Positions 1 through 64,000 of a stretch of DNA of 64,000 nucleotides are shown in pieces (the stretch's first letter is position 1; each line of letters starts with the position of its first letter). The position numbers and the translations under genes were made by a program. This DNA comes from Methanosarcina acetivorans C2A (GTDB taxonomy: Archaea > Halobacteriota > Methanosarcinia > Methanosarcinales > Methanosarcinaceae): positions 744,001 through 808,000 of the forward strand of contig NC_003552.1 of assembly GCF_000007345.1 (NCBI RefSeq). The letters run 5' to 3'. The notes below the pieces were generated by a model. The model did not search any database and was not told where the DNA came from. It saw only the letters and a list, made by a program, of their open reading frames with translations.

Positions 1-94
1 AATTTTTATTTTCATTTTTCTCTTCTCTTCTTTTAATTTTTATTTTCATTTTTCTCTTCTCTTCTTTTAATTTTTATTTTCATTTTTCTCTTAT
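1..94. repeat. 34-bp T-rich tandem repeat at window start
   Basis: A 34-base unit beginning AATTTTTATTTTCATTTTTC is present at 1-34 and 35-68, with most of a third copy to about 94. The first copy may be cut by the window edge. The region up to the first gene at 374 is AT-rich and noncoding. No function is assigned. Confidence 0.85.
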
Positions 95-373
95 TTTTCT
101 TTCTTTCCCTTCCTTTTCCTTTTTCCTGACTTCATTCTTCCTTTTCCCTAATCACCATAAGCCCCTTAACTTTCTCTTTTTCTCTGAAAAGAACTGAAAA
201 CCTTTTTCTGTTATTAGCGCAATATGTTCGTAAAAACATAACTCTCAATATTTATATCTGTAGATCTGTAGTCGAACTGTTATACTTCCAATAATTATTC
301 GTAATCATTCTATTCTCTCTTATCATCAGGTTCATTACTAAAAACGCCCCCTGTCAGAAAGGTGAAAGTAAAG

Positions 374-1201
374 ATGCTTGAAGTCTACTGTGATTCGTCC
401 TATAATGAGGGTGAAGACTCCTACATCGGTTGTGTGGTGCTACGGGATGGTATGCAGCTCCACCAATCAACAACTAAAGTCCCGGGTCATCCTCAGAACA
501 ATCTTGAATGTGAACTTTCGGCCCTTAACTTTGCCATCTCTCTTGTCAGGACTTTTTCAGCAGGCGATACCGAAATAGTCGTCTATAACGATTCGACCGA
601 AGCCGTAAAAGCTTTCCAGGGAAGGGTGAAGCAGGTAGAAAAGGAGTTTTCGGGGTCCAGACTCAGCTTCGAGTATATTCCCCGGGAGAAAATGAACCAG
701 GCAGCTGCAGACAGCCTCTCTAAAAAGTTTCCTGTTTTTTTCTCGAGCACGTCCACATCCGAGGTGGAGTCTTTTTCGAGGCGGGAAGACGTTCTTTTAG
801 ATATTGCCCGGAATGGAAGCAACGTTTTTTATCTGGAAAAAGTTCCGGAAATGTCTACAAATAAAAAAACCTGCTATAGATTGATAGTTCGGACAATGGA
901 AAAGATCCTTTCCGATGACATGATCTATCCGGTAAAAAAAGGAGGCCCTGGAACTCAGATAAAGGCTGCGGAACAGATTCGAAAAGACTTTTCAAACCCT
1001 GAAGTTCTTTCTTTTCTGAAATCAAAAGGTGTCAGGCTTGAAAACTCTTACTTCCTGCTCACGGACGAGACCTGGGGGCTTCGGGGTACGGACAGTCAGG
1101 CTTACTCCATTCTGCCCTCTTCCATTCCCCACAGGGTCATATGTGATGAAGTGGACAGGTCAGCCCAGAACCTTTTCAGAAGAGCCGAACGTTTCAGGTA
1201 A
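374..1201 (+). CDS. RNase H-like domain protein
   Basis: The N-terminal ~115 residues look like a ribonuclease H-type fold: a first strand with an early acidic residue (VYCDSSYNE), a helix with acidic residues (ECELSALNFA), a strand ending in aspartate (VYNDSTEA) and a late AADSLSK motif. These fit the D-E-D-D metal-binding pattern of RNase HI-like enzymes, but reading the residues as catalytic is inference. The C-terminal ~150 residues match no family I recognise. The ATG at 374 is preferred over the in-frame GTG at 362 because GGTGA at 361-365 lies 8 bases before it. The gene stands alone, with AT-rich DNA upstream. It could act on RNA-DNA hybrids or be a non-enzymatic RNase H-fold protein. 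Confidence 0.6.
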   Translation: MLEVYCDSSYNEGEDSYIGCVVLRDGMQLHQSTTKVPGHPQNNLECELSALNFAISLVRTFSAGDTEIVVYNDSTEAVKAFQGRVKQVEKEFSGSRLSFEYIPREKMNQAAADSLSKKFPVFFSSTSTSEVESFSRREDVLLDIARNGSNVFYLEKVPEMSTNKKTCYRLIVRTMEKILSDDMIYPVKKGGPGTQIKAAEQIRKDFSNPEVLSFLKSKGVRLENSYFLLTDETWGLRGTDSQAYSILPSSIPHRVICDEVDRSAQNLFRRAERFR

Positions 1202-1332
1202 TTATCCTACTCCGAAAACCCATTTCTTATAGCCCCTCTCTCCGGAATCCAACACCGGCGTTGTAAAAGTTGAAGTATTCCCTTTATATGTGTTATACAA
1301 CCCTTAAACCCAAATTTAACTTCTGAGAATCC

Positions 1333-2016
1333 ATGAAATCCATAGATTACAAAACACAGATTTTACTAGCAGTTTTCATAAGCTCTCTGCTCCTCGGAAA
1401 TCTCCTTGGGAGTAAGCTAATTGAGATCTTCGGAATTGTAACCTCTGTCGGCTTATTCGGATATCCGGTTACTTTTCTTATTACGGATATAGTAGAAGAG
1501 GTTAGAGGAAAAGAAATAACAAAGATCTTCGTACATGCAGGCTTACTTTCACTCTTCATTGCCGTACTTTTCGTATTTGTAAGTACGGGCTTCCCCTCCT
1601 CTTCTCTGTATCCTCATAGTGAGGCTTATAATAGTGTTTTCTCAAACTCTCTGCGGATTATCCTGGCAAGTATGACCGCTTTTGTTATAAGCCAGTACCA
1701 TGACCTCTGGGCTTTTAATTTCTGGAGGCAGAAGACAAATGGCAGATGCCTCTGGTTTAGGAACAATCTTTCAACAATTGTTTCCCAGCTGATTGACTCT
1801 ATTGTTTTCACGTTTATCGCTTTCTATCACGCCACTCCCGAGCTTGGGGCAGTCCAGATTTTTTATATGATCGTGCCTCTCTGGGTCCTTAAAGTGGGTT
1901 TTGCTCTCCTTGATACTCCATTTGTATATCTTGGAGTCCGGTGGCTTGCTCCTGAAAGTATGGACGATGTCACCTATCTTGGAGAAAGCCTGGAGACAGG
2001 TCCGGTTAATGGTTAA
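1333..2016 (+). CDS. YhhQ/VUT family queuosine-precursor-type transporter
   Basis: Integral membrane protein of 227 residues with about six hydrophobic segments. The motif ITDIVEEVRGKE near residues 50-61 after the second membrane segment is typical of the VUT/YhhQ (DUF165) family. In bacteria these proteins import deazapurine precursors of queuosine; the archaeal substrate is unproven but could be a precursor of the related nucleoside archaeosine. The ATG at 1333 is the first start. The C-terminal tail after the last membrane helix is polar. The gene is monocistronic, with the next gene 150 bases downstream on the same strand. Confidence 0.75.
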   Translation: MKSIDYKTQILLAVFISSLLLGNLLGSKLIEIFGIVTSVGLFGYPVTFLITDIVEEVRGKEITKIFVHAGLLSLFIAVLFVFVSTGFPSSSLYPHSEAYNSVFSNSLRIILASMTAFVISQYHDLWAFNFWRQKTNGRCLWFRNNLSTIVSQLIDSIVFTFIAFYHATPELGAVQIFYMIVPLWVLKVGFALLDTPFVYLGVRWLAPESMDDVTYLGESLETGPVNG

Positions 2017-2168
2017 AAAGAGGGGGTTCCTGAAACCAGCTTCAAAAGAGAAGGTTCCTGAAACCAGCTTTGATCCGGAAGTGACCCGGGGATACATTTT
2101 CGGGTCTTGAATCCCAATGCTTATGGATATCCCCGTCCTATACCTCTATATTAACGGGGGTGCTGATT

Positions 2169-2804
2169 ATGGCAGACCATCCTGAGATAGAAATAGGGCA
2201 GGCAAGGATTGATATTCAAAGTAATGAAGAAAATTCCGAAAAGACTTATGAAAGAAAGACTGAAGAGCAGGAAAAGTCAGGTAAAGAACCCAATAAAGGA
2301 GTCCCCCCTGAAGAATTCTGTATCTCCTGTATGGATATTCCTGAGGAACAGCGTAAGGGCATGGTTCTGGAGATCCAGCAGGTAGCTGAAAGGCTTCTGA
2401 AGGCCCATAGGGTTATTAACGAACCTAGAGACCTTTTAAAGGGGGAGTGGTTCCTCAAACTGCAGAAGCCGAAGTTCGAAAAGAAACTGGTTCTTGCAAA
2501 ATCCGGAGAGGAAGTCTTTATAGGTTTTTATAGCTATAAGGAAGAAACTCCTGTTCCCGATCCCAACTTCGTTTTGCTTTCTCAATACGGCGTCTGGTAC
2601 CCGCAGAGAATAGAGGAAAAATTTGAAGAAACGGTTGCCTCCTTCTTTACGGGAGCTTATGGGGATTACGATTTTCTCAATATCGTCCCTGAAAACGTTG
2701 AAAAATTCCAGGCGTCTCAGCGTGATTTTGCAATAATGATTGAAGACCAGGGCTGGGACGGACAGGACGTGGAGGTAGTTGAAAAAATCATGCCGAAAGA
2801 TTAA
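2169..2804 (+). CDS. hypothetical protein with acidic N-terminus
   Basis: I do not recognise this protein (211 residues from the chosen start). The first ~50 residues are rich in Glu and Lys and probably disordered. Residues 51 onward look globular, with a C-x2-C pair (CISCMD) and a weakly conserved-looking middle section. There is no signal peptide or membrane segment, so it is probably cytoplasmic. The ATG at 2169 is chosen over the GTG at 2160 because the GGGGGTG stretch (about 2156-2162) forms an SD site 6-7 bases before it. Confidence 0.55.
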   Translation: MADHPEIEIGQARIDIQSNEENSEKTYERKTEEQEKSGKEPNKGVPPEEFCISCMDIPEEQRKGMVLEIQQVAERLLKAHRVINEPRDLLKGEWFLKLQKPKFEKKLVLAKSGEEVFIGFYSYKEETPVPDPNFVLLSQYGVWYPQRIEEKFEETVASFFTGAYGDYDFLNIVPENVEKFQASQRDFAIMIEDQGWDGQDVEVVEKIMPKD

Positions 2805-3108
2805 GTTTCTCTGAAAACTTATGTCTCGCTAAAAACTCATGTATATTTGAAACTCAAGTTTTTATAGAATCTATCCCATTCAGAGCGTTCGCTTTTTCTT
2901 TTCACCCTCTTCCGGGAATTTGTTTTTCTTTTCTGCTCTCTCATTTCTTATTCTTTGTTTTTCCCACAGAATATTTAAATATTGAAAGCATACGCAGTTT
3001 CAGGTACATACTCAGTGATAGTATTTACTCAACGATGGTACATATTTGACGATATTCCTTGCTTTTCCCTTGTGGCTTTTATAGTAATCGCTTTTCAGAA
3101 GGTCTTTT
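2805..3108. other. intergenic region with candidate box A
   Basis: About 300 AT-rich bases without a convincing gene. An AATATTTAAATATTG palindromic stretch near 2970 resembles an archaeal TATA box and could serve the aminotransferase at 3109, which would imply a leader of about 110 bases. This promoter is inferred only from sequence similarity. Confidence 0.35.
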
Positions 3109-4293
3109 ATGTTTTCGATAAATTCCGAATGCATCCTTTCAAAACAGTCCGAAGATATCCCTCCTTTCTATGTGATGGAAGTACTGGAAAGTGCCAAGGA
3201 GCTGGAAGCTCAGGGCAGGCATATAATCCACCTTGAGGTCGGAGAGCCTGATTTCCCTACTGCTCCCCATATATGTGAGGCTGCCTGTGCTGCTATTGGA
3301 AAGGGGCTTACAAAGTACACCCACAGCCAGGGGCTCCCTGCCCTCCGAGAGGCAATAGCTGAATCTTACTACCGGAAGTTTGGGGTTGACCTTGACCCTA
3401 ATCAGGTTATCGTTACTTCGGGGACAAGCCCCGGGCTCCTGATGGTTTTTATGGCTTTGCTTGAAAAGAGGGACGAAGTAATCATGTCGAACCCTCACTA
3501 TGCCTGCTATCCGAATTTCGTAAAATATCTGGGCGGGACCCCTGTTTTTGTCTATACAAGCGAGGCAAACGGCTTTGCCCTTGAACCGGAAACCGTAAGG
3601 CAGTGCCTGAGCCCTAACACCAAAGCCATTCTCATTAACAGCCCTTCAAATCCCGGAGGGCATGTTATGTCTCCAGATACTTTGCAGGGCCTTGCCGCAA
3701 TAGCAGACGAAAAAGGAATTCCTGTCGTTTCGGACGAGATCTACCAGGGCCTGATCTACAGTGGAGAAGAACACAGCATCCTGGAATATACCAAAAATGC
3801 CTTTGTCCTGAACGGCTTTTCCAAACTTTATGCGATGACCGGCTGGAGGCTCGGTTATATTATCTGCCCTCCCGGATGTGTGCGTGCGATTCAGAAAATT
3901 CACCAGAACTTCTTTATCTGCGCTAACTCCTTTGTCCAGGAAGCAGGCATTGCAGCCCTCAAAGGTTCCCAGGAACATGTTGTCGAGATGGTCCAAATTT
4001 ACAATATGCGTCGCCAGTACATGCTAAAAAGACTTCTAGGTATGGGGCTTGAAGTTCGAAAAGAGCCAATGGGAGCCTTTTATGTCCTTGCCGATGCTCG
4101 CAAGTTCGGCAACGATTCCCTTGAACTGAGCCGCAGTATTCTCAATGAAGCAGGCGTGGCAGTAACTCCCGGCGTAGATTTCGGAAACGGGGCAGAAGGC
4201 TACCTGCGCTTTTCCTATGCCAACAGCCTTGAAAACATTGCAGAGGGTATGGACCGTCTGGAGGCTTTTCTGGAAAAAGAACTTGATGGATGA
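3109..4293 (+). CDS. PLP-dependent class I/II aminotransferase
   Basis: Fold-type I aminotransferase of 394 residues, the usual length for the aspartate aminotransferase superfamily. Family motifs visible are EVGEPDF near residue 44, NSPSNPGG, SDEIYQGL and FSKLYAMTGWRLGY, in which Lys239 should form the Schiff base with pyridoxal phosphate. The C-terminus has the substrate-carboxylate region LRFSYAN. The donor and acceptor amino acids cannot be read from the sequence; aspartate, alanine or aromatic substrates are all possible. It is transcribed alone and followed by a hairpin with a T-rich tail at 4350-4390. Confidence 0.85.
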   Translation: MFSINSECILSKQSEDIPPFYVMEVLESAKELEAQGRHIIHLEVGEPDFPTAPHICEAACAAIGKGLTKYTHSQGLPALREAIAESYYRKFGVDLDPNQVIVTSGTSPGLLMVFMALLEKRDEVIMSNPHYACYPNFVKYLGGTPVFVYTSEANGFALEPETVRQCLSPNTKAILINSPSNPGGHVMSPDTLQGLAAIADEKGIPVVSDEIYQGLIYSGEEHSILEYTKNAFVLNGFSKLYAMTGWRLGYIICPPGCVRAIQKIHQNFFICANSFVQEAGIAALKGSQEHVVEMVQIYNMRRQYMLKRLLGMGLEVRKEPMGAFYVLADARKFGNDSLELSRSILNEAGVAVTPGVDFGNGAEGYLRFSYANSLENIAEGMDRLEAFLEKELDG

Positions 4294-4349
4294 GAACTCC
4301 GGAATTCGGAAGCCAGTTCTGCTAATTAATTTTTCTAATTTATTTGGCG

Positions 4350-4390
4350 TGAAAGTACTGTGATTTGACAGGTACTTTCATTTCTTTATG
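4350..4390 (+). terminator. stem-loop with T-rich tail after aminotransferase gene
   Basis: TGAAAGTAC at 4350-4358 pairs with GTACTTTCA at 4372-4380 and is followed by a T-rich run. It is 57 bases past the aminotransferase stop codon, consistent with transcription termination or a 3' end-stabilising hairpin. Confidence 0.55.
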
Positions 4391-4468
4391 CCTTTTATTT
4401 CTCTGTGCTCGTGTTTGAAGAATTTCCGTATTTATTTGCTAATCAACCTTTCCAGATAATCATTTTTG

Positions 4469-4532
4469 GTATCATTCTTTCTTTGTATCATTCTTTCTTT
4501 GTATCATTCTTTCTTTGTATCATTCTTTCTTT
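4469..4532. repeat. four perfect 16-bp tandem repeats at the PEGA gene 3' end
   Basis: The unit GTATCATTCTTTCTTT occurs four times without gaps at 4469, 4485, 4501 and 4517. The stop codon of the minus-strand PEGA gene (4504-4506) lies inside the array. Because 16 is not a multiple of 3, each unit is read in a new frame. Confidence 0.95.
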
Positions 4533-5592
4533 TTACCGTATACTCAAAATCTGGTTTAGAAAGCTTTTCCAGAGCTACCAGACCATCAGAACCTGTTGAT
4601 TCTCCTCGTATTTTTTCATTTTCAGGGACAGATTTTTTATCCTCTTCGAAGACTGTTTGTTTTGTACCTTCTTTTGTAGTTTCTGCAATAGTTTTCGTTG
4701 TTGTTTCTGTTAATGTTTCCTTAGTAGCTTCAGTTGATGTATCCTTCAATGCTTCCACTGATGTTTCTTTCATGGTTCCGTCTGTCCTCTCTTTTTTGCC
4801 AGAAACGGGAGTTTCAGCCTTTTCTCTCTCTTTTTCTTCTCTCTTCTCCGGCATCTTCCGGAGTTTTTCGATTGCTGTACGATCCACAGGGATTTTTTTC
4901 GGGGATTTAAACTTCAGCTTCTCGGGATTTCTTTTGACAAAAAAACCTGCAGCCAGCAGAACCATGGTTGCAGCAAGGTATGTAAGGAGACTGAGGTGTA
5001 GTTTTTCCTCTATTAAAATCGAGGGATCATCGGAAGCATTGATTTCTTTTGAGACCGTGCCGTATCCTGTCTTTTTTATAGTCAGTTTGTGTTGCCTTCC
5101 TTCGGCATTAAATACGACAGGGGTAACCCCTTTATATCCCTCGTCAAGGTAGACCTTTGCTCCTGAGGGGCTTGAAGAAACGCTGTATGTCCACCTGCTT
5201 ATCCGGAGCTTTTTTGAGATCGAATACGTTTCCCCGGCTGTAACAGGAACTCGCTCAAAGACGTCCTCATACCCTTCCTGCTTCAATACCACTTCATAAA
5301 AACCGGAAGGAACGTCCTCTATCAGGGCCGGGGTTTTTCCAACAGGCATTTCATTTATATAGATCTCGGAGCCGTTTGGAACTGTTGTGATTTTGATATT
5401 TCCTGAGTCTCCTTTTTCCGCTGCCGTCGGATTCTCAGTCTCTTCGACTGTAGAATTGCCCTGCCCGAGATCTGCGGCAGAAACATCCGCAAATACAGGG
5501 CCGGCAGCTAAAGTAAGTATCAGGAAGGAAAATACTGTGCAGATCAGGGCTTTTCTGAAGCCCCCTGATTTGAGATCAGATCTCTTTTTTAT
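4504..5592 (-). CDS. secreted/membrane PEGA-domain protein
   Basis: The predicted order is an N-terminal signal sequence (KALICTVFSFLILTLAAG), a linker, two PEGA domains (about residues 80-140, containing YINEMPVGKTP, and 145-205, containing KVYLDEGYKGVTPV), one membrane helix (YLAATMVLLAAGFFV) and a Thr/Glu/Lys-rich cytoplasmic tail. PEGA domains are small beta-sandwich modules common in archaeal surface proteins. The first ATG (5349) lies inside the first PEGA domain and would remove the signal peptide. The same frame is open upstream to a stop at 5629-5631 but contains no ATG, GTG or TTG. An ATA at 5590-5592 has AGGGG 6-7 bases upstream and is the best start I can see; a sequencing error or frameshift is the alternative. 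Confidence 0.65.
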   Translation of the reverse strand: MKKRSDLKSGGFRKALICTVFSFLILTLAAGPVFADVSAADLGQGNSTVEETENPTAAEKGDSGNIKITTVPNGSEIYINEMPVGKTPALIEDVPSGFYEVVLKQEGYEDVFERVPVTAGETYSISKKLRISRWTYSVSSSPSGAKVYLDEGYKGVTPVVFNAEGRQHKLTIKKTGYGTVSKEINASDDPSILIEEKLHLSLLTYLAATMVLLAAGFFVKRNPEKLKFKSPKKIPVDRTAIEKLRKMPEKREEKEREKAETPVSGKKERTDGTMKETSVEALKDTSTEATKETLTETTTKTIAETTKEGTKQTVFEEDKKSVPENEKIRGESTGSDGLVALEKLSKPDFEYTVKRKNDTKKE

Positions 5593-5663
5593 ACGGAACC
5601 CCTTCGTTTTGAATGATGGCTCTTCTTTTCAAGTAACTGGTATTTATAACCATTCTTTATCTG

Positions 5664-5765
5664 ATTGAGCAGAATTTGAATGAGAATAACTTGAATGAGA
5701 ATAACTTGAATGAGAATAACTTGAATGAGAATAACTTGAATGAGAATAACTTGAATGAGCAGAAT
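5664..5765. repeat. 15-bp tandem repeat, five full units plus degenerate ends
   Basis: The unit TTGAATGAGAATAAC repeats exactly five times at 5676-5750, with degraded units (TTGAGCAGAAT, TTGAATGAGCAGAAT) on both sides. It lies between the PEGA gene upstream region and the 3' end of the gene ending at 5793. Plus-strand translation gives repeated NENNL, but no gene structure supports coding. Confidence 0.95.
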
Positions 5766-5792
5766 CTTCAGTTTCCTTTTAATTCGTTGAAT

Positions 5793-6596
5793 TCAGGTTA
5801 TTATTTTTTCCACTGCCGATGCTGCTTTTTCCTGCTTAAAATCAAAAATACTGCTCTGATTTCTATTCTCTTTTTCAGGGCAGAAAATCCCTGTAATCAT
5901 CCAGGTTCCATATATGAAATGCGTCCCCATGATAAAGTAAAGTTCTTTTTCTTTGAGGAGTTCGAAGAGTTGCTCTCTAATTTTCTTTTTCACGGCTCCA
6001 GGTTCCCTTTCTCCCCTCACGATATTCCTTACGGTTTCATTGAGTTCCCAATCGAGCAGGATAATTTTATGTCCCCTGCAGGCTTCTTCCCCCTCACACC
6101 TGAAGATATATTTTACCTCCACAGGCATCCCGGCTTTTTCCCCTTTTTCGAGAAAATCCCCCATCAGGTTAAAGTACTGCTGCCGGTCACAGGTCTCAAT
6201 GCTGTTTACCATAACTTCCGCTTTCAGAAGCTCGGGCTTTATCACTCCAAGGCTTGCTCCTTCTATGTTCAGCCTTTCTAGAGACGTCACAAGCGGTAGG
6301 ATAAGCTCTTTTATTTTCCTGTCCTTTGCGGGTCTTTCCAGGTTTACGTAATCAAGAACCTTTCTGCTTTCCCACCTCAGGTCATGCTCAGGCTTCGTAA
6401 CCGTAACCTCAAGCAGGTCGTTCTTCCTGAAATCGACCAGCCCTTCGCCGTACCTGAACCTGAGGGGGTAGAGCCTCAGGAGTTCTCCGGCTTTGTTGAT
6501 GCCAGTAACTCCAACGGCATGCACGTCCCCGTTTCTTCTGCTCTTTTCGGGGGTAGCTCTGACAAGGACAGTAATTTCTTCTTTTTCTCGCCTCAA
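5793..6596 (-). CDS. conserved-looking protein of unknown function with RLYPLRFRYGE motif
   Basis: Unrecognised 267-residue soluble protein. The N-terminal 70 residues form a beta-rich module with GINKAGELLRLYPLRFRYGE. The C-terminal half has a C-x5-C-x-G-H pattern followed by DWELNET (about residues 168-186), which could bind metal, and ends with a basic, Gln/Lys-rich tail. Start: TTG at 6596 with GAGGTT 6 bases upstream; I see no better start. No signal peptide or membrane helix. The RLYP.RFR motif reminds me of uncharacterised proteins from accessory regions, but I cannot name a family. Confidence 0.6.
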   Translation of the reverse strand: MRREKEEITVLVRATPEKSRRNGDVHAVGVTGINKAGELLRLYPLRFRYGEGLVDFRKNDLLEVTVTKPEHDLRWESRKVLDYVNLERPAKDRKIKELILPLVTSLERLNIEGASLGVIKPELLKAEVMVNSIETCDRQQYFNLMGDFLEKGEKAGMPVEVKYIFRCEGEEACRGHKIILLDWELNETVRNIVRGEREPGAVKKKIREQLFELLKEKELYFIMGTHFIYGTWMITGIFCPEKENRNQSSIFDFKQEKAASAVEKIIT

Positions 6597-6872
6597 TGGG
6601 GTAACCTCAGTTGTTTTTGAGTGAATCTGGAGAAAGATTGGTTTTTAGGGATATTAATCCTTGAGAACGCGAGGTGAAAGTGTTTTTTCTTGAGAATGTT
6701 GTTTATTTGAATCTACCAGGTTAGATTCTGCATAACAGGTCAGATCTGGAGATTCCAAGAAGAGGTATTGTCAAAAGAGGTAAATATTGAGAAACTTGAC
6801 ACAGGAATTATAAATGCCCCATTAAAAACTGAATAGACATCCAAAAATCAAAATTAAAGAAAAGAAAAAAGG

Positions 6873-7064
6873 TGGGGCTGGTGAGATTCGAACTCACGAT
6901 CGACGGGTATCTCCGAACAACTGCTTTTACAGTTCTCTGGTGAGCATCTATCAGTGCTCCAACGGTTCCTCATTGTCCTGCCCCGTCGGGAAGGACTCGG
7001 TAGACCCGTTGTTCATCATTTATCCGCTGGAGCCCATCGCCATGCCGGGCTAGGCCACAGCCCC
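6873..7064 (-). tRNA. tRNA-Trp (CCA), intron-containing
   Basis: On the minus strand the acceptor stem GGGGCTG (7064-7058) pairs with CAGCCCC (6880-6874), with A73 at 6873. The D arm, T arm (GTGAG-TTCGAAT-CTCAC) and anticodon stem ATGGG/CCCGT are all complete. The anticodon CCA is at 7030-7028. A 118-base intron (7026-6909) interrupts after position 37, the usual archaeal site, and the exon ends can form a bulge-helix-bulge. CCA is not encoded (ACCT follows). A T-rich run follows the 3' end and could terminate transcription. Confidence 0.95.
6909..7026 (-). ncRNA. tRNA-Trp intron containing a box C/D methylation guide RNA
   Basis: The intron contains box C (ATGATGA; core at 7018-7013), box D' (CCGA, 7000-6997), box C' (ATGAGGA; core 6972-6967) and box D (CTGA, 6955-6952). 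The guide before box D is complementary to the exon 1-intron junction, and its fifth base upstream of box D (G at 6960) pairs with C34 at 7030. The guide before box D' contains ACGGGT, complementary to positions 38-43, and its fifth base upstream of D' (G at 7005) pairs with C39 at 6907. Euryarchaeal tRNA-Trp introns are known to guide 2'-O-methylation of positions 34 and 39; this one fits, with C rather than U at 39. Confidence 0.9.
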
Positions 7065-7160
7065 TTTACAAGGATACTGAAATAGCCCTTCTATTTTAAA
7101 TAGTTAACGGCAGGAACTAATGTTTCTGAGGTCAGATTTCTAAGAATTATTATTTCTTTC

Positions 7161-7307
7161 TCACATCAACAGGTAATATATTATTCCTGCAAGAATTGCG
7201 AGCACAATTATTACAAAGGAAATATATCCGAGCAGACGGACCGTGAAATCGTATGTGCTTACCTCGCCTGTCCATTTGCCTGTTCTCCGGCGGTCAAAGT
7301 ATTTCAT
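7161..7307 (-). CDS. small single-span membrane protein (48 aa)
   Basis: A 48-codon ORF encodes a basic N-terminus (KYFDRRRTGKWTGE) followed by a hydrophobic segment (ISFVIIVLAILAGIIYYLL), typical of a small membrane protein with its N-terminus inside. An in-frame TTG at 7328 preceded by GGGAGA 10 bases upstream would add seven residues and may be the real start. Function unknown. It lies between tRNA-Trp and the rubrerythrin terminator, on the same strand as both. Confidence 0.5.
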   Translation of the reverse strand: MKYFDRRRTGKWTGEVSTYDFTVRLLGYISFVIIVLAILAGIIYYLLM

Positions 7308-7328
7308 CCATTTCTTGCTTAATTTCAA

Positions 7329-7568
7329 AGGTTTCAGGTCTCCCTTTTCAGTCTTGTTCTATATCAGGGGTTTTACAAATAAAGCTATTTATATGACTCC
7401 CTGAGAATCAAATTCCTGATTTGCCTGGTGCCCTCATGAAAATGAGAAAAGGTCATATACGGTTTTTTTCAGGATATGTTGTAAAAAAAGATATTGGAAA
7501 ATGTGAGGAGTCGACATCTCTGAGCATCGTTCTCTGTCAGGTGGGTGTATGAGTACAAAAAAGTGGAT
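7329..7568. other. intergenic region, nothing recognised
   Basis: About 240 bases between the small membrane protein and the rubrerythrin terminator. A 27-codon plus-strand ORF starting at the ATG near 7549 has weak support and crosses the terminator hairpin, so I do not call it. Confidence 0.4.
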
Positions 7569-7593
7569 GGGGAGCTTTTTCCTGTTAGCTCCC
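7569..7593 (-). terminator. terminator hairpin after rubrerythrin gene
   Basis: Read on the minus strand, GGGAGCT and AGCTCCC form a 7-bp stem with a 10-base A-rich loop, followed seven bases later by a run of six T. It is about 45 bases past the rubrerythrin stop codon. Confidence 0.65.
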
Positions 7594-7637
7594 GATGTGT
7601 TCAGTTTTCTTTCTGAAACGTTGTTGTCTTAATGGTT

Positions 7638-8129
7638 TTAGTTGATTTTCTCGAACTTGGATGCAGGGGCTCCGCAAATCGGACAGTTCCCTTCAGGTTC
7701 ACCCTCTATGGTATGTCCGCAGACCCCACAGACGTAATAATCGACTTCTTTATTGTTCCCGAGTTCTTCCAGGGCTTTTTCATATAGTCTGGCATGGACT
7801 CTTTCTACTTTATTTGCTACTTCAAAGCTCCAAAGAGCCCTGTTGTCCCCCTCTGCCTTTGCTTCTTCTATAAACGTGGGGTACATTGTCTCAAATTCGT
7901 ATGTTTCCCCATTAACGGCCTCTTTCAAGTTTTCCATTGTAGTTCCGATGCCGCCCATACGCTGGAGGTGGTTGAAAGCATGGATGGTTTCCGCAGCAGC
8001 AGCGGCTCTAAAGAGTTTGGCTACCTGGGGATACCCTTCTTCATCTGCTTTTTTCGCAAAAGCAAGATATGTCCTGTTTGCCATCGATTCGCCAGTAAAT
8101 GCAGCCTTAAGGTTATCTTTGGAACTCAT
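7638..8129 (-). CDS. rbr: rubrerythrin
   Basis: Rubrerythrin reduces hydrogen peroxide using a diiron centre and a rubredoxin-type iron and protects anaerobes from oxygen. The 163-residue protein has an N-terminal ferritin-like four-helix domain with iron-ligand motifs (GESMANRTY, AAETIHAFNH, EVANKVERVHARLYEKA) and a C-terminal rubredoxin domain with C134-x2-C137 and C149-x2-C152. The start is the ATG at 8129 because AAGGGGAGA lies 6 bases upstream; an ATG at 8162 would add 11 residues but lacks an SD. The gene is monocistronic with its own terminator. A second ferritin-like protein without the rubredoxin domain is encoded at 56592. Confidence 0.93.
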   Translation of the reverse strand: MSSKDNLKAAFTGESMANRTYLAFAKKADEEGYPQVAKLFRAAAAAETIHAFNHLQRMGGIGTTMENLKEAVNGETYEFETMYPTFIEEAKAEGDNRALWSFEVANKVERVHARLYEKALEELGNNKEVDYYVCGVCGHTIEGEPEGNCPICGAPASKFEKIN

Positions 8130-8314
8130 GTATATCTCCCCTTGATTTGGATCTTTTTTCACCCTATTTTACAGTCATATCTATTATTCTTAACGCCCGT
8201 AAAAATGGTGAGTTTTGCTTCCACAACTGTTGTTAATGATATTAATATGATTGTTATTACTAATACTGCTTCGATAGTCATCCAATCTCTCTAAATTCAT
8301 TGAGTAAAAATAAG

Positions 8315-9082
8315 TTAGAAATATGTTTCAATTGTGGCATTCTTTTTTAATTCGCCAGATTCGGCAACAACCATATCCAATTTATTTTTATAAGTTCCGT
8401 TCTCTCCATCGCGTTCAGTAACATCTGGATAGACTTCAAGGCTAATATCAAATTTTATGGCCTTACTGTCAATATTATCACTCATTTCAATATAAGTTTC
8501 ATATGTGATTAGTCGGGACATTAATCGAAAATATTGATAGTCTTCTCTTACTAATGATACTTCACTTGCAGTCGGATATAAAATCGGACTGTTTTCATTA
8601 ATAGGTTCTTCCTTGTTCATCTGTTCCAATACTACAATCTTTGAAAAGGAAATATCTGAAAGAACTGATTCGTTTGTCCTAAATTCTAGCATTGGACCAT
8701 GGTTGGTATTTACAATAGAAGTCGTCCAGTTTCCATTGAGTGATTTATTGTCGAGTGACTCAGTAGTATTTTCAAAATATATTCCTCTTATGTACTTCTC
8801 CGGTGTGTGGAATACATGCTCTTGTAGGAGACTTTTGAAATAAGGTGGTTCTTCCTGAGAAGGTGTGATTGCAAAAACTCCTTCTTGTGTTGCAGGAATC
8901 GGAACTAAAATTTTAGTTGTTCCCAATACTTCAGTTCCTGAAAAACCACTTATTTTAACCGTATATTCGTAATGTGGCCTTAATTCTTCAGCCCTCCAGT
9001 CCCTTAGATTCAGCTCAACAATGTATAGTCCACTTAATACTATCAATAAGAGTATTAAAAAATAAGTGATTATTTTTTTCAT
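8315..9082 (-). CDS. hypothetical exported or membrane-anchored protein
   Basis: The first ~25 residues form a signal peptide or anchor (TYFLILLLIVLSGLYIVEL). The rest is a 230-residue beta-rich extracytoplasmic domain with several N-x-S/T sequons and no cysteines. I do not recognise a family. The gene is AT-richer than its neighbours and sits in an AT-rich, gene-poor stretch, which would fit lineage-specific or acquired DNA. ATG start at 9082 after a long AT-rich upstream region. Confidence 0.6.
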   Translation of the reverse strand: MKKIITYFLILLLIVLSGLYIVELNLRDWRAEELRPHYEYTVKISGFSGTEVLGTTKILVPIPATQEGVFAITPSQEEPPYFKSLLQEHVFHTPEKYIRGIYFENTTESLDNKSLNGNWTTSIVNTNHGPMLEFRTNESVLSDISFSKIVVLEQMNKEEPINENSPILYPTASEVSLVREDYQYFRLMSRLITYETYIEMSDNIDSKAIKFDISLEVYPDVTERDGENGTYKNKLDMVVAESGELKKNATIETYF

Positions 9083-9556
9083 TTTTTCATCATCCTTAAA
9101 TGAAAAATGAGATGATTCAACTTCTCATGTATTTAACAAGGCCTATATTGTACTTGGCAGGTTTTAAGAGAACGCCTACTGTAGTTGATTTTACAGTTTC
9201 TCTATTTCCTATGTGTTCTCGTTGTAACAAATTTCCACCCACCAATGAATAATAATTTTATTTTGACTTCAACATTAAGTTTACTTTCAGTAGTTGAGCT
9301 TATTAATCTAAATTTTTATTTAATCTTGCTCTGTTCAGAAGTAAAATTAAAAAACTTCCTGAATACACAACTTTTATCATAAAACCTGTGCAATTACTCT
9401 TATATTTTGTATTTCCTGCTCTATTCCTCTCTCAAATCTTCAAAAATTCACATGTTAAACATAACTTATGTATCCATTTGATTGGTGAATCTTTAAAAAA
9501 AATATTAACCGTTCAATTGAGAGGAAAAAGCAAGAGAATTTGGAGTAAGAATCTGT
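9083..9556. other. AT-rich intergenic region
   Basis: About 470 AT-rich bases. A 65-codon ORF at 9185-9382 (+) has composition like the surrounding noncoding DNA and no SD, so I do not call it. No repeat or RNA recognised. Confidence 0.4.
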
Positions 9557-9823
9557 ATGAATTTTAAATTATTTGGTGATTTAATATCGAGTATATGCTA
9601 TTATGATAACTCGGGCCTATTTTCAACCGGATTTAGGATGTTTTTATTAGGCTTTGCTATAGTGTTTATGGTTATTTTTAGCCCAACGTTGGGATTCAAC
9701 AATGAAGGTTGTCCACGAAGTCCGACAAATAATGCTAAAAGGATAATTGTTATAGGTTTAGCTATAGCTATTTCAGGTTTAATTATTTCGATATCAAGTG
9801 TACGGGTGGTGAAAATATTATAA
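9557..9823 (+). CDS. small two-span membrane protein, hypothetical
   Basis: 88 residues with two clear hydrophobic helices (MFLLGFAIVFMVIFSPTLGF and IIVIGLAIAISGLIISIS) separated by a short loop (NNEGCPRSPTNNAK). GGAG lies about 12 bases before the ATG, a long spacing. No known family. The AT-rich context and isolated position suggest a lineage-specific gene. Confidence 0.5.
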   Translation: MNFKLFGDLISSICYYDNSGLFSTGFRMFLLGFAIVFMVIFSPTLGFNNEGCPRSPTNNAKRIIVIGLAIAISGLIISISSVRVVKIL

Positions 9824-10042
9824 AAAGAATTCTACATTGTTCAGGCAAAAAGGAATTTTTTTATCAACTTCTTTGATAATCTTCCCGAAAGTTTCTTTTC
9901 CTTACAGCTGCACGCCTGATCTGTGGGAAATAGCCTGAAAACTAAAGGAATAGCAACGTTTTAACTTAAATGTTGCTATCAAAATTAGGAAAAGGAACAT
10001 TCTCGAAAATGTTAAGTTATATGTTTAATATCTTGAAACAAG

Positions 10043-10210
10043 ATGAATGTAGTATTGGGAATCATCATTTCTATAATAACATTTGTAGCAGCAATTCTAT
10101 ATTTTTCAAAAACGAAAACTTTAACCTCCTCAACATCTCGCGATTCAATTTTTATAGCATTATTATTTGGGGCAATAGCTGCAAGCAGGCAAGAACTACG
10201 CGGGTACTAA
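10043..10210 (+). CDS. possible small membrane protein (55 aa)
   Basis: A 55-codon ORF encodes one hydrophobic helix (VVLGIIISIITFVAAILYF) and a short polar tail with a second weakly hydrophobic stretch. A 99-codon ORF in another frame (9970-10269) covers the same DNA but reads like chance translation, so I prefer the shorter one. There is no clear SD, so expression is uncertain. Confidence 0.35.
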   Translation: MNVVLGIIISIITFVAAILYFSKTKTLTSSTSRDSIFIALLFGAIAASRQELRGY

Positions 10211-10289
10211 AAATAAGCTACATTTTAGGCCAATACGTTGATAGTCAGGAAATGTTAAACATGGAGTAAGTGTCAAAGATTGAGAGTCA

Positions 10290-10369
10290 CGCCCAGGGCA
10301 GGATTTGAACCTGCGATCCCAAAGGGAACGGTTTTCGAGACCGTCGCCATACCACTAGACGACCTGGGC
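10290..10369 (-). tRNA. tRNA-Ser (CGA)
   Basis: On the minus strand GCCCAGG (10369-10363) pairs with CCTGGGC (10297-10291), with G73 at 10290. The anticodon stem ACGGT/ACCGT carries loop CTCGAAA, giving anticodon CGA for UCG serine codons. The long variable arm (TCCCTTTGGGA) is the type II hallmark of tRNA-Ser. The T loop reads TTCAAAT. No intron and no encoded CCA. Confidence 0.95.
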
Positions 10370-10415
10370 ATTTTGTGATTTAAGAACGTTTCAGACTGGT
10401 TTTTGTTTGACTTAT

Positions 10416-10474
10416 AGTTTCAGGTTAGCTTAAATTCCGGATTAATTAGTTTCAGGTTAACTTAAATTCCGGAT
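10416..10474. repeat. 27-bp direct repeat, two copies
   Basis: Copies at 10416-10442 and 10448-10474 share AGTTTCAGGTTARCTTAAAT plus TCCGGAT, differ at one base and are separated by five bases. They lie between tRNA-Ser and the 3' end of the EndoQ gene. Confidence 0.9.
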
Positions 10475-10585
10475 GAATTTTTAGTTAATGAGGAAGTTTC
10501 CGGGCCGAGCCCGGTGATTCTGGTGCAGAGTAAAGTGAATATACTTTCTATCTTATATATTTTATTCTCAGCGGGCTCCATCATT

Positions 10586-11989
10586 TTAAAAATCGAAAAG
10601 GGATTTCTGCCCTGCCGGCTTTTCCGGACCTTTTTCCTCCGGTGTCTTTGCTTCCTCTCCTGCGGTATTTTCTTCAGTAGTTTTTGCTAGTTCTGCCGAT
10701 TTTATACTCTCAAGGTCAGCAAAAGAGATTTGAGCTCCGGTTTTTTCTTTCTCTCTTTTTGTTGTTTTTGAGGTTTTTTTCTTTTCCCCGGCACTCTTTT
10801 CCGCAGTTCCGGGCTTTTCGGCTTTCAGAGGTTTGGGCAGTTCAAGCCAGCCGTACTGGCCACCTCCGCCGGGGTGGATTATAACGTTTCCTTTCCTGAA
10901 GGCGAGAATTGCGTTTACTATTCTGTCATCCACTATTCCCAGGGCATCGGGCTCTGCATAGATAAGGGCTTCAACCTCGTTTCCGAAATTCTCCACAAGG
11001 GTTTCCCAGGCAGTCTTTACGCCTTTTGTCTGGATGCTTGCATGGCCGAGTGCCATCTGTATGATCTCCGCAAGAGGGATCAGGTGAAGGTACGGGGGGC
11101 GGTGGTCGGGGTGCCTGGGAGTTTCAAAATCTGCAAGTTCGTTGACCCGGTCAGCCACTCCTTTTTTCATAATCCCCCCACATTTCGGGCAGCGCCATCG
11201 GTTTGCTTCGGCTTCCGGAAGCGTATACCGGGTAAAGCATTTGATGCATGCGGACCGGTTGTACTTCCCTTCTTCAGGGAAAAACCCGACGTTCAGGGTA
11301 GGCCCGTAGCCCTGTTCCCTGAGGATGGCTTTCCTGAGGCCCTCAAAGGTGATGTCAGGAACATTGAATTGAGTAAATTCCCTTGCCAGTTTGTTGGTGT
11401 AAGGGGAATGGGCATCGGAGTTTGTAAGGAAGGTAAGGCGTTGCAGTTCTTCAATCCTGTCTGCATAATCGCTGTCTGCGCTCAGGCCAAGCTCAATAAA
11501 TGAAATATAATCGATCATATCCCCGTAACAACTTTCCAGGCTGTCATGGTAGGCATAGAGAGCGGTCCAGGGAGTAAAGGCGTGGCAGGGGCCGATAAGA
11601 GCCTCAAGGTCTTTTGCGATCTCTGCAATTTCGCAGCCATCCAGCTTAACTGTCGGGCGCCCGTCTGCTTCAAGGTTCCCGAAAGGAGCAATTCTTTCTG
11701 CCAGCTCTTCGGCTTTTGAAACCGAGGATAAAATAAGAAGGTGGTGCACACGGTTGCTGTCTTCAATCTCGGTGGTAGGGATAAAAAATGTATTTCCTAT
11801 CCGAATTTCTTCATCTGAAATAGCTGCTTTTTTAATATCTTTCAGCCATTCTGGATGAGTGCAGTCCCCTGTACCTATAAGCTCCATCCCTTTTTTTGAA
11901 GCTTCACTCGCGATTGTGGGCAGTTCCATTTTCCCGGAACACGCCATCGAGTACTTTGAGTGGAGATGGAGGTCTGCATTGACTTTCAT
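10586..11989 (-). CDS. endoQ: endonuclease Q (PHP-domain DNA repair nuclease)
   Basis: EndoQ nicks DNA 5' of deaminated bases and abasic sites and is found in Thermococcales and some methanogens. The 467-residue protein has a PHP domain (ADLHLH with H8 and H10; GDCTHPEW; TNSDAHSPY), a C4 zinc motif at C248-x2-C251 and C267-x2-C270, and a C-terminal region with LIYAEPDALG and HPGGGGQYG. A Lys/Glu-rich linker follows, and the last seven residues, QKSLFDF (461-467), form a PCNA-interacting (PIP-like) motif; QISFADL in the linker may be a weaker second one. ATG at 11989. It is transcribed alone, next to replication and translation genes. Confidence 0.88.
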   Translation of the reverse strand: MKVNADLHLHSKYSMACSGKMELPTIASEASKKGMELIGTGDCTHPEWLKDIKKAAISDEEIRIGNTFFIPTTEIEDSNRVHHLLILSSVSKAEELAERIAPFGNLEADGRPTVKLDGCEIAEIAKDLEALIGPCHAFTPWTALYAYHDSLESCYGDMIDYISFIELGLSADSDYADRIEELQRLTFLTNSDAHSPYTNKLAREFTQFNVPDITFEGLRKAILREQGYGPTLNVGFFPEEGKYNRSACIKCFTRYTLPEAEANRWRCPKCGGIMKKGVADRVNELADFETPRHPDHRPPYLHLIPLAEIIQMALGHASIQTKGVKTAWETLVENFGNEVEALIYAEPDALGIVDDRIVNAILAFRKGNVIIHPGGGGQYGWLELPKPLKAEKPGTAEKSAGEKKKTSKTTKREKEKTGAQISFADLESIKSAELAKTTEENTAGEEAKTPEEKGPEKPAGQKSLFDF

Positions 11990-12107
11990 TTCCGAACCTT
12001 TCGCAAGAAGTTTTTAACTTTCAGGTCCTGTAACTGTATTTTTCTACCCGGATTCTCCGGTCCGTTGTTCTCTACGGAACTTCCCGACCTTTGTATTATC
12101 TACACAT

Positions 12108-12878
12108 TTATCCTATATAGCGCAGGTCTTCTTCCGAGGGTTTAACTTCTGGAAGGTTCTGCTGCTCTTCTTTTTCTTTCAGCTTTTCGAGGATAGTTTC
12201 CATTTCCTCGGCTTTTTTCTTAAGGGAGTCAGTGTTTACCTCGATCCCGAACATTTTGCACAGCACCTTCAAAAGAGACTGGGCACTTTTCGGGTCCATC
12301 AGGTATCCGGGTGTCATTCCCATCAGACAGGCAGCATCTATTCCTCTCATCCCGCTGAAAGCTACAAGCAAGCCGGATGCTCCTACGATCCCTCCGCTTG
12401 GCTCCGATTCCCGGAATTCGATCCCGTATTGCTTAATCTCTTCAATCAGTTCCGTGCTGTTGGCAACCCCGAGTACGGTTTCTTCATAGGTCAGTTTGCC
12501 TGTCGGGTAGCCTCCAAGGGTGTATATCCTGGGCACTTTAAGTTCCTCTGCAATGTCCAGATAAATTGAGCAGAGTTCGTAATGTCCCTGTGAGGTGGTG
12601 CTCTGGTGGTCTCCTACAAGAAAAAGAACATCAGTTTCGTTTGCTTTCCCATGGTATATGGTGTTGCTTACCGGGCGGACCGTGCAATCTTTATTGACAA
12701 GAACCTGGGGTGGAAAATGCGGGGAAAAAACCTCTATAATCTTCTCAGCTCCAAGTTCGTCTACAAGATGTTCTGCCACCAGCTTGCCCACAAGCCCTAC
12801 TCCCGGAAGTCCTACTACCAGTATAGGGTTTCTGAGCTCAAGGTTTTCTTTCAGGCGGACAAGTGTACTTTGCTGCAT
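12108..12878 (-). CDS. PAC2-family proteasome assembly chaperone homologue
   Basis: 256-residue PAC2-fold protein. The N-terminal motif LVVGLPGVGLVGKLVAEHL and later LGGYPTG and GGIVGASGLL are characteristic. Archaeal relatives (PbaA/PbaB) and eukaryotic PAC1/2 bind proteasome alpha subunits; some archaeal members form complexes of unknown role, so the exact function here is inferred. The C-terminus has a charged coiled coil (about residues 205-245) and ends RYIG. It is the last gene of the rpl44e-rps27e-aIF2alpha-nop10 operon and starts 9 bases after the nop10 stop codon. Confidence 0.8.
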   Translation of the reverse strand: MQQSTLVRLKENLELRNPILVVGLPGVGLVGKLVAEHLVDELGAEKIIEVFSPHFPPQVLVNKDCTVRPVSNTIYHGKANETDVLFLVGDHQSTTSQGHYELCSIYLDIAEELKVPRIYTLGGYPTGKLTYEETVLGVANSTELIEEIKQYGIEFRESEPSGGIVGASGLLVAFSGMRGIDAACLMGMTPGYLMDPKSAQSLLKVLCKMFGIEVNTDSLKKKAEEMETILEKLKEKEEQQNLPEVKPSEEDLRYIG

Positions 12879-12887
12879 AAAAATCCC

Positions 12888-13043
12888 TTATCCTTTCTTT
12901 GCCAGTCTTCGGTACTTACCGTAAGGGTCTTGAGGAGAAAAGCGAGCCGGGATAGCGGGTAAGGTTACTCCCCCGCAAACCGGACATTTTTCCCTTAAAG
13001 TGTACCTGCCGCAATTTTTGCATTTGCGGATCTTTTGTCCCAA
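12888..13043 (-). CDS. nop10: H/ACA ribonucleoprotein protein Nop10
   Basis: Nop10 is a small core protein of box H/ACA RNPs, which convert uridine to pseudouridine in rRNA; it braces the Cbf5 catalytic subunit. The 51 residues match the family: GQKIRKCKNCGRYTL, then EKCPVCGG giving a C4 zinc ribbon, then PARFSPQDPYGKYRR. The start is TTG at 13041-13043, six bases downstream of the aIF2-alpha stop codon; the ATG at 13050 is in another frame and encodes nothing sensible. The order aIF2-alpha then nop10 is a common archaeal arrangement. Confidence 0.93.
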   Translation of the reverse strand: MGQKIRKCKNCGRYTLREKCPVCGGVTLPAIPARFSPQDPYGKYRRLAKKG

Positions 13044-13049
13044 AGGGCA

Positions 13050-13856
13050 TCACGCCTTTGCGGATTCGATGTGCCGTTTGAAAGTCCCGTGGCCGCCAAG
13101 TTTGGAAATAGTGTCTATTGCCGTCTGGGCGGATTTTTTAAGGACTGACTCGGCTTTCTTATAGTCAGGAGCTATTACCTTGATTCTGTATCTCGGAGCC
13201 CCTGTGTAACTTACTTCGAGCCTGACATCTTTTCCATCTACATCGCTGATGGAATTTGCAGCATTGAGGGCCTGTTTTATGACCTCTATGCCGTTTGGAT
13301 GATTGCAGGTCAGATCCACATACCCAGCGATATCCACGAAGGGCAGTTTGATATTCTCTCCTGCGATCTTGGTTATGCTCTTCAGGTATTTCTTGTTGAC
13401 TTTGAGTCCTTTGAAGGCTTTTTCCCCTTCGATAGCTGCTTCTTCAAAGGCGGAATATGCGCTTCCGAACTCTTCTACAAGTTTCTCGTGCAGAGCTTGC
13501 AGGCCGTTTTCATCGGTCTTTGTCTCTTCAGCCACGAACTGGAGCCACTTGGCGGCTTTCTGCTCATTCTTCCATTCCTGGATCTTGGCCCGCCGCTGGT
13601 GCTCGTTCACGTCTTTCAATGACAGGTCTATGTGGCCGCGGGAAGGGTCCACGTTCAGAACCTTGCAGACAATTTTCTGCCCTTCCCTGACGTAGTCCCT
13701 GACGTATTTGACCCAGCCTGCTTTAATTTCGGAGATATGGATGAATCCTTCCCTGCCTCCGAACTCCTCAAGCTCGACGTAGGCGCCGAAATCAGTGACA
13801 TTCTTCACCGTACAGACAACAAACTCTCCAATTTCGGGCCAGTTATCGTTTCCCAT
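13050..13856 (-). CDS. eif2a: translation initiation factor aIF2 subunit alpha
   Basis: Alpha subunit of aIF2, the heterotrimer that delivers initiator Met-tRNA to the small ribosomal subunit. An N-terminal S1 domain (WPEIGEFVVCTVKNVTDFGA, GFIHISEI, GHIDLSLKDV; about residues 1-85) is followed by a helical domain and a C-terminal alpha-beta domain (EVSYTGAPRYRIKVIAPDYK). Length 268 is normal. The ATG at 13856 is preferred to GTG at 13865 because homologues begin just before WPE. It lies mid-operon, 72 bases after rps27e and immediately before nop10. Confidence 0.95.
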   Translation of the reverse strand: MGNDNWPEIGEFVVCTVKNVTDFGAYVELEEFGGREGFIHISEIKAGWVKYVRDYVREGQKIVCKVLNVDPSRGHIDLSLKDVNEHQRRAKIQEWKNEQKAAKWLQFVAEETKTDENGLQALHEKLVEEFGSAYSAFEEAAIEGEKAFKGLKVNKKYLKSITKIAGENIKLPFVDIAGYVDLTCNHPNGIEVIKQALNAANSISDVDGKDVRLEVSYTGAPRYRIKVIAPDYKKAESVLKKSAQTAIDTISKLGGHGTFKRHIESAKA

Positions 13857-13928
13857 TCGTACCACTTCTCAATTTTTGCCTTTTATTATTCTTTACTCTA
13901 TTCCTGTTAAGTGCTTTCCCTGATCCGG

Positions 13929-14801
<873 letters not shown>

Positions 14802-15527
14802 TCAGTTCTTTGCAAAATTCCTTTCTCCGGAGCCTTCCTCTCCGGCAGCAATCAATTTTGCTGCATTCCGCTTTATCAGCCCTGTCGCATTCAGTTGCGG
14901 CAAAACAACTACATCTTCGGCACTGACCGTATAGTTTCGGCCGTCTGCGCCCGTGAAGGTAGGCAGGTCCTTCAGTATTCGAACAACAACATATTCTTCG
15001 TTTATATTGTTTTTGCCCGGTTCTGTCCCTGCTTCCTTTCCCCCAGCAGTTGTGGTTACTTCCTCTCCTGTCTTTGCTTCCGGATGAACCGCGGCAGGAG
15101 CCTGTCTTGAAGCCCATATACAGGGCCAGACAGCAGTCTTCCCGGAATCAGGATAAAGAATGGGCCCTAATAGCTCTATTTTTGCAGCTTCGATGCCCTG
15201 AAGCACGAGGTCATAAAGCAATTTTTCCGCAGGAAGCAGTTTTTCGATATCCTTTGAAATGGGTTTATCAGCATGAGACTGGATCGTTGCCCTGGTAATG
15301 ACCTTTCCTATCCTTTTCATAAAGATGGTCTCAAGGTCCGAAAGCGCTCTTTCATGCTCGTCGTTGAGCATCTTTGATTCCGGGGAACGGGGATTATTGA
15401 TTTTACCTATCTCTTTTTCAAGTTCCCGGATATATTTTTCAGCTTCCAGGTAAAAATCAGCCGGAATTGTTTTCAATGTCTGGTTTTTTTCCTTATACAG
15501 TGTCTGGCTGATTTCTTCTATGTCCAT
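14802..15527 (-). CDS. GINS complex subunit (Gins51/Gins15-type)
   Basis: Archaeal GINS joins MCM helicase and other replisome proteins. The N-terminal helical A domain (about residues 1-145; IPADFYLEAEKYIRELEKEI, KRIGKVITRATIQ) precedes a low-complexity linker and a small C-terminal B domain (YVVVRILKDLPTFTGADGRN) - the A-then-B order of Gins51. The ATG at 15527 is chosen because GAGGTG lies 9 bases upstream. The gene overlaps the 3' end of priS by 35 bases, so the two are probably translationally coupled. The linker (about residues 146-185) is Ala/Glu/Thr-rich. Confidence 0.85.
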   Translation of the reverse strand: MDIEEISQTLYKEKNQTLKTIPADFYLEAEKYIRELEKEIGKINNPRSPESKMLNDEHERALSDLETIFMKRIGKVITRATIQSHADKPISKDIEKLLPAEKLLYDLVLQGIEAAKIELLGPILYPDSGKTAVWPCIWASRQAPAAVHPEAKTGEEVTTTAGGKEAGTEPGKNNINEEYVVVRILKDLPTFTGADGRNYTVSAEDVVVLPQLNATGLIKRNAAKLIAAGEEGSGERNFAKN

Positions 15528-16737
15528 ATTCTGCAACACCTCTACATATTAGATATACGGCTGCATACTCCGGAACTTCCTGTATGCCTTCTTCTATTCT
15601 TAAATCCTTGCCCTTCAGCTGTACTGAGAAAGGTTTTGAAGCAGTTATTTTTACCGGCCTTTCACCAAAAACAACTGCATCATTAAGCGGATCAAATTCT
15701 TCCAGTTCGGATAAAGCAAGTTTCTTTACCAGCATCCCGGACCCACCGTGCAGGGACCCGGGCACACGGATAAGCCTTTTGATGTCGGCTGTCACCGGCT
15801 CGTCAACGCTGGCCCCGAACCTGTGCAGGAAATCCTCGGCTGATTCCTGCATAAAATATGCCGCAATCTCCTTAAAGTTTCTGACGTCGAAGTCCAGCCT
15901 TCCTTTTTCCAGGATGTCCTTTAAGCCGGTTTCGCTGTTTGCAATATTGATCAGCTTTTTTATTGTGGTATCTCCGACTTTCTCATGCCTGCGGAGTTCG
16001 GGGAACATGTCTTTTTTGTACTTTTTTTCGCTTTCCCTTTTCATGTAATCCGTAAGGTAAAGCGCAATTCTCCTCCCCCAGCCGGAGTCGTATCCCACAA
16101 GCGTGCACTTCATGGGCACGTTTTTCATGCCTTTAAACGTCTTTGACCCCGTCCCGAAGTCTCCGTCCATTGCAACCTCTCTGAAAAAGTACTTGAACTC
16201 CAGATCTCGACCACTCACGTAATTTACGATCTCCCTTCTCTCGGAACTCCCGAGCGTCAGGACTTTAGGGCTCACAATATGGAAATGGTATCCTCTCCCT
16301 CCGGAAAACACAAGCTGTATCTCCTGCTCGGAAAACCCGAAGTCATCCAAAAGAAAGTCAAGAAGCTTGAGGGCCTCTTTCTTCACAAGCTCAAGCATAT
16401 CCGCATAGTTTCTCGGGGCATTGGGCAGGTGGTCTGCGTCCAGGTCAAAAATAAGCTCGGCTCCAAGCCAGTTCTTCTCGTTCATCTTCTTTGCGTCTGG
16501 ATACTCGTAATACGCCGTAGAATTGTAAACATGTGCAGGAGCCATGCCGTACAGGTAGTCAAGAGCCTCTCCCGGCGAGCCGAAAGACTTGTGCCGGTGC
16601 ATCATCTTTTCCGGCATATCATCGTAGAAAATGAAAGCCCATTCCCGGTTAGGCAGGTGGTCAGGAAGCCCTATCTCTGCGTTTTTGTAATAACTCTGGA
16701 AGCGGGATTTCAAAAACTGGGTGGTTCGTTTGTCCAT
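15493..16737 (-). CDS. priS: DNA primase catalytic (small) subunit PriS
   Basis: PriS synthesises RNA/DNA primers for replication. The 414-residue protein has the archaeo-eukaryotic primase core: REWAFIF, the catalytic pair D98 and D100 in FDLDADH, SGGRGYHFHI (nucleotide binding), and a third acidic region near DGDFGTGS. An internal region (about residues 260-320) resembles the helical insert of the family. ATG at 16737. It is upstream of and overlaps the GINS gene. The large subunit PriL is not in this window. Confidence 0.95.
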   Translation of the reverse strand: MDKRTTQFLKSRFQSYYKNAEIGLPDHLPNREWAFIFYDDMPEKMMHRHKSFGSPGEALDYLYGMAPAHVYNSTAYYEYPDAKKMNEKNWLGAELIFDLDADHLPNAPRNYADMLELVKKEALKLLDFLLDDFGFSEQEIQLVFSGGRGYHFHIVSPKVLTLGSSERREIVNYVSGRDLEFKYFFREVAMDGDFGTGSKTFKGMKNVPMKCTLVGYDSGWGRRIALYLTDYMKRESEKKYKKDMFPELRRHEKVGDTTIKKLINIANSETGLKDILEKGRLDFDVRNFKEIAAYFMQESAEDFLHRFGASVDEPVTADIKRLIRVPGSLHGGSGMLVKKLALSELEEFDPLNDAVVFGERPVKITASKPFSVQLKGKDLRIEEGIQEVPEYAAVYLICRGVAEYGHRRNQPDTV

Positions 16738-17248
16738 GGTTCTGGGTTGGGTAGGTTTTTAGGGTATATTTGAGTCAGAAGTTTCTTAAGTCCAGGCTTT
16801 CTATAAGTTCAGAAGTTTCTTGTTAAGAAGTTCCTTAGATAATTAACTCATATTTTACTTTTGTTTATATGAATTTTTTTAAAACAGTTTTTTTAGTCGA
16901 TTCGGATTCAGGTCAGAGGTTTCATAATTGATCGAAAACTACCCCACTCAGGATCAAGAAAAAATCATGCTTGAAAAACATCGTGTCTGAAAATACATCA
17001 TGTTGGATGAAAAGTTGGAATCTTAAAAGAAGCGGATGATTATCTGGTTTTTCCAGGTTTCTTTTTCCGATCTCTAAGTTTCTTTTTCCGATCTCTAATA
17101 TACAATGAAACTAAATTGTTTCGGAAGCCTGGAAATGAATTTCCTATTAATATATATAATATCTCTATACATGTTCCTGTTAGCGTCATGATAGCTCGGA
17201 TGAACTCTCGAAACCGGCAACGAAATAAGGACTTTTGGGGGAGGTCTT
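16738..17248. other. intergenic region with short direct repeats
   Basis: About 510 bases between divergent genes. It contains a near-perfect tandem duplication of GTTTCTTTTTCCGATCTCTA at about 17058-17098 and three degenerate AGAAGTTTCTT elements at 16778-16840. TATATATAATATC near 17150 may be part of the promoter for the gene at 17249. No coding signal seen. Confidence 0.5.
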
Positions 17249-18172
17249 ATGGGAAGCAGAATTAGCCTTAAAAATCACATTAATGCAGTTTTAAGTCATT
17301 TGAAAAGGGAAGAAATTGAAGACTCACATGTTGTCGCAGACTCACATATTGTCGCAGACTCACATATTGTCGCAGACTCACATGTTGTCTCAAACTCATA
17401 TGTTGTTGAAGATTCGCATGTTGTCGAAGATCCATATGTTATGGCAAAGCCTGGAAATTCCAAAACTTCTGAAACCTTTACCAGCTCTTCTACAGGTGTG
17501 GAATTTGTCCTGATCCTGCCAGGGGAATTTTATATGGGTTCACCTTCTGAAGAGCAGGGCAGATCTGATTCCGAATCTCCGGCCCATAAAGTGACAATTA
17601 AAAACGCCTTTTACATGGGCAAATTTCAGGTCACGCAAAAACAATGGAAGAATATTATGGGAAATTCCCCTTCCCACTTCAAGGGGGACACCCTGCCTGT
17701 TGAGATGGTTTCCTGGAATGATGTTCAGGAATTTGTTGAAAAACTGAATGCAGCAGAAAATACCGATAAATACCGTTCACCTTCCGAAGCCGAGTGGGAA
17801 TACGCCTGCAGGGCAGGTATACAAACAAGGTATTCCTTTGGTGATGACGAATCAAAGCTTAACGAGTACGCATGGTACGTTAAAAACTCAGGTCGTAAAA
17901 CTCATCCGATTGGCCGGAAGCAGCCAAATTCTTGGGGGCTTTACGATATGCATGGGAATGTCTGGGAATGGGTTCAGGATAAATGGCACGAAAACTACAA
18001 AGATTCTCCTTCCGATGGAAGTGCATGGGAAGATGGGGGTGGATCTCTACGGGTCTCTCGTGGGGGGAGCTGGTACTGCAACGCTGAATCCTGCCGGTCG
18101 GCTGGCCGTTTCGGGCGTGAGCCTGATAGCCATTTCGCCAATCTGGGTTTTCGCCTATTGAGGGATCCGTAA
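17249..18172 (+). CDS. SUMF1/FGE-sulfatase-domain protein with N-terminal hexapeptide repeats
   Basis: Residues ~75-305 form a formylglycine-generating-enzyme-like domain: EFYMGSPSEEQGR, PVEMVSWNDVQEF, RSPSEAEWEYACRAG, GLYDMHGNVWEWVQD, SRGGSWYCNAESCRSAGRF and GFRLL. The CxPxR-type active-site cysteine arrangement of true formylglycine-generating enzymes is not seen, so another role (binding or oxidation) is likely. Residues ~25-66 are seven six-residue repeats of the DSHVVA type encoded by an 18-bp array. ATG with GGGGGAGGT about 4-6 bases upstream, a strong SD. No signal peptide, so probably cytoplasmic. Confidence 0.8.
   Translation: MGSRISLKNHINAVLSHLKREEIEDSHVVADSHIVADSHIVADSHVVSNSYVVEDSHVVEDPYVMAKPGNSKTSETFTSSSTGVEFVLILPGEFYMGSPSEEQGRSDSESPAHKVTIKNAFYMGKFQVTQKQWKNIMGNSPSHFKGDTLPVEMVSWNDVQEFVEKLNAAENTDKYRSPSEAEWEYACRAGIQTRYSFGDDESKLNEYAWYVKNSGRKTHPIGRKQPNSWGLYDMHGNVWEWVQDKWHENYKDSPSDGSAWEDGGGSLRVSRGGSWYCNAESCRSAGRFGREPDSHFANLGFRLLRDP
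17321..17446 (+). repeat. 18-bp coding tandem repeat (7 units, DSHVVA)
   Basis: Seven in-frame 18-base units (GACTCACATGTTGTCGCA and variants) encode DSHVVA, DSHIVA twice, DSHVVS, NSYVVE, DSHVVE and DPYVMA. The first four units are nearly identical at DNA level and later ones have diverged, suggesting recent expansion on one side. Confidence 0.95.
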
Positions 18173-18427
18173 TATCTTTAAACTTTATTATTTTTAAGAA
18201 GCTCTTTTCCTAATTCTTAAATTAATCTATCTTATGTCAATGTCTTCATTTTTACATTTAATACATATTTCTTTAAGCAAATTTTTACAATAATTTTTCA
18301 TCAGTATCAAAATTCATTCTTCATACTCTTCATACTTTAGATACTGAAATTTATATGGTAAATAGTATAAAGATGGAATCCATAATATTACTATTCATTA
18401 TTTAGGGATTCCTTGGGGGTCTAAATC

Positions 18428-19123
18428 ATGAGTGGGGAAAATAATAAATCTTTCTGGACTACATTGCCAGGCATTCTTACCGGAATTGCTGCAATAATTA
18501 CTGCCATAGGCGGAATTTTGCTTGCCCTTAATACACTTGGTGCTTTCGACAATAATGGTAATGGTGGTGTGTCTCCTCCAACAATCGAATCTTTCGGTGC
18601 AAGCCCTGAAGAAATTACTTCCGAACAGGGTAGCACGCTGAGCTGGAGTGTTTCTGATGCTACGGAAATTACCATAGATCCTGATATTGGAAGTGTTTCA
18701 TTAAGAGGGTCCAGAACGGTTCGCCCGGTTGAAACCACTACTTATACCCTTACAGCATCAAACGATGCCGGAACTGTCGATGCCACTACGGTTATATTTG
18801 TTAGCGAAAATGAGGAGCTTCCGACAATCGAATCTTTTGATGCAGATCCTGAAGAAATTGTTTCTGGAGATAGTGCCACATTGAGCTGGAGCGTCTCGGA
18901 TGCTACGGAAATTACCATAGATCATAATATTGGAAGTGTTTCACCTAATGATTCCATCAGTATGAGCCCCACTAAAACTACTACTTATACCCTCACAGCC
19001 ACAAACGATGCTGGAAGCGTCGATGATACTGCAGTTGTATCTGTTAACGAAAATGTGGAACCTCCAACGAGAACTGAGTATTCGGATACCGAAAGAGTTG
19101 TTTCTGACGGTAGTTCATATTGA
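18428..19123 (+). CDS. membrane-anchored protein with Ig-like repeats
   Basis: 231 residues. A polar N-terminus is followed by one membrane helix (ILTGIAAIITAIGGILLAL, about residues 16-34) and two ~78-residue beta-sandwich repeats, each with the pattern PTIESF.A.PEEI, STLSWSVSDATEITID, TTTYTLTA.NDAG. These resemble Ig-like or PKD-type surface modules. The ORF ends after a short piece of a third repeat, where the sequence is disrupted (see 19124-19300). ATG at 18428 has GGGGGT about 6 bases upstream. Function unknown; the domains probably face outside. Confidence 0.7.
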   Translation: MSGENNKSFWTTLPGILTGIAAIITAIGGILLALNTLGAFDNNGNGGVSPPTIESFGASPEEITSEQGSTLSWSVSDATEITIDPDIGSVSLRGSRTVRPVETTTYTLTASNDAGTVDATTVIFVSENEELPTIESFDADPEEIVSGDSATLSWSVSDATEITIDHNIGSVSPNDSISMSPTKTTTYTLTATNDAGSVDDTAVVSVNENVEPPTRTEYSDTERVVSDGSSY

Positions 19124-19300
19124 GCTGGAGCACCTCTGATGGCACGGAAACTACCAAGATCCAATTTGAAGTGTTTCACCTGGCAACTCCATCAGCGTGA
19201 ATTTCGCTGAAACCACTACTTCCACCTTCAAAGCCATAAATGATGCCGGAAATGTCATGCTACTCCAGTTGCACCTGCTAGCGAAAATGTGGACTTTCTA
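19124..19300 (+). pseudogene. decayed third Ig-like repeat
   Basis: After the stop of the preceding ORF, the DNA aligns with its second repeat but with several short deletions: TTGAGCTGGAGC, TGAAGTGTTTCACCT, ACCACTACTT and GCGAAAATGTGGA recur in the same order. A missing base near 19117 causes the frameshift that ends the ORF, and other small indels and stops follow. The protein therefore probably once had a third repeat. Confidence 0.75.
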
Positions 19301-19336
19301 CTGAATTAATTACCATCCATCCTTTCCCATCGATAA

Positions 19337-19440
19337 GTACTCTTGAGCGAAGCGAAAAGGACCTCGTGCTGTTGCGATTACATCGCAACTCCCAGGAAAT
19401 CTCTGATTTCCTGTGATCCCGAAGCGAAACTCGGGGTGGA
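19337..19440. repeat. modular palindromic repeat element, copy A
   Basis: A head (CTTGAGCGAAGCGAAAAGGA then CCTCGTGCT) is followed by three hairpins: TTGCGATTACATCGCAA, GAAATCTCTGATTTC and CCCGAAGCGAAACTCGGGG. Related elements occur at 39715, 50199 and 56998. This copy lies between the decayed repeat and rqcH. Confidence 0.8.
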
Positions 19441-19477
19441 AAACACTTATACCTGAATCCTCTATTATATCCACTTC

Positions 19478-21844
19478 ATGAAACAGGATATGTCAAGTGC
19501 CGACGTTGCTGCAGTTGTTGCAGAACTGTCAGCGGGTCCAAGGTCCATTATTGATGCGAAAATCGGAAAGATCTACCAGCCTGCAAGTGAGGAGATCCGC
19601 ATCAACCTTTACGTTTTTCACCAGGGAAGGGACAACCTGGTTATCGAGGCAGGAAAGCGCCTCCATATGACAAAATACGTCCGGGCAAGCCCCACGCTTC
19701 CTCAGGCTTTTCCCATGCTTCTGCGAAAATACCTGATGGGGGGCAGGATCATATCTGTCGAGCAGCACGACTTCGACAGGATCATAAAGATAGGGATTGA
19801 AAGGGCCGGAGTCAGAAGTACCCTTATTGTAGAACTGTTTGCGCGAGGCAATGTCCTGATAGTGGATTCGGAAAACAAGATCATTTTGCCCATGAATCCC
19901 GTGACCCTCAAGGACCGCAGGTTGAGGAGCGGGGAGATTTATGAGCTTCCGGAGGCACAGTTGAGCCCGTTGGAGGCTAAGGTTTCGGACCTTATGGAGG
20001 CGTTTTCGAAATCGACGGCTGATATTGTCCGGACCATTGCCACAAGGTTCAATCTCGGGGGAGTTCTGGCAGAAGAAGCCTGTGTACGTGCAGGTGTTGA
20101 TAAGGCTAAACCTGCAAAAGAAGCCACTGTCGAAGATGCCGAAGGGCTCCGGGATGCGTTGCAGGACCTCTTTTCTCCACTCTTTATAGGCAGGGCTGCA
20201 GGTGAGGGGAAGGGCGAAGCGGAGGCAGGAGTTGGAACAGAGCCTGCAACCGGAGTTGAAGCGGAAGCTCCGAAACTCAGGCCCCAGCACGTGAAAAAAG
20301 AAATCAACGGAAAGATAGAAACCTTCGATGTGGTTCCTTTTGACCTTATTCGCTATTCCGAATTCGAAAAAGAATATTTTGATTCCTTTAATACGGCACT
20401 TGATGAGTTCTTCGGGAAAAAGGCACTGGAACAGGTTGCTGAAGTAAAAGCGGCTGAAAAGAAGGAAAAAACCCTGGGCGTTTACGAGCGTCGCTTGCTC
20501 CAGCAGGAAGAGAGCCTTGCAAAGTTCGGAAAAGAAATAGAGAAAAATAACACGCTTGCAGAGATCGTCTATGCGAATTACCAGCTTATCGAAGAGCTTT
20601 TTTCCGTACTCAACGGCGCAAGGGCAAAGGGCTATTCCTGGGATGAAATCCGTTCTATCCTGAAGCAGGCGAAAAAGACCGTGCCTGCGGCGCAAAAGAT
20701 TACAAACATTGACCAGAAAACCGGGACTGTAACCGTTGATCTTGACGGCAGGAACGTCAACCTTGATATCCGGAAGACGGTGCCCCAGAACGCTCAGGAA
20801 TATTATGAGAAAGTGAAGAAATTCTCCAAAAAGAGGGACGGGGCTCTCAAAGCTATTGAGGAAACGAAAAAGGCAATGGAGAAAAAGGCTGCATCAAAGG
20901 CCGCAAAGGCAGGGCGAAAGCTGCAGGCTTTCAGGAAAAAGCACTGGTACGATAGGTTCAGGTGGTTTGTATCCTCGGACGGATTCCTGGTTGTAGGAGG
21001 CAGGGATGCCGACACCAATGAAGAAATTTTCAAAAAATACCTGGAAAAGCGGGATATCGTCTTCCATACCCAGACTCCCGGGGCTCCTCTGACCGTCGTA
21101 AAGACCGGAGGGGAGGAGATTCCTGAGTCTACCCTTCTGGAAGTTGCCCGGTTTGCAGTTTCTTATTCGAGCCTCTGGAAATCCGGGCAGTTCAGCGGAG
21201 ATTGCTACTGGATTAAAGCCGAGCAGGTTACAAAGACTCCGGAATCGGGAGAATACCTGAAAAAAGGAGCATTTGTTATCCGTGGAGAGCGCAATTACTT
21301 CAAGGATATCCCTCTCGGAGTTGCAGTCGGGCTTGAACTGAAGGGGGAGACTAGGGTTATAGGTGGTCCTGCTTCTGCAGTCCGGAAACATGGGGACTAT
21401 ATCCTTGAAATTGTTCCGGGCAAATTCAACCAGAACGATATCTCGAAGAAGATCTACAGGACTTATGCTGACGAGCTCGGCGACCCGCGCTTTGTAAAGC
21501 AGATTGCATCCCCTGACCAGATTGCTATGATGATCCCTGCCGGGGAGTCAGACCTCAGGAACCAGAAACCCGAACGAAAAGGCCAGGGAACAGAGTCCGA
21601 AGGAGAAGGATACGGGATTTCCGAACTGGGAGCCGAATTTGAAGGCGGTGGAGAAGAGGCTGAAACGGAGTTCGGGGACGAAGCCGGCGAGGAATTCGAA
21701 GAAGAGGCTGGAGATGAAGTCGGCGAGGGGGAAGAAACAGAAATTGAAATGGAAGTAGGAGAGGAGGAAGACGTGAAAATTGAAAAGGGAGCCAGAGAGG
21801 AAATTGAAACGGAAATTGAAATTCATGGAGTGAAAAAGGTATGA
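19478..21844 (+). CDS. rqcH: RqcH/NEMF-family ribosome quality control factor
   Basis: RqcH (Rqc2/NEMF) binds large ribosomal subunits with stalled nascent chains and recruits tRNA-Ala to add alanine tails. The protein has an NFACT-N domain (about 1-220, with D9 and the DR pair D100-R101 seen in active members), a coiled-coil middle (about 320-490) with an HhH-like region, and an NFACT-R domain (KHWYDRFRWFVSSDGFLVVG, about 490-600). Glu/Gly/Ala-rich segments occur at about 243-268 and in a long acidic C-terminal tail (about 690-785). The ATG at 19478 is the first start; an ATG at 19490 is an alternative. Its stop overlaps the pelA start (ATGA). Confidence 0.93.
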   Translation: MKQDMSSADVAAVVAELSAGPRSIIDAKIGKIYQPASEEIRINLYVFHQGRDNLVIEAGKRLHMTKYVRASPTLPQAFPMLLRKYLMGGRIISVEQHDFDRIIKIGIERAGVRSTLIVELFARGNVLIVDSENKIILPMNPVTLKDRRLRSGEIYELPEAQLSPLEAKVSDLMEAFSKSTADIVRTIATRFNLGGVLAEEACVRAGVDKAKPAKEATVEDAEGLRDALQDLFSPLFIGRAAGEGKGEAEAGVGTEPATGVEAEAPKLRPQHVKKEINGKIETFDVVPFDLIRYSEFEKEYFDSFNTALDEFFGKKALEQVAEVKAAEKKEKTLGVYERRLLQQEESLAKFGKEIEKNNTLAEIVYANYQLIEELFSVLNGARAKGYSWDEIRSILKQAKKTVPAAQKITNIDQKTGTVTVDLDGRNVNLDIRKTVPQNAQEYYEKVKKFSKKRDGALKAIEETKKAMEKKAASKAAKAGRKLQAFRKKHWYDRFRWFVSSDGFLVVGGRDADTNEEIFKKYLEKRDIVFHTQTPGAPLTVVKTGGEEIPESTLLEVARFAVSYSSLWKSGQFSGDCYWIKAEQVTKTPESGEYLKKGAFVIRGERNYFKDIPLGVAVGLELKGETRVIGGPASAVRKHGDYILEIVPGKFNQNDISKKIYRTYADELGDPRFVKQIASPDQIAMMIPAGESDLRNQKPERKGQGTESEGEGYGISELGAEFEGGGEEAETEFGDEAGEEFEEEAGDEVGEGEETEIEMEVGEEEDVKIEKGAREEIETEIEIHGVKKV

Positions 21845-22893
21845 GGGTCACTAACCGTTCTCTGAGAGGTCGGGAAGGGGAAATTGCCATAACAGCTGAG
21901 ACCCTGGATGACCTCTGGCACCTGAAATACATAATTGAAAAAGGGGATCTGGTCTTTGCCCTCACCAAAAGAAAAGCCGATTCCGCAAGCGACAAACTCC
22001 GCCCGGAAAAAGTGGAAAAAGTAAAGGTCAGGCTCGGAATCAGGGTCGAGGAAATGGAGTTCCATAAATTCGCAAACAGACTGCGAATCCACGGCCCTAT
22101 AGAGCACGGGATGGACGTCGGCTCCTATCATACCCTTAATGTCGAAATCGGGACCAACATTTCCATAATCAAGGAGCGCTGGAAAAATGACCAGCTACAG
22201 CGAATCCAGGATGCCGAAGAGGCCGGGAAACGTCCTAAAGTTGTGATTGTGGCAGTTGAGGAAGGGGACGCAGATATCGGTTTTGTGCGCCACTACGGAA
22301 TTGAGGTCTACTCCCATATCCGGCAGTCGTCCGGGAAGCGAGAAAACGGGCTCAGGAGTGAATTTTTCAGGGAAATTGTTGACCAGCTCAGGCATGCGGT
22401 TCCCGAGGATGCTTCTATAGTGATTGCAGGCCCCGGCTTTACCAAAGAAGATTTCCTGAAATATTTCCATGAAACCGAGCCTGAGATGGCTTCAAAGGCG
22501 CTTACCGAAGACACCTCCATGATAGGGATGTCCGGTTTTCAGGAAGTGCTCCGCAGGGGAGCTGTGGACCGGATCATGCAGGAGTCTCGTATAGCCCGGG
22601 AGTCCTCTCTCATGGAAGACCTCCTCAGGGAAATCTCAATGGATGGGAAGGCAGCTTACGGTTTTGCGGACGTCAAAAATGCCCTCAAATACGGGGCTGT
22701 CGAAACCCTGCTCATTGCTGACGAAACCCTGCGGGAAGGACGGGAGAAAGGGGAAGACATAGACAAAGTTCTGATGGAGGTTGAGCAGGCACAGGGGAAG
22801 GTTGTTGTATTCAGCACAGCCTTTGAACCCGGGGAAAAGCTTCACAAACTGGGGGGAGTTGCGGCACTTCTCCGCTTCAAAGTAACAGGTTGA
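21841..22893 (+). CDS. pelA: aPelota (Dom34) ribosome rescue factor
   Basis: aPelota enters the A site of stalled ribosomes and, with aEF1A and ABCE1, splits them. The 350-residue protein has an N-terminal Sm-like domain (TLDDLWHLKYIIEKGDLVFA), a central RNase H-like domain with VAVEEGDADIGFV and VIAGPGFTKEDF, and a C-terminal eL30-like domain (AYGFADVKNALKYGAVETLL). It starts within the rqcH stop codon (ATGA at 21841-21844), so translation is likely coupled. The two genes form a short rescue operon. Confidence 0.95.
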   Translation: MRVTNRSLRGREGEIAITAETLDDLWHLKYIIEKGDLVFALTKRKADSASDKLRPEKVEKVKVRLGIRVEEMEFHKFANRLRIHGPIEHGMDVGSYHTLNVEIGTNISIIKERWKNDQLQRIQDAEEAGKRPKVVIVAVEEGDADIGFVRHYGIEVYSHIRQSSGKRENGLRSEFFREIVDQLRHAVPEDASIVIAGPGFTKEDFLKYFHETEPEMASKALTEDTSMIGMSGFQEVLRRGAVDRIMQESRIARESSLMEDLLREISMDGKAAYGFADVKNALKYGAVETLLIADETLREGREKGEDIDKVLMEVEQAQGKVVVFSTAFEPGEKLHKLGGVAALLRFKVTG

Positions 22894-23205
22894 ATTGATA
22901 CTGAACTTTTAATCTCAGCTCTTTTACTTTTCATATTCTTTGTATAATTTTTTTTGTTCCTTCTTTTCGTTTTAATTTTTTTCTGTGATTTTTATTTTTC
23001 AAATTTATGAAATTTTTAAGCGATTAATTCCATTTTCTATTTATTATGCTTTATTTTGTATTATTTTACTTCTCCTTAGTTCAAATTCGTAAAACTTATT
23101 AACTATTCAGCTTTATTTGTTGTTACTTTCAGTTTAATTTATAGCACTGTTTGCTTTTACTTTCCAGTAGTGTGTGGCTCAATTTGTAATATTTAAAAAA
23201 GATAA
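22894..23205. other. AT-rich intergenic region
   Basis: About 310 very T-rich bases between pelA and the S-layer-type gene. No gene recognised. TTTAAAAAAGATAAG just before the S-layer gene is A-rich and may include promoter or leader sequence. Confidence 0.4.
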
Positions 23206-25431
23206 GTGATGATGTTTATGTATTCAGGTATCAAAAAAACTTTGTCTTCACTTTTTGTTGCATTTGCAATCTGTTTGTTGCTCCCGCCTTTAGGTCTTGC
23301 GGCTACGGATATCAACGGGAAGCCTTTTGACACCAATGCAACTTCCTCGGATGAGTTTTGCTGGGATTCAACCACTTTTGGAGGTCTTTACTATTCTGTA
23401 AACAAACATAAGGATCTTGTGGCCTCTGAAAACTGGTTTGGAGAACATCTCCAGTACATCGAAGCCGATGGCCAGTACGAACTCGGAAAAAGCAATCCCG
23501 GAAACCATGTTATTGGTGAAGAGGAACTTGTGTATTCTACAAGGCCGTTCCCCAATAAATACAAGGTTGTTTCCGAGCTTGGACTTGATGCTAATACAAC
23601 GCCTTCAGAACTCGGAGGGATGGTTTACTACAAGCTTCCCTGGTTTGGCAAACCGTATGTTACTGTTGAAAACGATGCTACCCAGCTTGCAAACATCGTA
23701 ATCGACCAGGACGGAAGCGATAAAAAAATACTTAAAGCCGGGGATGTCTGGGATCTCGGGAAAAACTATTCGCTGACCGTGAACCAGGTTGATGTCGAAG
23801 GCAACAAGGTCTGGTTCTCCTTATCTAAAGACGGTGAGGAACTTGAGTCCGGGATTATTAATTCAGACGGGACTGTTGAAAGTCAGACCTTTACTGCAAA
23901 AGCAGACTTTGGAGACGGAAGCGACCAGCTTTATTTCATAACCTATGTTGATTCCGTTTTTGTGAGTGCTACCGATTCCTTTGCCGTCTTCAAATATACC
24001 TGGCTTATTGACAAAGATGACATCCTTATTATTAAAGAAGGGGATGAATACCAGGGCTTTGAGGTAAAGGAAGCTTCCGAAGATGAGCTTGTTCTCAAAA
24101 ATACCGATTCGATTACCCTGAATCTCGATAAGGATGTAAAGAATTACTTTACCGATTCCTGGTATTTCATGACTTCAGATGAAGGAAAGGGTAGTACTTC
24201 TCCTAATGGCTATGTTATTTGTCCTGTAAAAGAACTAAGCAAGCCCGGAACTTACACTCTGAGAGGTATGCCTTTTGACACCAATACAACTTCCTCGGAT
24301 GAGTTTTGCTGGGATTCAAGTACTTTTGGAGGCCTTTATTATTCTATAAACAAACATAAGGATCTTGTTGCCTCTGAAAACTGGTTTGGAGAACATCTCC
24401 AGTACATCGAAACCGACGGCCAGTACGAACTCGGAAAAAGCAACCCCGGAAACCATGTTATTGGTGAAGATGAGCTTGTGTATTCTACAAGACCGTTCCC
24501 CAACAAATACAAGGTTGTTTCCGAGCTTGGACTTGATGCTAATACAACGCCTTCAGAACTCGGAGGTATGGTTTACTACAAGCTTCCCTGGTTTGGCAAA
24601 CCGTATGTTACTGTTGAAAACGATGCTACCCAGCTTGCAAGCATCGTAATCGACCAGTCCGGAAGTGATAAAAAAATACTTAAGGCCGGAGATGTCTGGG
24701 ACTTCGGGAAAGGTTACTCTCTTTCCGTAAACCAGGTTGATGTCGAAGGCAACAAGGTCTGGTTCTCCTTATCTAAAGACGGTGAGGAACTTGAGTCCGG
24801 GATTATTAATGCAGACGGGACTGTTGAAAGTCAGACCTTTACTGCAAAGGCAGATTGTGGAGACAGAAACGACCAGCTCTATTTCATCACCTACGTTGAC
24901 TCCGTTTTTGTGAGTGCTACCGATTCCTTTGCAGTCTTCAAGTATACCTGGTTAATCGACAAAGATAACATCCTGATTATTGAAAACGGAGATGAATACC
25001 AGGGTTTTGAGGTAAAAGAAGCTTCAAAAGATGAACTTGTTCTCAAAAATACTGATTCGATTACCCTGAATCTCGATAAGGATGTAAAGAATTACTTTAC
25101 GGATTCCTGGTATTTCACGACTTCAGATGAAGGAAAGGGCAGTACCTCTCCTAACGGCTACGTTATTCATCCTGCAACGGATATGGTTATTGAAGCTGAA
25201 GATGCCTCTGTATCCGCAGAGAATTCTACAGAAAATCTCAACATGACCTCGGATTCAAAGGGATCTGATGTCTCCTCTGATTACAGAGCAGCTTCTTCCG
25301 ATATAGCGGATGAGGATAACAGCAGTCACCCTGAAGAAGCCGCAGAGGAAACCTCTAAACTTCCCGGTTTTGGAATAATTTCCGGGGTTCTTGGGGTTAT
25401 AATATGCGTGGCTCTCAGGAAGAAGAGTTAA
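23206..25431 (+). CDS. S-layer-type surface protein with two DUF1608 domains
   Basis: Methanosarcina envelope protein of 741 residues. A signal peptide (LFVAFAICLLLPPLGLA) precedes two ~300-residue S-layer domains (about 40-345 and 355-660), each with GKPFDTN/GMPFDTN, SSDEFCWDS, WFGEHLQYIE and TWLIDKD. An acidic Ser/Thr-rich stalk (about 665-715) and a C-terminal anchor (LPGFGIISGVLGVIICVALR) follow; the PGF plus helix plus basic end is the PGF-CTERM signature processed by archaeosortase. The frame opens with GTG (23206) and ATGs at 23209, 23212 and 23218, so the exact start is uncertain. The two domains are nearly identical in DNA with a 948-bp period. A strong terminator follows. Confidence 0.9.
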   Translation: MMMFMYSGIKKTLSSLFVAFAICLLLPPLGLAATDINGKPFDTNATSSDEFCWDSTTFGGLYYSVNKHKDLVASENWFGEHLQYIEADGQYELGKSNPGNHVIGEEELVYSTRPFPNKYKVVSELGLDANTTPSELGGMVYYKLPWFGKPYVTVENDATQLANIVIDQDGSDKKILKAGDVWDLGKNYSLTVNQVDVEGNKVWFSLSKDGEELESGIINSDGTVESQTFTAKADFGDGSDQLYFITYVDSVFVSATDSFAVFKYTWLIDKDDILIIKEGDEYQGFEVKEASEDELVLKNTDSITLNLDKDVKNYFTDSWYFMTSDEGKGSTSPNGYVICPVKELSKPGTYTLRGMPFDTNTTSSDEFCWDSSTFGGLYYSINKHKDLVASENWFGEHLQYIETDGQYELGKSNPGNHVIGEDELVYSTRPFPNKYKVVSELGLDANTTPSELGGMVYYKLPWFGKPYVTVENDATQLASIVIDQSGSDKKILKAGDVWDFGKGYSLSVNQVDVEGNKVWFSLSKDGEELESGIINADGTVESQTFTAKADCGDRNDQLYFITYVDSVFVSATDSFAVFKYTWLIDKDNILIIENGDEYQGFEVKEASKDELVLKNTDSITLNLDKDVKNYFTDSWYFTTSDEGKGSTSPNGYVIHPATDMVIEAEDASVSAENSTENLNMTSDSKGSDVSSDYRAASSDIADEDNSSHPEEAAEETSKLPGFGIISGVLGVIICVALRKKS

Positions 25432-25464
25432 TTTGTTTTTTAAGTGAAGAATAATGAGAGAATT

Positions 25465-25528
25465 ATTCTCTCAGAAAATTATCTCTTAGGGGTTTATTTT
25501 CTGAGAGAATATCTCTAATGTTTTTTTT
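25465..25528 (+). terminator. 15-bp inverted repeat plus T8 after the S-layer gene
   Basis: ATTCTCTCAGAAAAT (25465-25479) and its exact complement ATTTTCTGAGAGAAT (25496-25510) form a long perfect stem with a 16-base loop. A run of eight T (25521-25528) follows. This is a strong candidate terminator or 3' stability element. Confidence 0.85.
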
Positions 25529-25776
25529 ATAGTTGCACTTCCTTAATGGCTCGTACAACCATATTTGCTATCTTATGCCGTTCCGAAGGAAATTATTCTT
25601 CAAGCTCCGGGTTCATTTTTTTAGTAGTTATCCTCTTAATCGCAGAACCGGTTTACAGGTTATTTTTTTTCGTTCCATGCAGGCTGACCTATATCCTGTG
25701 TGGCACAGGAAGAAAAATATGAAAATTCAGCTTCGGGTCTGGAATAGATCTAACGGTTAATAGGGAGTTGTCTTTT

Positions 25777-26496
25777 TCAGATCAGGAGAAGGGCAATAAA
25801 ACCGCTTAAGAAAATTCCATCAAAGGTGCCTGCTCCTCCAATGCTTGCAATCGGAGCTCCGAGGTTTTTGATTTTTCCGAGATTAAGCAGGTCGGCTCCT
25901 ATAAGGGTCCCGAGCACTCCTCCCGTGTAGGCAATGATCACGCGGCAGGGTTCGACAGGGCAGCCGGAGATCTGGATCAATGAAGTAAGCAGGATTGCGG
26001 TAAGGGCAGCTGTCAGGGGAGGGACCAGAGCCGGAGTTGCAATGCCTATCCCCCGAATTGGCTTTGCTACGGAATGGGTTACGGCTGCAACAATTGCTAC
26101 ACCGGCTCCTGCAAGATAGATGGCAGATGAAAATTTGGTTAGAAGATAGGCGGAAATCAGGACAGGTATAACTGCTCCTCCTACATTGATTGCAAGTAAG
26201 GTTTCATTCTTGACCATCTCCCGGACAGGAATTCTGTAGGAGACCCCGAAAACCTTTACATAATTTTCCCTGACAACAGGGGTGTCAGACTTCAGGGTTG
26301 CCAGTGGGATATTGATTCCGCTTCCAAGGAGGGACAGGAGCAGGATTAAGAGGGCATCTTCTGCGGAGAATCCTATTTTCATGAAAGCGGAAACGATAAT
26401 TCCAAGAAACAGAGATCCAAGCCCGAAGAGCATGATGAGAAGTAAAAGAAAAAGGAATCTCAGACTGAAAGGCATGTAGAGGATCTGTCTGCTCAT
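25777..26496 (-). CDS. DUF1614 family membrane protein
   Basis: Polytopic membrane protein with about seven hydrophobic helices and the family-like motifs GSGINIPLA, NVGGAVIPV, GIGIATPALVPPL and ASIGGAGTFDGIFLSG. The function of the family is unknown; its glycine-rich membrane loops suggest transport. The ATG at 26496 has GAGAGTGA close upstream; an upstream ATG at 26547 would add a 17-residue basic extension and lacks an SD. Monocistronic, convergent with the S-layer gene. Confidence 0.75.
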   Translation of the reverse strand: MSRQILYMPFSLRFLFLLLLIMLFGLGSLFLGIIVSAFMKIGFSAEDALLILLLSLLGSGINIPLATLKSDTPVVRENYVKVFGVSYRIPVREMVKNETLLAINVGGAVIPVLISAYLLTKFSSAIYLAGAGVAIVAAVTHSVAKPIRGIGIATPALVPPLTAALTAILLTSLIQISGCPVEPCRVIIAYTGGVLGTLIGADLLNLGKIKNLGAPIASIGGAGTFDGIFLSGFIALLLI

Positions 26497-26643
26497 GGAA
26501 TCACTCTCTTTTCTCCGGCTTTTTCCATATTTAAGAGTTATTCGCACTCTTATTAATTAATATCCGTTTTCATTCGGTTTTTCAGACCTTTGCCGGAGAT
26601 TCTATAAAACAGGTAGTTAAATATTTTTGTCTGAATTCCAGAT

Positions 26644-27519
26644 TCAGATGTATCTTGTTGCAGGCTGTAGGGATTCCATACAGATGGTTTCTTTCGCGTC
26701 TTTGTAAACTCTCAGGACTCCGCCTGACTCCGAGACTGTAACGGCAATTGCTACCGTATCCCTGCTGATGGCAGCTGCTGAGACATGCCTCCCTCCCAGT
26801 CCTTTTTCAATCTCAATATTTTTCCCGTCCACATCAAGGTATCTCCCTGCTGCATGGACAATACCCGTCTCATCGATCACAAAAACTCCGTCAAGCTGGG
26901 CGAATTCCTTTATGGACTCCCAGTTTTTCCTGTCAAGGACATTTCTGCAGGCTTCTTCATGGCCTTCATAAGGGTTAAGGATTATCTGGTGGGAGCGTTT
27001 CAGGACTTCTTCGGAATCCCCCACAATGAACGCCGCTCCTATTTTTTTCCCTTCCCTACCTGTAAGGGCAATATCAAAAGCAATTTTCAGAACTGCATTC
27101 ATGACTTCAGGCCGGACTCGTTCTTCGCATTCTTTCATTGCTTTTATCAGGGGGTTTTCATCGAGGCTGTGGACTATGATAGAGCTGGAACCGCGAGTTT
27201 CGACAACCCCAACAATTGTCCCGCTTTTTGGTCCTTCAAGCACGTATTCTATGGCTGCGGCATGCTGCAGGTGGTCTACATTGCCCGAAGCTTCCCGGTT
27301 GAGCTGGTCACTGAGCTCTTTTGCAGGACTTTTTCCTTCTTTGCCGGTTGCCACGAGGTGGTCTATTATGCTTTTCGGGCGCATGGAGATATAATATACC
27401 GGAATCCCCCCGGTCTCGATCCCCTCAAAGCTCAGATCTCCTGAGACCATAATCGCGGCAGCGTCAAGTTCCTGGGAAATACGGGCTGCCGCTTCTGCAA
27501 TTATACGTGCTCTGTCTAT
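26644..27519 (-). CDS. dacZ: diadenylate cyclase DacZ-like (DisA_N domain)
   Basis: Makes the second messenger c-di-AMP from two ATP. The C-terminal ~150 residues are a DisA_N domain: FAQLDGVFVIDETG corresponds to the DGA motif and GLGGRHVSAAAISRDT to the RHR motif. The first half (about residues 1-130) is an archaeal-type partner domain. The first ATG (27450) would delete a well-formed helix, IDRARIIAEAAARISQELDA, just upstream. That frame has no ATG/GTG/TTG, but ATA at 27517-27519 has GGGGTGG four bases upstream, so I take it as the probable start (291 residues). Confidence 0.75.
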   Translation of the reverse strand: MDRARIIAEAAARISQELDAAAIMVSGDLSFEGIETGGIPVYYISMRPKSIIDHLVATGKEGKSPAKELSDQLNREASGNVDHLQHAAAIEYVLEGPKSGTIVGVVETRGSSSIIVHSLDENPLIKAMKECEERVRPEVMNAVLKIAFDIALTGREGKKIGAAFIVGDSEEVLKRSHQIILNPYEGHEEACRNVLDRKNWESIKEFAQLDGVFVIDETGIVHAAGRYLDVDGKNIEIEKGLGGRHVSAAAISRDTVAIAVTVSESGGVLRVYKDAKETICMESLQPATRYI

Positions 27520-27630
27520 TCTTCCACCCCTTTTTATTTTGACCCAACTATATTTGCGGTCCTGCTTCTCTGTCCTGAGCTAGTTTATATTTTGCTGTTT
27601 GCTTTTGAAGATAATTATTGTTTCTTCAAG

Positions 27631-27676
27631 CTAATGTTATCCCCATAGGTTAACATTAGTTCTCAGAGTTAACATT
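27631..27676. promoter_or_regulatory. inverted repeat CTAATGTTA-N11-TAACATTAG, possible operator
   Basis: CTAATGTTA (27631-27639) and TAACATTAG (27651-27659) are perfect inverted 9-mers, and a third GTTAACATT follows at 27668-27676. The site lies in the dacZ-thpR intergenic region, upstream of a minus-strand TATA-like AAAATATAAAC (about 27583-27593). The 11-mer CTAATGTTAAC also occurs before pycB (44916-44926). Regulator unknown. Confidence 0.45.
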
Positions 27677-27937
27677 TGCGGTAATTCCACACTTAACAGG
27701 TCTGTTTACTGTGTAGTGTAATATTTTATATATTATAATTGTTCTGGGTCTGGTTCATTTTTTTCTCTTTCTCTCTTATTTTATCCTTAATCCCAGCCGC
27801 TTATCTCTACCATTTTTTGAATCTATTCCGGTCGTACAGGTTTACAATTTTTTCTGGAAAACGGTATCCTGAATTAGCTTTCTCTGGAGGCAAAGAGATA
27901 GAAACTTTTTTCTGGTTCTTTCATCTAATTCATACTG

Positions 27938-28492
27938 GTGAAAACTCTGATCAGGACATTTATAGCAGTGGAACTGGACCCGAGTTTCAGGGAGGAAATC
28001 CGCCAGATCCAGGAGAAATTTTCCGATTTTAACCTGAAGTTCGTTGACCCGGAAATCGTTCACATAACCCTGAAATTTCTCGGGGATATCGAGGAATCAA
28101 AGGTAAAATCCCTTTCAGCAGCTCTTGATTCTCTTCTTTGTGAGCCTTTTGATGCAAAAATTGAAGGCATTGGGGTTTTCCCGAAGCCTTCAAACCCTAA
28201 AGTTCTGTGGCTGGGGGCAAAAGGAAACTTCGAGGTCCTTCACGACGATGTGGAAACCTTACTGAAGCCTTTTAAATTCAAAAAGGATGAGAGGGCATTT
28301 ACTGCCCATGCTACCCTTGCCAGGGTAAAAGTCCTGAATAAAGACCAAAAAAATGCTTTTGCAGGTGTCCTGAATGAATTAAAAGATACAAAAATTGGAA
28401 GCATGAGGGTAAATAAAGTGCTTCTGAAAAAAAGCACCCTAACCCCCGACGGTCCCATTTATGAGACCCTGCATACGGTATATCTGGACTGA
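27938..28492 (+). CDS. thpR: RNA 2',3'-cyclic phosphodiesterase ThpR
   Basis: 2H phosphoesterase (historically 2'-5' RNA ligase) of 184 residues. The two catalytic H-x-T-x motifs are HITLKFLGD near residue 42 and HATLARVK near residue 124, each in a half of the two-lobed fold. It hydrolyses 2',3'-cyclic phosphate ends of RNA. GTG at 27938 is the formal start, but GGTGA at 27937-27941 would place initiation at CTG 27947, giving M-IRTFIAVEL, the usual N-terminus of the family. Soluble and monocistronic. Confidence 0.88.
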   Translation: MKTLIRTFIAVELDPSFREEIRQIQEKFSDFNLKFVDPEIVHITLKFLGDIEESKVKSLSAALDSLLCEPFDAKIEGIGVFPKPSNPKVLWLGAKGNFEVLHDDVETLLKPFKFKKDERAFTAHATLARVKVLNKDQKNAFAGVLNELKDTKIGSMRVNKVLLKKSTLTPDGPIYETLHTVYLD

Positions 28493-28693
28493 CAGGCTGC
28501 CTGCACAGCCGCATCAGTCCTTTAACCCTGACCATTTCTTTTTATGTATCTAAATTCTCTATGTATCTTATTTCCTTTTTTCGTATTTTATTTATGTATC
28601 TGTACCGATCCGTGTATCTGACTTGTACTTATTTTTGTATCACATTTGTCTATTAATCTGTGTTTATTAACAACACACTGATTTGATCTCAGC

Positions 28694-29713
28694 TTAATCT
28701 TCTGTTTCATATTCTTTGAATCCGCTCGAATACACAAGCCTGCGGTCTTCGGTTATTATAAGGCATTCGACCCCTTCGAGATTTTCTATCATCTCAAGCC
28801 CTTCTTCTTCTCCCAGCACAAAGATTGCAGTTGCAAAAGAGTCGGCATCTATAGCATTTCCGGCAATTACGGTACTGCTAATAATGCCTTCTGATGGATA
28901 TCCTGTTCTCGGGTCCGAGATGTGAGATACTTTAGCCGACTCATTGAAGTAACGTTCGTAGTTCCCGCTTGTTGCGACTGCAATATCCCGGGCTTCAATT
29001 GCAGTGACATATTGGCCGCTTCTGTCAGGGTTCTGAAGGCCTACCACCCAGGGTGTGCCGTCTGACTTCTGGCCTATATATTTTCCGTCTCCTCCCGCGT
29101 TTACGAAGGCATTCTCAATCCCGTCTTCTTCCAAAGCCTCTATTGCTTTATCAACGGCGTAGCCTTTTGCGATACCTCCCAAGGCTATCTTCATCCCGGG
29201 TTCCAGGCTTACAGTCCCGTTTTCTATGCTTATTTTCGAGTAGTTTACGAGTTTGAGGGTCTCATTCAGTTCGTCTGCAGTCGGGGGTTCCTGCGAGCCT
29301 CCCGGGAGGAATTTACTCTTCCAGAGATCAAGTACGGGCTGGATGGTGATATCAAAGGCTCCTCCACTTTTTTCCGAATAGTACTTCGACTGCTCCAGCA
29401 CGTAAATAAAATCAGGGTCAGCATTTTCAACTTCTCCTACGGTGTTCAGGATAGTGAGCTGACTGTCCTCTTTTGAAGGGCTCATAAGGGCGTCGATTCG
29501 GTATATTTCACTGAAGGCATCATCTGTTGCCTTTGAAGCTTCGCTTTCATTCGGAGCGTAGACAGCTACCGTAACCGTAGTGTCCATAATGTTTTTTGTC
29601 TGTTGAAACTCCTGAAGTTCCTTCTCTTCTTGGGGTTCAGACTGTACACAACCCGATGCTAATATCGATATGACAAGTAGAAATGCAAGTGGTGTTTTGT
29701 ATTTTAAGTCCAT
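28694..29713 (-). CDS. apbE: FAD:protein FMN transferase ApbE (lipoprotein)
   Basis: ApbE attaches FMN to threonine in exported flavoproteins, including RnfG and RnfD. The N-terminus is a lipoprotein signal with lipobox ASGC (Cys22), so it is anchored outside the membrane. Family motifs are MDTTVTVAVY, DALMSPSKEDSQL, GGAFDITIQPVLDLW, ALGGIAKGYAVDKAI, VNAGGDGKYIGQ and SHISDPRTGYP. Length 339 is usual. It is divergent from the mmcA-rnf operon, whose RnfG carries the DAISGAT acceptor site, so that operon is its likely customer. Confidence 0.93.
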   Translation of the reverse strand: MDLKYKTPLAFLLVISILASGCVQSEPQEEKELQEFQQTKNIMDTTVTVAVYAPNESEASKATDDAFSEIYRIDALMSPSKEDSQLTILNTVGEVENADPDFIYVLEQSKYYSEKSGGAFDITIQPVLDLWKSKFLPGGSQEPPTADELNETLKLVNYSKISIENGTVSLEPGMKIALGGIAKGYAVDKAIEALEEDGIENAFVNAGGDGKYIGQKSDGTPWVVGLQNPDRSGQYVTAIEARDIAVATSGNYERYFNESAKVSHISDPRTGYPSEGIISSTVIAGNAIDADSFATAIFVLGEEEGLEMIENLEGVECLIITEDRRLVYSSGFKEYETED

Positions 29714-29823
29714 GATCTATCAATTTTTCCTGCTAGTTTTTTAATTTTGGGTTTGTTTCGTTACTTTATCCGGGTCTTTTCCAAAAGTATAAAAACAAGG
29801 TGAAAAATAAATGGGATTTTAAA

Positions 29824-29922
29824 TGAATGGGATTTAAAGTGAATGGATTTAAAGTGAATGGGATTTAAAGTGAATGGATTTAAAGCGAATGGGATTTAAA
29901 GTGGATGGGATTTTAGGTGGAA
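29824..29922. repeat. degenerate 15/16-bp tandem repeat TGAATGGGATTTAAAG
   Basis: Six or so imperfect copies of (T)GAATGG(G)ATTTAAAG run from about 29824 to 29922, with single-base length and substitution differences. They lie just upstream of apbE and far upstream of mmcA. No coding potential. Confidence 0.9.
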
Positions 29923-29925
29923 TGA

Positions 29926-30912
29926 ATAGAAAATAAAATTTTATTTTGAAAATGAAGTTTTGTTTTAGTTTCTTACTCTGTTTTTATTTCTCGCGGTTTT
30001 CATTTACTTTTTACTTCTTTTTTCTTATCCCATTTTTTTTGTTTTTTCTTCGTTCCCTGCTTCTATCGATAAAAGCTTGTCATGCTCTTTAGTTAGCTTT
30101 TTCATTATTACATCCGTCCCCTGTTTGGTCCAATACATCCTATGTTTTTTCTTTCTGATCTACTGGTAGATTCATGATTAATGGTTAATGAATGATCAAT
30201 TATTGATTACTTTTTTAAATTTAATATAATTTATATATTTCTCTAGTTATTCTTATTTTTCGAGATTTTTCTCATCCTTGAAGGCTAAATAAAGTTTTTT
30301 CTTCCGGTTGACTATGCAGGTACGCTTCATGATTTTAATGTATAATCATGTATATTCTTTTCAGATAACTATATATATAAAAAAAGTGTAAGTTTTTACT
30401 TATATTTTGGATATTTTATATATTTAACTAATATACGCAATATGATATATATTAAGTATATATTTTAATTACATTATAAAAGTCTGTACAATTCCCTAAA
30501 ACTTATTTCGAAAGAAATAAGTATTACCTCACGCAAACATTTTTCGTTGAAGTGGAATTTAGCTTTGTTTTTCGGAGTAAAATGGCTATCTAAAGCAAGG
30601 AAAGGAAAAAGCCGGTGATCAAAAAAACCTTCAGGAAAACCAATGATGCTAAAAAGAGCTAGGCTAGTCGTTCATGCCAGTTCCTTCTCGCTTCAGTTTT
30701 CCGTTAATTGATTTCCTTTCGGTCTCTGGGTTATGCCACTGGAGGTCTGGAAGGAACGGCAGTGTACACCCACTGGCCGTGTACGATCCAGCCGTAAATG
30801 TCTTTCAATCTCATTCATTACTCAATATAAGCTTCAAGTTGTTGAAATTTGAACTTTGTTTCTTTCCAAGCATAACATAACAACGTGAACAAAAAAAGAG
30901 AATGTGGTCATT
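29926..30912. other. long AT-rich region upstream of mmcA
   Basis: Nearly 1 kb without a convincing gene. 30180-30480 is extremely AT-rich with several TATA-like stretches. From about 30540 composition becomes more balanced, and the segment 30715-30800 contains imperfect inverted pairs such as CAGTGTACAC/GCCGTGTAC. The mmcA transcript could have a long, structured 5' leader starting near 30500. Confidence 0.4.
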
Positions 30913-32406
30913 ATGAATAGGTTAAATCTGTTGGTGTCGGGAGTCGCTGTGCTGCTTCTACTGGCTGCTGGTGCCTATTCTTCTCTTGGGTATTCAGGGA
31001 ATGATGCAATCGCATCCCACTATATGACCAAAGGAGAATGGTCCGATTCGGTCTGCGGAGGCTGTCACTTCGGTGTCTACGAAAACGTCAATAATTCTTA
31101 TCATGTACAGGTAAATATGAGTAGATGGTCTCCCCTCACAAATTTTGATCTTGAAACATCCGGAGAAGAGGAATGGGTCAAAAAATTCGGGATGTATCAT
31201 CCCGGCGGAGGTCCGCTTGCAAAATATGGTATAGACATTGACTGCATGATGTGCCATGAGAAGTACGGGCTCTATGACTTTGATGCACGTGCCGAAGCTA
31301 TTGCAAATGGGGATTTTGCAAATGCGAATAGTTTAGCGGTGGCGAATTTCAGTGCTACCGCACAGAGTGATCCTCTGCACCTTTTTGTCTACACTGCTAA
31401 CGTCCTTACTCCCTACCCTCTGCTGATCGTTTTCCATGATGCTGTAAACGGGGCTCCAATATCCTGTGCCCAGAGATGTCACAGAATCGATGTGGAAACG
31501 AGTGCCGTTATGTGGGCTGATGAAGAGGACTTTGAGGAGTCTGACGCCCATGCAGCAAACGGTGTTGAATGTACGGAATGTCACCATACTGAAGCGTTCA
31601 TCATAACCTCCGATCACCAGATCGGACGTGGAAACACCTCTGGTACCCCGGATCTTCCGGATAGCCACTATGATGATACCATGCGCAGCTGTGACGATGC
31701 CGAGTGCCATGCAGGAATCTCTCACGGTCCGTTTGCTGACTCTCACATGGAATTCCTTGCCTGTGAAGCCTGCCACACCCCTGAGCTTCCTGGAGGAGAT
31801 CTGCCGGGCGGCAATGTGCTTGAGTCTTTCAGCTGGCAGAATGGAGAACGCGAAGACGTTTACCGGGATTCGGACTTCCAGCCTGCACTTGCCTGGTATA
31901 ATGGGAACTTCGGAGATGTCCTTCCAAGTGTGGATACAAGGAATGACACAGATGTGAAGGTCACTCCGTTCAACAACATTACCGGAACCTGGTGGGATGC
32001 AGGCACCGATCCTGAAGTTCTCGCAAACCCGAACACCAGCATCTCCACCGGCGACCCGATCCCGGTACAGTATGTAAAGGCAGCAGATGCCAACGGGGAC
32101 GGCGAAGTCACAGTGGAAGAAATGCAGGCTTATGATGCTGACGGAGACGGAGAGGCCGACTACCCGAATGCGGTGTTGAGAACCGTGGAGCTCTACTACC
32201 AGGTTGCTCACAGTATTGTGAGTAGTGATATTGGACTTGCTGATCCGTACACCTGCAAGGACTGTCACGGGAATGAAGCCGTGATTGACTGGGCAGCCCT
32301 CGGTTATGAGCAGGATCCCGGAGGAGAGTCTTCGGCCGTGAAGAGTATTGCTGTAACTTACGATAAGCCAAGACCTGTAGAAGTTGAAACGGAGCCTGCA
32401 CTCTAA
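30913..32406 (+). CDS. mmcA: multihaem c-type cytochrome MmcA
   Basis: Membrane-associated cytochrome encoded first in the rnf operon, proposed to move electrons between Rnf and methanophenazine or outside acceptors. The N-terminus has a hydrophobic signal/anchor (VSGVAVLLLLAAGAYSSLG). Haem sites are five CXXCH (CGGCH at 48-52, CMMCH, CTECH, CEACH, CKDCH), one CX3CH (CAQRCH) and one CX4CH (CDDAECH), seven in all, matching the heptahaem MmcA of M. acetivorans. Residues 392-403 (DANGDGEVTVEE) and 408 onward (DADGDGEAD) look like calcium-binding loops. The ATG at 30913 follows a GTG at 30904. TAA at 32404 is followed at once by the rnfC SD. Confidence 0.95.
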   Translation: MNRLNLLVSGVAVLLLLAAGAYSSLGYSGNDAIASHYMTKGEWSDSVCGGCHFGVYENVNNSYHVQVNMSRWSPLTNFDLETSGEEEWVKKFGMYHPGGGPLAKYGIDIDCMMCHEKYGLYDFDARAEAIANGDFANANSLAVANFSATAQSDPLHLFVYTANVLTPYPLLIVFHDAVNGAPISCAQRCHRIDVETSAVMWADEEDFEESDAHAANGVECTECHHTEAFIITSDHQIGRGNTSGTPDLPDSHYDDTMRSCDDAECHAGISHGPFADSHMEFLACEACHTPELPGGDLPGGNVLESFSWQNGEREDVYRDSDFQPALAWYNGNFGDVLPSVDTRNDTDVKVTPFNNITGTWWDAGTDPEVLANPNTSISTGDPIPVQYVKAADANGDGEVTVEEMQAYDADGDGEADYPNAVLRTVELYYQVAHSIVSSDIGLADPYTCKDCHGNEAVIDWAALGYEQDPGGESSAVKSIAVTYDKPRPVEVETEPAL

Positions 32407-32419
32407 GGAGGTGGCAAAC

Positions 32420-33727
32420 CTGAGTGACGTTATTAAAATTGACAAACTGCCTGAAAAGGCAATTATACCCATGAGGCAGCACGATGGAATTGCTTGTGCT
32501 CCTCTGGTTAAGAAAGGCGCAGAAGTTATCGTCGGCCAGAAGCTGGGGGAATGTGAGGGCAGTGACCTCGCTTATGTCCATTCCCCTTTCTGCGGGACTG
32601 TTAATTCAATTGAACTAATGCCAAACCCCAGCGGAAAGAGAATCCTCAGTGTTGTGCTCACCCCTTCGGAGTGTGCACAAACGGTTGATTTCGTGCCTGA
32701 AAAGGATGCACCCCCTTCAAGGTTAATTGAGATTATCAAGGAAGCGGGAATTGTAGAGTATTATGAAAAGCCCACATACCTTGCTCTTAAGCCTGGTAAG
32801 AGGATCGATACTTTGCTTATGAATGCAACTTTTCCTCTTATTACCCATGCTTATCTGAGTTCTCTTGACAAAGTCCTTGAAGGGTTCAAGCTTATGCTTG
32901 AGGCAAGCGGGATTTCACGAGGGGTAATTGTTTTAAGGGCAGATGATAAGGAATCCATTAAAGCCTTCAAGAATGCAAAGGTTGATGGTAAACCGCTTAC
33001 TGTTGCTCCTATCGTTGGAATGAGGCATGCTGACTACTACCTTGAGGATGTAGAGGATCAGATCATAGTTGTTGCCGCAGGAAAGATCACATACACTCCT
33101 ACGATGATGAACCTGCTTTCAGCCAATGTAATGGGTAGAAAACTTCCTCTAGGATACGAGCCTCCAGACGTGCATGTAGTAGTATGCGGGGTAAAATCTG
33201 CCAAAGCAGTATACGATGCAATCAACGAGGGAAAACCCTATCTCGAAAGTGCAGTAACAGTTACAGGGGCGGTTAATAACCCGAAGACTGTAATTGTCAA
33301 GTTCGGGACTCCGATTAAGGACGTAATCGAGGCCTGCGGAGGGTATAAAGGCGAACCCGGCAAGGTTATTGTTAATGGATCCATGGGTGGAGTAGCCGTG
33401 TATACGGACGAGGCGCCTGTGGTTAAGAATACCGTCGGAATTGTCGTCCAGACAGAAGCTGAAGTCCTGAGGGACGAAGCAACTGTTTGCATCCACTGTG
33501 CACGTTGCGTGGATGTCTGTCCCATGAACCTGCTGCCTGGGAGAATTGCCGCTATGGCTGACATGGGCATGTTTGATAGGTGCAGAGAGTATTTTGCTTT
33601 AAATTGTATCGAATGCGGAGAATGTGCTGTAGTCTGTCCTGCTAAGAGACATCTTGTGCAGCTCATACGCTATTCAAAGCTTCAGATTATGAATCAAAAG
33701 AACGAAACAGTGGAGGCGACGGAATGA
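32420..33727 (+). CDS. rnfC: Rnf complex subunit RnfC
   Basis: RnfC is the peripheral Fe-S/flavin subunit of the ion-pumping ferredoxin oxidoreductase. The N-terminal region (MRQHDGIACAPLVKKGAEVIVGQKLGE) is the barrel-sandwich module, followed by an NADH/FMN-type domain and SLBB region, then two 4Fe-4S motifs at C357/360/363/367 and C396/399/402/406. A perfect SD, GGAGGTG (32407-32413), begins right after the mmcA stop. Six bases later is CTG (32420-32422), which I take as the start. The TTG at 32384 inside mmcA gives a 447-residue alternative without an SD. The stop overlaps the rnfD start (ATGA). Confidence 0.93.
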   Translation: MSDVIKIDKLPEKAIIPMRQHDGIACAPLVKKGAEVIVGQKLGECEGSDLAYVHSPFCGTVNSIELMPNPSGKRILSVVLTPSECAQTVDFVPEKDAPPSRLIEIIKEAGIVEYYEKPTYLALKPGKRIDTLLMNATFPLITHAYLSSLDKVLEGFKLMLEASGISRGVIVLRADDKESIKAFKNAKVDGKPLTVAPIVGMRHADYYLEDVEDQIIVVAAGKITYTPTMMNLLSANVMGRKLPLGYEPPDVHVVVCGVKSAKAVYDAINEGKPYLESAVTVTGAVNNPKTVIVKFGTPIKDVIEACGGYKGEPGKVIVNGSMGGVAVYTDEAPVVKNTVGIVVQTEAEVLRDEATVCIHCARCVDVCPMNLLPGRIAAMADMGMFDRCREYFALNCIECGECAVVCPAKRHLVQLIRYSKLQIMNQKNETVEATE

Positions 33728-34590
33728 CATCCTTTACGGTATCTCCCCCTCCTCATATAAAAAAGAAAATTTTCATCAAAAATCTCATATGGAGTAGGAT
33801 TGTTGCCCTGTTACCCATCAGTGCAGCAGCTGTTTATTTCTTTGGATTTGCTGCTCTAGGGAACATAATTGCTTCAATTTTAGGGGCAGTGGGTATCGAG
33901 TTTGTAATCCAAAAGGCGTTCAATAAGAAGCTTACAATAATGGATGGAAATGCCATCTATCTCGGGCTCTTGCTTGCTCTCATTTGTCCGCCTACACTTC
34001 CTGCCTGGATGATTTTTATAGGAGGGGCGTTTGCTGTAGGAGTTGGGAAGCATGCATTTGGAGGAATCGGGTCTTATACTTTTCATCCCTCACTTGCAGC
34101 CTGGGTTTTCTTAAGCCTTGCCTGGGCTCAGGACATGCTTCCGGGAACTATCCCGATTTTAAGCAGCTTTTCGGACCTGATCCTGGAGAATGGAGCCGGA
34201 TTCCTTACAGATGTTTCTCCGATCCTTGTGCTTCTTGCAGGAGTTATACTCATACTTGTGAAATATATTGAGTGGAGGATCCCGCTATCATATCTCTTGA
34301 CAACGGTTATCCTGGCTTTAGTGCTTGGAGACCCCCTAGCTTATGTGGTTTCGGGGACTTTCCTTCTTGGAGTGTTCTTCATTGCCACGGAAACCGTTAC
34401 AAGTCCGGTAACCCAGAATGGAAGAATTGTGTACGGAATCCTTTGTGGGTTTCTTACCGTGATTTATGGGTATTTCTCAGGAAACTATGTATGGGGTACC
34501 CTTTATGCCCTGCTTCTGTCAAACGCGGTAGCTCCATTCATTGAACTTAAGACTCTTCCAAAACCCATGGGAGGTGTAGCGAATGAGTGA
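33724..34590 (+). CDS. rnfD: Rnf complex subunit RnfD
   Basis: Integral membrane subunit (288 residues, about eight to nine helices) of the NqrB/RnfD family, part of the sodium-translocating core. ATETVTSPVT near residue 222 matches the conserved loop near the FMN-carrying region of the family; its covalent FMN, if present, would be installed by ApbE. The ATG at 33724 overlaps the rnfC stop and has GGAGG 7-8 bases upstream. Confidence 0.93.
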   Translation: MTSFTVSPPPHIKKKIFIKNLIWSRIVALLPISAAAVYFFGFAALGNIIASILGAVGIEFVIQKAFNKKLTIMDGNAIYLGLLLALICPPTLPAWMIFIGGAFAVGVGKHAFGGIGSYTFHPSLAAWVFLSLAWAQDMLPGTIPILSSFSDLILENGAGFLTDVSPILVLLAGVILILVKYIEWRIPLSYLLTTVILALVLGDPLAYVVSGTFLLGVFFIATETVTSPVTQNGRIVYGILCGFLTVIYGYFSGNYVWGTLYALLLSNAVAPFIELKTLPKPMGGVANE

Positions 34591-35149
34591 TAGTAAGGAA
34601 ATAACGAAAGTTATTGTAACAATGGTGGTAATTTCTGCTGTTGCTGCAGCTTTGCTTGCGCTCACCTATACTCCTACCCAGGCCCAGCTGAAACTTTTAC
34701 AGGCAGAGCAGCAGAAAGAAGCCATGAAGGAAATCCTTCCGCAGGCTGCCGATTTCGAACCAGTTACCGGGTCTGAGGTAGATGATGATGGAAATCCTGT
34801 TGTGCTGTACTACAAGGGAGTTGATTCTTCAGGAAATGTTGTAGGCTATGTGGTCGAACGGAACCAGGTAGGAGCCCAGGGCATGATCCAATTGCTTGCG
34901 GGAATTTCCTCGGATTTCAGTACGATCACAGGGTTTCAGGTTATGAAACATTCCGAAACTCCTGGTTTAGGAGCCCTTATTACCACCCCTGAATTCCAGG
35001 GACAGTTTGTGGATCTTCCGGTGGCCGATACGAGTTTAACCAAAAACGGTGGTCAAGTTGATGCCATTTCCGGAGCTACGATCTCTTCACAGGCAGTGGT
35101 AGATGCGCTGCATAGTGCAGTTGATTATGTATCCGCACAGGAGGGCTGA
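34583..35149 (+). CDS. rnfG: Rnf complex subunit RnfG (flavoprotein)
   Basis: One N-terminal membrane helix (VIVTMVVISAVAAALLALTY) anchors an extracytoplasmic FMN-binding domain. DAISGATISS contains Thr166, which matches the ApbE recognition motif and the threonine reported to carry FMN in M. acetivorans RnfG. GVDSSGNVVGYVV and HSETPGLGA are other FMN_bind-domain motifs. The ATG has a full SD (GGAGGTG) six bases upstream inside rnfD, with an 8-base overlap. Confidence 0.95.
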   Translation: MSDSKEITKVIVTMVVISAVAAALLALTYTPTQAQLKLLQAEQQKEAMKEILPQAADFEPVTGSEVDDDGNPVVLYYKGVDSSGNVVGYVVERNQVGAQGMIQLLAGISSDFSTITGFQVMKHSETPGLGALITTPEFQGQFVDLPVADTSLTKNGGQVDAISGATISSQAVVDALHSAVDYVSAQEG

Positions 35150-35150
35150 T

Positions 35151-35768
35151 ATGAATCCTATAAGTGAATTTATACGCGGAATTACTAAAGACAACCCTAC
35201 CTTTGGGCTTGTGCTCGGGCTCTGTCCGACTCTAGCAGTCACAACATCCGTGGAAAACGGGATCGGTATGGCCATGGGTACACTGTTCGTGTTGGTAGGT
35301 TCGAACATGATGGTTTCTGCGATCCGAAAAGGAATTCCGGGAACAGTCAGGCTTCCCGTTGAAATTATTGTCATTGCAACTTTCGTTACGATCGTTGACA
35401 TGGTGATGGAAGCATTTACACCTGACCTGTACACATCTCTCGGCGTGTTCATTCCTTTGATCGTGGTCAATTGTATTGTTATTGGAAGGGCTGAGGCCTA
35501 CGCCCTGAAGAATGGGGTCTTTTATTCGATTATCGATGCTCTTGGTGAGGGTACGGGTTTTCTGCTCGTGTTAATCCTCATCGGAGGAATCAGAGAACTG
35601 CTGGGGACCGGCATAATTGATCCGTTCGGAATGACTCTCATCAACCTGAGTGGTGTAATAAACCCTGCAATGTTCATGACCATGTCTCCGGGTGCCTTCC
35701 TCACAATTGCAGTGTTGATGACCATTGTGAACTATCGCAGGCAGCAGAAAGCTGCAAAGGGTGGTTAA
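35151..35768 (+). CDS. rnfE: Rnf complex subunit RnfE
   Basis: Integral membrane subunit of 205 residues with about six helices (NqrD/RnfE family); motifs NPTFGLVLGLCPTLAVT and IVVNCIVIGRAEAYALKN include the cysteines that in related complexes hold a membrane Fe-S cluster together with RnfA. The ATG at 35151 follows the rnfG stop by one base and has AGGAGGG upstream; upstream in-frame starts lie within rnfG and are unlikely. Confidence 0.94.
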   Translation: MNPISEFIRGITKDNPTFGLVLGLCPTLAVTTSVENGIGMAMGTLFVLVGSNMMVSAIRKGIPGTVRLPVEIIVIATFVTIVDMVMEAFTPDLYTSLGVFIPLIVVNCIVIGRAEAYALKNGVFYSIIDALGEGTGFLLVLILIGGIRELLGTGIIDPFGMTLINLSGVINPAMFMTMSPGAFLTIAVLMTIVNYRRQQKAAKGG

Positions 35769-35769
35769 A

Positions 35770-36360
35770 ATGGCAGAATCTCTATTTACAATCTTTCTTG
35801 AAGGAGTGTTCATCAAGAACTTTCTTCTCATTCAGTTCCTGGGTCTATGTTCTTTTGTGGGCGTGACCAAGGACTTGAAAAGTGCTTCAGGGATGTCGGG
35901 CGCTGTAGTCTTCGTCATGGCGATGGCAGCAACCGTATCCTTTGCTCTGTATAATTTCATTTTAGTACCCCTCAAGCTGGAGTTCCTGCGGACTATCGCT
36001 TTCATCGTGGTTATCGCAGCACTTGTGCAGCTTGTAGAGTTTATCGTCAGGAAACATGTGCCTGCCCTCTACCGTTCCCTCGGGATCTACCTGCCTCTGA
36101 TTACCACCAACTGTGCGGTGCTCGGGGCTGTGCTCCTCAATGTCATGAACGATTACGATCTCGCTCAGAGCGTTGTCTTCGGAGTTGCCGCAGGGCTTGG
36201 CTATACGGTTGCTATGCTGATGATGGCTGCAATAAGGGAAAGGAGCGACCTGGTAGAAGTGCCGAAGTCCGTAGGAAGGGGTGTAACATACGCCTTCTTC
36301 ATTGCGACTATTATGTCAATGTCTTTCGTGAACTTCTTCGGGGTGATTCCGCTTGAGTAG
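35770..36360 (+). CDS. rnfA: Rnf complex subunit RnfA
   Basis: Integral membrane subunit (196 residues, about six helices), paralogue of RnfE. FLGLCSFVGVTKDLKSA and LITTNCAVLGAVLLN carry the paired cysteine regions. The ATG at 35770 has GGGTGG just upstream, which overlaps the rnfE end. It terminates with TAG, the codon read as pyrrolysine in some Methanosarcina genes, and overlaps rnfB by 8 bases. Confidence 0.94.
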   Translation: MAESLFTIFLEGVFIKNFLLIQFLGLCSFVGVTKDLKSASGMSGAVVFVMAMAATVSFALYNFILVPLKLEFLRTIAFIVVIAALVQLVEFIVRKHVPALYRSLGIYLPLITTNCAVLGAVLLNVMNDYDLAQSVVFGVAAGLGYTVAMLMMAAIRERSDLVEVPKSVGRGVTYAFFIATIMSMSFVNFFGVIPLE

Positions 36361-37147
36361 TGTGCTCATAAACTCTATAGCCGTACTTGCGGGTCTGGGG
36401 TTTGCAGTTGGGGTAATGCTGGTCATTGCTTCCAAGGTCTTTAAGATCGATTCAAATCCCCTTATTGATGATGTTGCTTCCCTTTTGCCAGGGGCAAACT
36501 GTGGAGGTTGCGGATTTGCAGGTTGTGCAGCATGCGCTGAAGCAATCGTTGAACAGGGTGCTCCTGTAAACAGTTGCCCTGTAGGCGGTTTTGAGGTTGC
36601 AAAGCAGATCGGTGCTCTTCTTGGCCAGGAAGTTACGGAAAGCGAAAAGGAATTTCCATTTGTCCGCTGTCAGGGCGGTAATCAGCACTGTACCACTCTT
36701 TACGACTATCATGGAGTGGAAAACTGTAAAGTTGCCCTGATGCTCTGCGATTCAAGGAAAGGCTGTACATACGGCTGCCTCGGTCTGGGGACATGTGTCC
36801 AGGCCTGTCAGTTCGGGGCTCTCTCAATGGGAGAAGACGGCTTCCCTGTTGTGAACAAAGCCCTCTGTACAAGCTGTGGTAACTGTATTGCAGCCTGCCC
36901 GAACGGAGTGCTCACCTTTGCCAGGGACTCGGAGAAAGTACATGTGCTCTGCCGTTCCCATGACAAGGGTAAGGACGTTAAGGCTGTCTGCGAGGTCGGA
37001 TGTATCGGCTGTAAGAAGTGTGAAAAAGAATGTCCCGCAGGGGCTATAAGGGTCACCGAATTCCTGGCTGAAATTGACCAGGAAAAGTGTACAGCATGCG
37101 GAGCCTGTGTAGCAATCTGCCCGCAGAAGGCAATCGAGCTCCGGTAA
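36353..37147 (+). CDS. rnfB: Rnf complex subunit RnfB (poly-ferredoxin)
   Basis: Entry point for electrons from ferredoxin. One N-terminal membrane helix (INSIAVLAGLGFAVGVMLVI) is followed by a CGGCGFAGCAAC Fe-S motif, then repeated cysteine clusters (CTYGCLGLGTCVQAC, CTSCGNCIAACP, CIGCKKCEKECP, CTACGACVAICP), suggesting about six 4Fe-4S clusters in 264 residues. The start is TTG at 36353, overlapping the rnfA end, with GGGGTGA 6-7 bases upstream. Confidence 0.94.
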   Translation: MSSVLINSIAVLAGLGFAVGVMLVIASKVFKIDSNPLIDDVASLLPGANCGGCGFAGCAACAEAIVEQGAPVNSCPVGGFEVAKQIGALLGQEVTESEKEFPFVRCQGGNQHCTTLYDYHGVENCKVALMLCDSRKGCTYGCLGLGTCVQACQFGALSMGEDGFPVVNKALCTSCGNCIAACPNGVLTFARDSEKVHVLCRSHDKGKDVKAVCEVGCIGCKKCEKECPAGAIRVTEFLAEIDQEKCTACGACVAICPQKAIELR

Positions 37148-37196
37148 TTCCGGGCTCGTTTTTTTGACCTTGAACCGAAATTGAGAGGTAGAAAAT

Positions 37197-37532
37197 ATGT
37201 CTTACAATACTTCCCTTGGCTTGTCTGAAAATATCGTGGCAGCTCTTTGTTACCCTGTAGGCTGGCTCTCAGGTCTGTTCTTCCTGCTCCTTGAGCGCAA
37301 GAACAAGTTCGTCCGCTTCCACGCCATGCAGTCTGTCCTGCTTTTCATGCCGATCGCCCTCTTCATCTTCCTGGTGGCATGGATCCCAACAATCGGCTGG
37401 TTCATTGCAGATGGTGCAGGCATGACAGCTATGCTGCTTATCCTGATTCCTATGTACATGGCCTTCAGGGGCTCAAAGTTCAAAATCCCTATCATAGGAA
37501 ATATTGCCTACAATTTTGCCTATGGTGAATAA
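37197..37532 (+). CDS. small membrane protein at the end of the rnf operon
   Basis: 111-residue DUF4870-like protein with about three membrane helices (VAALCYPVGWLSGLFFLLLE; LFMPIALFIFLVAWIPTIGW; MTAMLLILIPMYMAF) and basic loops such as RKNKFVRFHAMQS. A gene of this kind is known to be the last member of the mmcA-rnfCDGEAB operon of M. acetivorans; its role is unknown, perhaps assembly. AGAGGTAG about 6 bases before the ATG is the SD. A T-rich hairpin follows. Confidence 0.85.
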   Translation: MSYNTSLGLSENIVAALCYPVGWLSGLFFLLLERKNKFVRFHAMQSVLLFMPIALFIFLVAWIPTIGWFIADGAGMTAMLLILIPMYMAFRGSKFKIPIIGNIAYNFAYGE

Positions 37533-37571
37533 GCAAACAGATTTAACCTAAAAAACAACCTGAAAAACCGG

Positions 37572-37611
37572 ATTGTCCTCAAAAAGGGCAATTCAACCTT
37601 TTATTTTTGGA
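37572..37611 (+). terminator. terminator-like hairpin after the rnf operon
   Basis: ATTGTCC and GGGCAAT can pair with one G-T, leaving a loop of about seven bases, and are followed by T-rich sequence (CCTTTTATTTTTGG, CTTTTTATG). It is 40 bases past the last rnf-operon gene. Confidence 0.45.
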
Positions 37612-37742
37612 CTCTTTTTATGTTTTTTAATTTCTTCTCATTCTGGTTTGTTTTCTTTTTTGAGAGTTCTCTGCTTTTGGACCCCTCTCTTTTTTGATTC
37701 TTTACTGGTCTCAGTCCCTAGTAGGGCCGATCATTCAGTTTT

Positions 37743-38282
37743 TTATCCTGCAAGGAGAATTCCCACACATACCGTTTTATCGGGTTTGCAAAACTCAAGC
37801 TTGATACCTGCCTTTTCCAGAACTTTCTGCAGATTTACTCCCACGGCTTCCGGGGGAAAACGTCTGATCTCGGGTTTTACGCACTTTTCAAGATTACATT
37901 TCTTGCATTCACTACAGGGGCCGGGTCGGAGCAGGTGGGCATAGATAAAACCTTTCCTGAAAGCTTCCTGTTCCAGCTCAAACATCTTACGAAAGGACTC
38001 TTTCTGGAATTTTCCCCAGGCTTCGAGGACATCCTGCACATCTGCAGTATCGTGTTCTTCCACAAGGAGAAGCACATCGCTGTATTCCGAAAGGATCTTC
38101 CTGAACTCTTCTATGGAATGAATGTGGGGAGGGCAGCTAAGCCTCTCTCCATAGTTCCGGCAGCCATGGGCACACTTCAGGGCTGTCCGGTTCTCCACCA
38201 CAAGATCCCCTGATTCGAGCGGGAAAGCTGTAAGCCCCATACTTGAAGCCTTTTCAATTAAAATCTGTACATTTTCGGGCAG
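37743..38282 (-). CDS. DUF2284 metal-binding protein
   Basis: Cysteine-rich protein of the DUF2284 family: CAHGCRNYGERLSCPPH near the N-terminus and CSECKKCNLEKCVKPE in the C-terminal half, typical spacing for Fe-S or metal binding. Function unknown. The first ATG (38240) leaves out PENVQILIEKASS, which resembles the usual N-terminal helix. A CTG at 38280-38282 with GAGGG six bases upstream would start the full-length 179-residue protein and is my preferred start. Confidence 0.8.
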   Translation of the reverse strand: MPENVQILIEKASSMGLTAFPLESGDLVVENRTALKCAHGCRNYGERLSCPPHIHSIEEFRKILSEYSDVLLLVEEHDTADVQDVLEAWGKFQKESFRKMFELEQEAFRKGFIYAHLLRPGPCSECKKCNLEKCVKPEIRRFPPEAVGVNLQKVLEKAGIKLEFCKPDKTVCVGILLAG

Positions 38283-38412
38283 TAAAATCCCTCTTACTCC
38301 AAATCCTTTTACACTTAATCTTCTTACTCTTTTATACTCTCATAGATTCCTCTTATCCCTTATTTAAGATAGTAATGTGAAAAAAAGAAAACATTTGCAA
38401 TCTTCTGCTTAT

Positions 38413-39465
38413 TTATTCCTCTGAAACCGACTCGTAAAGTTTTCTCCTTTCCTGGGACATGGATTTGAGATATTCTTTTGCTTCTTCAGGCGAGACCGCC
38501 CTGCGGGTTCCATCGGGTTCCTGTATGACCACGCCGCTTTCTGTGAGCATCCTGTATCTTGCTTTTCGGATCCCTTTGTCAGGATGGCAGACGAAATGGC
38601 AGTTGGAGCAGGTATATTCCATTCTGGACCCTGGAATCAGGCATATAAAAAATCCGCCTTTTATCTTCGGCCTTCCAAGGTAAGCTTCTATTGTACCGGG
38701 CAATGCAGCAATGAAATCTTTGTCTTTTTCCGGGATCTCAAAGCGCGCCGGAGACCAGGTTGACCATTTCCCGGAAGCATTCAGACCTGTGAGCCCTCCG
38801 CAGACAAGGAAGCAACGGCTATTGCTTCTTCGTTTGCCATAGCTAAACTCTTTTCCTCCGAGGGTTACGGTGACCTTCTCAACAGGATCTACGTATCCGG
38901 AGGAGCAGACTGAAAGACAGAGTTTGCATTCGTCACAGTAGTTTTCTTCTTCCGGAAGGGGATCTGTCGGGACTAATTCCGCGTCCGTAACGACCGAAGC
39001 CAGGACAATTGCCGATCCGTATTCTTTTGTGATAATGTTTCCCGAGTATCCGAAGTGCCCTATCCCTGAGCGGACGGCCAGATACCTATGGGAAATAGGG
39101 GGATGCATGTCCAGCTTCCAGTTTTCGGTATCCATTCGGTAAACGAAATTTGCGGATTGAGGGACAGCTTTGTATCCGTACTGCTGCAGGAACCCTGCCA
39201 TTTCAAGGGCGATCCCGTTAGCAAGAGTGGTGATCCGTACCTTATTTGTTTCAAGGGATTCATGGTCTTCTTTTCTAAAGTACGGGTCAATAAGATTCTG
39301 GTCAAAAGCCAGGGCAAAACAGACAGCCGATTTTGCCTCTGGAAGTACATATGTCAGGTCGGCAGATGGAGGCCCACCCGCAAGCGTTTCAGTTGTTGCA
39401 ATTCCCACTTTGAAAGCTCCAAGAGTTAGAGCCATCTCTTTAAGTTCTTCGGTCAATTCGCTCAT
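38413..39465 (-). CDS. QueG/epoxyqueuosine-reductase-like 4Fe-4S protein
   Basis: Soluble 350-residue protein with a QueG-like arrangement: an N-terminal flavin/cobalamin-type domain (KVGIATTETLAGGPPSAD, VRSGIGHFGYSGN) and two Fe-S motifs, CDECKLCLSVCSSG and CSNCHFVCHP. Archaeal relatives are of unknown substrate; it is not clearly a queuosine enzyme. The ATG at 39465 has GGAGG 8 bases upstream. Same strand as the DUF2284 gene downstream, 131 bases apart. Confidence 0.75.
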   Translation of the reverse strand: MSELTEELKEMALTLGAFKVGIATTETLAGGPPSADLTYVLPEAKSAVCFALAFDQNLIDPYFRKEDHESLETNKVRITTLANGIALEMAGFLQQYGYKAVPQSANFVYRMDTENWKLDMHPPISHRYLAVRSGIGHFGYSGNIITKEYGSAIVLASVVTDAELVPTDPLPEEENYCDECKLCLSVCSSGYVDPVEKVTVTLGGKEFSYGKRRSNSRCFLVCGGLTGLNASGKWSTWSPARFEIPEKDKDFIAALPGTIEAYLGRPKIKGGFFICLIPGSRMEYTCSNCHFVCHPDKGIRKARYRMLTESGVVIQEPDGTRRAVSPEEAKEYLKSMSQERRKLYESVSEE

Positions 39466-39714
39466 TTTCCAGTCCTCCACACAAAAAAGATTAATTTCCA
39501 GATTAGTTTATGTAAGGTCACTTTTATCTACTTGATCGGCACTGGAATGACTTTGAGCCTTCAGGTATAGTCCAGTGACCTTTTGTCTTAAGCAGCCTGT
39601 ATGAAAATGGTTTTCCGAATTTAGAAGCCCCAGGATAAAAAATGTAATAATAAATATGAAAATAAAAGAAAAGTTAGTCCGCTTGAGCTCAGATCACTTC
39701 TTCTCATAAATAGT

Positions 39715-39925
39715 CTGCTTGAGCGAAGCGAAACAGACCGCGTACTGCAGAGTCGCAACTCTGCCGAAACAGACCGCGTACTGCAGAGTCGCAACTCTGC
39801 CGAAACAGACCGCGCACTACCGAGCCGCAACTCTGCCGAAACAGACCGCGTACTGTTGCGATTATATCGCAATTCCCATGAAATCTCCGATTTTATGTGA
39901 TCCCGAGGCACAATTCGGGTGGCTC
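39715..39925. repeat. modular palindromic repeat element, copy B, with 36-bp tandem array
   Basis: The head AGTCTGCTTGAGCGAAGCGA begins at about 39715. A 36-bp unit starting GAAACAGACCGCG repeats at 39730, 39766, 39802 and (partial) 39838; each unit carries the hairpin GCAGAGTCGCAACTCTGC or a variant. The end matches copy A: TTGCGATTATATCGCAA, then GAAATCTCCGATTTTATG and CCCGAGGCACAATTCGGGTGG. It lies at the 3' side of the lipoprotein gene at 39936. Confidence 0.9.
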
Positions 39926-39935
39926 AACTGGGGTT

Positions 39936-40769
39936 TTATGCAATCACAACTCCATATTTGGCAAAAACCTGCGCAAACGCCTGTCTTAACTCTTCTGCTA
40001 CCTTTATCGTTTCTTCGGTATCATTGAGGTTTGAAGCGCTCTCGAGCTCGGTTATCTTCAGCTCTACGGCATGCAGGCTGGCTTCGTAGTTTTCGTCCGC
40101 GCTGGCGGGCGGTTCGGCGTTGCTTACGCTTTCCCATTCTTCCTCAAGTTCGGGGATATGGGCCGCAACTGCGGTAGTATTATTTTCATTTGCATCTTCA
40201 ATTGCAATTTCCATTGTGGTGTGGAATTCAGTCATGCGGTCTCCCATCAGGTCGATCCCGTTTCTTGCATGTAGTTCAAAGAAAAGGTCCCTCACGGGTT
40301 CAAGGGCGGTATGTGCGGCATCGATGTCATTCTCCAGCAATTTTTCCTGTGAATCTACTGCAATTGCAAGGGCTTTATCAATGGTTTCAGGCCATTGTTC
40401 ATCGGATGCGTAGATCGCAGGAGGTTTTTCAGTATATCCTTCACTTACTGCGGTAAGGTCTTCCACAAGGCCGGAAAGGGCTTCTGAAGAAGCGCTATAA
40501 TCTTTCTTGCTGGTTGAAACCAGAGCTTTAACATAATTTGAGTTTGCTTTCTGCATCAGGGCATCGAATTCAGCGGTCATTAACTCGCTTTCATTTCCGG
40601 AAAAACTCACTTCGTTTACCTCTTCTCCTGCTTCCGCTTCTTCGATTCCATCTCCAGTCCCCTCTTCCGTTGCAGGGTTGTCTTCCCCTCCTGAATCCGA
40701 CACGCATCCGGCTCCGAAGGTTATAAGGGTAAGGGCAAGCAAAACCGTTATCAGTACTTTTATTTTCAT
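39936..40769 (-). CDS. hypothetical lipoprotein, helical
   Basis: Signal peptide with lipobox FGAGC near residue 23, then an acidic Gly/Glu-rich stalk, then about 210 residues predicted mainly alpha-helical, with repeats of the AAHTALEPVRDLFFELHARNG type. The helical segments with histidines (FHTTMEIAIEDAN, LHAVELKITELESA) resemble four-helix cytochrome- or metal-binding exported proteins, but I cannot name a family. ATG at 40769 with GGAGAGGAGAG just upstream. Confidence 0.7.
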   Translation of the reverse strand: MKIKVLITVLLALTLITFGAGCVSDSGGEDNPATEEGTGDGIEEAEAGEEVNEVSFSGNESELMTAEFDALMQKANSNYVKALVSTSKKDYSASSEALSGLVEDLTAVSEGYTEKPPAIYASDEQWPETIDKALAIAVDSQEKLLENDIDAAHTALEPVRDLFFELHARNGIDLMGDRMTEFHTTMEIAIEDANENNTTAVAAHIPELEEEWESVSNAEPPASADENYEASLHAVELKITELESASNLNDTEETIKVAEELRQAFAQVFAKYGVVIA

Positions 40770-41001
40770 CTCTCCTCTCCTTATCAATTTAACAGATTTT
40801 CTTCAACTTTCGTTTTCTCTTAAGTTCGAAACTTTTTGTTTCAAATCCTTATATTCCTTCATACTTACCTTCTTATCTATTTTCGTCCACCTTATTTCAC
40901 AATCGAAGCTTTCCTGTTTCGAAATGCAGTCGGTATGCCTTAAATATCGCAAACATTCGAAAGTTTAAATATTATCTTCTCTAATTAAGGTGCAAGCATT
41001 A

Positions 41002-42006
41002 ATGGAGGACTCTAAGATTAAAGAAGAGATCTGGATTGAAAAATACAGGCCTGTCAGGCTGAACCAGGTGGCAGGACAGGACGAAACAATCGAACGCCTG
41101 AAGTCTTACGTGGCAACTAAAAATCTTCCTCACCTCCTCTTTTCCGGGCCTCCGGGTGTCGGAAAAACAGCCTCTGCAGTTTCGATTGCAAGGGAGATTT
41201 TCGGGGAAGATCTATGGAGGGAAAACTTTACCGAACTTAATGCTTCCGATGAAAGGGGCATTGATATCGTCAGAAACAAAATTAAAAACTTTGCAAAAAC
41301 CGCTCCTATAGGCGGAGCTCCGTTCAAGATCATTTTTCTTGATGAAGCCGATGCTCTAACAGCGGATGCACAGTCCGCACTCCGCAGGACCATGGAACGG
41401 TTCAGCAGCAACTGTCGTTTTATCCTCTCATGCAATTACTCCTCCAAGATCATTGAGCCCATTCAGTCCAGGTGTGCTGTTTACAGGTTCAGGCGGCTTT
41501 CAGACGAAGCCATCAAAGAACGTCTTGAATACATTGCAGGAGACCAGGGTCTGTCCATTACCGAAGGCGGGTATGAAGCTCTTATTTACGTAGCTCAGGG
41601 AGACATGCGAAAAGCTGTCAATTCTCTTCAAGCGGCTGCCTTCATTGATACGGACAAATCTATTTCCAGGGAAACCATCTACAGGACCACTGCAACTGCG
41701 AACCCTGAGGAGATTAAGAACCTTATTGAGACTGCCCTGCGCGGAAACTTCAGGATTGCCCGAAAAGAGCTTAACAGGCTGCTCTATGAAGAAGGGCTTT
41801 CAGGAGAAGACATTGTGGGCCAGATCTACAGGGTGGTTTCCGAAATGGATAACCTTATGGTTCTGGATCTCGGGCTAACGGAGAGAGATATTGTCGCCCT
41901 TGTGGATGTTATCGGGGAAACCGATTTCAGACTGACCGAAGGAGCCAGCGAGAAAATCCAGCTGGAAGCCCTGCTCGCACATTTTGCTCTTTCAAGAGAA
42001 AACTGA
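41002..42006 (+). CDS. rfcS: replication factor C small subunit
   Basis: Clamp-loader AAA+ ATPase that loads PCNA. 334 residues: EKYRPVRLNQVAGQ at the N-terminus, Walker A GPPGVGKT (49-56), Walker B with DEAD (114-117) and the SRC motif (156-158). C-terminal collar helices follow. ATG at 41002 with AGGTG about 10 bases upstream; GTG at 40990 is an alternative. The upstream AGTTTAAATATTA near 40970 is a good TATA-like element. Confidence 0.95.
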   Translation: MEDSKIKEEIWIEKYRPVRLNQVAGQDETIERLKSYVATKNLPHLLFSGPPGVGKTASAVSIAREIFGEDLWRENFTELNASDERGIDIVRNKIKNFAKTAPIGGAPFKIIFLDEADALTADAQSALRRTMERFSSNCRFILSCNYSSKIIEPIQSRCAVYRFRRLSDEAIKERLEYIAGDQGLSITEGGYEALIYVAQGDMRKAVNSLQAAAFIDTDKSISRETIYRTTATANPEEIKNLIETALRGNFRIARKELNRLLYEEGLSGEDIVGQIYRVVSEMDNLMVLDLGLTERDIVALVDVIGETDFRLTEGASEKIQLEALLAHFALSREN

Positions 42007-42138
42007 GGTTTCCGGTATTCCTGAAAAAACGGTTTTGTTACAGGCTCCACATACAGATCTCTGAAATGAAAGTGGAAAAGGCAGACCTAAGCAAGCCTTT
42101 TTCTGTTAAAAGATTTATAGTTATTACTCCTGATCATT

Positions 42139-42651
42139 ATGTCTGTTGAAAATTTACTGGTAGATATGCTGGGGTCCGTGCCCCACTGGCTCGCAGTAAT
42201 GGTCATAGGGGCTCTTCCGATCTCCGAACTGAGGGGGGCAATCCCCGTTGCCATAGGCATTTACGAGATGAGACCTTTTGAGGCTTATTTCTTTTCGGTA
42301 CTTGGAAACCTTATTCCTGTGGTCCCCCTTCTGCTTTACCTCGAGCCGGTCTCCGGGTACCTGAGGCGATACCATATCTTCGATGTTTTTTTCACCTGGC
42401 TCTTTGCAAGAACCCGGCGAAAGCACACTGAAAACTTTGAAAAATACGGGCTCCTTGCCCTGACCCTCTTCGTTGCCGTGCCGCTGCCAGTTACAGGGGC
42501 CTGGACAGGCTGTGCAGCCGCTTTTGTGTTCGGGATCAAATTCCGGCATTCGTTCCCGGCAATCACTGCAGGGGTAATGATAGCAGGAGTCGTTGTAACT
42601 GTAATCACAATGACGGGCATGAACCTTGCCGACCTTATTTTCGGAGTTTGA
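42139..42651 (+). CDS. small multidrug-export-family (COG2426) membrane protein
   Basis: 170-residue membrane protein with about four to five helices. ALPISELRGAIPVAIGIY, LGNLIPVVPLLLYL, RTRRKHTENFEKYG and VAVPLPVTGAWTG are characteristic of the Sm_multidrug_ex family, whose substrates are not well known. Start ATG 42139. Same direction as rfcS 130 bases upstream, but no evidence of cotranscription. Confidence 0.78.
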   Translation: MSVENLLVDMLGSVPHWLAVMVIGALPISELRGAIPVAIGIYEMRPFEAYFFSVLGNLIPVVPLLLYLEPVSGYLRRYHIFDVFFTWLFARTRRKHTENFEKYGLLALTLFVAVPLPVTGAWTGCAAAFVFGIKFRHSFPAITAGVMIAGVVVTVITMTGMNLADLIFGV

Positions 42652-42829
42652 CCTGGGGTCAAGCTCTTCGAAATCTTCATATACCTTAAAAATATCAAAT
42701 ATATCATTCATAAACAGAACAAATATAAATTTCTCTTTATATTTGCAGTCACTCCTGCTTCCATAGCTTCTTACACGGTATATTTTCCGTTGTATGGCAA
42801 TTCTCTTGAGTTTTTCGAGGTGATTTTCA

Positions 42830-43093
42830 ATGGTAAAGGCAGATAAGAAAAACAAAAAAATAGTTCAGTCCGAAAAGTGTATTGGGTGCGGGATATGCTA
42901 TTCCGTCTGCCCTGTGAATGCAAAATTAATGAAAAAAGATGATTTTGACCCCGAGACTGCCGAACTCGCAATCCGGATCATCGACGGAGTGGCAATCATC
43001 AGTGACGATGTCTGCATCCGTTGCGGAGCCTGCTCAAAGATTTGCCCCGTGGAATCCCTTACTCTGGTTGAGCTTGAAACTGCAACCGCTTAA
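42830..43093 (+). CDS. 2x[4Fe-4S] ferredoxin
   Basis: 87 residues with two motifs: CIGCGICYSVCPVNA and CIRCGACSKICPVES, joined by a ~40-residue insert. A basic N-terminus (KADKKNKKIVQSEK) precedes the clusters. Probably an electron carrier or a subunit of an oxidoreductase. GAGGTG lies about 8 bases before the ATG. A stable hairpin follows at 43100-43140. Confidence 0.85.
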   Translation: MVKADKKNKKIVQSEKCIGCGICYSVCPVNAKLMKKDDFDPETAELAIRIIDGVAIISDDVCIRCGACSKICPVESLTLVELETATA

Positions 43094-43099
43094 TCTTTG

Positions 43100-43140
43100 G
43101 TAAAAATAGGAAATGCTGTTTTTCAGCATTTCGTTTTTAC
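43100..43140. terminator. strong hairpin between ferredoxin and histone genes
   Basis: GAAATGCTG (43110-43118) pairs with CAGCATTTC (43124-43132), and outer arms GTAAAAA and TTTTTAC extend the stem. The T-run allows termination of the ferredoxin gene, and the complementary A-run could serve the convergent histone gene, so it may work in both directions. Confidence 0.7.
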
Positions 43141-43228
43141 CCCTTTCAGCGAGGTTCTTATTCCTGAACCGGGATTTCAGAAAACCAGGAACCCTTTTTT
43201 CCACATTCTTCAGGGATACCGCTTTAAA

Positions 43229-43438
43229 TTATAGCATTTCTTTTGCCAGTTTTATATCTTCAGCCTTTACGGTTTTTCTGCCTGCATGCTCTGCAAGTTT
43301 TATAGCTTCTTTTGAAATCTGAAGTCCATATTCTTCCAGAATCTCCGTAAGGGCCATTCCTGCACTCTCACTTACTCTGTGGGCACCAGCCGTCCTTATC
43401 AGGCGTTCGATTGGTGCAAATGGTATAACTTTTGCCAT
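43229..43438 (-). CDS. archaeal histone
   Basis: 69-residue histone-fold protein (HMfB type) that compacts DNA as dimers and larger stacks. Typical residues: IPFAPIERLIRTAGAHRVSE, the LTEILEEYGLQISKEAIKLA core helix and AGRKTVKAEDIKLA. ATG at 43438 is preferred because GGAGGA sits four bases upstream; an ATG at 43450 would add four residues. Convergent with the ferredoxin gene. Confidence 0.95.
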   Translation of the reverse strand: MAKVIPFAPIERLIRTAGAHRVSESAGMALTEILEEYGLQISKEAIKLAEHAGRKTVKAEDIKLAKEML

Positions 43439-43764
43439 ATTATCCTCCAAGCTTCTTTTTGTTAATATAAATTCCTTCTAACCTCTGATTTTGTAATCGG
43501 ATTCTATAAATACTTTTGCTTATATCGGAGTTTTCTTTACTTCTTATTCAGGTTTTAACCCTTTTTCTCCCCTTTATTTACTTTGTAAAGCCTATTTATC
43601 TCTTTTTTTGTTTCTTATTATTTTTATAAGGATTTTCTAATATCCGTGAATTTCTGGAAATCTCTTGCTCTTTTATTTCTATAAACTTTTATTTAATTCC
43701 TCTCATTTTATTCTCCCCCTCTTTTTCGAAATCTTGATATTGGATTATTCGAATCTAGTCCAGC
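43439..43764. other. AT-rich intergenic region
   Basis: About 325 T-rich bases upstream of the histone gene and of the methyltransferase gene (divergent promoters expected). No gene or RNA recognised. Confidence 0.4.
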
Positions 43765-44736
43765 ATGCTCTTACAGGAACTCCTTGGCATAGATGAAGAG
43801 ATCTACCTTGTAGAAGAAAGTTACACTGCTCAGAGGACTCCTGAGCTTACGCTCCAGTACCTTAACAGGGTCCGAAACTTTCCGGGCGCGGGAAGCATTC
43901 GGCTTATAAGGGTCAGAGAGAAGGGACACACGATGGGATTGCTGTTTTTCAATCCTGCCGATGAAGAAGTTCCTGTGGATTTCTGGTCAGTATTTACCGG
44001 AGCCCTTGCGTCAGCTCCTCCAAAGGCCAGTTTTGAAGCCCTTGCAGACTCTATTCTTGCTTCAAATCCCCCTGAAAAGGAAGTCGAACTTTCTTCCGAA
44101 ATCTGGCGGGACGCAATAAACGAATATTACTCCTTGATGCTTGTCAGCCGGAACCTCTGTCCTGGCTGTTCGGTCAAATCTGAGTCCTACAAAAGTGTTT
44201 TTTCAGAAAATCGTGTAAAAAGGGTCACGGAAATTTTTGAGCTTCTCCGAAAAAAAGGCTATTACCCTGAAGGCAGGCTCCTTGAGGTTTGCTGTGGGAA
44301 CGGAATGTCCACGCTTGCCCTTTACAGGCTCGGGCTGAACCCTCTGGCAGTAGAAATCAATAAGTGTACTGTCTGCCAGGGACTTGAGCAGCAGGTTCTG
44401 AACCCTCAAAGGACAGTGATTATGGATGCAACAGCCATTTCAAAATACTTTGAGCCGGGCAGTTTTGACGCGGTAATGGGTTTCATGCTGGGGCTTGTCT
44501 ACGAATTTAACAAAGGGCTCTGGACCGGCATTATGAGAGAGGCGGTTGCGGTTGCAGCTGACGAGGCTGTCCTGCTCTTTTCCGTAAGCAGCAAACCCGA
44601 GATTGAAATTCTTGCCGATACCCTCCTTAAGGCAGGGGTCGAGGGAGAGATTGTAGACAACACGGATTCGGAAGGTACTTATGACCAATGGATCTTTGTA
44701 GGGCGAAAGCAAAAAAATATGTTTCCCCGAAAATGA
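43765..44736 (+). CDS. class I SAM-dependent methyltransferase-like protein
   Basis: 323 residues. The C-terminal half is a Rossmann-type methyltransferase: LLEVCCGNGMSTLALYRLG is the SAM-binding motif I, followed by PLAVEINKC and VIMDATAISKYFEPGSFDAV. The N-terminal half (about 1-130) is unfamiliar, and there is a C-x2-C (LCPGCS) near residue 133. The substrate is unknown; small-molecule or protein methylation are both possible. It appears monocistronic. Confidence 0.7.
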   Translation: MLLQELLGIDEEIYLVEESYTAQRTPELTLQYLNRVRNFPGAGSIRLIRVREKGHTMGLLFFNPADEEVPVDFWSVFTGALASAPPKASFEALADSILASNPPEKEVELSSEIWRDAINEYYSLMLVSRNLCPGCSVKSESYKSVFSENRVKRVTEIFELLRKKGYYPEGRLLEVCCGNGMSTLALYRLGLNPLAVEINKCTVCQGLEQQVLNPQRTVIMDATAISKYFEPGSFDAVMGFMLGLVYEFNKGLWTGIMREAVAVAADEAVLLFSVSSKPEIEILADTLLKAGVEGEIVDNTDSEGTYDQWIFVGRKQKNMFPRK

Positions 44737-44737
44737 G

Positions 44738-44835
44738 CTTTCTTTTGTTTAATTTCCTCTTTCTTTCGTTTAATTCTCTTTTTCTTTTGTTTAATTTTCT
44801 CTTTCTTTTCTTTCAGCTCTCTTTTTCTTTCTTTT
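44738..44835. repeat. T-rich degenerate direct repeats
   Basis: Several imperfect copies of CTTTCTTTTGTTTAATTT and related T-rich strings follow the methyltransferase gene. Probably a terminator-rich low-complexity tract. Confidence 0.6.
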
Positions 44836-44913
44836 TCCCTCAGTTCAGAAGTTCTTTACTATTGTGTTCTGATTATTTTTCTGGCCCGGGAGCTTCTTTT
44901 GGGAAAGAGAAGT

Positions 44914-44956
44914 CCCTAATGTTAACGGCAGCGAAAAGTATTTACTTGTTAACAAT
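44914..44956. promoter_or_regulatory. GTTAAC inverted-repeat element upstream of pycB
   Basis: CTAATGTTAAC at 44916-44926 and TTGTTAACAA at 44946-44955 form an inverted pair (TGTTAAC...GTTAACA, 21-base spacer). It is about 310 bases before pycB, followed by AT-rich sequence with a possible TATA (TTAATTAAAATATT). The downstream birA gene encodes an HTH biotin regulator, so a biotin operator is a reasonable but unproven reading; the spacer is longer than in bacterial BirA sites. Confidence 0.4.
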
Positions 44957-45264
44957 GGTATTAATTAAAATATTCTAATCGATGCAGGACACGTTGTGTT
45001 TTGCGTGTGTATCATATTAATCCTCTCCTGAGACATCATGCGGTACCGGAGATTCGGTTATCTACGCCGAATTAAACCCCCATCTCCAGACAAATTGCAG
45101 GCTGCTGCAATTAACCGCGATCAGGAGACTAATAATGCTTTGACAGAAACCGCGTCAAAAAACAGGTTCCCATACTCGAAGCTCTGAATTAGTCACTCTG
45201 GAAAAGTAGCTTTGAGTATATTCAAATAACCTCTGTTTTTTGATCCGATTTAAGAGGCTCATCC
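44957..45264 (+). other. pycB upstream/leader region
   Basis: About 300 bases between the inverted repeat and pycB, with local palindromes (TTCGGTTATCTACGCCGAA at about 45053-45071, TGCAGGCTGCTGCA near 45106). It could be a structured leader; no known riboswitch class is recognisable to me. Confidence 0.35.
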
Positions 45265-46983
45265 ATGCGCGTAAAAATTACTGAAACCGTCCTCCGGGAT
45301 GCACACCAGTCTCTCCTGGCAACCAGGATGCGGACGAGGGATATGCTCGAAGTGGCTGAACAACTGGACCAGATTGGGTATTTTTCCCTCGAGATGTGGG
45401 GAGGTGCTACCTTTGACAGCTCTATTCGCTACCTTAACGAAGACCCCTGGCAGCGCCTCAGGGACCTCAAGAAAAAGATGAACAATACATATGCCCAGAT
45501 GCTGCTCCGGGGCCAGAACCTTGTAGGGTACAGGCACTATTCGGATGACGTTGTTGAAAAGTTCGTCACCAAAGCCTATGAAAACGGCATTGATATTTTC
45601 CGAATTTTTGATGCAGTTAATGATGTCCGGAACATGGAACTTTCAATCAAGGTAGCAAAAGGCCTGGGAGCTCATGTCCAGGGTACGGTCTGCTATACCA
45701 TAAGCCCGGTACATACCGTAGAAAAATATGTGGAGCTTGCAAAACAGCTTGAAGAGCTGGAATGTGACTCTCTCTGCATCAAGGACATGGCAGGTCTTCT
45801 CTCTCCCCATGAAGCTACCCAGATTATCAGTGCCATGAAAAAAGAAATATCAATCCCCATTTCTCTCCACTGCCACTGCACTTCGGGAATGGCCCCGATG
45901 AGTTATATGGCAGCCTGTGCTGTTGGAGTAGATGTTCTGGATACGGCTCTTTCTCCCCTTGCCTGGGGAACCTCCCAGCCTCCTACCGAGACCGTTGTTG
46001 CAGCTCTCCAGGGGACCCCGTATGATACAGGGCTTGACCTTGGAGCCTTTGAAGAGGCTGTCAGGTATTTCAAAGATCTGAAGGAGAAGTACAGCGGGAT
46101 CCTGGACCCTATTTCCGAACAGATCGACACCAATGTCCTCATTTACCAGATTCCCGGAGGTATGCTCTCAAATCTTGTTTCTCAGTTAAAAGAGCAAAAC
46201 GCCCTTGACAAATATGGAGCTGTACTTGAAGAGATGCCAAAGGTCAGAGAAGAACTCGGGTATCCGCCTCTCGTTACTCCTACAAGCCAGATTGTAGGAA
46301 CACAGGCTGTGCTCAACGTGCTTATGGGAGAACGCTACAAGGTCATTCCCAAAGAGGTAAAGGACTACGTACGCGGACTATACGGGCGCTCTCCTGCCCC
46401 GATAAGCCCTGAGATCATAGGAAAGATCATCGGGGACGAAGAACCGATTCATTGCCGTCCTGCCGACCTTCTCAAGCCTGAGTATGAGAAGAGGAAAAAA
46501 GAAGCAGAGGAAATGGGCATTGCAAAATCCGAAGAAGATGTCCTTACCTACATTCTTTACCCGGCAATTGCTCCCAAGTTTCTGAAAGGGGAAATGGAAG
46601 AAGAGGCCCTGGCAGTTATTCCTCCCGCTCCTGCAGCTCTCCCGGAGTACAAAATCCCTACTCACTTCAAGGTCGAGGTGGACGACGAGGTCTATGAGGT
46701 CAAAATCGAGCCTTTTGGCGGCGTTTCCATTTCCGAGGCCGCCCCTAAAAAGCCTAGCGCCGAATCCATTAAAGGCGGCGTTTGCAGCTCGATGCAGGGT
46801 ATGGTACTTTCCCTGAAGGTAAAGGTGGAAGATGTCGTAAAAGAAGGAGATACCGTTGCAGTCATCGAAGCCATGAAAATGGAAAACACGGTCCATGCTC
46901 ACTGCTCAGGCGCTGTTAAGGAAATCTTTGTTGCTGAGGGAGATACGGTTGCTCCCGGGGACATTATCCTGTCAATAGAGTGA
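45265..46983 (+). CDS. pycB: pyruvate carboxylase subunit B (carboxyltransferase + biotin carrier)
   Basis: Transfers CO2 from carboxybiotin to pyruvate, giving oxaloacetate for biosynthesis. 572 residues: an N-terminal TIM-barrel carboxyltransferase ([43 protein letters not shown] metal-binding region), a middle domain, and a C-terminal biotin-carrier domain with EAMKMENT, biotinyl Lys538. The ATG at 45265 has GAGG upstream. pycA follows on the same strand, the order B-A being typical of the archaeal two-subunit enzyme. Confidence 0.95.
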
Positions 46984-47005
46984 ATTGAGCAAGGTGGAAG
47001 GTATT

Positions 47006-48487
47006 ATGTTCAAAAAAGTACTAGTTGCAAATCGCGGTGAAATTGCAATCAGGGTCATGCGTGCCTGCAGAGAGCTCGGAATTTCCACAGTCGCTGTCTG
47101 TTCGGAGGCTGATAAAAATGCCCTCTTTGCCAAGTATGCCGATGAGGCCTATCTGATAGGCCCCGCCCCTTCCAGCCAGAGTTACCTGAACATGGAAGCT
47201 ATCATTGCAGTTGCAAAAAATACCGGATCCGAGGCAATCCATCCAGGCTATGGTTTTCTTTCTGAAAATCCTGCCTTTGCAAAACGTTGCGAGGAAGAGG
47301 GTATCATCTTCATCGGGCCTCCGAGTCATGTGATTGCTGAAATGGGAAGTAAAATCAGGGCAAGAAATCTGATGATGAAGGCCGGGGTTCCCGTAGTTCC
47401 GGGCACAAAAGATGCAGTTGAGGACGTAAACGAAGCTCTTGAAATCGCTGAGAAAATAGGTTATCCCGTCCTTATCAAGGCATCTGCGGGCGGCGGCGGG
47501 ATAGGGATGAAAGTCGTGCATTCCATAGAAGAACTTTCCACTTCCCTGAGTTCCACGCAGCAGATGGCAGGTTCGGCTTTCGGAGATTCTTCGGTGTTTA
47601 TTGAAAAATACGTGGAAGAACCCAGGCACATAGAGATCCAGATCCTTGCTGACGCTTCTGGGAATACCGTTTATCTCTCGGACAGGGAATGTTCTATCCA
47701 GAGGAGGCACCAGAAGCTGATCGAAGAGGCTCCTTCCCCTATCATGACTCCCGAACTCAGGAAGCAGATGGGAGAAGCTGCCGTAAAGGTTGCAAAAGCT
47801 ATCGGTTACATAAATGCAGGAACCGTTGAGTTCCTCTACTCTAAAGGCAATTTCTATTTCCTTGAAGTCAATACCCGTCTGCAGGTGGAGCACGGAATCA
47901 CCGAAATGATCACAGGGATTGATATTGTGAGGGAACAGCTCAGTATTGCCTGGGGTGAGAAGCTCGAGTTTGATCAGGAAGATATAGTTATTGATGGGCA
48001 TGCAATCGAATGCAGAATCAATGCTGAAGATCCCTTAAACGACTTTGCCCCATCTCCGGGAAAGATCCGGAGGTACCGTTCGGCGGGAGGGCCCGGAGTA
48101 AGGGTGGACAGTGGTGTGCACACCGGGTATACAATCTCTCCATATTACGACTCCATGATTTCCAAGCTCTGCGTCTGGTCAAGAAAAAGAGAGGATGCCA
48201 TTGCCAGGATGGAAAGGGCTCTTTACGAATATGTGGTCGTAGGAGTAAAAACCAATATCCCCTTCCATAAAGCTGTCATGAGGAACCCGGCATTCCGCAG
48301 GGGAGACCTGACAACCGGATTTATCGAAGAGCAGGATATCCTTGAGGCTGTGGAAGATGTCGTTAAGGCTGACAGTGAAAAAGGGGCTACTCTGGCTTCG
48401 GCTCTGGAGGCAAAGGATAAAAAGGTCGCAGCGATCACGGCTGCCGTACATGCCTATGTTAACATGGCACAGAAAACACAGCGGTGA
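47006..48487 (+). CDS. pycA: pyruvate carboxylase subunit A (biotin carboxylase)
   Basis: ATP-grasp biotin carboxylase of 493 residues: [19 protein letters not shown] at the N-terminus, [24 protein letters not shown] nucleotide loop, RDCSIQRR-type site ([12 protein letters not shown]), [12 protein letters not shown] and [13 protein letters not shown]. It carboxylates the biotin of PycB using ATP and bicarbonate. The ATG at 47006 has GGTGGAAGGT upstream; a TTG at 46985 would add seven residues. Confidence 0.95.
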
Positions 48488-48604
48488 TCCCGTTTACTCT
48501 TTGGAAATCATTAAAAAGAGATTTCCTGATTGTTTGGTATGAACATATGTCTGGACTAAGACAATATATACGGTGGAACGTATACATTTGTATGGGGTGC
48601 ACGG

Positions 48605-49582
48605 ATGGGAGATAAAAGATCTCGAATTATAAAGGCACTTAAGGATGCACAGAAGACCCCTGTTTCTGGGGAAGACCTGGGGCTCAAGCTTGGGATTTCC
48701 AGGACAATGGTATGGAAATATATTAAATCCCTCCAGGCCGACGGATATGAAATCGAATCTTCCCCCAAGAGAGGCTACGTCCTGAAATCCGTGCCTCAAC
48801 TCCTGTACCCTGATGAGATCCAGATGGGGCTCAAAACCACTCTTCTGGGACAGAAGATCCATTACTTCGAAGAAGTTAGCTCCACTAACAGTGTTGCTAA
48901 AGAAATTGCAGCTTCCGAAGAAGAAGGATCTCTTGTTATAGCTGAGGTACAAAAAGTGGGAAGAGGCCGCATGGGCAGGGAATGGATCTCACCTCACGGC
49001 GGGATATGGATGTCCGTGATCCTGAAACCTGGGATTCCTCTCAGGCATGCCTCAAGGCTGACCCTTGTAGCCGGGCTTGCAGTTGCAAATGTAATCCGCG
49101 ATATGGGGCTTGATGCCCGCATTAAGTGGCCAAATGATGTCCGTATCAATGGGAAGAAAGTCTGCGGGATTCTTACCGAAGCAAAAGCTGAAGTGGACCG
49201 GGTGGACTATGTCATTCTCGGGATAGGAATCAATGTAAACATGGAGTTAAAGGATATTCCCGAGTCTTTCCGCGCAGGCTCGACCACGCTGAAAGTCGAG
49301 ACTGGGAAGCATATCAGGAGGGTTTCGTTCCTGCAGGATTTACTCTTTGAACTTGAGCAGCAGTACATAAGGTTCAAGACCCAGCCCTTTTCCCAGATCC
49401 TCAATGACTGGCTTGCTCTCTCGGATACCATAGGTAGGGAGGTGAAGGTAACCACCCCTTCAAGGATTATAGAAGGCAAAGCTGTTGGAGTAACTCCGGA
49501 CGGAGCTCTTATAATCAGGAAATCCGATGATACTAAGGAAGAAATTATTGCAGGTAGATGCATTTATGCTCGTCCCAAATAA
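48605..49582 (+). CDS. birA: biotin-protein ligase/repressor BirA
   Basis: 325-residue protein with an N-terminal winged HTH (about 1-62; LGLKLGISRTMVWKYIKSLQ), a central ligase domain with GRGRMGR (119-125) and KWPND (174-178), and a C-terminal SH3-like domain. It makes biotinyl-AMP and biotinylates PycB, and the HTH suggests it also represses biotin-related genes. It lies 118 bases downstream of pycA, same strand. Start ATG 48605; upstream GGGGTG provides the SD. Confidence 0.94.
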   Translation: MGDKRSRIIKALKDAQKTPVSGEDLGLKLGISRTMVWKYIKSLQADGYEIESSPKRGYVLKSVPQLLYPDEIQMGLKTTLLGQKIHYFEEVSSTNSVAKEIAASEEEGSLVIAEVQKVGRGRMGREWISPHGGIWMSVILKPGIPLRHASRLTLVAGLAVANVIRDMGLDARIKWPNDVRINGKKVCGILTEAKAEVDRVDYVILGIGINVNMELKDIPESFRAGSTTLKVETGKHIRRVSFLQDLLFELEQQYIRFKTQPFSQILNDWLALSDTIGREVKVTTPSRIIEGKAVGVTPDGALIIRKSDDTKEEIIAGRCIYARPK

Positions 49583-50189
49583 ACATGAAAGAAAAAGCAG
49601 GAAAGGAACAGGTGTCCTGCCTGCATTTTTTTTCTCCTTTCTGGTCTTATTCTTCTTTTCGGTTCTCTTATTTTCAGTCCTTTCTGTCCCGGGTTGTGCA
49701 GAAGAGGAAAAACTTCCCATTGTGCTGGTCGATGGTGATGAAATTTATGTGCAGTCCGGAGACTTCCATGATTTCTTGCAAGAGTATCGAATTTACGTAA
49801 AAGGTGCTGATACCGAGGGCAGCAGGATCTGGATCGAACTCAGCAGAGACGGGGTTTTCCTGGAAGACGCTATTGTCGGTGAGGGCGACACTTTTGTATA
49901 TTCGAATAACACTACGGAGATTCTAAACCTCACAGTGGATACTATCTATGGCGGGACAGATGGAGTACTGGTAAGGTTTTCTCCGGTGTATCAGCACCTT
50001 AATCCCAAACTTCCCATGCCCCAGAGCCAGCAGATTGCCCCTGTTAACAGCTCTGAGAACAACTCTTCTGTATCTCCTGTACCTGAAGAACACCAGGTAA
50101 AGGGTTTTGATATGCCCCTTTTTCTTCTGAGTATCGGAGCTGTTTTTCTGGTAACCGGTATTTTCTCGGGAAGACATAAGGAAAAGTGA
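49566..50189 (+). CDS. membrane protein with S-layer-like (DUF1608-related) domain
   Basis: 207 residues: N-terminal hydrophobic signal (FFFSFLVLFFFSVLLFSVL), an extracytoplasmic domain of about 110 residues with DGDEIYVQSGD, IYVKGADTEGSRIWIELSRD and GVFLEDAIVGEGDTFVY, and a C-terminal anchor (LFLLSIGAVFLVTGIFSG). The central part resembles the half-domain found in the S-layer protein at 23206 (VDVEGNKVWFSLSKDGEELE). ATG 49566 with AGGTAG 8 bases upstream, overlapping the end of birA by 17 bases. Confidence 0.72.
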   Translation: MLVPNKHERKSRKGTGVLPAFFFSFLVLFFFSVLLFSVLSVPGCAEEEKLPIVLVDGDEIYVQSGDFHDFLQEYRIYVKGADTEGSRIWIELSRDGVFLEDAIVGEGDTFVYSNNTTEILNLTVDTIYGGTDGVLVRFSPVYQHLNPKLPMPQSQQIAPVNSSENNSSVSPVPEEHQVKGFDMPLFLLSIGAVFLVTGIFSGRHKEK

Positions 50190-50198
50190 TCTTCTTTC

Positions 50199-50300
50199 CG
50201 AGTTTCGCTTCCCGAGTTTCGCTTCCCGAGTTTCGCTTCCCGAGTTTCGCTTCGGGAGCACGAGGTCCTTTTCACTCGCTCCGCTCGTTCAAGAGGACTA
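50199..50300. repeat. modular palindromic repeat element, copy C, with 14-bp array
   Basis: Four tandem copies of CGAGTTTCGCTTCC (50199-50254; the fourth is truncated) are followed by CGGGAGCACGAGGTCCTTTT and a minus-strand version of the element head (complement of AGTCCTCTTGAACGAG). The whole is a reverse-orientation copy of the family seen at 19337 and 39715. It sits in the convergent intergenic region after the S-layer-like gene. Confidence 0.85.
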
Positions 50301-50777
50301 ACTTTCTTGGTTTCTATGATCAGTTTCGTTCCAGAAGGCTAAAAAGAACAAAATCACAGATATTTCTGACTCGTAAATCATCTTCGCTATCTTGTGTTGT
50401 CCGAAATATGGTTTCCGGGCTTAAAAAGCATCTATCTCTCTGACTGACAGGCCGTCATGCCCACGGGGCAGAGTAGAGAGAAAAAAGAAAAATTATTTTC
50501 TAGGCCCTGGAAATAGATCAAACAATTAATCAGGGTCTGCGGAATAATTTGTTTTAAAAATAAACGTCTTAAAAATAAGCGTCTTAAAAATAAGCGTCTG
50601 ATTTAACAGGTAGAGGCTGGTTTGAAAGTCAAAACTATTTGTCTAATAGAAGTTGGTTTTAAAAGTGGGAACTGAAGTCTTGAACCAGAGTTCCCAGGTA
50701 AAAGGTGAATCTGAGATAGATTTTTTTTAATACCGGTTTTCTGCCGCTGATTTATTACTTTTTCTTCTTCTGCCTTC
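50301..50777. other. intergenic region with 15-bp repeats
   Basis: About 480 bases between convergent genes. 50551-50600 has three imperfect copies of CTTAAAAATAAGCGT. No gene recognised. Confidence 0.6.
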
Positions 50778-51740
50778 TCAGTCGTTTGAAGAGAACTTCA
50801 CATCGCCTTTCTCTATAAGGAGCTTGAGGTCTTCCAGGCTGAGGCGGGCATTTTTCTGCAGCTTTTCGCGGGCATCACTGTGTTTCTGGTTTACTTTGTG
50901 CTCATCTTTCGTTAGTTGAAGGTCTTTCAGCCTGTCAAGGTATAACGAGAGTTCTTTTCTATTGCCTGCGATGCTGTTCTTGAGGGGATCTATTTTTTCT
51001 TTAATGGAATTTATGTTTGCAATCTTATCCGTGAGCTGAGCATGGTACATATTTGCTTCTTTTCGGATCTCGTCTGCCGCTTTGAAGTTTTCGAGCATTT
51101 CCAGGTGGCACGCCTGAGACTCATCCGAAAGTTTCTGAATTTTTTCGTGGAATTCGTCCCCTTCTTTATGAATCCCTTTGGATTCTTTATAGCTCTCCTG
51201 AATCTGTGCATGCAATTCGTTTGCCTTCTTTGCAGCTTCAAGGCGCTGGCTCAGGTCTTTTAACTTCTGGAGTATCTTGATTTCTACTGCAAGGGGAAGG
51301 TCTTTATTTAAAAAAGCTTCCCGTTCGGCTTCATACGCTCTTGAAAGGGATTCTACGCTCCCGTGAGAGAGTTTGTTGCACTCGTCACGCTTTTCCTTAA
51401 GATCCGCAATTCCTGAAAAAAGTTCCTGAGTTTTGGAATTTACGTCGCTCCTTTTCTCCTTGTACTCGCCAATCTGCTTATTAATTTCGTCCCGTTGGTC
51501 TCTAAGTGACTGCGCTTTTGCAACCCTTTCTTTTACCTGCTGGTTTAGAGCGTCTCTCTTTTCCTTCAATTCGTCGATATCGGTCCTGTTTATTTTCAGT
51601 TCCTTGAAAATCGAAGCCAATTGCCTTTCGCTTTTCTCTATCCTGCTCCTGAGCTCGTTTACCTTGCCCTTGAGCTCCCGTTCATTAAGGTTTGAAAGGT
51701 CAGCCGTTGCAGTTTCTGCTGTTGAAACGTCGTTGTTCAT
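50778..51740 (-). CDS. archaeal coiled-coil protein (COG1340-like)
   Basis: 320 residues, almost entirely predicted coiled coil, with heptad-rich stretches (KGKVNELRSRIEKSERQLAS; KEKRDALNQQVKERVAKAQS) and no membrane segment. It resembles widespread archaeal coiled-coil proteins of unknown function. ATG at 51740 with GGTGGTAGGA upstream. It lies immediately downstream of a second coiled-coil gene on the same strand (stop at 51772), so the two may act together. Confidence 0.7.
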   Translation of the reverse strand: MNNDVSTAETATADLSNLNERELKGKVNELRSRIEKSERQLASIFKELKINRTDIDELKEKRDALNQQVKERVAKAQSLRDQRDEINKQIGEYKEKRSDVNSKTQELFSGIADLKEKRDECNKLSHGSVESLSRAYEAEREAFLNKDLPLAVEIKILQKLKDLSQRLEAAKKANELHAQIQESYKESKGIHKEGDEFHEKIQKLSDESQACHLEMLENFKAADEIRKEANMYHAQLTDKIANINSIKEKIDPLKNSIAGNRKELSLYLDRLKDLQLTKDEHKVNQKHSDAREKLQKNARLSLEDLKLLIEKGDVKFSSND

Positions 51741-51771
51741 GTCCTACCACCCACGTGTTTTCCGAAAATTG

Positions 51772-52395
51772 TTATGTTTTTTGTTTTTCCCAGTAACTCA
51801 AGGCTTCTTCGTGGCTTTTTATTTTGCTGCTGAGCCATTTGTGCTGGGGTTTGTTTTTGGAAATTTCACTGTTCTTGCTTCCGTTATCCTCTTCAAGTTG
51901 TTTTTCAGACTCTGTTATCTCTTTTAACTCAAGATTCGAGTTCCTGGCTTCTTCCACCCTGGCTTTGGTTTGCTGGAGAAGACTTTCTCCGACTTCCTTT
52001 TCCCTGATGCGTTCCTGCAGGTTCTCCATAAAAGAGTCTATAAGTTTCTGTTCCTCGTCGGACTCGATCTGTCCTTTGAGTTTTTTAATGTCTTCCATTA
52101 TTTTATCGGCAGTTATCGGATCCAGCTTCGGAAACAGCTCCTTTTCGAGCAGGCCTTCTACCTGATGGTAGTATTGCTGGCGTTTTTCCTTCAGGACCTC
52201 TTTGCGCTCCGCCATCTGGGTTCTGGAGATTCTGGCATTTTTTGCGTCTTCTTCAAACTGGTTTATCTTGCTGTCCAGTTCTTCAAACTCCTTTCGGTAT
52301 TCTTCCAGAAACCTTCTGTGTTTTTCCACAACCCCGGAAATCAGTTCCTCTTCTGTCAGCATTCTGACCCCGGCTTCTTCGATATTTCCGCTCAC
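51772..52395 (-). CDS. coiled-coil protein
   Basis: About 207 residues of coiled coil (LEEYRKEFEELDSKINQFEE; SESFMENLQERIREKEVGES-like segment near the middle). An ATG at 52494 opens a longer frame, but the TATA-like AAATATATAAAAAT near 52418-52437 on the minus strand lies inside that extension, so the true start is downstream. I use GTG 52395; ATG 52362 is the other candidate. It lies upstream of the COG1340-like gene with a 31-base gap, suggesting a two-gene unit. Function unknown. Confidence 0.6.
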   Translation of the reverse strand: MSGNIEEAGVRMLTEEELISGVVEKHRRFLEEYRKEFEELDSKINQFEEDAKNARISRTQMAERKEVLKEKRQQYYHQVEGLLEKELFPKLDPITADKIMEDIKKLKGQIESDEEQKLIDSFMENLQERIREKEVGESLLQQTKARVEEARNSNLELKEITESEKQLEEDNGSKNSEISKNKPQHKWLSSKIKSHEEALSYWEKQKT

Positions 52396-52532
52396 AGTAT
52401 CACGATTTTGCAATTTTATTTTTATATATTTTATTTTTATCCGGCTCCCGGAGAGCCAGCCCGGAAATTTAAGCCGGGAATTGCCATATACCATTTGCCG
52501 TTAACACAATTCAGCGTTAAACAGGAGTTTTT

Positions 52533-52823
52533 TCAAACTCTGAATGCCTGGGCATGTGGTACGCAGTCGATCACGATTACGGAGTCAGGATCGATAAGCC
52601 CGCACTTTATGGCACATTTGATTGTTTTTTCCCCGAAAAGATTTGCAGTCGTAGCTTCTTCCAGGGCCTTCTGAAGCTCTTCTTCGGAGGCGAGCTCCTC
52701 TCCGTAGAAAGCCTCGTTGATCTCTACGACGCTGTTGCCATGTTTCAGGGCTTTTCCGAGCACTTCCTTATCACAGGCCGCAACAAGCACGTGCCCTCCA
52801 TTTTTATAGATTTTTAGATACAT
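52533..52823 (-). CDS. DUF424 family protein
   Basis: 96-residue soluble protein: LKIYKNGGHVLVAACDKEVL, EINEAFYGEELASEEELQKA and IDPDSVIVIDCVPHAQAF are family features. The function of DUF424 is unknown. It is downstream of the MCM gene, same strand, with a 146-base gap. ATG 52823. Confidence 0.8.
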   Translation of the reverse strand: MYLKIYKNGGHVLVAACDKEVLGKALKHGNSVVEINEAFYGEELASEEELQKALEEATTANLFGEKTIKCAIKCGLIDPDSVIVIDCVPHAQAFRV

Positions 52824-52969
52824 ATTTACCCTTTTTAAATACTATTTCGCCCTTTTAGTATTTACAGCTTAACCATCATTATTTTGTTTATGGGTAGACG
52901 CTCCCGCCTGCGGGAATTTCTGGTATTCTGGAACTTCTCTCAGGTTTGTAATATCCGCCGTTTTTTGAA

Positions 52970-55075
52970 TCAATTAATGAGCCTGATATGGTTCTGGTCT
53001 GGAGAAAGAATGTCTCCTCTCTGCTTCATTTTCTTTATATACTCCTCGGCATGTCCTCTATCGATCCCGTGCTCGTTTTCCGCCTCTGCGTAAACTTCTT
53101 CGAGAGGGGCTTTGGCGCCTGTATGTCGCTCACAAACCTTTTTTATTATGTCCTTAAGGAGCTTTATTTTATTTCTCTGGCTCATGCTTGTGCCCGAAGC
53201 AAGGATGTCTGCATCGAGGGCTCCGGTTTCCGGATCAACACCCACGTTTTTAAGGCAGTTCATGGTAATTCTTATAGTCCGTTTTGCATCTTCCAGAGTG
53301 ACAACATTGCTCAGGCGTATTCTTGCACTGGCTTCCGAGAGGCGAACAAGCGCCTCAAGCTGCCTTGCAGTCACGGGTACGGGCGTATTCTTGCCTTCTC
53401 CGCTTTTCCTGAGGCCCGTATAGAAATCGATAAGGTGCTGCCTTGCATCTTCTTCCATTACAGGGTACACATTTTTCCGTGCATATGCAACATACTTCCG
53501 CATAATTTCTGCCTGGATTACAGGCTCGATTACTTCCAATTCCGCATCAACAAAATCTTCCGTGACCTTGGAGCCCGGAAGCTTCAGTCGCTGTTCGGAG
53601 AGTTCTCCCGCATAATGCGACTGCAGGATATGGTTTGCAATCCTGCTGTCCAGGGCATGGTTCGGGGTATCGAGCAAAACGAAGATAAGGTCGAAACGGG
53701 AAAGCAGTGCCGGAGGCATGCTGATCTGCTCTGCAAGTCCTTCATACCTATCAAAACGGCCATACTTGGGGTTTGCAGCTCCCAGGAGGGCACAGCGAGA
53801 CTTCAGGGTTGCAATGATCCCGGCTTTGGCTACGCTTATTGTCTGCTGTTCCATTGCTTCGTGCAGGGCACTCTTGTCCTCGGTTTTCATCTTGTCCATT
53901 TCGTCAACTGCAGCAATCCCCATGTCAGCCATCACAAGGGCCCCGCCTTCTATAGTCCACCTGCCATCATTCATGTCGTCCTTAACGGCAGCCGCGGTCA
54001 AACCACTTGCAGATGCACTTCGCCCTGAAGCAAAGACCCCTCTTGGGGAAAGCTTAACCACATAACGCAGCAGCTGACTTTTTGCAATACCGGGGTCGCC
54101 TACAAGCATCATATGGATATCGCCTCTGATTCTCGCTCCGTCAGGAAGGTTTTTCACAACCCCTGAAAAGAGCTGGAGGGCAAGGGCTTCTTTAATATCT
54201 TCGTATCCGTAGATCGAGGGGGCAATGGACCCTATAATTTTTTCATAGATTGCCGGGTCGCGGGAAAGCTCAAGGATCTGTTCCTCGTCTTCGGGAGTTA
54301 TTTCAAGTTCGTCAAAATCTTTGTCCAGGCGTTCGATGGAATTTGCTTCCAGCACCAGGTCGTAAAAGGTGGATTTTCCGTCTTTAAGGGCTCGCTGCCT
54401 TGACTTCAGGATCCCGTTAATGATGACGCGGTCTCCGGGAGTGATATTTCCTGTGAGATCGTCTTCGGTATCCACTTCCAGACTCTGCGGCTGCGACCCT
54501 CCTTTCAGGTTTTCCGGGGACTCCTGAATCTGGAGTTTCTGAGCATCTATAAAGGTGGAATCTTCGATTGAAACCTTAAAAGGCCCTTTTTTTCCGCAAT
54601 TGTCTCCTTCACAGCCTGCATAGGGCTCTTCGAATTTGAAGCTGTTCTGCTCGACAAGGGTAAGGTGTCCGCACCTTAAGCATTGGAAAGCGGCTTCTGT
54701 AATCCTTGGCCTGACCTCCGTAGCTTTCCTGATCATGCCTTCGATTGCAACAAAGCGGGAGAGGTGTTTGCTTCTCAGTTCCCTTATAGGGATCCTGTTA
54801 GGGATTTTAATGACTCTTACATGCGCCTGCTCAAGGCTCTTTTCTACAGGCAGGTCAATTTCTTTCAGGGCGGCTTCGGCTGCAAATATGAGTTCTCCGG
54901 GGTGCTCAAGCAACTCTTTCGAAAGCTCCCTGTCAAACTTTTCCATATCGGTGAAATCCACCTCAAGGCTTCGCTGGTCAGGATATTCGTTTGCAAGCTG
55001 GAGGATTTCATTCCAGTAGTAGTCTTTAAAGAACTTTTTTAGCTTCTCGCCCCACTTGCTTTCTGTTTCGGTCAT
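52970..55075 (-). CDS. mcm: MCM replicative DNA helicase
   Basis: 701-residue archaeal MCM. N-terminal domain with a zinc motif (CLRCGH...CEGDNC, about 132-160), then the AAA+ core: Walker A GDPGIAKS (326-333), Walker B AAVDEMD (about 388-394), arginine finger SRFD (459-462), and a C-terminal winged helix (about 620-701). It unwinds DNA ahead of the fork together with GINS, whose subunit is encoded at 14802. ATG 55075. Confidence 0.96.
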   Translation of the reverse strand: MTETESKWGEKLKKFFKDYYWNEILQLANEYPDQRSLEVDFTDMEKFDRELSKELLEHPGELIFAAEAALKEIDLPVEKSLEQAHVRVIKIPNRIPIRELRSKHLSRFVAIEGMIRKATEVRPRITEAAFQCLRCGHLTLVEQNSFKFEEPYAGCEGDNCGKKGPFKVSIEDSTFIDAQKLQIQESPENLKGGSQPQSLEVDTEDDLTGNITPGDRVIINGILKSRQRALKDGKSTFYDLVLEANSIERLDKDFDELEITPEDEEQILELSRDPAIYEKIIGSIAPSIYGYEDIKEALALQLFSGVVKNLPDGARIRGDIHMMLVGDPGIAKSQLLRYVVKLSPRGVFASGRSASASGLTAAAVKDDMNDGRWTIEGGALVMADMGIAAVDEMDKMKTEDKSALHEAMEQQTISVAKAGIIATLKSRCALLGAANPKYGRFDRYEGLAEQISMPPALLSRFDLIFVLLDTPNHALDSRIANHILQSHYAGELSEQRLKLPGSKVTEDFVDAELEVIEPVIQAEIMRKYVAYARKNVYPVMEEDARQHLIDFYTGLRKSGEGKNTPVPVTARQLEALVRLSEASARIRLSNVVTLEDAKRTIRITMNCLKNVGVDPETGALDADILASGTSMSQRNKIKLLKDIIKKVCERHTGAKAPLEEVYAEAENEHGIDRGHAEEYIKKMKQRGDILSPDQNHIRLIN

Positions 55076-55192
55076 GGCGCTCTCAAAAATATTTGGGTTT
55101 TATGTAAAATTTTCATTTGTGATCCGGTTAAAAGTGACCCCAAAAAGAGTTAAAAAACGTACAATAGATTTTGATGTAAAACGGGTGTATTA

Positions 55193-55960
55193 TCATATGA
55201 ACTTTTCTGTGCTTTCCGAATCTTCGACTTTTTGCAGGTTTTCGGCTTCCGTTGCAAATCCCATTTTTCTCTCTGTTTTCCGGATTATCCCCCTCAGGGT
55301 CTGGACCTCTCTCGGAGTCAGCCCGGCCCTTCCTAATATCCTCCTCAGCATCAGGGAAGTCTTGTCTTTTTTATGTGCCGGGTAGTCTATTTCTTCAAGC
55401 AGTTCGTCCAGGTGCCCGTACAGGAGCTGCAGGTCAAAGCCTTCTGCAAGCGGGTTGTTTCCTCCCTCAAGTTCCGAAAGCTCGTACAGCACAATTGAAA
55501 CCGCATGAGATAGGTTCATAATCGGGTAGATCTCGGAGGTCGGAACCGTGATGAGCATGTCAAAACTTTTAAGTTCGTCATTGTTAAAGCCGTTGTCTTC
55601 ACGCCCGAAGAGGACTGCAATAGTGCCGCTGTATTCTTTGATTTTTTCTTTGAATTCCCTTGCCGGATAAAGGGGAAGACGGATATGTTCCCCTGTCTTC
55701 AGGCTTGAGGCTCCTGTTGTCCCAACGAGCAGGTCTGCCCCTCGAACGGCTTCTTCAAGGGTTGAGGTAATTCTTGCCCCTTCGAGAACGTCCCTTGCGT
55801 GGGAAGCCATTGCTCTTGCCTGTCCTTCAAGCTCACAGGGATTTACCAGAACCAGGTCCGAATATCCGAAGTTTTTCATTGCTCTTGCAACCGACCCCAC
55901 ATTTCCCTGATACATGGGTTCTACAAGCACTACGCGAATCTCAAGTGACAAAATTCTCAA
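55193..55960 (-). CDS. trmJ: TrmJ-like SPOUT RNA 2'-O-methyltransferase
   Basis: 255 residues, SPOUT fold (TrmH/TrmJ family). Motifs: VVLVEPMYQGNVGSVARAMK, FGREDNGFNNDELKSFD and PIMNLSHAVSIVLYEL (knot region). The C-terminal extension (about 160-255) is helical. TrmJ methylates the ribose of tRNA position 32; the archaeal target is inferred. TTG at 55960 or 55951 is the start; the second has AAGGA 9-10 bases upstream. Confidence 0.82.
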   Translation of the reverse strand: MRILSLEIRVVLVEPMYQGNVGSVARAMKNFGYSDLVLVNPCELEGQARAMASHARDVLEGARITSTLEEAVRGADLLVGTTGASSLKTGEHIRLPLYPAREFKEKIKEYSGTIAVLFGREDNGFNNDELKSFDMLITVPTSEIYPIMNLSHAVSIVLYELSELEGGNNPLAEGFDLQLLYGHLDELLEEIDYPAHKKDKTSLMLRRILGRAGLTPREVQTLRGIIRKTERKMGFATEAENLQKVEDSESTEKFI

Positions 55961-55987
55961 TCCTTAATACTTTTTTATTACTTAAAA

Positions 55988-56185
55988 TCAGTTTTCAAGG
56001 GTGATTGCATCTTCCGTACAGACAGTAACACACATTCTGCAGCCCAGACAGTAGGAGGGGTCTTTCAAGACACAGACCTTTCTCCCGTCTTTTTCTTCTA
56101 TGGAGTAAATCCTCGGCCCTTTCGGACAAGCAGCTTTGCATTTTCCACAGCCTGTGCATTTCTTTTCATCAATATAGATTTTCAT
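55988..56185 (-). CDS. 2x[4Fe-4S] ferredoxin-like protein
   Basis: 65 residues with CTGCGKCKAACPKGP and CLGCRMCVTVCTEDA. A small soluble electron carrier or subunit. It is upstream of trmJ on the same strand (gap 27 bases), so it may head an operon with trmJ. ATG 56185. Confidence 0.85.
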   Translation of the reverse strand: MKIYIDEKKCTGCGKCKAACPKGPRIYSIEEKDGRKVCVLKDPSYCLGCRMCVTVCTEDAITLEN

Positions 56186-56591
56186 ACTGGCTATTTTCCA
56201 TTTATTATATAGTTTATCACACTGGATTTTTCATTTATAATTCTCTTTTTATTTTTATTCTTTGCCAGTTGGAATCTTTTTAGTCTTTAAGTATTCACAG
56301 AACCCCTGTTTATATCTCCTGTTTATTTATCTTGCTCATATCTCCTTTTCATCTCTTTTGCCCATTTTTTTCTGCCCTTTTCTTCGATTAATTTCCCTGA
56401 ATTCCGGTATCAGGCTTTTCAGGTTTATAAGGGGAAGGATAATATTCAAGGATTAACGTTTCCGGAATTTTCAGGGATAAAATGCTCCCGATGAGTTATA
56501 TCCTCTCTAAATGGGAAGAAATCTTGGATTCAAAAGCCTTTCATGCGTTTAATTTATAAATAAGGCTATTTTAAGGATAAATGGTGATTAA
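56186..56591. other. AT-rich intergenic region
   Basis: About 400 T-rich bases between divergent genes. No gene or RNA recognised. TTTATAAATAAGG near 56552-56567 resembles a TATA box for the ferritin-like gene. Confidence 0.4.
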
Positions 56592-56975
56592 ATGGATCTT
56601 GAAAAGATTCTGAAAGATACCTTTAGAGGAGAGACCACCGAAGTTGGATGGTACCTGGCAATGTCCAAGGTTGCTGAACAGGAAGGGTTTGCAGATGTTG
56701 CAGTCTACCTCCGTCAGATTGCAATGGATGAAGCCTGGCATGCTACAGAAGTGGCTGAAATTCTGGGGCTTGTGAAAGGCACAACAATTGAAAACCTTGA
56801 AATGATGCTTGAAGGGGAAAGCAAAGCCGAGGTCGAAAAAGCCGAAGCTGCAGAACTTGCACGGAAAGAAGGCAATACCAGAGCCGCTCTTTTCTTCGAG
56901 AGGGCATCCCTTGACGAAGCAAGACACAAAGCAGGGCTCAGGGGTTTTCTGGAAAGGATAAAAAAGCAGCAGTAA
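56592..56975 (+). CDS. ferritin-like (rubrerythrin-type, no rubredoxin domain) protein
   Basis: 127 residues, only a ferritin-like four-helix bundle. Iron-ligand motifs: FRGETTEVGWYL, AMDEAWHATEVAE, and ERASLDEARHKAG. This is the oxidase domain of rubrerythrin without rubredoxin, suggesting a peroxide-reducing or iron-storage role paired with a separate electron donor. GGTGATTAA before the ATG. Confidence 0.8.
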   Translation: MDLEKILKDTFRGETTEVGWYLAMSKVAEQEGFADVAVYLRQIAMDEAWHATEVAEILGLVKGTTIENLEMMLEGESKAEVEKAEAAELARKEGNTRAALFFERASLDEARHKAGLRGFLERIKKQQ

Positions 56976-56997
56976 AAACTATTAACGGATCTACTGA

Positions 56998-57255
56998 TCC
57001 GTTCTTTCCCAGCAGAGTTGCGGCTCTGCAGTGCGCTGTCCTTTTCGCTACGCTTTGCTCCGCTCAAGAGGACTAAAAAAGGACTAAATTCTAGATATTT
57101 CTTACCCAGACAACCTTATTCGCTGTATTTTGTCATTTTTGTCCTGGTAGAGTTGCGGCTCTGCAGCCCGAATTGCGCCTCGGGAGTACGCGGTCCTCGC
57201 TTTGCTCAAGCAGACTACTTTATAGTAAAGTTGGGAGCTTCGCTCAAGCGGATGA
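56998..57255. repeat. modular palindromic repeat elements, copy D (reverse orientation, compound)
   Basis: GCAGAGTTGCGGCTCTGC at 57013-57030 and AGAGTTGCGGCTCTGCAGCC near 57149 are hairpin modules like those in copy B. Each is followed by a reversed head with CTCAAG...GAC (57062-57073; 57213-57222) and a CCCGAATTGCGCCTCGGG module (57166-57183). A third partial head (GAGCTTCGCTCAAGCGGATG) is at about 57236. Location: 3' of the ferritin-like gene. Confidence 0.85.
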
Positions 57256-57920
57256 ACTTAAAAACGATAGTAAAATAAAGAGACGCAGGAGAGCGTTTTT
57301 CCCAAAAGACAAAAGAGAGCGGAGAGATGAACTAGAACGGAAATAAAAGCCGTCAAGTAAAAACGACTGGTGGCGCTTGTAAGAAATTAACTTAAGTGAC
57401 CTGTGGAACCAATAAATCTTTTTTTGCTTTTTCTTCTTTTTTGCAGGGCCGCCAGACAAGCTGGCGGAGACGTTTTTATTTTTCGTGAATTTAAATGAGG
57501 TTTTCGAAGTCAACCGCAACCGATTAATCCGAAACCAGCCGCGCATTTGCTCCGGAAATTTAATTCACTCTCTTAAACAGGTCTTTGTGGCACATAGAAT
57601 TTATATTGTTTCGAGCAATATATTATCTGGTCTGGTCCCCTTTTACGGGTCCAGAAGTTTAAAATCTCTTTAATCCGGAAGGGTGCCGGATTATCGAGGT
57701 TCTTTGGTTATGGAAGGGGTCTAATTTCCTGGGGCTAAAACAGGTTTACGGCTAAAACAGGTTTACATATCTGTTTTTGCACGGGGCAAAGCTATTGTTC
57801 GGGAACTTTACTGTTCATCAATCTTAGTTTTTGCTCTGATGTCTGGACATCGGGCTCAGGCTAAGCGATAATTAGATCCTGAAACAAATTTGGAACTATT
57901 TACTTGGAGTGTGTAAAAAT
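57256..57920. other. long intergenic region with orphan hairpin
   Basis: About 660 bases. A strong GC-rich hairpin with T-tail at 57450-57485 (below) and a 17-bp tandem repeat GGCTAAAACAGGTTTAC at 57733 and 57750. An upstream gene for the terminator is not apparent; a small RNA is possible. 57750-57920 probably holds the promoter and leader of the sulfite-reductase-like gene. Confidence 0.45.
57450..57485 (+). terminator. orphan GC-rich terminator-like hairpin
   Basis: CCGCCAG and CTGGCGG form a 7-bp GC-rich stem with loop ACAAG, followed by AGACG and a T-rich run. It has no annotated gene for about 475 bases on the plus strand upstream. Confidence 0.6.
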
Positions 57921-58595
57921 ATGACAAAAGAATATGTTAAAGGCGACCTTCCTGAGAAGGCTGCAATCCTGCAAAGAGATGGAGAAACCTATGCAATTGC
58001 TCCCCACATTCCCGGAGGGATCGTATATCCGGAGACCCTCAGAAAGATTGCAGACATTGCAGAAAAGTATGGAGCTGCGGCTCTGAAAGTTACCTCAGCC
58101 CAGAGAATTGCGATTGTAGGTCTCAAGGAAGAAAACCTGGATGCAGCCTGGGGTGAACTGGGCATGAGTCCGGGAGCTGCCATCGGGCTCTGTGTCCGGA
58201 GTATAAAAATCTGCCCAGGGACTACGTTTTGTAAGAGGGGAAAACAGGATTCAGTCGGACTTGGCCTGAAGCTTGACAAAAAATACCACGGAATGCAGCT
58301 TCCCTCCAAATTCAAAATGGCTGTTTCAGGTTGTCCGAATTCCTGTTCCGAAACGAGCATAAAGGACCTGGGTATCATGGGGACAGCAAAAGGCTATAAC
58401 CTGACTGTTGGAGGAAGCGCAGGGCCGAGTCCGAGGCTTGGGGATCTGGTGGCAAAGGATCTTTCCGAGGAGCAGGTGCTGGATCTTGTTGAAAAGATAA
58501 TTAATTTTTACAAAGGTTATGGGAAACCGAAAAGGCTTGGAAAAGTTATAGACGAGATCGGGATTGAGAAATTCAAAGAAGAGATCGGGCTGTAA
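57921..58595 (+). CDS. small sulfite/nitrite-reductase-like (Dsr-LP) protein
   Basis: 224 residues. CPGTTFC (C-x5-C) and SGCPNSC (C-x3-C) are the two cysteine pairs that bind the 4Fe-4S-sirohaem centre in sulfite reductases. The basic residues LKVTSAQRIAIVGL near the N-terminus match the ferredoxin-like half-domain. Such small, single-repeat proteins occur in many methanogens; physiological substrate unknown. ATG 57921 with GGAGTG 9 bases upstream. A GTG at 57909 would add four residues. Confidence 0.85.
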   Translation: MTKEYVKGDLPEKAAILQRDGETYAIAPHIPGGIVYPETLRKIADIAEKYGAAALKVTSAQRIAIVGLKEENLDAAWGELGMSPGAAIGLCVRSIKICPGTTFCKRGKQDSVGLGLKLDKKYHGMQLPSKFKMAVSGCPNSCSETSIKDLGIMGTAKGYNLTVGGSAGPSPRLGDLVAKDLSEEQVLDLVEKIINFYKGYGKPKRLGKVIDEIGIEKFKEEIGL

Positions 58596-59363
58596 CGAGA
58601 TCAGTTTGTAAAGAGCTCAGTCTGTGAAGAGCTCAGGCTGTAAGCAGTTCTCTATCCAACTTAGGAATGACGAAAATATAACTTATAAATTTCAGCTTGG
58701 GAATTGATCGATCGTTACACTTTCCCCGATAACCATTCTCGGCAACAAAATTCCTTGACATTATATTTGATTCATTCCTTAATAAGAGTTAAGCAGAAAG
58801 AATACTGGATTTTTCAGAGCAAAAGGGACTTTCAGGCATCTATGGGAATCTCATCTGGATGTTCCTTTTCTCATATTTTTTCGATTCTATTTGCTTCGGT
58901 TTTTCAATCTAGTTTTCAGTTTTTTTCGAGTCATTTTTTCTTTTTCAGCAATTTTCTTTCTCTCTGAAGTCCTTTTCCCATTTTCAGCAATTTTCTTTCT
59001 CTCTGAAGTCCTTTTTTCCCATTTTCAGCAGGAAGAATTTCAGAATGGGACTTTATAATCCATTTATTATAATTTTCCGTCTCTCTTCCGAATTTTCTTT
59101 TTCTCACCCTGTTGGACTTCTTAAATTTTTCCCCTGTTTTCGCGCCTCTTGCGAGCTTTTCGATGGATTGTATGATAAAGATAATGTTTAAATATAATAG
59201 ATACAAAGACTAACAGACTATTCAAACCTTATACAGACAGTTGCTACGGTTCCTGTTCTGTCTTTACTGTTATTGATATTCTATGACATTAGCGATACTT
59301 CTTTAGCAGTATCAGTTCTCAGTTTTTACCCATATATAGGAGGAATAAATTATTAGCAGTGAG
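58596..59363 (+). other. hdrED upstream region
   Basis: About 770 bases between the sulfite-reductase-like gene and hdrE. Contains the tandem duplication at 58942-59030, AT-rich DNA and a TTTAAATATAATAG element at about 59187-59200 that may be the hdrED TATA box, implying a ~150-base leader. GGAGGA occurs at 59339-59344. Confidence 0.45.
58942..59030. repeat. tandem ~40-bp duplication
   Basis: TTTTCAGCAATTTTCTTTCT followed by CTCTGAAGTCC and a T/C-rich tract is repeated directly at 58942-58980 and 58981-59021, with a third partial TTTTCAGCA at 59022-59030. Intergenic. Confidence 0.9.
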
Positions 59364-60146
59364 ATGGCATACTTCTCTGGGCTCACGGATGCACTCCGAC
59401 TGACGTTTGTCCAGATAATGATACTTAGCACAATAGCCATTGTGGTTTTCTTATACGGTATGATCCTTAACTTCCAGAAATGGGGAGCAGGGGTGACAGG
59501 CTATGCCCTTGAACCTCAGGCAGGAAGTAAGGGAAGCGCGATCAGGTTTTTAAAGACCTGGTGGGGACAGGTAGTAGAGGAATCCCACCACGGACACGGA
59601 AAGCCTATCCTGGAGGTTCTGATCCTCGACATTTTGTTCCAGAGAAGAATCCTTAAGAGAAGCCCTCTTCGCTGGTTCATGCACTTCACGATTTTTGCAG
59701 GCTGGATGACTCTGTTTGCCCTTTCCGGGCTTATGTTTGCAGTCGAAATGACTGAAAAGTTCGGAATCGAACTCCCGTTTACCCCCGCTGAATTTAGGGA
59801 GTTCCTTTCCATCCCGAACTATATCTTTGGATACATCCTGCTTATCGGAGTCCTCATTGCATTAGTCAGGAGAATCGTTGTCTCGGATGTAAGGGAAGCT
59901 TCCATCATGTATGACTGGATCCTTATCGGAGGAGTCTTTTTGGTCACTATTTCCGGTTTTGTCGCCGATGGTATCAGGACCGGAATTATCTGGGGCTTTG
60001 GACTTGATCCTACCACAGCACCACCGGCAGCTCTCTTCCACTCTGTGATTTCCCTGTTCTTCTGTATCGCATACATCCCGTACAGCAAGTACATACACGT
60101 AATCGCCACCCCGCTTGCAATCCTTGCAAACAAGGGAGGAGAATAA
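59364..60146 (+). CDS. hdrE: heterodisulfide reductase subunit HdrE (cytochrome b)
   Basis: Membrane cytochrome b of the methanophenazine-dependent CoM-S-S-CoB reductase. 260 residues with five helices; histidines in [26 protein letters not shown] and [14 protein letters not shown] are candidate haem ligands. It passes electrons from methanophenazine to HdrD. ATG 59364; a perfect AGGAGG SD is 20 bases upstream rather than close to it (see findings). hdrD starts two bases after its stop. Confidence 0.95.
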
Positions 60147-60147
60147 A

Positions 60148-61377
60148 ATGGCAAAAAAAACTCCATCAATTGACACCAAAAACCTTACAGCAGTCCAGCT
60201 CATGGAGCTAGACTCATGCACCCGCTGCGGTGAATGTGTAAAATGGTGTCCAACTTATGCAGCTTCCGGTCAGAAGCCCGGGTTAGCACCCAGGGACAAA
60301 ATTCTACGCTGGAGGCAGTACATGAACAAATCCTACGGGCTTAAAGCAAAACTTTTCGGCCCTACGGAAATCCCCCAGTCCGAACTTGAAGAATTCAAAG
60401 ACGATGTTCACGGCTGTACCACCTGTGGTATCTGTGCAACTGTCTGTGAATCCGGTATCAACACCGTTGAACTCTGGGAATCCCTGAGGACAAACCTTGT
60501 TAAGAAAGGAATCGGTCCCTTTGGAAAGCAGGGAATGTTCCCAAAACTTATAGGACAATACCACAACCCCTACCTGCTTGACCAGAAAGACAGGCTTGCC
60601 TGGGTGCCTCCGGACGTAAAGATTGCCGACAAGGCAAACATCGTCTACTTCACAGGCTGTACTGCAGGGTACAAGCAGCTTGCTCTGGCCTTTGCAACTT
60701 CCCGTGTGCTTAATAAGCTGGGCATCGAGTTTACCATGCTCGGGGAAGATGAATGGTGCTGTGGTTCTGCCCTTATCAGGACAGGCCAGGTCCATGTCAA
60801 TGACGTAGCAAAGGAGCTTGCAAAGCACAATGTGGAAGCCATTAAGGCAAAGGGAGCCACAAAGGTTCTCTACGCATGTGCGGGCTGCTTCCGTGCCTCC
60901 AAAGTCGACTGGCCAAGGCTCTTAGGAGAAGAACTGCCCTTTGAAGTAGTCCACATTACCGAGTTCCTTGAAGACCTGATCAAAAAAGACAAAATCAAAT
61001 GGGAAAAATCTCTGGATAAAACAGTCACCTATCACGACCCATGCCACCTGGGCCGCCATGTTGGGGTCTTTGAGCCTCCGAGATATGTGCTTTCTCATAT
61101 TCCCGGTGTCAAGTTTGTCGAGATGGACAGGGTTAAGGAATTCCAGCGCTGCTGTGGAGCAGGTGGCGGTGTAAAGGCAGGTATCCCCGATCTTGCCCTT
61201 TCAGTTGCAGAGTCTCGTGTTAAGGACGCCCTCGATACTAACGCCGATGTCCTCTCAAGCGCATGTCCCTTCTGTAAGAGGAACCTTATGGATGGTCGTG
61301 ACTCTCTCAAAGCCGATATTGAAGTTGAAGACGTTATCGTACTGGTCGCCCAGGCGCTCGGGCTCAGCGTAGAGTAA
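60148..61377 (+). CDS. hdrD: heterodisulfide reductase subunit HdrD
   Basis: Catalytic subunit reducing CoM-S-S-CoB to the thiols, the last step of Methanosarcina energy metabolism. 409 residues: two ferredoxin-type 4Fe-4S motifs ([25 protein letters not shown]) and two CCG domains (WCCGSALIR with [15 protein letters not shown] with CPFCKRN) that bind the substrate-cleaving clusters. ATG 60148 with GGAGG about 9 bases upstream. Followed by a terminator at 61389. Confidence 0.96.
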
Positions 61378-61388
61378 CCCAAAAAAGA

Positions 61389-61430
61389 GTGAAAGCTGTT
61401 TTCCAGCTTTCTTCATTTCTCTTTTTTTCT
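61389..61430 (+). terminator. terminator hairpin after hdrED
   Basis: GAAAGCTG (61391-61398) pairs with CAGCTTTC (61404-61411), followed by TTCATTTCTC and a T7 run at 61422-61429. Twelve bases past the hdrD stop. Confidence 0.75.
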
Positions 61431-61490
61431 ATCCCGTATTTTACTGTCTTATAGTAAGGCTTAAATACCGATACTTTCTTCCCCTTTCAT

Positions 61491-62126
61491 ATGCAGATCC
61501 CCTACGAATTTCTAGGAAAAATCTTCGTCCTTATGCTGTTCCTGGCCCTTTTGGGCACCGGGCTCGCCCTTTTGATAGGGGCTTATTCGTTTAAAAAGCA
61601 CAGAATCATTTTTCCGGACTTCGTATTATTCACATTGTATCTTTTCTATTCTCCTGCAAAATGGATCTGCAGAGTTTTCCGGATAAGGGGCACCCTTGTT
61701 GATGATATTCTGATTGATGTCCGGAATGCTGTTATGTATGATGATTTCCTTAATATAAAAGGGAGAAGAATGTTGCTTCTCCCGCAGTGTCTGCGCCATC
61801 CCAGTTGTAAGGCAAGGTGCGACCCTGTTTATGGTTATGAGTGCAAGCGGTGTGGGCTTTGCGATATCGCAAAACTCTGTGACGCTGCTGACAGGTGCAA
61901 TTTTAAAGTTTTCGTAGTTCCGGGGGGGAGTTTTGTTAAGAAGATTTTCAAAGAATACAGGCCTGAAGCCTGTTTGGGGGTTGCCTGTTATAATGAGCTT
62001 TCGGAGAACATGCAGGCTGTTTCATTTGTCCCTGTTCAGGGGGTTCTTCTCCTCAAGGATGGTTGCTTCAATACGGAAGCAAATGTTGAGGAAATAATCC
62101 AAAAAATGGAGATGTGCAATGTATAA
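61491..62126 (+). CDS. DUF116 family membrane protein
   Basis: 211 residues: two N-terminal hydrophobic segments (FVLMLFLALLGTGLALLIGA; FVLFTLYLFYSPAKW) and a cytoplasmic cysteine-rich domain with CLRHPSCKARCDP, CKRCGLCDIAKLCD, GGSFVKKIF and LGVACYNEL. The DUF116 family has unknown function; the Cys pattern suggests metal or Fe-S binding. It overlaps the following paralogue by 8 bases. Confidence 0.82.
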   Translation: MQIPYEFLGKIFVLMLFLALLGTGLALLIGAYSFKKHRIIFPDFVLFTLYLFYSPAKWICRVFRIRGTLVDDILIDVRNAVMYDDFLNIKGRRMLLLPQCLRHPSCKARCDPVYGYECKRCGLCDIAKLCDAADRCNFKVFVVPGGSFVKKIFKEYRPEACLGVACYNELSENMQAVSFVPVQGVLLLKDGCFNTEANVEEIIQKMEMCNV

Positions 62127-62751
62127 CATTATCGGGCAGGCTCTTTTTATCTCAATGCTGGCATCCTTCATCCTTTCAGGTATGGCGCTGCTTGTCAGCC
62201 GGTGGAGCCTTACACGCAGCGTCTATCTTGCAGGTTTTTTTGCGGATGTTCTTGACTTCTTTTATCTGCCTCTGAGACAGATTTTTCTCAAGTTTTCGGA
62301 TACTCGCGTTCTGGACAAGTGGATGGCGTCTCTAAAAAACCGGGCTCATAAGTCTGCTTTTGCGAAAACAAAGAAAAGGATTGTCCTTGCCCCTCATTGT
62401 ATGCGCAGCCTCGACTGTCCTGCCCATTCCACACAGACCGGAATCCAGTGCAAGTCCTGCGGAAAATGCGTCTTTACCCAGTTAAAAAAGGATGCTGAGA
62501 AATACGGGTATAAGGTGTTTATCCTCACAGGCTCCTCATATGTGAAAAATATCCTTAAAATGGAGGCTTCAGATGGTGTCCTTCTTATTGCCTGTGATTA
62601 TGAAATCAACAAAGTCATGCGGGCTCTCAAAGGAAAAAAAGTGACAACTTATGGAATTCCCATGGAAAACGATGGTTGTTTCGGGACAGTGGTGGATTAC
62701 CAGAAAGTGCTTGAGGTTTTTGAAGATTTTAAAAGTTTTCCCTCACTTTGA
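62119..62751 (+). CDS. DUF116 family membrane protein, second paralogue
   Basis: 210 residues with the same layout as the preceding protein (two membrane segments, then CMRSLDCPAH, CKSCGKCVFTQL, GSSYVKNILK, LIACDYEIN), similar length but divergent sequence. Tandem DUF116 duplication; start ATG 62119 inside the previous gene, suggesting translational coupling. Possibly a heterodimer; function unknown. Confidence 0.8.
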   Translation: MYNIIGQALFISMLASFILSGMALLVSRWSLTRSVYLAGFFADVLDFFYLPLRQIFLKFSDTRVLDKWMASLKNRAHKSAFAKTKKRIVLAPHCMRSLDCPAHSTQTGIQCKSCGKCVFTQLKKDAEKYGYKVFILTGSSYVKNILKMEASDGVLLIACDYEINKVMRALKGKKVTTYGIPMENDGCFGTVVDYQKVLEVFEDFKSFPSL

Positions 62752-62926
62752 AATACATATCAATGTTTTCTGTCGATTTGTCTCATCTTTTTACTCTTTT
62801 CCCACTTCTTCTCTTTTTCTTAACCCAATCGTAATTTTAAATTAAGATTGACACTTTAAATTAGCTCTTGATTGAATATAAGTGAAGTTCAGATTATTTC
62901 ATGACATTTTTGAAGGTACTACTTTC

Positions 62927-64000
62927 ATGTATGACGTAATCATCATAGGTGGCGGCCCTTCCGGAGCCTCGGCCGGAAGAAGGGCAGGAAAACTTGGCCT
63001 CAATACACTGCTGCTTGAAAAGGAAGAATTCCCCAGGTACAAACCCTGTGGAGGAGGGCTTTCGAAACATGCGATTTCTTACCTTGACTTCGAGCTGCCT
63101 CAGGATATTATCGAGTGGGAGGTAACAGGGGCAAGAGTCTCTTTTAGAGAGCATATAATTGAAGTTCACAAAGACCACTGCCTTTCCGTGATGGTCTCAA
63201 GAGATGTATTTGACAATCTCCTGCTTGAAAAAGCAAAGGAGAGCGGGGCTGAAGTCCACACCGGAGAAAGGGTTTCCCAATGTATGGAAACTCCTGAGTG
63301 TGTGGAGGTCACAACAGAAAAAGGGACCTATCAGGCAAGGTTTGCCATAATTGCTGAGGGGGCAAACGGGCTGCTCAAGACCTCTGTAAGACCTGTTGAT
63401 AGCGATGAAGATTGCGGAGTCTGTGTGGTTACCGAAGTCCCTGCAGGCGAAGAAGAAATGGAGAAAAGAATTGGCAAGACCGTTTATATGCGCTTCGGAG
63501 TGGCAGGCGGCGGATACGGCTGGTTTTTCCCTCACAGAACTTATTATTCGGTTGGAATCGGCGGTCTCATTAAGGATCTCCCACACCCTAGGGAGACCAT
63601 GCTCGAGTTTCTGAGATGTAACGGTTTTACCGGCGATTACAAATTAAAAGGGCACAAAATCCCTCTGGGTGGGGTTAAAAGAAGGGTCACGGGTTCAAGG
63701 ATCCTTCTGAGCGGGGACGCTGCAGGATTTGTAGACGCTTTTTTAGGTGAAGGGCTTGCCTATGCCATAAGTTCGGGACAGTTTGCTGCTGAAGTGATTG
63801 CCGGAATTTGCCAGTGTAATGGAAAAATAAAAGATCTAAAAAAGTATGAGTACCTCTGTCAGGCTGAGTTCGGACCCCATCTTAAGTATTCCCTTATGTT
63901 TTCAAGGATTATGCATCGTTTCCCTGATAAGACGTTTAAGATCTTCACATCAAATGAAAAAATGATTGATAAATACCTTGATGTTGTGGATTCCAAGATT
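62927..64000 (+). CDS. geranylgeranyl reductase family flavoprotein (cut by window end)
   Basis: FAD-dependent enzyme, 358 codons visible; the C-terminus is outside the window. MYDVIIIGGGPSGASAGRRA is the Rossmann dinucleotide motif, RYKPCGGGLSK the substrate-site motif, and GYGWFFPHRTYYSVGIGG and LLSGDAAGFVDAFLGEGLAY the family FAD-binding regions. Archaeal relatives saturate the isoprenoid chains of membrane lipids or of quinone-like carriers such as methanophenazine. It follows the DUF116 pair by 175 bases, near the hdrED genes, so a role in a lipid-soluble electron carrier is possible but inferred. Confidence 0.88.
   Translation, partial: MYDVIIIGGGPSGASAGRRAGKLGLNTLLLEKEEFPRYKPCGGGLSKHAISYLDFELPQDIIEWEVTGARVSFREHIIEVHKDHCLSVMVSRDVFDNLLLEKAKESGAEVHTGERVSQCMETPECVEVTTEKGTYQARFAIIAEGANGLLKTSVRPVDSDEDCGVCVVTEVPAGEEEMEKRIGKTVYMRFGVAGGGYGWFFPHRTYYSVGIGGLIKDLPHPRETMLEFLRCNGFTGDYKLKGHKIPLGGVKRRVTGSRILLSGDAAGFVDAFLGEGLAYAISSGQFAAEVIAGICQCNGKIKDLKKYEYLCQAEFGPHLKYSLMFSRIMHRFPDKTFKIFTSNEKMIDKYLDVVDSKI

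Follow-up and report, generated by a model that had tools for sequence, protein, structure and literature searches.

The introns of archaeal tRNA-Trp genes that double as box C/D guide RNAs are well-known, textbook archaeal biology, and the tRNA-Trp gene of Methanosarcina acetivorans raises two questions about them: which RNA does each guide read, the unspliced precursor or the spliced tRNA, and how does a guide borne by an intron avoid blocking the splicing of its own molecule? The gene lies in a stretch of 64,000 nucleotides (hereafter the window) that represents positions 744001-808000 of the 5,751,492-base, single-contig genome, and the arrangement had been correctly recognised in an earlier note made from the letters of the window. 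Our analysis places the intron, with high confidence, in the known archaeal tRNA-Trp intron family, as a dual-guide box C/D RNA predicted to direct 2'-O-methylation of C34 and C39 (Cm34 and Cm39), whose D guide is built for the precursor and whose guides are probably masked in the folded precursor.

The tRNA-Trp(CCA) gene (RF00005, 41.9 bits) occupies 6873-7064 on the minus strand, exactly the interval assigned to it in the earlier note, and all parts of it described below lie on that strand. The 5' exon (7027-7064) comprises nucleotides 1-37 and contains the target C34 at 7030; the intron of 118 nt (6909-7026), inserted at 37/38, encloses the box C/D RNA; and the 3' exon (6873-6908) starts with A38 and contains the second target, C39, at 6907. 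The precursor is predicted to form a cloverleaf with a bulge-helix-bulge (BHB) splicing motif (z = -3.8; 0 of 200 shuffles as stable). The 4-bp helix of this motif pairs the exon strand CUCC (nucleotides 32-35; 7029-7032) with the intron strand GGAG (6911-6914), which is followed by a bulge made of A, U (the last intron base) and A38. In the mature tRNA the anticodon arm reads AUGGG-CUCCAGA-CCCGU, with C at position 39, and the intron also has a terminal hairpin, AACUG..CAGUU (6919-6934). When ARAGORN was run on the window it missed this intron-bearing tRNA-Trp, which the Rfam search found; a tRNA-Ser(CGA) at 10289-10370, minus strand, was the sole tRNA that it detected there. An ORF at 7638-8162, also on the minus strand and rubrerythrin-like by eye, adjoins the tRNA-Trp gene.

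Inside the intron, 7023-6949 match the Rfam family RF01133 (sR3) with 56.4 bits and an E-value of 2.4e-11, above the gathering score, and all four boxes fall within the intron. Box C, placed by the RF01133 alignment, is AUGAUGA (7013-7019), and it is followed by the D' guide ACGGGUCU (positions -9 to -2; 7002-7009), box D' CCGA (6997-7000), a D'-C' hairpin (6975-6996), box C' UGAGGA (6967-6972), the D guide CCGUUGGAGC (positions -11 to -2; 6956-6965) and box D CUGA (6951-6954), with boxes D' and C' being degenerate relative to their consensus. The assignment of the fifth base upstream of box D to C34, and of that upstream of box D' to C39, was borne out: both bases are G, both pair with their targets, and both registers are strongly conserved in relatives. 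The D'-C' hairpin displays compensatory changes in relatives, according to RNAalifold pair counts over 73 introns. Across the Methanosarcinales its loop is nearly invariant, of the CGACGG type, and its stem covaries. The C'/D' element looks like a stem-capped K-turn, whereas C/D has no obvious terminal stem: none flanks boxes C and D in the predicted precursor fold, and none is clear by eye in the Methanosarcinales.

Guides of about 8-10 nt can arise randomly, and the two matches could in principle be a chance resemblance in an unrelated intron. In 20,000 dinucleotide-shuffled versions of the intron, with any register of the anticodon arm allowed and the guide lying beside a CYGA box, 210 yielded a guide of at least 8 bp and 14 one of at least 10 bp, but the combination shown by the real intron, two sites of 8 bp or more of which one attains 10, came up in 0 of 20,000. 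The Rfam E-value likewise speaks against chance, and since the guide pairing is conserved across the phylum, with compensatory changes, this explanation is already refuted and must be viewed as vanishingly improbable.

RF01133 is present in 167 of 186 genomes of the order and in 116 of the 118 good ones. Phylum, named-genome and haloarchaeal scans, together with targeted fetches, supplied 201 distinct parsed introns from one phylum, a number which, like the intron counts below, refers to sequences and not to independent events. The haloarchaeal introns were recovered by BLAST of the mature tRNA; a search of haloarchaea for RF01133-like patterns with a CUGA box D gave nothing real, because their box D is CCGA. 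Base -5 of the D' guide pairs with position 39 in 201 of 201 introns. All 171 distinct non-haloarchaeal introns carry C39 with a guide G, and the 30 distinct haloarchaeal ones carry U39, facing A in 27 and G, as a wobble, in 3. The wobble at the modified position is seen in L188, L234 and L235, haloarchaeal introns of genus g55. The earlier note had stressed that the target at 39 is C and not the U39 described for Haloferax, and C it is, but this is not odd: given the 171 non-haloarchaeal cases, C39 is the common state, and the U39 of Haloferax and other haloarchaea the exception. Moreover, C39 of tRNA-Trp was already a predicted C/D target in Pyrococcus furiosus, where the modification went undetected by mass spectrometry (PMC7668247). 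Two Methanomicrobiales introns (L089 and G293:C1:67832-67907) have GGGUCUUUCUGA, in which an extra base separates the D' guide from box D' and would move the fifth-base rule off C39. An apparent second RF01133 copy in a Methanosarcina genome (L258, G172:C107:21720-22220) was rejected as a Methanocorpusculum-like tRNA-Trp on a mis-binned contig.

The choice between precursor and spliced tRNA can be addressed at the bases that the guides place opposite the ends of the intron. As had been observed earlier, the D guide crosses the 5' exon-intron junction: it forms 10 bp with the precursor, covering nucleotides 31-37 and the first three intron bases, against 7 bp with the spliced tRNA, and the predicted duplexes have energies of -20.5 and -11.5 kcal/mol, respectively. 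The first intron base and base -9 of the D guide are C and G in methanogens and most Archaeoglobi-like introns, A and U in 30 of 30 haloarchaeal introns, U and A in one Archaeoglobi-like intron, and U and G in one; this covariation, at the level of sequence, supports the precursor as the D target. The claim that methylation must precede or accompany splicing thus stands in so far as the D guide prefers the precursor, but its "must" is too strong: seven pairs in the C34 region survive splicing, and therefore neither order is strictly excluded by sequence. It also fares differently with the D' guide, where the preference is reversed.

The D' guide likewise crosses a splice junction, a point absent from the earlier note, and in M. 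acetivorans its better match is to the joined exons, with 8 bp to the spliced tRNA (-14.3 kcal/mol predicted) as against 6 bp to the precursor (-9.5 kcal/mol). Its base -3, a C, forms a U.C mismatch with the last intron base, at variance with a Haloferax-type guide that reads the precursor, and pairs with G37 once the exons are joined. Over the 201 introns the last intron base and guide base -3 are G and C in 150, U and A in 36, U and C in 14, and G and A in 1, this last being an intron whose D' element was misplaced by the parser. Where G37 and the last intron base differ, 41 introns fit the precursor only (30 haloarchaeal, 6 from Methanosarcina and 5 with A37), and 14 distinct introns, from Methanosarcina including M. 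acetivorans and from one genome of genus g11, fit the spliced tRNA only. The order-wide scan showed an intron ending in G in all except one of the genomes listed outside Methanosarcina, and A at -3 occurred in seven genomes, all of them Methanosarcina, of which those listed end the intron in U. M. acetivorans and most Methanosarcina thus end the intron in U but have kept C at -3, and in some Methanosarcina an A at -3 matches the precursor as it does in haloarchaea. A general rule that the D' guide always reads the spliced tRNA was rejected, as the haloarchaea, the A37 introns and one Methanosarcina group fit the precursor only. As both end bases of the intron sit unpaired in the BHB bulges, the splicing structure does not account for their covariation with the guides, and this covariation suggests that the guides of most lineages are designed for the precursor, with M. 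acetivorans and most Methanosarcina deviating at C39.

Within the Methanosarcina introns L236-L263, base -3 covaries with position 2 of box D' in every intron that ends in U, C going with CCGA and A with CUGA. On a DNA tree of Nop5-fibrillarin these two forms are scattered across Methanosarcina, lending no support either way to a single origin of A at -3; recurrent change or gene exchange may possibly lie behind the pattern.

With regard to the second question, the predicted fold of the precursor holds both guides in other pairings. CAACGG (7006-7011) forms a guide-guide helix with CCGUUG of the D guide (6960-6965; predicted P 0.91), in which positions -6 to -10 pair in 163-170 of 171 introns and -11 in 153 of 171. 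UGCUC (6942-6946), a short copy of the target located 3' of box D, acts as a potential decoy by pairing with GAGCA (6955-6959) of the D guide (predicted P 0.91), leaving a probability of 0.08 that the D guide pairs with its own exon. When the decoy pairing was forbidden in the M. acetivorans fold, this own-exon pairing rose from 0.08 to 0.99 and the splicing helix fell from 0.73 to 0.007, controls having little effect. Averaged over 65 Methanosarcinales introns, the same block raised own-exon pairing from 0.02 to 0.29, against 0.05 in controls. A decoy helix of at least 5 bp is found in 65 of 73 Methanosarcinales introns, and is absent where the tail is short. In haloarchaeal introns the stretch that separates box C from the D' guide contains ACUCCAG, replaced by AUUCCAG in a few; blocking this motif in 28 introns raised own-exon pairing from 0.003 to 0.38. 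Single introns are not individually significant for the decoy helix (mean shuffle p 0.27), and in single relatives the effect of the decoy was small or absent in three and opposite in a fourth (L087). The predicted effect also varies in size with the energy parameters: across 16 energy settings for M. acetivorans, blocking the decoy increased cis pairing in 16 of 16, slightly in some, and in others the controls raised it too. Taken together, these folding models suggest that the guide-guide helix and the decoy hairpin probably prevent the guides from pairing with their own exons, letting the splicing motif form.

How the two methylations are ordered relative to splicing admits several readings. 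In Haloferax volcanii both were argued in 2008 to precede splicing (PMC2584109), and this inference fits the D guide of the present intron, not the D' guide of M. acetivorans. Given that the latter has 6 bp to the precursor and 8 bp to the joined exons, C39 of this organism probably acquires its methyl group late, or despite a mismatch that is tolerated. Tolerance of the U.C mismatch at -3 would allow both methylations to occur on the unspliced precursor, to which we would assign somewhat less than an even chance. The haloarchaea, one Methanosarcina group and the A37 introns, all matching the precursor where the possible partners of -3 differ, argue for it, as does the reported use of pre-tRNA for in vitro methylation in Haloferax; the 14 distinct introns, from Methanosarcina and one g11 genome, that match the spliced tRNA and not the precursor argue against it. 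We tentatively entertain a reading in which C34 would be methylated on the precursor, and C39 on the spliced tRNA by the excised intron acting in trans. The D' guide would then have switched between UAU (reading the precursor) and UCU (reading the spliced tRNA) within one genus, and the differently placed decoys of methanogens and haloarchaea would each free their own exon for splicing.

It is also conceivable, though in our estimate unlikely, that the D guide alone works, methylating C34, and that in Methanosarcina the D' element is a relic in decay. The degenerate box D', the precursor mismatch at -3 in M. acetivorans and the failure to detect Cm39 in P. furiosus are in keeping with such decay. 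Yet in 13 distinct introns that share this Methanosarcina haplotype the 12 guide bases and the box are identical next to a variable adjoining spacer, the pairing of -5 with position 39 is kept without exception, and the haloarchaeal introns, a class that includes the experimentally active one of Haloferax, use CCGA boxes too.

As a mechanism, the intron RNA would assemble with L7Ae, Nop5 and fibrillarin into an RNP. The genes for the latter two are adjacent in the M. acetivorans genome: fibrillarin was matched at 4.5e-83, and the 336-aa ORF upstream of its gene is Nop5 by eye. Because it is homologous to the Haloferax intron, the M. acetivorans intron should direct Cm34 through its D guide, apparently built for the unspliced precursor, and Cm39 through its D' guide. 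In Haloferax, as cited in PMC11408192, PMC4090602 and PMC5372725, an intron of this architecture acts in trans to yield Cm34 and Um39, and its deletion abolishes both methylations and leaves growth unaffected. The excised tRNA-Trp intron forms a stable RNA circle in both Haloferax (PMC7714728) and Thermococcus (PMC9014305). The M. acetivorans guides would most likely also act in trans, either on a different copy of the precursor or once the intron has been excised, with their masking leaving the exons of their own molecule free for the splicing motif to form.

The intron thus shares with that of H. volcanii the 37/38 site, the dual guide, the same two tRNA positions and a D guide lying over the 5' splice junction, but differs from it in having C39 rather than U39, a CUGA rather than a CCGA box D, and a D' guide whose -3 matches G37 of the spliced tRNA instead of the last intron base; compared with haloarchaeal introns in general, its decoy lies 3' of box D and not between box C and the D' guide. 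The consensus of RF01133 already has a D' guide of the C39 type, and M. acetivorans departs from it by a 20-nt D'-C' insertion (the hairpin) and by C, not U, at the second position of box D'. The tRNA-Trp intron of P. furiosus (Pyrococcus sR50), likened here by its published targets, is likewise predicted to address C34 and C39 (PMC7994747, PMC7668247), the difference being that Cm39 was undetected there.

The C39 target and the point about splicing order are therefore ordinary or already published, and the testable points that remain are the mismatch between D' guide and precursor specific to Methanosarcina, and the decoy. As a useful by-product, the analysis provides a comparative way of testing which RNA a guide truly addresses. 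The decoy idea offers a possible answer to how an intron-borne guide avoids blocking its own splicing. Methanosarcina is genetically tractable, so whether methylation comes before or after splicing can be put to a direct test by comparing close relatives within this genus.
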